Under the pieces are notes generated by a model. It searched no databases. It was given only the letters and a program-made list of their open reading frames with translations, and was not told the origin of the DNA. DNA of 11,153 nucleotides from Chitinophagaceae bacterium. Its GTDB lineage: Bacteria; Bacteroidota; Bacteroidia; Chitinophagales; Chitinophagaceae. The first letter of the stretch is position 1. The number at the start of each line of letters is the position of its first letter. The position numbers were made by a program, and so were the translations under genes. Location of the stretch: positions 1-11,153 of the forward strand of contig JALOMX010000046.1 of the NCBI GenBank assembly GCA_025455245.1. The letters run 5' to 3'. Shown piece by piece: positions 1-11,153 of the stretch.

Positions 1-128
1 TCCTAAAAATGGGGAGGTTACAAACGGACAACTTCGCAAAATGACAAGGTCACCAACACCACTAGGTATGCACTTTTAGACAAAGACGATAGCAGGGCAA
101 CCACCAATCGGGTAAGACTGGACAATTG

Positions 129-146
129 CCCCCTCCCTCCCTGCCC
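129..146 (-). other. G-quadruplex motif (minus strand)
   Basis: Read on the minus strand this is four runs of three or more G separated by loops of CA, A and A, which fits the standard G3+N1-7 quadruplex pattern with very short loops. Short single-base loops generally favour stable parallel quadruplexes. It lies about 450 bases upstream of the M28 start, on the template strand for rightward transcription. Whether it folds in the cell is not shown by sequence. Confidence 0.6.
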
Positions 147-252
147 TTGTGTGCTGGCAGGCAAAGACCCATATCTTTTTTACTTACTGGACAAGTTTTG
201 AAAAACCCACTTCATACGGATCGCCCCGCCATGAGGGTAGTGGTTTGCATCC

Positions 253-286
253 GGTGCCCGTCACCGAAAACGGGAGGCCTTCTCCC
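253..286 (+). other. Overlapping mutually exclusive small hairpins
   Basis: Three short stems share bases. GGTG 253-256 pairs with CACC 262-265; CCCGT 257-261 pairs with ACGGG 270-274; GGGAG 272-276 pairs with CTCCC 282-286. The second stem shares bases 272-274 with the third, and the first stem's loop is the 5' arm of the second, so they compete. This resembles the nested pairing of leader RNAs, but each stem is only 4-5 base pairs in GC-rich DNA and no U-tract follows, so chance is a real alternative. Confidence 0.2.
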
Positions 287-600
287 ATCATTTCCGTTCC
301 TTAGCAGGGCACACACATATGGTTTGGCTATACCGTAGTTCCGGGAAGCAGTATTTCAGCAGTAGTGCATGTTAGGACAGCATCCGGCCACGACTCTACT
401 CTATTGGCTTTTTATTTTGTAGTTAAGCAATTATACTTTTTTGGGGAGACCATGACTACCGGGCAGATGAAGCCATGAATTCCACGGCATCAACAAGCCC
501 TTTCCGTTTCCGCCGGGGTAACCGAAAATCCCCCATCTTTCTTCAATCAAACGGCAACCCCTTATTTTCACGTCTAAATCCGCAATTACAATTTCTGCCT

Positions 601-1977
601 ATGAGGTTTTTTGCTAAGACTGCCGTTGTACTCGGCATTGCCGGACTGCTTTTTCCGGCGCATTCTTTTTCAAACGATACACTTATCCTGAAAGATATCG
701 GCGAATACATGCTGACCCGGGGGCGGGCTTACGAAAACCTGCGCTACCTGTGCAAAGACATTGGCCCGCGCCTGAGCGGAGGGGCCGGCGCTGCCAAAGC
801 GGTTGAAGCCACTATGCGCATGCTGAAAGAGGCAGGCGCCGATACGGTGTACCTGCAACCCTGCATGGTGCCCTCGTGGGAACGCGGCCCCAAAGAAGAA
901 GCGGTGGTGCAATACGGCAACAACCGGCAACGGTTGCGTGCATGCCTGCTTGGCATGAGCAAGGGCACACCGGATCAGGGGATTACGGCACCGGTAGTGA
1001 TGGTACACGATTTTGATGAACTGAGGGCCTTGGGCGCCGACAAGGTGAAAGGAAAGATTGTTTTTATCAATTATGCCATGCGCCCCGAACTGATCACCAA
1101 CGGATACGGTGATGCTGTTCGTTTTCGCAGCAATGGCCCTGCCGAAGCCGGCAAACTCGGCGCGGTGGCCGTTATGATCCGCAGCGTTACCCATGCGCTC
1201 GATACGTTCCCGCATACGGGATCTACCCGCTATGATAAGGATGTAGCTCCCATTCCGGCATTTGCCTGCAGTACGGTGGATGCAGAATGGCTTTCTGCCC
1301 TGCTGAAGAAAACACCCGATGTGCAGCTGTTTCTGAAGGCCACGCCCAAACAGGGGCCTGATGTGCTCAGCTACAACGTGATTGGCGAAATAAAGGGATC
1401 ACGCTATCCGGATGAGATTGTTACGGTGGGCGGCCACCTCGATAGCTGGGACCTTGGCGAAGGCGCACACGACGATGGCGCGGGCTGCGTTCAAAGCATT
1501 GATGTGATTGGTTCCATTAAGGCGCTCGGGCTAAAGCCGCAACGCACCATCCGCGCGGTAATGTTTATGAATGAGGAAAACGGCCTCAACGGGGCAAGGG
1601 CTTATGCCGACAGCGCCGAAGCCCGCAGGGAAAAACATGTTTATGCCATTGAAAGCGATCTCGGCGCATTTTCACCTGTGTACATCACGCTGGGCGGCAC
1701 GCCCACGCAAAATGCCCGCGTACGCGAATGGCTCCCGCTGCTTCGGCAGTATTGGGTGCTGCATATGCCGGATGGCGGTCCCGGGGCAGATATCGGCCCT
1801 TTACGCCGGCTTGGACCTATGGTGGGCAATATGATCCCTTACAGCCAACGCTATTTCGATTACCACCATGCAGCAAGCGACCGATTTGAAGCGGTGCATA
1901 AACGCGAACTGGAAATGGGTGCAGCGGCGCTGACCGCTATGTGCTGGCTGGCAAGCGAGTGGGGCGTGGGCGAATAA
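601..1977 (+). CDS. Secreted M28-family zinc peptidase, carboxypeptidase Q-like
   Basis: Exported metallopeptidase likely to remove terminal residues from peptides outside the cytoplasm. From the ATG at 601 the product is 458 residues. Residues 1-25 form a signal peptide (basic start, then AVVLGIAGLLF, then an Ala/Ser-rich end). A PA-like insert domain probably spans about 90-240, and the M28 zinc domain follows. Its ligands are all visible: His279 and Asp281 in GGHLDS, Asp291 in HDDGAG, catalytic Glu325 with ligand Glu326 in NEEN, Asp353 in ESDLGA, and a C-terminal His at 422/423 in YHHAASD. The frame is open back to an ATG at 475, but those extra 42 residues are basic and proline/serine-rich and would bury the signal peptide, so 601 is preferred. 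The call as an active M28 enzyme is firm; substrate is unknown. The gene is visibly richer in G+C than the S9 gene or the right end. It converges on the LysE gene with no gap. Confidence 0.9.
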   Translation: MRFFAKTAVVLGIAGLLFPAHSFSNDTLILKDIGEYMLTRGRAYENLRYLCKDIGPRLSGGAGAAKAVEATMRMLKEAGADTVYLQPCMVPSWERGPKEEAVVQYGNNRQRLRACLLGMSKGTPDQGITAPVVMVHDFDELRALGADKVKGKIVFINYAMRPELITNGYGDAVRFRSNGPAEAGKLGAVAVMIRSVTHALDTFPHTGSTRYDKDVAPIPAFACSTVDAEWLSALLKKTPDVQLFLKATPKQGPDVLSYNVIGEIKGSRYPDEIVTVGGHLDSWDLGEGAHDDGAGCVQSIDVIGSIKALGLKPQRTIRAVMFMNEENGLNGARAYADSAEARREKHVYAIESDLGAFSPVYITLGGTPTQNARVREWLPLLRQYWVLHMPDGGPGADIGPLRRLGPMVGNMIPYSQRYFDYHHAASDRFEAVHKRELEMGAAALTAMCWLASEWGVGE

Positions 1978-2625
1978 TCAGTTTTTCCCAACGTTGTATA
2001 AAACACTGCCGGCAATAATCAACCCAAAGGCCATCAGGATAATGGCCGATAGCCTGTTGATGATATGAAGTGTATGCGGTGTAAGCCATTTCCGAAGCTG
2101 TCCGGACAATACAACCTTGCTGAGGTCTACTGCAATGACCACAAGCAGGCAACTGCCAAACAGGAGGCTTCGTTCACCTAAAGGCATGTATGCAAATGCC
2201 GTGCAGGTGGTAAGCCAGAAAAAGATGGCGCCCGGATTGAGGGTGTTGATCAGAAAGCCCTGTGCGGCATATTTGGCCATGTCCCTTTTGCGAAGGGATG
2301 GGTCGAGGGGTTTGTTATCCATGCGGGGGTCTTTTCTGAAAAAAAAAGACCATGCACCCATAATAAAAAGAATGGCAGCGCCTGTAAGCGCCACCGTATT
2401 TTCATAATGCAAAACGGCCCGCAGTAATTCTGCTGCCATATTGCCGGTTATTACCAGAAAAGTATCGCTTGCCGAAACACCGCCGGCAAATGCAAAGCCC
2501 GCCTTGTGGCCGCTGCGCATGCTCAGTTTTATGATGGTAAAAAGTACCGGGCCTACCGAAACCGAAAGCAATAACCCCAACCCAAGACCTTTTAGTATGA
2601 CACCAATCATATCAGGGGCAGTCAT
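1978..2625 (-). CDS. LysE/RhtB-family exporter
   Basis: Inner-membrane transporter of the LysE superfamily, whose known members export amino acids or related small molecules. The product is 215 residues, the usual family length, with about six membrane segments near residues 6-28, 40-62, 76-96, 119-145, 152-172 and 188-210. The first segment carries the family pattern SVSVGPV with Gly25-Pro26, followed by a Gly-rich stretch ending in SASD, and the fourth begins FLINTLNPGA, matching the conserved N-P of LysE proteins. The ATG at 2625 is preceded by an A-rich leader. It lies 13 bases after the stop of the GH3-type gene and is probably translated from the same mRNA. Its stop codon (1978-1980 read on minus) directly touches the stop of the M28 gene. 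Substrate cannot be read from sequence; the partner gene suggests an amino acid or an amino-acid conjugate (inference). Confidence 0.85.
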   Translation of the reverse strand: MTAPDMIGVILKGLGLGLLLSVSVGPVLFTIIKLSMRSGHKAGFAFAGGVSASDTFLVITGNMAAELLRAVLHYENTVALTGAAILFIMGAWSFFFRKDPRMDNKPLDPSLRKRDMAKYAAQGFLINTLNPGAIFFWLTTCTAFAYMPLGERSLLFGSCLLVVIAVDLSKVVLSGQLRKWLTPHTLHIINRLSAIILMAFGLIIAGSVLYNVGKN

Positions 2626-2638
2626 TTTTTTTTAAATT

Positions 2639-4183
2639 TTAAACTGAGATAGCTGCTCCCTGCAGTTGATTGGAAATAAATAACTGCCAGTCCTGAAGCA
2701 TATGTCCTTTCATTACCCTCGGAAACTTATGTTGTCCGCCAAGTTTGCCCTTACTCGCCATAAAATCGAGGAAAACATGTTCGGGTAATATGTTGACAAA
2801 AATTTCCTTGAGTGCATGTCTGCGTTCAACCGCATAATCGTCGTTCAGCTCTTTTAAGGCTTCATCCAGGTATTTTTTCAACAGGTAGGGATTTACATTA
2901 TCATCGCAGGCTATGTACCATTGGTGGGCAAACAGGTTGTCGTAAGGTATACCTGCTACGGTAAACTCCGGAATGGAAACGCCCATTTTTTCGCTTACCC
3001 GCTTAATGGCGCCATTCATATTTTCAACGCTCAGGTGCTCACCAACCAGACTTAAAAAATGCCTTGTCCGACCGGTTATGATGATCTCGTGACGTTTAAG
3101 ATCCACAAATCGTATGGTATCGCCAATGAGATACCTCCATGTGCCGGCATTGGTACTAATCAGCAAAGCATAATCCTTTCCTTCCTGTACTTCGTGTATC
3201 ATCAGGGCTTCCGGATTTTCCACCATGTTTCCATCAGAATCAAAGTTCTTTTGATCGAAGGGCACAAATTCGAAGAATATGTTGTTGTTCAGCACAAGTT
3301 GCATGCCTTTGGCATTTTGCCTTGCCTGATAGGCCAGAAAACCCTCACTTGCCAGGTAGGTTTCAATGTAGGTAATGGGTTTGCCAAGCAATTTTTCAAA
3401 ACCTACCTTATACGGATCGAGCGCTACTCCTCCATGAACATAAAAACTGAGGTTGGGCCAGATTTCATGAATGTGTTTCAGGTTGTAGCGATCAATAATC
3501 TTTTCAATCAGTAACTGAAGCCATGCAGGCACACCGACAATAAAACCGATATCCCACTCGGGGGCTTTCTCAACAATTTCATCAAGCTTAACGGCCCAAT
3601 CGCGTTCCTGTGCAATTTTTTTGCCGGGTTTATACAATCGTTGAAACCAGAAGGGAATATTGCGCTGCTGAATACCGCTTAAGTCTCCTGCATAATAGGT
3701 AGCCGTCTTTTGCAGGGTCGTACTGCCGCCAAGCATAAGCCAGCCTTTGGGCAAAGCTTTCAGGTTGAGGTCGTGATAACCGGCAAGGGTTATCAGGTGA
3801 CGCATACTGGTAATGGTATTCGAACGGATCAGGTCTTTTGTAATGGGGATATACTTACTTGCCGCTTCGCTTGTGCCGCTGCTTAGCGCAAAATACTTGA
3901 TGGGCCCGGGCCAGCAAACATCCGGTATCCCCTCCAGGGTTTTATACCAGAATTCCTGATAAATCCTGTTGTAATCGTAAGTAGGCACCCTTTGCTGAAA
4001 AGCCTTACCCGCATGCTTTGCCATCAAAATACTGTCAAAGCCATATTTCTGCCCAAATTCGGTATAGCGGGCCTTACTCAACAGTTTTTTTAATACACGA
4101 AGCTGTTGCCCCCTTGGTGTAGCACGGGACATTTGCAGCCATTTGGCCAATTGGTAAGGAATGGGTATGTCAAAAATGGACAT
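2639..4183 (-). CDS. GH3-family acyl-adenylating enzyme (GH3 auxin-responsive promoter-like)
   Basis: Cytoplasmic enzyme of the GH3 branch of the ANL adenylate-forming superfamily. Plant members activate a carboxylic acid with ATP and join it to an amino acid; the role of bacterial members is mostly unknown. From the ATG at 4183 it is 514 residues, a little shorter than plant enzymes. Visible motifs in order: the nucleotide-binding loop SSGTSE at about 101-106, the second adenylate motif YIETYLASEG at 272-281, the third motif RYLIGD after Trp349 at 350-355, and the hinge GRTRHF at 371-376 leading to a small C-terminal domain with KFPRV near 486. All three ATP motifs are intact, so it should be active. 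A TTG two codons upstream (4189) keeps the frame but ATG is the simpler choice. It is the first gene of a two-gene operon with the LysE-type exporter. Acyl substrate and amino acid are unknown. Confidence 0.85.
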   Translation of the reverse strand: MSIFDIPIPYQLAKWLQMSRATPRGQQLRVLKKLLSKARYTEFGQKYGFDSILMAKHAGKAFQQRVPTYDYNRIYQEFWYKTLEGIPDVCWPGPIKYFALSSGTSEAASKYIPITKDLIRSNTITSMRHLITLAGYHDLNLKALPKGWLMLGGSTTLQKTATYYAGDLSGIQQRNIPFWFQRLYKPGKKIAQERDWAVKLDEIVEKAPEWDIGFIVGVPAWLQLLIEKIIDRYNLKHIHEIWPNLSFYVHGGVALDPYKVGFEKLLGKPITYIETYLASEGFLAYQARQNAKGMQLVLNNNIFFEFVPFDQKNFDSDGNMVENPEALMIHEVQEGKDYALLISTNAGTWRYLIGDTIRFVDLKRHEIIITGRTRHFLSLVGEHLSVENMNGAIKRVSEKMGVSIPEFTVAGIPYDNLFAHQWYIACDDNVNPYLLKKYLDEALKELNDDYAVERRHALKEIFVNILPEHVFLDFMASKGKLGGQHKFPRVMKGHMLQDWQLFISNQLQGAAISV

Positions 4184-4228
4184 AGGCAACCGGATACATA
4201 TAAGTGCACGAAGCTAAGGGAAGCCGGC

Positions 4229-4258
4229 TAAAGATAATCCAACCTCAGGGTGAATAAA
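4229..4258 (-). promoter_or_regulatory. Candidate Bacteroidota-type promoter for GH3-LysE operon
   Basis: Read on minus, TTTA (4255-4258) is followed after 18 bases by TATCTTTA (4229-4236). The Bacteroidota primary sigma consensus is TTTG, about 19 bases, TAnnTTTG, so each element differs only in its last base. It would start RNA about 40 bases before the ATG at 4183. It is a match by eye in AT-rich DNA, so confidence is modest. Confidence 0.35.
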
Positions 4259-4353
4259 GGGTACTTTACATAAAAAATGGGAATTCCAAAATTGAAACTC
4301 CCGGTAAAAGGGTCAATACGTCAACACCTTAGTACAATATTTTTTAAACCCAC

Positions 4354-4450
4354 AGCTTATAAAACAGCCGGTAGTAATTTAAACAGCCACTGGTTAAGCC
4401 AATTATTAATCATAGCAATCAAGAGTTTTATAGCCTATAAGACAACCGGT
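4354..4450 (+). repeat. Two diverged 19-base direct repeats
   Basis: Bases 4354-4372 (AGCTTATAAAACAGCCGGT) and 4432-4450 (AGCCTATAAGACAACCGGT) match at 16 of 19 positions, starts 78 bases apart. A shorter AACAGCC copy lies at 4382-4388. They sit in non-coding DNA and may be remains of a duplication or a pair of binding sites; nothing identifies a binding protein. Confidence 0.45.
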
Positions 4451-4505
4451 TCATCCTAAATGTTGCATAACCGGAAAAAAACAGTACCAACGGCGCAAAA
4501 TGAAT

Positions 4506-5339
4506 TCAATAGGTCAATTTCCACCCCTTTTTCGGATTGAAGAGGGAGGCTAAGGCAAAAACCAGACAGATAAGAATACAGCCAAGCGCCACCGAGGGCA
4601 GGGTTGAAAAGCTACCGCTGTATTGCTGCCTGAAGATGCCCCAAAGTGCCCAGATGATAACAAACGTATAAGCGGGCCGGTTGTGAACTTTTGACATAAA
4701 TACGCCAAGCCCTGCAGCAACCGCCATCATCAGAACGGTCCAGAAAACTTCACCTAAAGAACCGCCATCCCAACCCCAATGTACCAACAGCGCCGTGGTA
4801 TTGGCAATGGTTGCAACACTGATCCACCCGAAATAAATCAGGAACGGAACTTCCACAATAATATGATCCCGCTTACGGGGATGGGCAGGCATTTTTAATA
4901 TCCGTGTGTAGATAACAAAAAGGGTAGCCAGCAGCAGCAGCATGATCAGGAGGCTTAAACCGGTTTGTAAATAATGCCAGCTTAAAATCCATAATGCATT
5001 CAGCAGGCAGGAAACCCAGAATAGCGGTAAGATGGAAACGATCCGGTGGTAACGGTGGTCCACACCCGGAAGCCATATTAGGATATTGGTTACATACCCT
5101 ACAAAAACAAGCAGCCACAGATAAATGATACTCCAGATGGAAAAAGTAAACCCATCCGGAACAAACAGATTCGGATAGAAAGCCGAAACCTGACCCGTGT
5201 TGTAATTATTGATCGGCAGATAGTTTGCCAGTACGTTTACCACGAACATGACAATAAATGCTATCCACGTAAGCGCTATTTGTGCAAATCGGTTCACCGG
5301 GTAATCAGTTTCTACAAAGTTAAAACTACCTGTTGACAA
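4506..5339 (-). CDS. TspO/MBR-like (tryptophan-rich sensory protein) membrane protein
   Basis: Multi-pass inner-membrane protein of 277 residues with about eight hydrophobic segments, near 20-40, 65-88, 101-120, 124-146, 160-185, 196-213, 221-237 and 246-266. It resembles the proteins called tryptophan-rich sensory protein in Bacteroidota: a first helix ending NVLANYLPINN, then YPNLFVPDGFTFSIW, then NALWILSWHY, then a helix with PFLIYFGWISVATIANTT. Trp is frequent at helix ends. Classical TspO has five helices and about 160 residues, so this is a longer relative; ligand (porphyrin-type in TspO) and function are not established. No in-frame ATG exists between the upstream stop (5361-5363) and residue 31, so the start is probably the TTG at 5339, giving MSTGSF. 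The gene stands alone, divergent from the tRNA gene. Confidence 0.65.
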   Translation of the reverse strand: MSTGSFNFVETDYPVNRFAQIALTWIAFIVMFVVNVLANYLPINNYNTGQVSAFYPNLFVPDGFTFSIWSIIYLWLLVFVGYVTNILIWLPGVDHRYHRIVSILPLFWVSCLLNALWILSWHYLQTGLSLLIMLLLLATLFVIYTRILKMPAHPRKRDHIIVEVPFLIYFGWISVATIANTTALLVHWGWDGGSLGEVFWTVLMMAVAAGLGVFMSKVHNRPAYTFVIIWALWGIFRQQYSGSFSTLPSVALGCILICLVFALASLFNPKKGWKLTY

Positions 5340-5377
5340 CCAATGAAATTTTATTAAAGATCAAATCCGTTTCCCCT

Positions 5378-5385
5378 TATCTTTG
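5378..5385 (+). promoter_or_regulatory. -7 promoter element of tRNA-Leu
   Basis: TATCTTTG matches the Bacteroidota -7 consensus TAnnTTTG exactly. It ends 12 bases before the first base of the mature tRNA, which leaves room for a short 5' leader removed by RNase P. No clear TTTG partner is visible about 19 bases upstream, where the DNA is simply AT-rich. Confidence 0.55.
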
Positions 5386-5397
5386 CCGCCCAATTTA

Positions 5398-5479
5398 CCG
5401 GGCGTGGTGAAATTGGTAGACATATCAGACTTAGGATCTGACGCCGCGAGGCATGGGGGTTCGAGTCCCTCCGCCCGGA
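5398..5479 (+). tRNA. tRNA-Leu (anticodon UAG)
   Basis: An 82-base class II tRNA reading CUA and probably other CUN leucine codons. The acceptor stem is CCGGGCG (5398-5404) with CGCCCGG (5472-5478), discriminator A at 5479. The D arm includes AAATTGGTAGAC, the anticodon stem TCAGA/TCTGA (5425-5429, 5437-5441) closes the loop CTTAGGA with anticodon TAG at 5432-5434, a long variable arm follows as expected for leucine, and the T arm carries GGTTCGAGTCC. The 3' CCA is not encoded (the next bases are CAA), so it must be added by the CCA-adding enzyme. Promoter and terminator flank it closely, so it is a single-gene transcription unit. Confidence 0.95.
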
Positions 5480-5481
5480 CA

Positions 5482-5513
5482 AAAAGCATCCCATACGGAT
5501 GCTTTTCTTTTTT
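5482..5513. terminator. Intrinsic terminator after tRNA-Leu, probably bidirectional
   Basis: AAAAGCATCC (5482-5491) pairs perfectly with GGATGCTTTT (5497-5506) around a five-base loop, followed by CTTTTTT on +. On minus the stem is followed by five T, so it can also end transcription of the HAD gene, whose stop lies 7 bases away at 5520-5522. It fills almost the whole space between these convergent units. Confidence 0.85.
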
Positions 5514-5519
5514 ACCCCA

Positions 5520-6146
5520 CTACCCTTTCAGCAACTGCGGCAGTTGTTCCTCAATGGTTTGATGCTTTTGTAAATGCAGGGTTCTTATCCCCGCTTTTTG
5601 AGCCCCCTCAATGTTGATCAGGGTGTCGTCTATAAAAAGCGTTTCTCCCGGGTCAAGTTCATGCTTTTGCAAAACAGCTTCATAACACCCGATTCCCGGC
5701 TTCCGCAATCCCAACTCGTGGCTGTACCATGCTTTCTCAAAATGATCATCAAAACCATGGTTGCCAAACTGCCTGTAGTGGATTTCCCGGAAGGCTTTGA
5801 GATGAATGATATTGGTGTTGCTCAAAAGAAATAAACGGTAATCCTGCTTTAATCCATCGAGGTATTCCATCGATCGCTCGCGGAAATCAAGCAGCATGGC
5901 ATTCCAGGCATTTTCAATGTCGCCATCTGACAGGGGCAATTGCGCGGCATTTCTAAACCCTTCAAAAAAAGCCTGTTCTTCCACCATTCCTGTTTCAAGC
6001 GCCGCAAAAAGCGGATTGCTGTGCGACTGCTGAAAGTATTGTTTGAAGTTATGTACTCCAAGGTCTTCAAACATCCGGAAGGTCCTTTCAAAATCGAGGT
6101 TCAGCAAAACACCCCCAAGGTCGAATATGATATTACGAATTTGCAT
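5520..6146 (-). CDS. HAD-superfamily phosphatase (YihX-like, subfamily IA)
   Basis: Cytoplasmic haloacid-dehalogenase-type hydrolase, 208 residues, probably a small-molecule phosphatase. Motif I is FDLGGVLLN with nucleophile Asp9; the position two residues on, usually the Asp acid/base, is Gly11, as in the YihX-like group that has FDLGNV. A helical cap follows (about 16-95), then motif II LLSNTN (Ser109), motif III Lys149 in LRKP, and motif IV IDD with Asp173 and Asp174. The frame is open upstream to a GTG at 6179, but homology begins at MQIRNIIFDLGG, so the ATG at 6146 is chosen; it starts 5 bases after the stop of the upstream hydrolase gene, with which it forms an operon. Substrate unknown; YihX itself acts on glucose-1-phosphate, but that cannot be carried over. 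Confidence 0.85.
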   Translation of the reverse strand: MQIRNIIFDLGGVLLNLDFERTFRMFEDLGVHNFKQYFQQSHSNPLFAALETGMVEEQAFFEGFRNAAQLPLSDGDIENAWNAMLLDFRERSMEYLDGLKQDYRLFLLSNTNIIHLKAFREIHYRQFGNHGFDDHFEKAWYSHELGLRKPGIGCYEAVLQKHELDPGETLFIDDTLINIEGAQKAGIRTLHLQKHQTIEEQLPQLLKG

Positions 6147-6151
6147 GCAGG

Positions 6152-7030
6152 TTAGTCCTTTTTTTGTCCAAATAACCACGGCAGCAGATCAGGTTCTTCA
6201 AAGGCAGGATCCCAACTGTTGTGGCCAACATTTCCGTAAAGGGTGAAATTAACCTCCGCCCCCGCATAAAACTCCTGCAAGGCATAAACCATCTGCTCGC
6301 TCAGTTGATAGGGAACCACATCGTCTTTATCGCCGTGAAAAATCCAGAAGGCGGTTTCCTTAATGGAAGCTGCCGTTTTGGGATTGGCCCCACCGCAAAT
6401 AGGTACAGCCGCTGCAAAATATCCGGGTTTTCTGCGCACAATTTCAAAAGTACCCATACCGCCCATGCTTAACCCCATCACATATCGCTGCAACGGATCG
6501 ATTTTATATTTCTTCTCCAGTTCAGGCAACCAATACAAAAGCATCTTCATGGATTGAGTAGGCGCACCGGATTCAAGAAAATTAAACGACCATTTTTTGG
6601 TGGTATCATTCATTTCCATTTCAACATTGCTCCAGAAATCATTTTCAGGGCATTGCGGGAAAACCACAATCGCGGGATAATTTTCACGCACTTGGGGTTG
6701 TAAAAAAAGGTTGGCACCATGAATCAATTGCTTTTGATTGTCGCTGCCACGCTCACCGGCCCCATGCAAAAAAAGAACAAGCGGGTACTTTTTTGACGAA
6801 TCATAATCAGCAGGCAACAGGAGCCTGTACTTAAGGGTATCTCCCGATTGAGGAATCCATTCATGCTTTTGATAAGCACTATCGGTATTAAATGCAATGA
6901 ATCCGGTGGACTTTTTTTTGGGTGCCTGTACCCCGATGGCGCCCTTTGGCCTTGGATTCTGACTATAACCGGCTATAGATAAAAGGCAAACAACCAACAA
7001 GCAAATACTGCGGCAGAGCTTATCATTCAT
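6152..7030 (-). CDS. Secreted alpha/beta-hydrolase (esterase/predicted peptidase type)
   Basis: Exported serine hydrolase of 292 residues related to the predicted peptidase / dienelactone hydrolase-like and polyhydroxybutyrate-depolymerase-like families. A signal peptide covers residues 1-23 (basic start, CLLVVCLLSIAGYSQ). The oxyanion region is LHGAGERG at 88-95, the nucleophile Ser188 lies in the elbow GLSMGG, the acid is Asp236 in FHGDKDDVVP, and the base is His270 in GHNSW, so the triad is complete. A TTG-started extension to 7066 is possible but would put polar residues in front of the signal peptide; ATG at 7030 is preferred. It leads a two-gene operon with the HAD phosphatase and is divergent from the S9 peptidase gene, with 108 AT-rich bases between them. 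Natural substrate (ester or peptide) is not known. Confidence 0.82.
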   Translation of the reverse strand: MNDKLCRSICLLVVCLLSIAGYSQNPRPKGAIGVQAPKKKSTGFIAFNTDSAYQKHEWIPQSGDTLKYRLLLPADYDSSKKYPLVLFLHGAGERGSDNQKQLIHGANLFLQPQVRENYPAIVVFPQCPENDFWSNVEMEMNDTTKKWSFNFLESGAPTQSMKMLLYWLPELEKKYKIDPLQRYVMGLSMGGMGTFEIVRRKPGYFAAAVPICGGANPKTAASIKETAFWIFHGDKDDVVPYQLSEQMVYALQEFYAGAEVNFTLYGNVGHNSWDPAFEEPDLLPWLFGQKKD

Positions 7031-7138
7031 AGAATTATTTTTTATGAAAACATTCCAATACAGCAAATATTCGTTTTTTTAGACCGAAATCTACAGCATT
7101 ATTTTCCTGACACGCAGTATTGAAAAATAAATTGACCA

Positions 7139-9289
7139 ATGAAACAAATACTATTTCCGGTTTTATTATGGATGACAACCATAGTTTCCTTTTCGCAAAA
7201 AGGGAATTCCCCCGTTAAAGTAACCGACCTCCTTGAAATAAAAACCGTAGCCAACCTAAACCTGTCCAATGATGGGAAAAAAATTGCCTATACGGTAACA
7301 TCCATTATATCAGATGAAAAGAATGCAGGTGAATACCGGTATCAAAGCCAGATATGGGTAGGCAGTACTGAAGGGCCGGCTGCCCAATATCAGTTCACCA
7401 CCTCATCTGAAGGCTCGGGACAACCCGCTTGGAGCCCGGATGGCAAACAGTTGGCCTTTGTAAGGGCTGTAGATAACATCCCTCAGATTTTTGTAGCCAA
7501 CATGAGCGGCGGAGAACCCATTCAACTGACAAAAATCCCCTATGGCGCAAGCAATCCTGTATGGAGCCCTGATGGAAAAATGATCGCCTTCAATGTTTCT
7601 ATTCCCATCAGATTGTACATAAATGATTCTGTCCTTAATCCGGAAAGAAAACTGCCTGCCTTTCCCTTGGAAAAACCGGGATTGTCCAATGATTTTTCTT
7701 TACAAACATCCATCAAACCCAATGCAGACTGCACTCTTGATGAAGTACGCGCTTACCTTCAAAAAAACGAAACAGACAAAAAAGCAAAGGTGATCCACAA
7801 ACTCAATTTTCAGCAGGAAGCCGTTACAAGCAGCGATATGAGTGTAAGCCATGTGTATTTGATTGCTCCATTGGCAAACGCCAAGCCAAGACCCGTTACC
7901 TCAGGTTTCTTATCCTTCAGCAATCCTCAATTCATTCCGGGCTCACCCAACCTGTTGGTTGAAGCGCCTTTATTTGCAAACAAACATCCTGACCGAACAC
8001 TTGAAAGGGCCGTTTACACCATTGATACCCTCGGCAAAAACCTCAGGATGATTTTGGGCGATTCGGGTTTTGTGTATTCTTCTGCATCTGTTTCCTCTTC
8101 AGGCAAATGGCTTGCCTGCCAAAAAGGGAAAACTGGTTTTGTAAATGTTCCCGAACTTTTTATTGTGGGTTTGAATGGAACGGCCACGCCTGTAAAGGTT
8201 GATCTTGATCGTAACAAAGGAGCTTTTACATGGTCGGCCGATGACAGGAACCTTTATTTTACTGCTTCTTCAAACGGAGGGATATTATTGTATCGCTATG
8301 ATGTTCCAACCAAAACGCTTTCTTCCCTCACTTCTTTTGATGAAGGTATCAGCAGCTTTGACGTCAAAGCAGGAACGTTGGCCTATTCAAAAAACAGTGT
8401 GTTGAACCCTTCAGAATTGTATTTGGGTGATGTGCAGGGCAAAAGCATGAAACAGATATCGTCTTTCAACAGTTGGGTAAAAGAGAAAAAACTCAGTATA
8501 CCCGAAAAGTACAGTTTTGTGAATGAGGCCGGCCTGGAAATTGAATATTGGGTCATGAAGCCGTCAAATTTTGAACCCGGTAAAAAGTTTCCGTTATTGC
8601 TTGAAATCCATGGCGGGCCCACGGCTATGTGGGGACCCGGTGAAAGCAGCATGTGGCATGAGTTCCAGTATTTTTGCAGCAAAGGCTATGGGGTTGTGTA
8701 CAGCAACCCACGGGGCAGCGGCGGCTATGGTGAGGCATTTATGCGCAGCAACATCAACAACTGGGGTACCGGACCTATGCGCGATGTGCTGACTGCACTG
8801 GATAAAACCATTGCGCAGGGCTGGGCCGATACCAATAAGCTATTGGTTACCGGCGGATCTTATGCGGGTTATCTTGTGGCGTATATACTCGGGCACGATC
8901 ATCGTTTTGCTGCAGCCTGTGCACAACGCGGGGTGTATGATTTGCGAACTTTTTTTGGCGAGGGTAATGCATGGAGATTAATACCCAACTATTTTGGCGG
9001 CTATCCATGGGAGAAAACAACCTACGACGTACTTGAAAAAGAATCTCCTATTACCTACGTCAATCAAATCAAAACGCCACTCATTATTTTTCATGGCGAG
9101 CAGGACCTGCGCACCGGCGTTATTCAAAGTGAGCAGTTATACAAAAGCCTGAAGGTGCTTGGCAGGGAAGTTGAATATGTACGCCATCCGAATGCCACCC
9201 ACGAAATTACCCGCAGCGGCAACAACCGTCAGCGCATTGATCAGATGCTGAGGACATGGGAGTTTTTTGAAAGGTATATTTCGAATTAG
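7139..9289 (+). CDS. Secreted S9-family peptidase (prolyl oligopeptidase / DPP-type)
   Basis: Exported serine peptidase of 716 residues that cleaves short peptides. Residues 1-20 form a signal peptide (MKQILFPVLLWMTTIVSFSQ). A beta-propeller domain (about 30-450) gates the active site and shows TolB/PD40-type blades, for example PAWSPDGKQLAF at 96-107 and PVWSPDGKMIAF at 140-151. The alpha/beta-hydrolase domain (about 460-716) has LLEIHGGP at 487-494, YSNPRGSGGYG at 521-531, nucleophile Ser574 in GGSYAGY, Asp656 in HGEQD, and His688 in ATHE, so it should be active. Length and architecture are normal for the family. It is divergent from the alpha/beta-hydrolase operon. The first half is AT-rich and the catalytic half more GC-rich, which is common in this family and not evidence of a fusion. 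No clear terminator follows. Confidence 0.92.
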   Translation: MKQILFPVLLWMTTIVSFSQKGNSPVKVTDLLEIKTVANLNLSNDGKKIAYTVTSIISDEKNAGEYRYQSQIWVGSTEGPAAQYQFTTSSEGSGQPAWSPDGKQLAFVRAVDNIPQIFVANMSGGEPIQLTKIPYGASNPVWSPDGKMIAFNVSIPIRLYINDSVLNPERKLPAFPLEKPGLSNDFSLQTSIKPNADCTLDEVRAYLQKNETDKKAKVIHKLNFQQEAVTSSDMSVSHVYLIAPLANAKPRPVTSGFLSFSNPQFIPGSPNLLVEAPLFANKHPDRTLERAVYTIDTLGKNLRMILGDSGFVYSSASVSSSGKWLACQKGKTGFVNVPELFIVGLNGTATPVKVDLDRNKGAFTWSADDRNLYFTASSNGGILLYRYDVPTKTLSSLTSFDEGISSFDVKAGTLAYSKNSVLNPSELYLGDVQGKSMKQISSFNSWVKEKKLSIPEKYSFVNEAGLEIEYWVMKPSNFEPGKKFPLLLEIHGGPTAMWGPGESSMWHEFQYFCSKGYGVVYSNPRGSGGYGEAFMRSNINNWGTGPMRDVLTALDKTIAQGWADTNKLLVTGGSYAGYLVAYILGHDHRFAAACAQRGVYDLRTFFGEGNAWRLIPNYFGGYPWEKTTYDVLEKESPITYVNQIKTPLIIFHGEQDLRTGVIQSEQLYKSLKVLGREVEYVRHPNATHEITRSGNNRQRIDQMLRTWEFFERYISN

Positions 9290-9334
9290 GTATTTATTGT
9301 TTTGTGTTTATTGTGGTGGAGCGCAATGCTGTTT

Positions 9335-9361
9335 GTATAAAAAATATATTATACGTTATAC
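9335..9361 (+). repeat. Inverted and direct repeats at the kinase start
   Basis: GTATAA (9335-9340) and TTATAC (9349-9354) form a dyad around eight A/T bases, and TTATAC is repeated directly at 9356-9361, ending at the base before the ATG at 9362. It could be a regulator site over the promoter or ribosome site of the kinase gene, but in such AT-rich DNA six-base matches are weak evidence. Confidence 0.25.
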
Positions 9362-10227
9362 ATGCGGAAAATACTTTGTATAGGTGAGGCACTCATTGAT
9401 ATGATTTGCACCGACAAGGGAAAACCTTTAACGGAAGGGGATCATTTTTTAAAGAAAGCAGGCGGTGCACCGGCTAATGTGGCGGCAGCTATTGCAGCTT
9501 TAGGAGGAGAGGCAGATTTGGTTGCAAAAGTGGGCATCGATCCCTTTGGGCAACACCTTGCGGATATGCTCGATGATATGGGTGTAGGCACACAGTTTGT
9601 GTTTCGCGATAAAGAAAACTTTACCACAATCGCTTTTGTGTCGCTGATGGAAAACGGTGAACGCGATTTCTATTTTAACCGCGGCGCCGATGGCCAACTA
9701 TCCGTCAGCGACCTTTCAAACATTGATCTTTCAGCTTATTCTTTGCTCCATTTTGGAAGTGCAACCGCATTCCTCAACGGGCCTTTACAGCAATCCTATA
9801 TTCATCTGTTGAGCGAGGCCAGAAAACAAGGACATTTTATCAGTTTCGATCCCAACTATCGAAAGAGGCAATGCTTTTAACCGGTGCCGACGCTGTTGAA
9901 TCAGCTGCCAAAATCTTCCTGAAAGAAACATCTGCTGTATTTGCCATAACCCTTGGTGCAAAAGGTACACTCTTAGGCTTAAAAGGTGAAACGATTGTAA
10001 TTAAAAGCATACCTGTTGAGCCTGTAGATACAACCGGCGCAGGCGATGCTTTTGTTGGGGCATTGTTATATCAGTTGCAGCAGTATGGAGCCACTAGCAC
10101 ATTTACCTGCAGCAAAGAATTCTGGATAAAAATGGTGATGAATGCCAACAAGGCCGGTGCACGAACATGTATGTATATGGGGGCGATGGAGGCATTTCGC
10201 TATTTGAACAGGCAAATATTTGAATAA
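9362..10227 (+). pseudogene. PfkB-family sugar kinase (fructokinase-like), broken by deletion and frameshift
   Basis: Ribokinase-family carbohydrate kinase in two frames. The first part, 9362-9880, encodes the substrate-binding N-terminus: GEALID at 8-13, PfkB signature GGAPANVA at 34-41, and SFDPNYR at 161-167, then runs into RQCF and a stop. The second part continues in another frame from about 9862 with KEAMLLTGADAVESAAK, and includes the ATP/catalytic signature DTTGAGDAF with the catalytic Asp near 10045-10047, ending at 10227. In intact fructokinases about 35-40 residues normally separate DPNYR from the (E)EE..LLTG helix; here they are missing, so this is an internal loss of roughly 110-120 bases, not a single-base slip. 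Neither part alone could be a working kinase. Both halves otherwise read cleanly, so the lesion is recent or an assembly error. It is downstream of the S9 gene on the same strand. Confidence 0.85.
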
Positions 10228-10331
10228 GCTATTTCATCTTACTAAAAATGAAACTAAAGCAGTTTAAAATACTGTAAAGTTGTGATAATACGTTGCCGGA
10301 ATCTTATTAATAATAGATGTGAAATAGGCAC

Positions 10332-10450
10332 TTACCCTAATTCTGTTACAAAAAACCCTTCCATTTACCCTAACTTTGTTACAATTTTATTTAATTTTTA
10401 CCCCTATTTTGTTACAAAAATAGGTCTCATTTACCCTAATTTTGTTACAA
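10332..10450 (+). repeat. Four 20-base repeats with an exact 33-base period
   Basis: Copies start at 10332, 10365, 10398 and 10431, each 20 bases long with 13-base spacers. The consensus is TTACCCTAATTTTGTTACAA; copy 4 is perfect, copies 1 and 2 differ at one base each and copy 3 at two. The spacers differ in sequence, although the AAATAGG before copy 1 recurs before copy 4. Each copy ends in the small palindrome TTGT-T-ACAA. Copies 2 and 4 also contain TAnnTTTG, the Bacteroidota -7 element (10371-10378 and 10437-10444). The array lies 53 bases upstream of the AAA ATPase start. Possible roles are a phased operator or iteron-like binding array for that gene; it is too short in repeat and spacer for CRISPR. 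Confidence 0.85.
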
Positions 10451-10503
10451 GATAAAAGAAAACGAAACCAAAAACACCGTTATTAATTGATAATTAACAC
10501 TTT

Positions 10504-11153
10504 ATGAAATTTTATAGAAAAGCCATTGAAAAACTTTCAGAATGGCAAAATAAACCTAACCGAAAGCCATTGGTTTTACGAGGCGCAAGACAGGTAGGGA
10601 AATCAACCCTTGTAAGGCAATTTTCTAAAAGATTTGATTACTATATAGAGTTAAACCTCGAAAGAAAGGAGGATGCCTCCTTCTTCAACGAGTTTAAAAA
10701 TGTATTACAACTTGTTGAAGCAGCTTGTCTAAGCAAAAACATTCCCTTTGCACCAACGAAAACCTTATTATTTATAGATGAGATACAGCAGGTGTCTGAA
10801 GCGATTGCCATGTTGCGTTATTTTTACGAAGACCTTCCTGATTTGCATATCATTGCTGCCGGGTCGCTGCTTGAATTTGCAATGGGAGATGTTTCTGCCA
10901 TGCCTGTTGGACGTATTGAACTGTTAAAGTTGCATCCCATGGATTTTGAAGAGTTTTTGTTAGCATGCGATGAACAGAAGGCGCTACTTTATTGGAAGGA
11001 AGTTCCTATGAAGGATTTAGCATTGAATAAGTTGATGGGGTTATTTAACAGGTATCTCATTGTAGGAGGTATGCCTGCTGTAGTTGAACAATATGTAACA
11101 AACGGCCAAATGCTAAATGGCTTAGGTGAAGCATATGCATCCATTTGGGATGT
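10504..11153 (+). CDS. AAA_14/DUF4143-type ATPase (5' part, cut by window end)
   Basis: The first 216 residues of an ATPase of the COG1373 type (AAA_14 domain, usually followed by DUF4143); full members are about 380-400 residues, so roughly half is visible. The start MKFYRKAIEKLSEWQ is typical of the family. Walker A is GARQVGKST at 27-35, Walker B LLFIDE at 88-93, a sensor-like AAGSLLEF lies at 118-125, then PVGR at 134-137, and a VGGMPAVV segment at 187-194 that normally opens the C-terminal part. The frame is intact to the last base. The ATG at 10504 follows an AT-rich leader with no Shine-Dalgarno. Function of the family is poorly known; members are often multi-copy and strain-variable, and the phased repeats just upstream may control this one. 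The AT-rich composition differs from the left half of the window. Confidence 0.85.
   Translation, partial: MKFYRKAIEKLSEWQNKPNRKPLVLRGARQVGKSTLVRQFSKRFDYYIELNLERKEDASFFNEFKNVLQLVEAACLSKNIPFAPTKTLLFIDEIQQVSEAIAMLRYFYEDLPDLHIIAAGSLLEFAMGDVSAMPVGRIELLKLHPMDFEEFLLACDEQKALLYWKEVPMKDLALNKLMGLFNRYLIVGGMPAVVEQYVTNGQMLNGLGEAYASIWD

Follow-up and report, generated by a model that had tools for sequence, protein, structure and literature searches.

Operators built from repeated sites have been described before, a close precedent from a defence locus being RptR: this 9-kDa regulator, encoded in a Type I restriction-modification island, acts on three 9-bp repeats that lie close together (PMC12255303). The array described here resembles that arrangement, in which a defence locus has repeated sites with palindromic cores in its promoter and itself encodes the regulator that binds them (PMC12255303), but differs from it in that the ATPase is itself supposed to be the reader, the units are about 20 nt long and recur at 32- or 33-nt steps, and each gene has a unit of its own. 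The second point of comparison is PDC-S01, an ATPase fused to a PD-(D/E)XK member, which is listed as the fourth most common defence system across prokaryotes, with anti-phage validation pending for most such PADLOC candidates (PMC12988326); it is treated also in PMC13356809, and DUF4143 appears as a table entry in PMC4406477. The ATPase studied here and ten relatives that were scanned match the PADLOC models for PDC-S01, whereas an upstream array is no part of the description of the system in the accessible portions of PMC12988326. Neither a paper on repeats upstream of these ATPases (sought by title, start of abstract and open-access PMC text) nor a mechanism for PDC-S01 (open-access text) was found, which is weak evidence of absence given that the search was limited to open-access PMC text. 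In the same literature, we found no case of a private array for each candidate immune ATPase, apparently read by the effector itself.

The DNA analysed is a stretch of 11,153 nt from a Chitinophagaceae genome (2.6 Mb, 78% complete), referred to here as the window, which makes up an entire contig (C359). It contains the following features:

10332..10351, + strand: unit 1, sequence TTACCCTAATTCTGTTACAA, matrix score 29.3
10365..10384, + strand: unit 2, contains TAnnTTTG, matrix score 27.3
10398..10417, + strand: unit 3, matrix score 25.4
10431..10450, + strand: unit 4, closest to the ATPase gene, contains TAnnTTTG, matrix score 29.0
10352-10364, 10385-10397 and 10418-10430, no strand: three 13-nt spacers, sequence unconserved
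10504..11151, + strand: 5' part of the AAA_14 ATPase gene, a PDC-S01 candidate, 216 aa, then the contig end

The ATPase reading frame opens 53 nt beyond the array end, and its product matches Pfam AAA_14 (98.4 bits) and, over the first half of the protein, PADLOC model PDLC04788 for PDC-S01 (292.9 bits); it is 47% identical to its relative at locus L057 (alignment A2). The DUF4143 or PD-(D/E)XK-like C-terminal part falls beyond the contig end in the window and is found in full-length relatives. Further upstream, a PfkB-type kinase gene (9362-10227) is split between two overlapping frames (9362-9880 and 9871-10227) and has no stretch corresponding to the interval between profile positions 168 and 200; it is either a broken gene or an assembly fault.

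The first-pass annotation had described an exact 4 x 33-nt phasing of near-identical 20-nt units with differing 13-nt spacers, and both descriptions were borne out: the units start at 10332, 10365, 10398 and 10431, all on the + strand, with pairwise identities of 17-19/20, compared to 2, 4 and 7/13 for the spacers. A scan allowing up to three mismatches found four unit matches in the window and none in 200 dinucleotide shuffles; Tandem Repeats Finder gave no report. The units end in TTGTTACAA in three cases and in CTGTTACAA in unit 1. At 10.5 bp per turn, 33 nt corresponds to 3.14 turns, so that adjacent units lie about 51 degrees apart around the helix and the outermost pair about 154 degrees apart; the proposal that the units face nearly one side of the DNA therefore holds for neighbours but fails for the outer units.

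TAnnTTTG is the Bacteroidota -7 consensus. Its presence in two copies had been noted and is correct, but the match does not appear to be a design element: the key unit position, at which the search pattern permitted either base, is A in 9% and T in 91% of 233 units, so that TAnnTTTG is not kept among the units of relatives as a series of promoters. No sigma-70-type promoter or terminator was found in a scan whose models do not cover Bacteroidota promoters. One forward frame stays open across the array in the window; a coding repeat was nevertheless rejected as unlikely, since the steps of relatives are a mixture of 32, 33 and 34 nt, and the 32- and 34-nt steps break the frame.

We then considered where the array recurs. 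Single units were matched, with up to two mismatches, in 11/148 genomes, counting the source genome. Five arrays lay outside the source genome (two in G133 and one each in G089, G098 and G096), with 3-4 units at 33-nt steps, apart from one step of 32 in G096, and each was directly upstream of an ATPase with an RKPLxxRGARQVGKTT signature. The six other matches outside the source genome were single copies without such an ATPase; the single-copy matches L006, L008-L012 and L016, which have neither array nor ATPase, were judged to be chance. A second search, for two units with a free step of 18-48 nt, covered genomes of 84,980 species and viral contigs and returned 88 loci in the genome collection and six in viral contigs. 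The step of the first pair was 33 nt in 76 of the 88 loci, 32 in eight, 34 in three and 48 in one (L113), and 33 nt in 6/6 viral loci. By record title, nearly all 88 loci belong to Bacteroidota or Ignavibacteria/Chlorobiota, many being metagenome bins, with single records titled Deltaproteobacteria, Delongbacteria, Saccharospirillaceae and Clostridia. The Clostridia record is L113, which was rejected as chance; its roughly 24-nt repeat at about 6587-6700, which includes TTTGTTACAACTTGTAA words, is seemingly unconnected with the ATPase arrays.

An ATPase of the superfamily begins just downstream of the array in 62/88 loci, which supports the tie of the array to this family that had been proposed. 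A locus was counted when the gene started between -60 and +400 nt after the array; 61 were found by script, including L058, where the ATPase is of another AAA_14 clade and has its start 180 nt off, and some broken genes (L047, L067, L093), and the remaining one, L121, was missed by the script owing to a second array behind the gene. The L042 locus reaches the end of its contig. This recurrence upstream of the ATPase in many genomes implies that the array is neither randomly placed nor limited to the source genome, refuting both possibilities.

Detailed anatomy was derived from 54 ATPase-linked loci. Arrays of three units are the most frequent (24 loci), followed by four (14), two (9), five (5) and six (2), and the steps are 33 nt (104), 32 (22), and 34, 66 and 121 (one each). 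The matrix built from 233 distinct units reads about TTrCCyTTrYTyTGTTACAA, most of this core having been fixed by the search pattern. An in-frame ATG was identified in 45 of these loci. In 44 of them its distance from the end of the array is between -5 and +61 nt, the exception being L058 (+180); in L037, L053 and L074 the start codon and the last unit overlap. By its position, the array thus sits at the start region of the ATPase gene, as an operator would.

Constraint on the units and on the step had also been claimed, and is supported by a comparison of 18 independent array pairs, in which differences per site were 0.078 in the core, 0.373 in the spacer and 0.272 in coding DNA; the core differed less than the spacer in 18/18 pairs, a contrast that is exaggerated, most of the core having been set by the search pattern itself. 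The step is nearly constant though it was left free in the pattern. The related claim that the array is not a simple duplication stands insofar as units are kept while spacers differ between arrays, and has to be qualified for L101, L081 and L102, whose near-identical spacers indicate that whole units do duplicate. These three loci are what favours an ordinary minisatellite, an explanation that we find scarcely credible, as arrays recur beside one gene family (the 62 loci above) across many lineages, spacers in the window array are only 2-7/13 identical, and units stay while spacers change, even allowing for the inflation by the search pattern.

The arrays without an ATPase just downstream (25/88 loci) comprise 20 with none in the examined stretch and five with one elsewhere (L049, L059, L081, L088, L098); in L059, the array is placed after the ATPase. 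When the genomes of 23 of the 25, all except those of L059 and L113, were searched for a canonical ATPase, a match above 490 bits was present in six (L049, L070, L079, L102, L106, L111), with an internal stop in those of L049 and L070, indicating that, as far as these assemblies go, a near-canonical gene is missing from most genomes with an orphan array. The genome of L042 has an intact canonical ATPase. By eye, the orphan arrays of L038, L088, L098 and L102 adjoin genes that seem truncated on the array side. In L121, the second array lies about 1570 nt after the first, behind the ATPase gene, and if arrays flanking an ATPase recombined, the gene could be lost and an orphan array remain. In the viral contigs L028, L031 and L033, a two-unit array occupies the same spot between two genes, with no ATPase in the examined stretch; the units are alike and the spacers are different in L033.

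Two further explanations bear on these loci. It is very improbable that the array marks where a mobile element ends, or serves as an origin with the ATPase as its initiator: the existence of orphan arrays, the arrays on either side of the L121 gene and a weak structural match to origin-binding proteins (below) would suit it, but the 200 nt downstream of 51 genes hold no clear common motif, only AT-rich words near shuffled levels, with the unit present in L121 alone, and an element end was rejected on this basis. A replication role for the array, as an iteron proper, has no support. Alternatively, the array might be mainly a platform or sensor, at which the ATPase is stored, licensed or assembled, or which it uses to activate rather than repress. 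Fixed steps across 2-6 units suit an ordered assembly, the ATPase is a defence candidate, and two-unit arrays are retained in the related viral contigs; the tight placement at the start codon, however, fits gene control, and no sign of assembly was seen. We regard this platform explanation as unlikely.

Similar arrays accompany more than 100 related genes, often each with its own word. In the source genome, a second ATPase with a canonical array is found on C140, while AAA_14/DUF4143 paralogues on C328, C235 and C290 have different units at a 32-nt step; a further paralogue on C65 was negative by script, with a weak 32-nt pair visible by eye. Since the differing units beside paralogues in one cell each follow their protein, they argue for the ATPase, rather than a common host factor, as the reader. 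A separate host protein that reads the arrays, silencing or co-regulating these accessory genes, would account for arrays that lack an ATPase directly downstream, but is at odds with paralogues of one genome whose units differ and track the protein clade and, in clade B, the helix described below; we consider it quite improbable.

To survey the family independently of the unit, 59 relatives were sampled by protein; 70/74 loci yielded a gene, and 69 genes were scored for upstream self-matches. A score of at least 14 was reached by 41/69, at lags of 32 (23), 33 (6), 23 (7), 22 (2) and others (3), compared to 5/345 shuffles, with scattered lags. Among 263 other genes used as a control, from which windows with the canonical motif were left out, 33 reached 14 at scattered lags, five of them at 32/33 and none at 22/23; two of those five stem from the array of an AAA_14 gene in L049. 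Six genomes reached via array loci contributed 29 genes, with lags of 22 (3), 32 (5), 33 (7) and others (2). In the phylum of a Clostridia record, lags of 22, 23, 32 or 33 were found in 0/20 genes; two genes there (L250, L252) are preceded by repeats spaced 39 and 40 nt. When the protein-sampled sets were combined with a phylum-wide sample, 85 of 183 ATPase genes scored at least 14, with lag 32 in 42, 33 in 16, 22 in 8, 23 in 8 and others in 11, amounting to 58 genes with 32/33-nt arrays and 16 with 22/23-nt arrays, or 74 together.

On the protein tree, the step follows the clade while the units differ. The lag is mostly 33 for RKPL-type proteins of about 455 aa, 32 for clade B proteins of about 385 aa, 23 for the GxRRSGKS group and 22 for a GPRQVGKTT group with TTTACTCAA...TTGAGTAAA, and the best PADLOC models for one member of each are PDLC04788 (33), 04789 (32), 04787 (23) and 04791 (22). 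The GPRQSGKTT clade is mostly without an array, L132, L155 and L294 having lags of 22/23. In clade B, the best lag was 32/33 in 44/49 genes, 38 of them scoring at least 14, with 1/490 shuffles at 32/33. A protein search for the canonical clade in 296 genomes yielded six ATPases, all with a best lag of 33 (6/6, scores 14-35), two of which have no unit detected by the matrix and one a single unit. Protein matches also occurred in 10 phage and 362 plasmid records, ten of which were examined: arrays stood beside genes of Treponema saccharophilum, Bacteroides uniformis, B. finegoldii and two faecal phage-labelled contigs, a weak array was present in a Desulfosarcina record, and none was found beside the ATPase gene in the records of Thermus, Allochromatium, Dinoroseobacter and Sinorhizobium. 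The two faecal contigs (L361, L362), whose deposits call them unverified phage, encode clade A ATPases, and the 33-nt arrays there consist of differing units. At L144, L156, L344 and L348, long repeats occur at 51-53 nt instead, those of L144 ending in CCATGAAAAT/ATTTTTCATGG.

Structures predicted with AlphaFold for L057 (canonical, pLDDT 93.3) and L020 (clade B, pLDDT 89.6) can, by our own domain reading, be divided into an AAA+ domain, a putative winged helix made up of helices and strands, and, last, a PD-(D/E)XK-like region. The best Foldseek match in the PDB for the clade B model was the archaeal AAA+ ATPase SSO1545 (2fna; TM 0.53-0.57), although the two are only 17% identical and the comparison covers structure alone, not the DNA beside the SSO1545 gene. 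Archaeal Orc1/Cdc6 initiators are AAA+ proteins with a winged helix that act on repeated DNA sites at origins. The present family would be similar on these points, and Orc1/Cdc6 on DNA was the first match of the canonical model, but the match is weak (TM 0.27-0.31), there is no sign of replication, and the ATPase has a PD-(D/E)XK-like part.

Covariation between protein and unit was measured in the 32-nt clade B, a clade other than that of the window ATPase. For all 47 motif calls, a partial Mantel test gave a partial r of 0.114 (43/5000 permutations), and at the strictest motif score the association was lost (partial r 0.017, 1966/5000). Because the motif caller picks different parts of the unit, we adopted a test on in-phase trimers, and because that test was chosen after the partial Mantel outcome, it was repeated on new genes. 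Among 47 dereplicated training genes, particular trimers accompanied particular residues at the position just ahead of the conserved Thr in the putative recognition helix: Asn with TCA (11/12 vs 7/35 of the other genes), Lys with GGA (8/11 vs 6/36), and Glu with CCG (4/7 vs 4/40) and CGA (4/7 vs 6/40). None of 400 label permutations reached the best p. This helix column ranks third of 311 alignment columns; the top two go with GAC, which we take to mean that they mark one subclade. Of 52 new genes, 42 were less than 80% identical to all training and held-out genes, a cut that leaves some shared ancestry, and 37 of the 42 had a best lag of 32/33, 30 of these scoring at least 14. In this held-out set, both main associations recurred (Asn-TCA 10/14 vs 4/28, p=0.0004; Lys-GGA 6/9 vs 8/33, p=0.025), along with Asn-GAC (5/14 vs 1/28) and Asn-CAC (4/14 vs 1/28), while Glu was represented by one gene only, in which CCG was present and CGA absent.

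The array might instead work as RNA, as a series of small hairpins in the 5' leader, a role that the palindromic form of many clade B units would suit. Such a role would also suit the three loci in which the start codon overlaps the last unit and the excess of G-T over A-C among palindrome mismatches (43 vs 24 in 161 copies). However, A-G exceeds C-T as well (18 vs 8), so the G-T excess may reflect strand composition; steps near whole helical turns (22/23, 32/33) are needless for RNA; the unit goes with a helix residue of what looks like a DNA-binding fold; and no Rfam family matched 10100-10700 of the window at E 0.1. Action at the RNA level is accordingly less likely than binding by the ATPase, and we hold it to be improbable.

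What computation shows is thus the array and its recurrence, a step specific to the clade, units that differ from paralogue to paralogue and, within the 32-nt clade, covariation of helix and unit. On these grounds we think it probable that each PDC-S01 candidate ATPase binds its own phased array over the start region of its gene and represses itself. In the group tested, the unit word goes with the predicted DNA-touching part of the ATPase, which makes it probable that these ATPases bind to their own genes and regulate them; the step goes with the clade, suggesting that it is fixed by protein-protein contacts; and the array covers the start region, suggesting repression. Under this self-repression model, the winged helix of the ATPase would bind the units, and contacts between the bound proteins, presumably cooperative, would set the step at 33 nt in the window clade, 32 in another and 22/23 in others. 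A filled array would cover the promoter and start region and switch the gene off until the ATPase is drawn off or changes state. The releasing signal may be phage infection, a guess that we make because the family is a phage-defence candidate.

Several observations count against self-reading. An ATPase is not directly downstream at 25/88 array loci, and many family members have no array, including 0/20 in the phylum of the Clostridia record and most of the GPRQSGKTT clade. The partial Mantel association is weak and lost at the strictest score, and two columns outrank the helix column. The G-T lean of the palindrome mismatches would also be expected from RNA pairing.

A broader and more doubtful version, to which we give little weight, would make these arrays private, sequence-matched docking sites for candidate immune AAA+/nuclease-like proteins throughout a large family, in which the clade sets the step and the recognition helix sets the word, and in which the array keeps the protein in an ordered, silent assembly that is released by phage infection or by phage-borne units. 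If the array is indeed cognate to its ATPase, it would name a DNA target of a PDC-S01 protein and supply probes for binding and footprinting, and the control of a PDC-S01 system would become testable. Cognate arrays across the family would, moreover, amount to a naturally occurring set of matched helices and words, from which a recognition code may be read.
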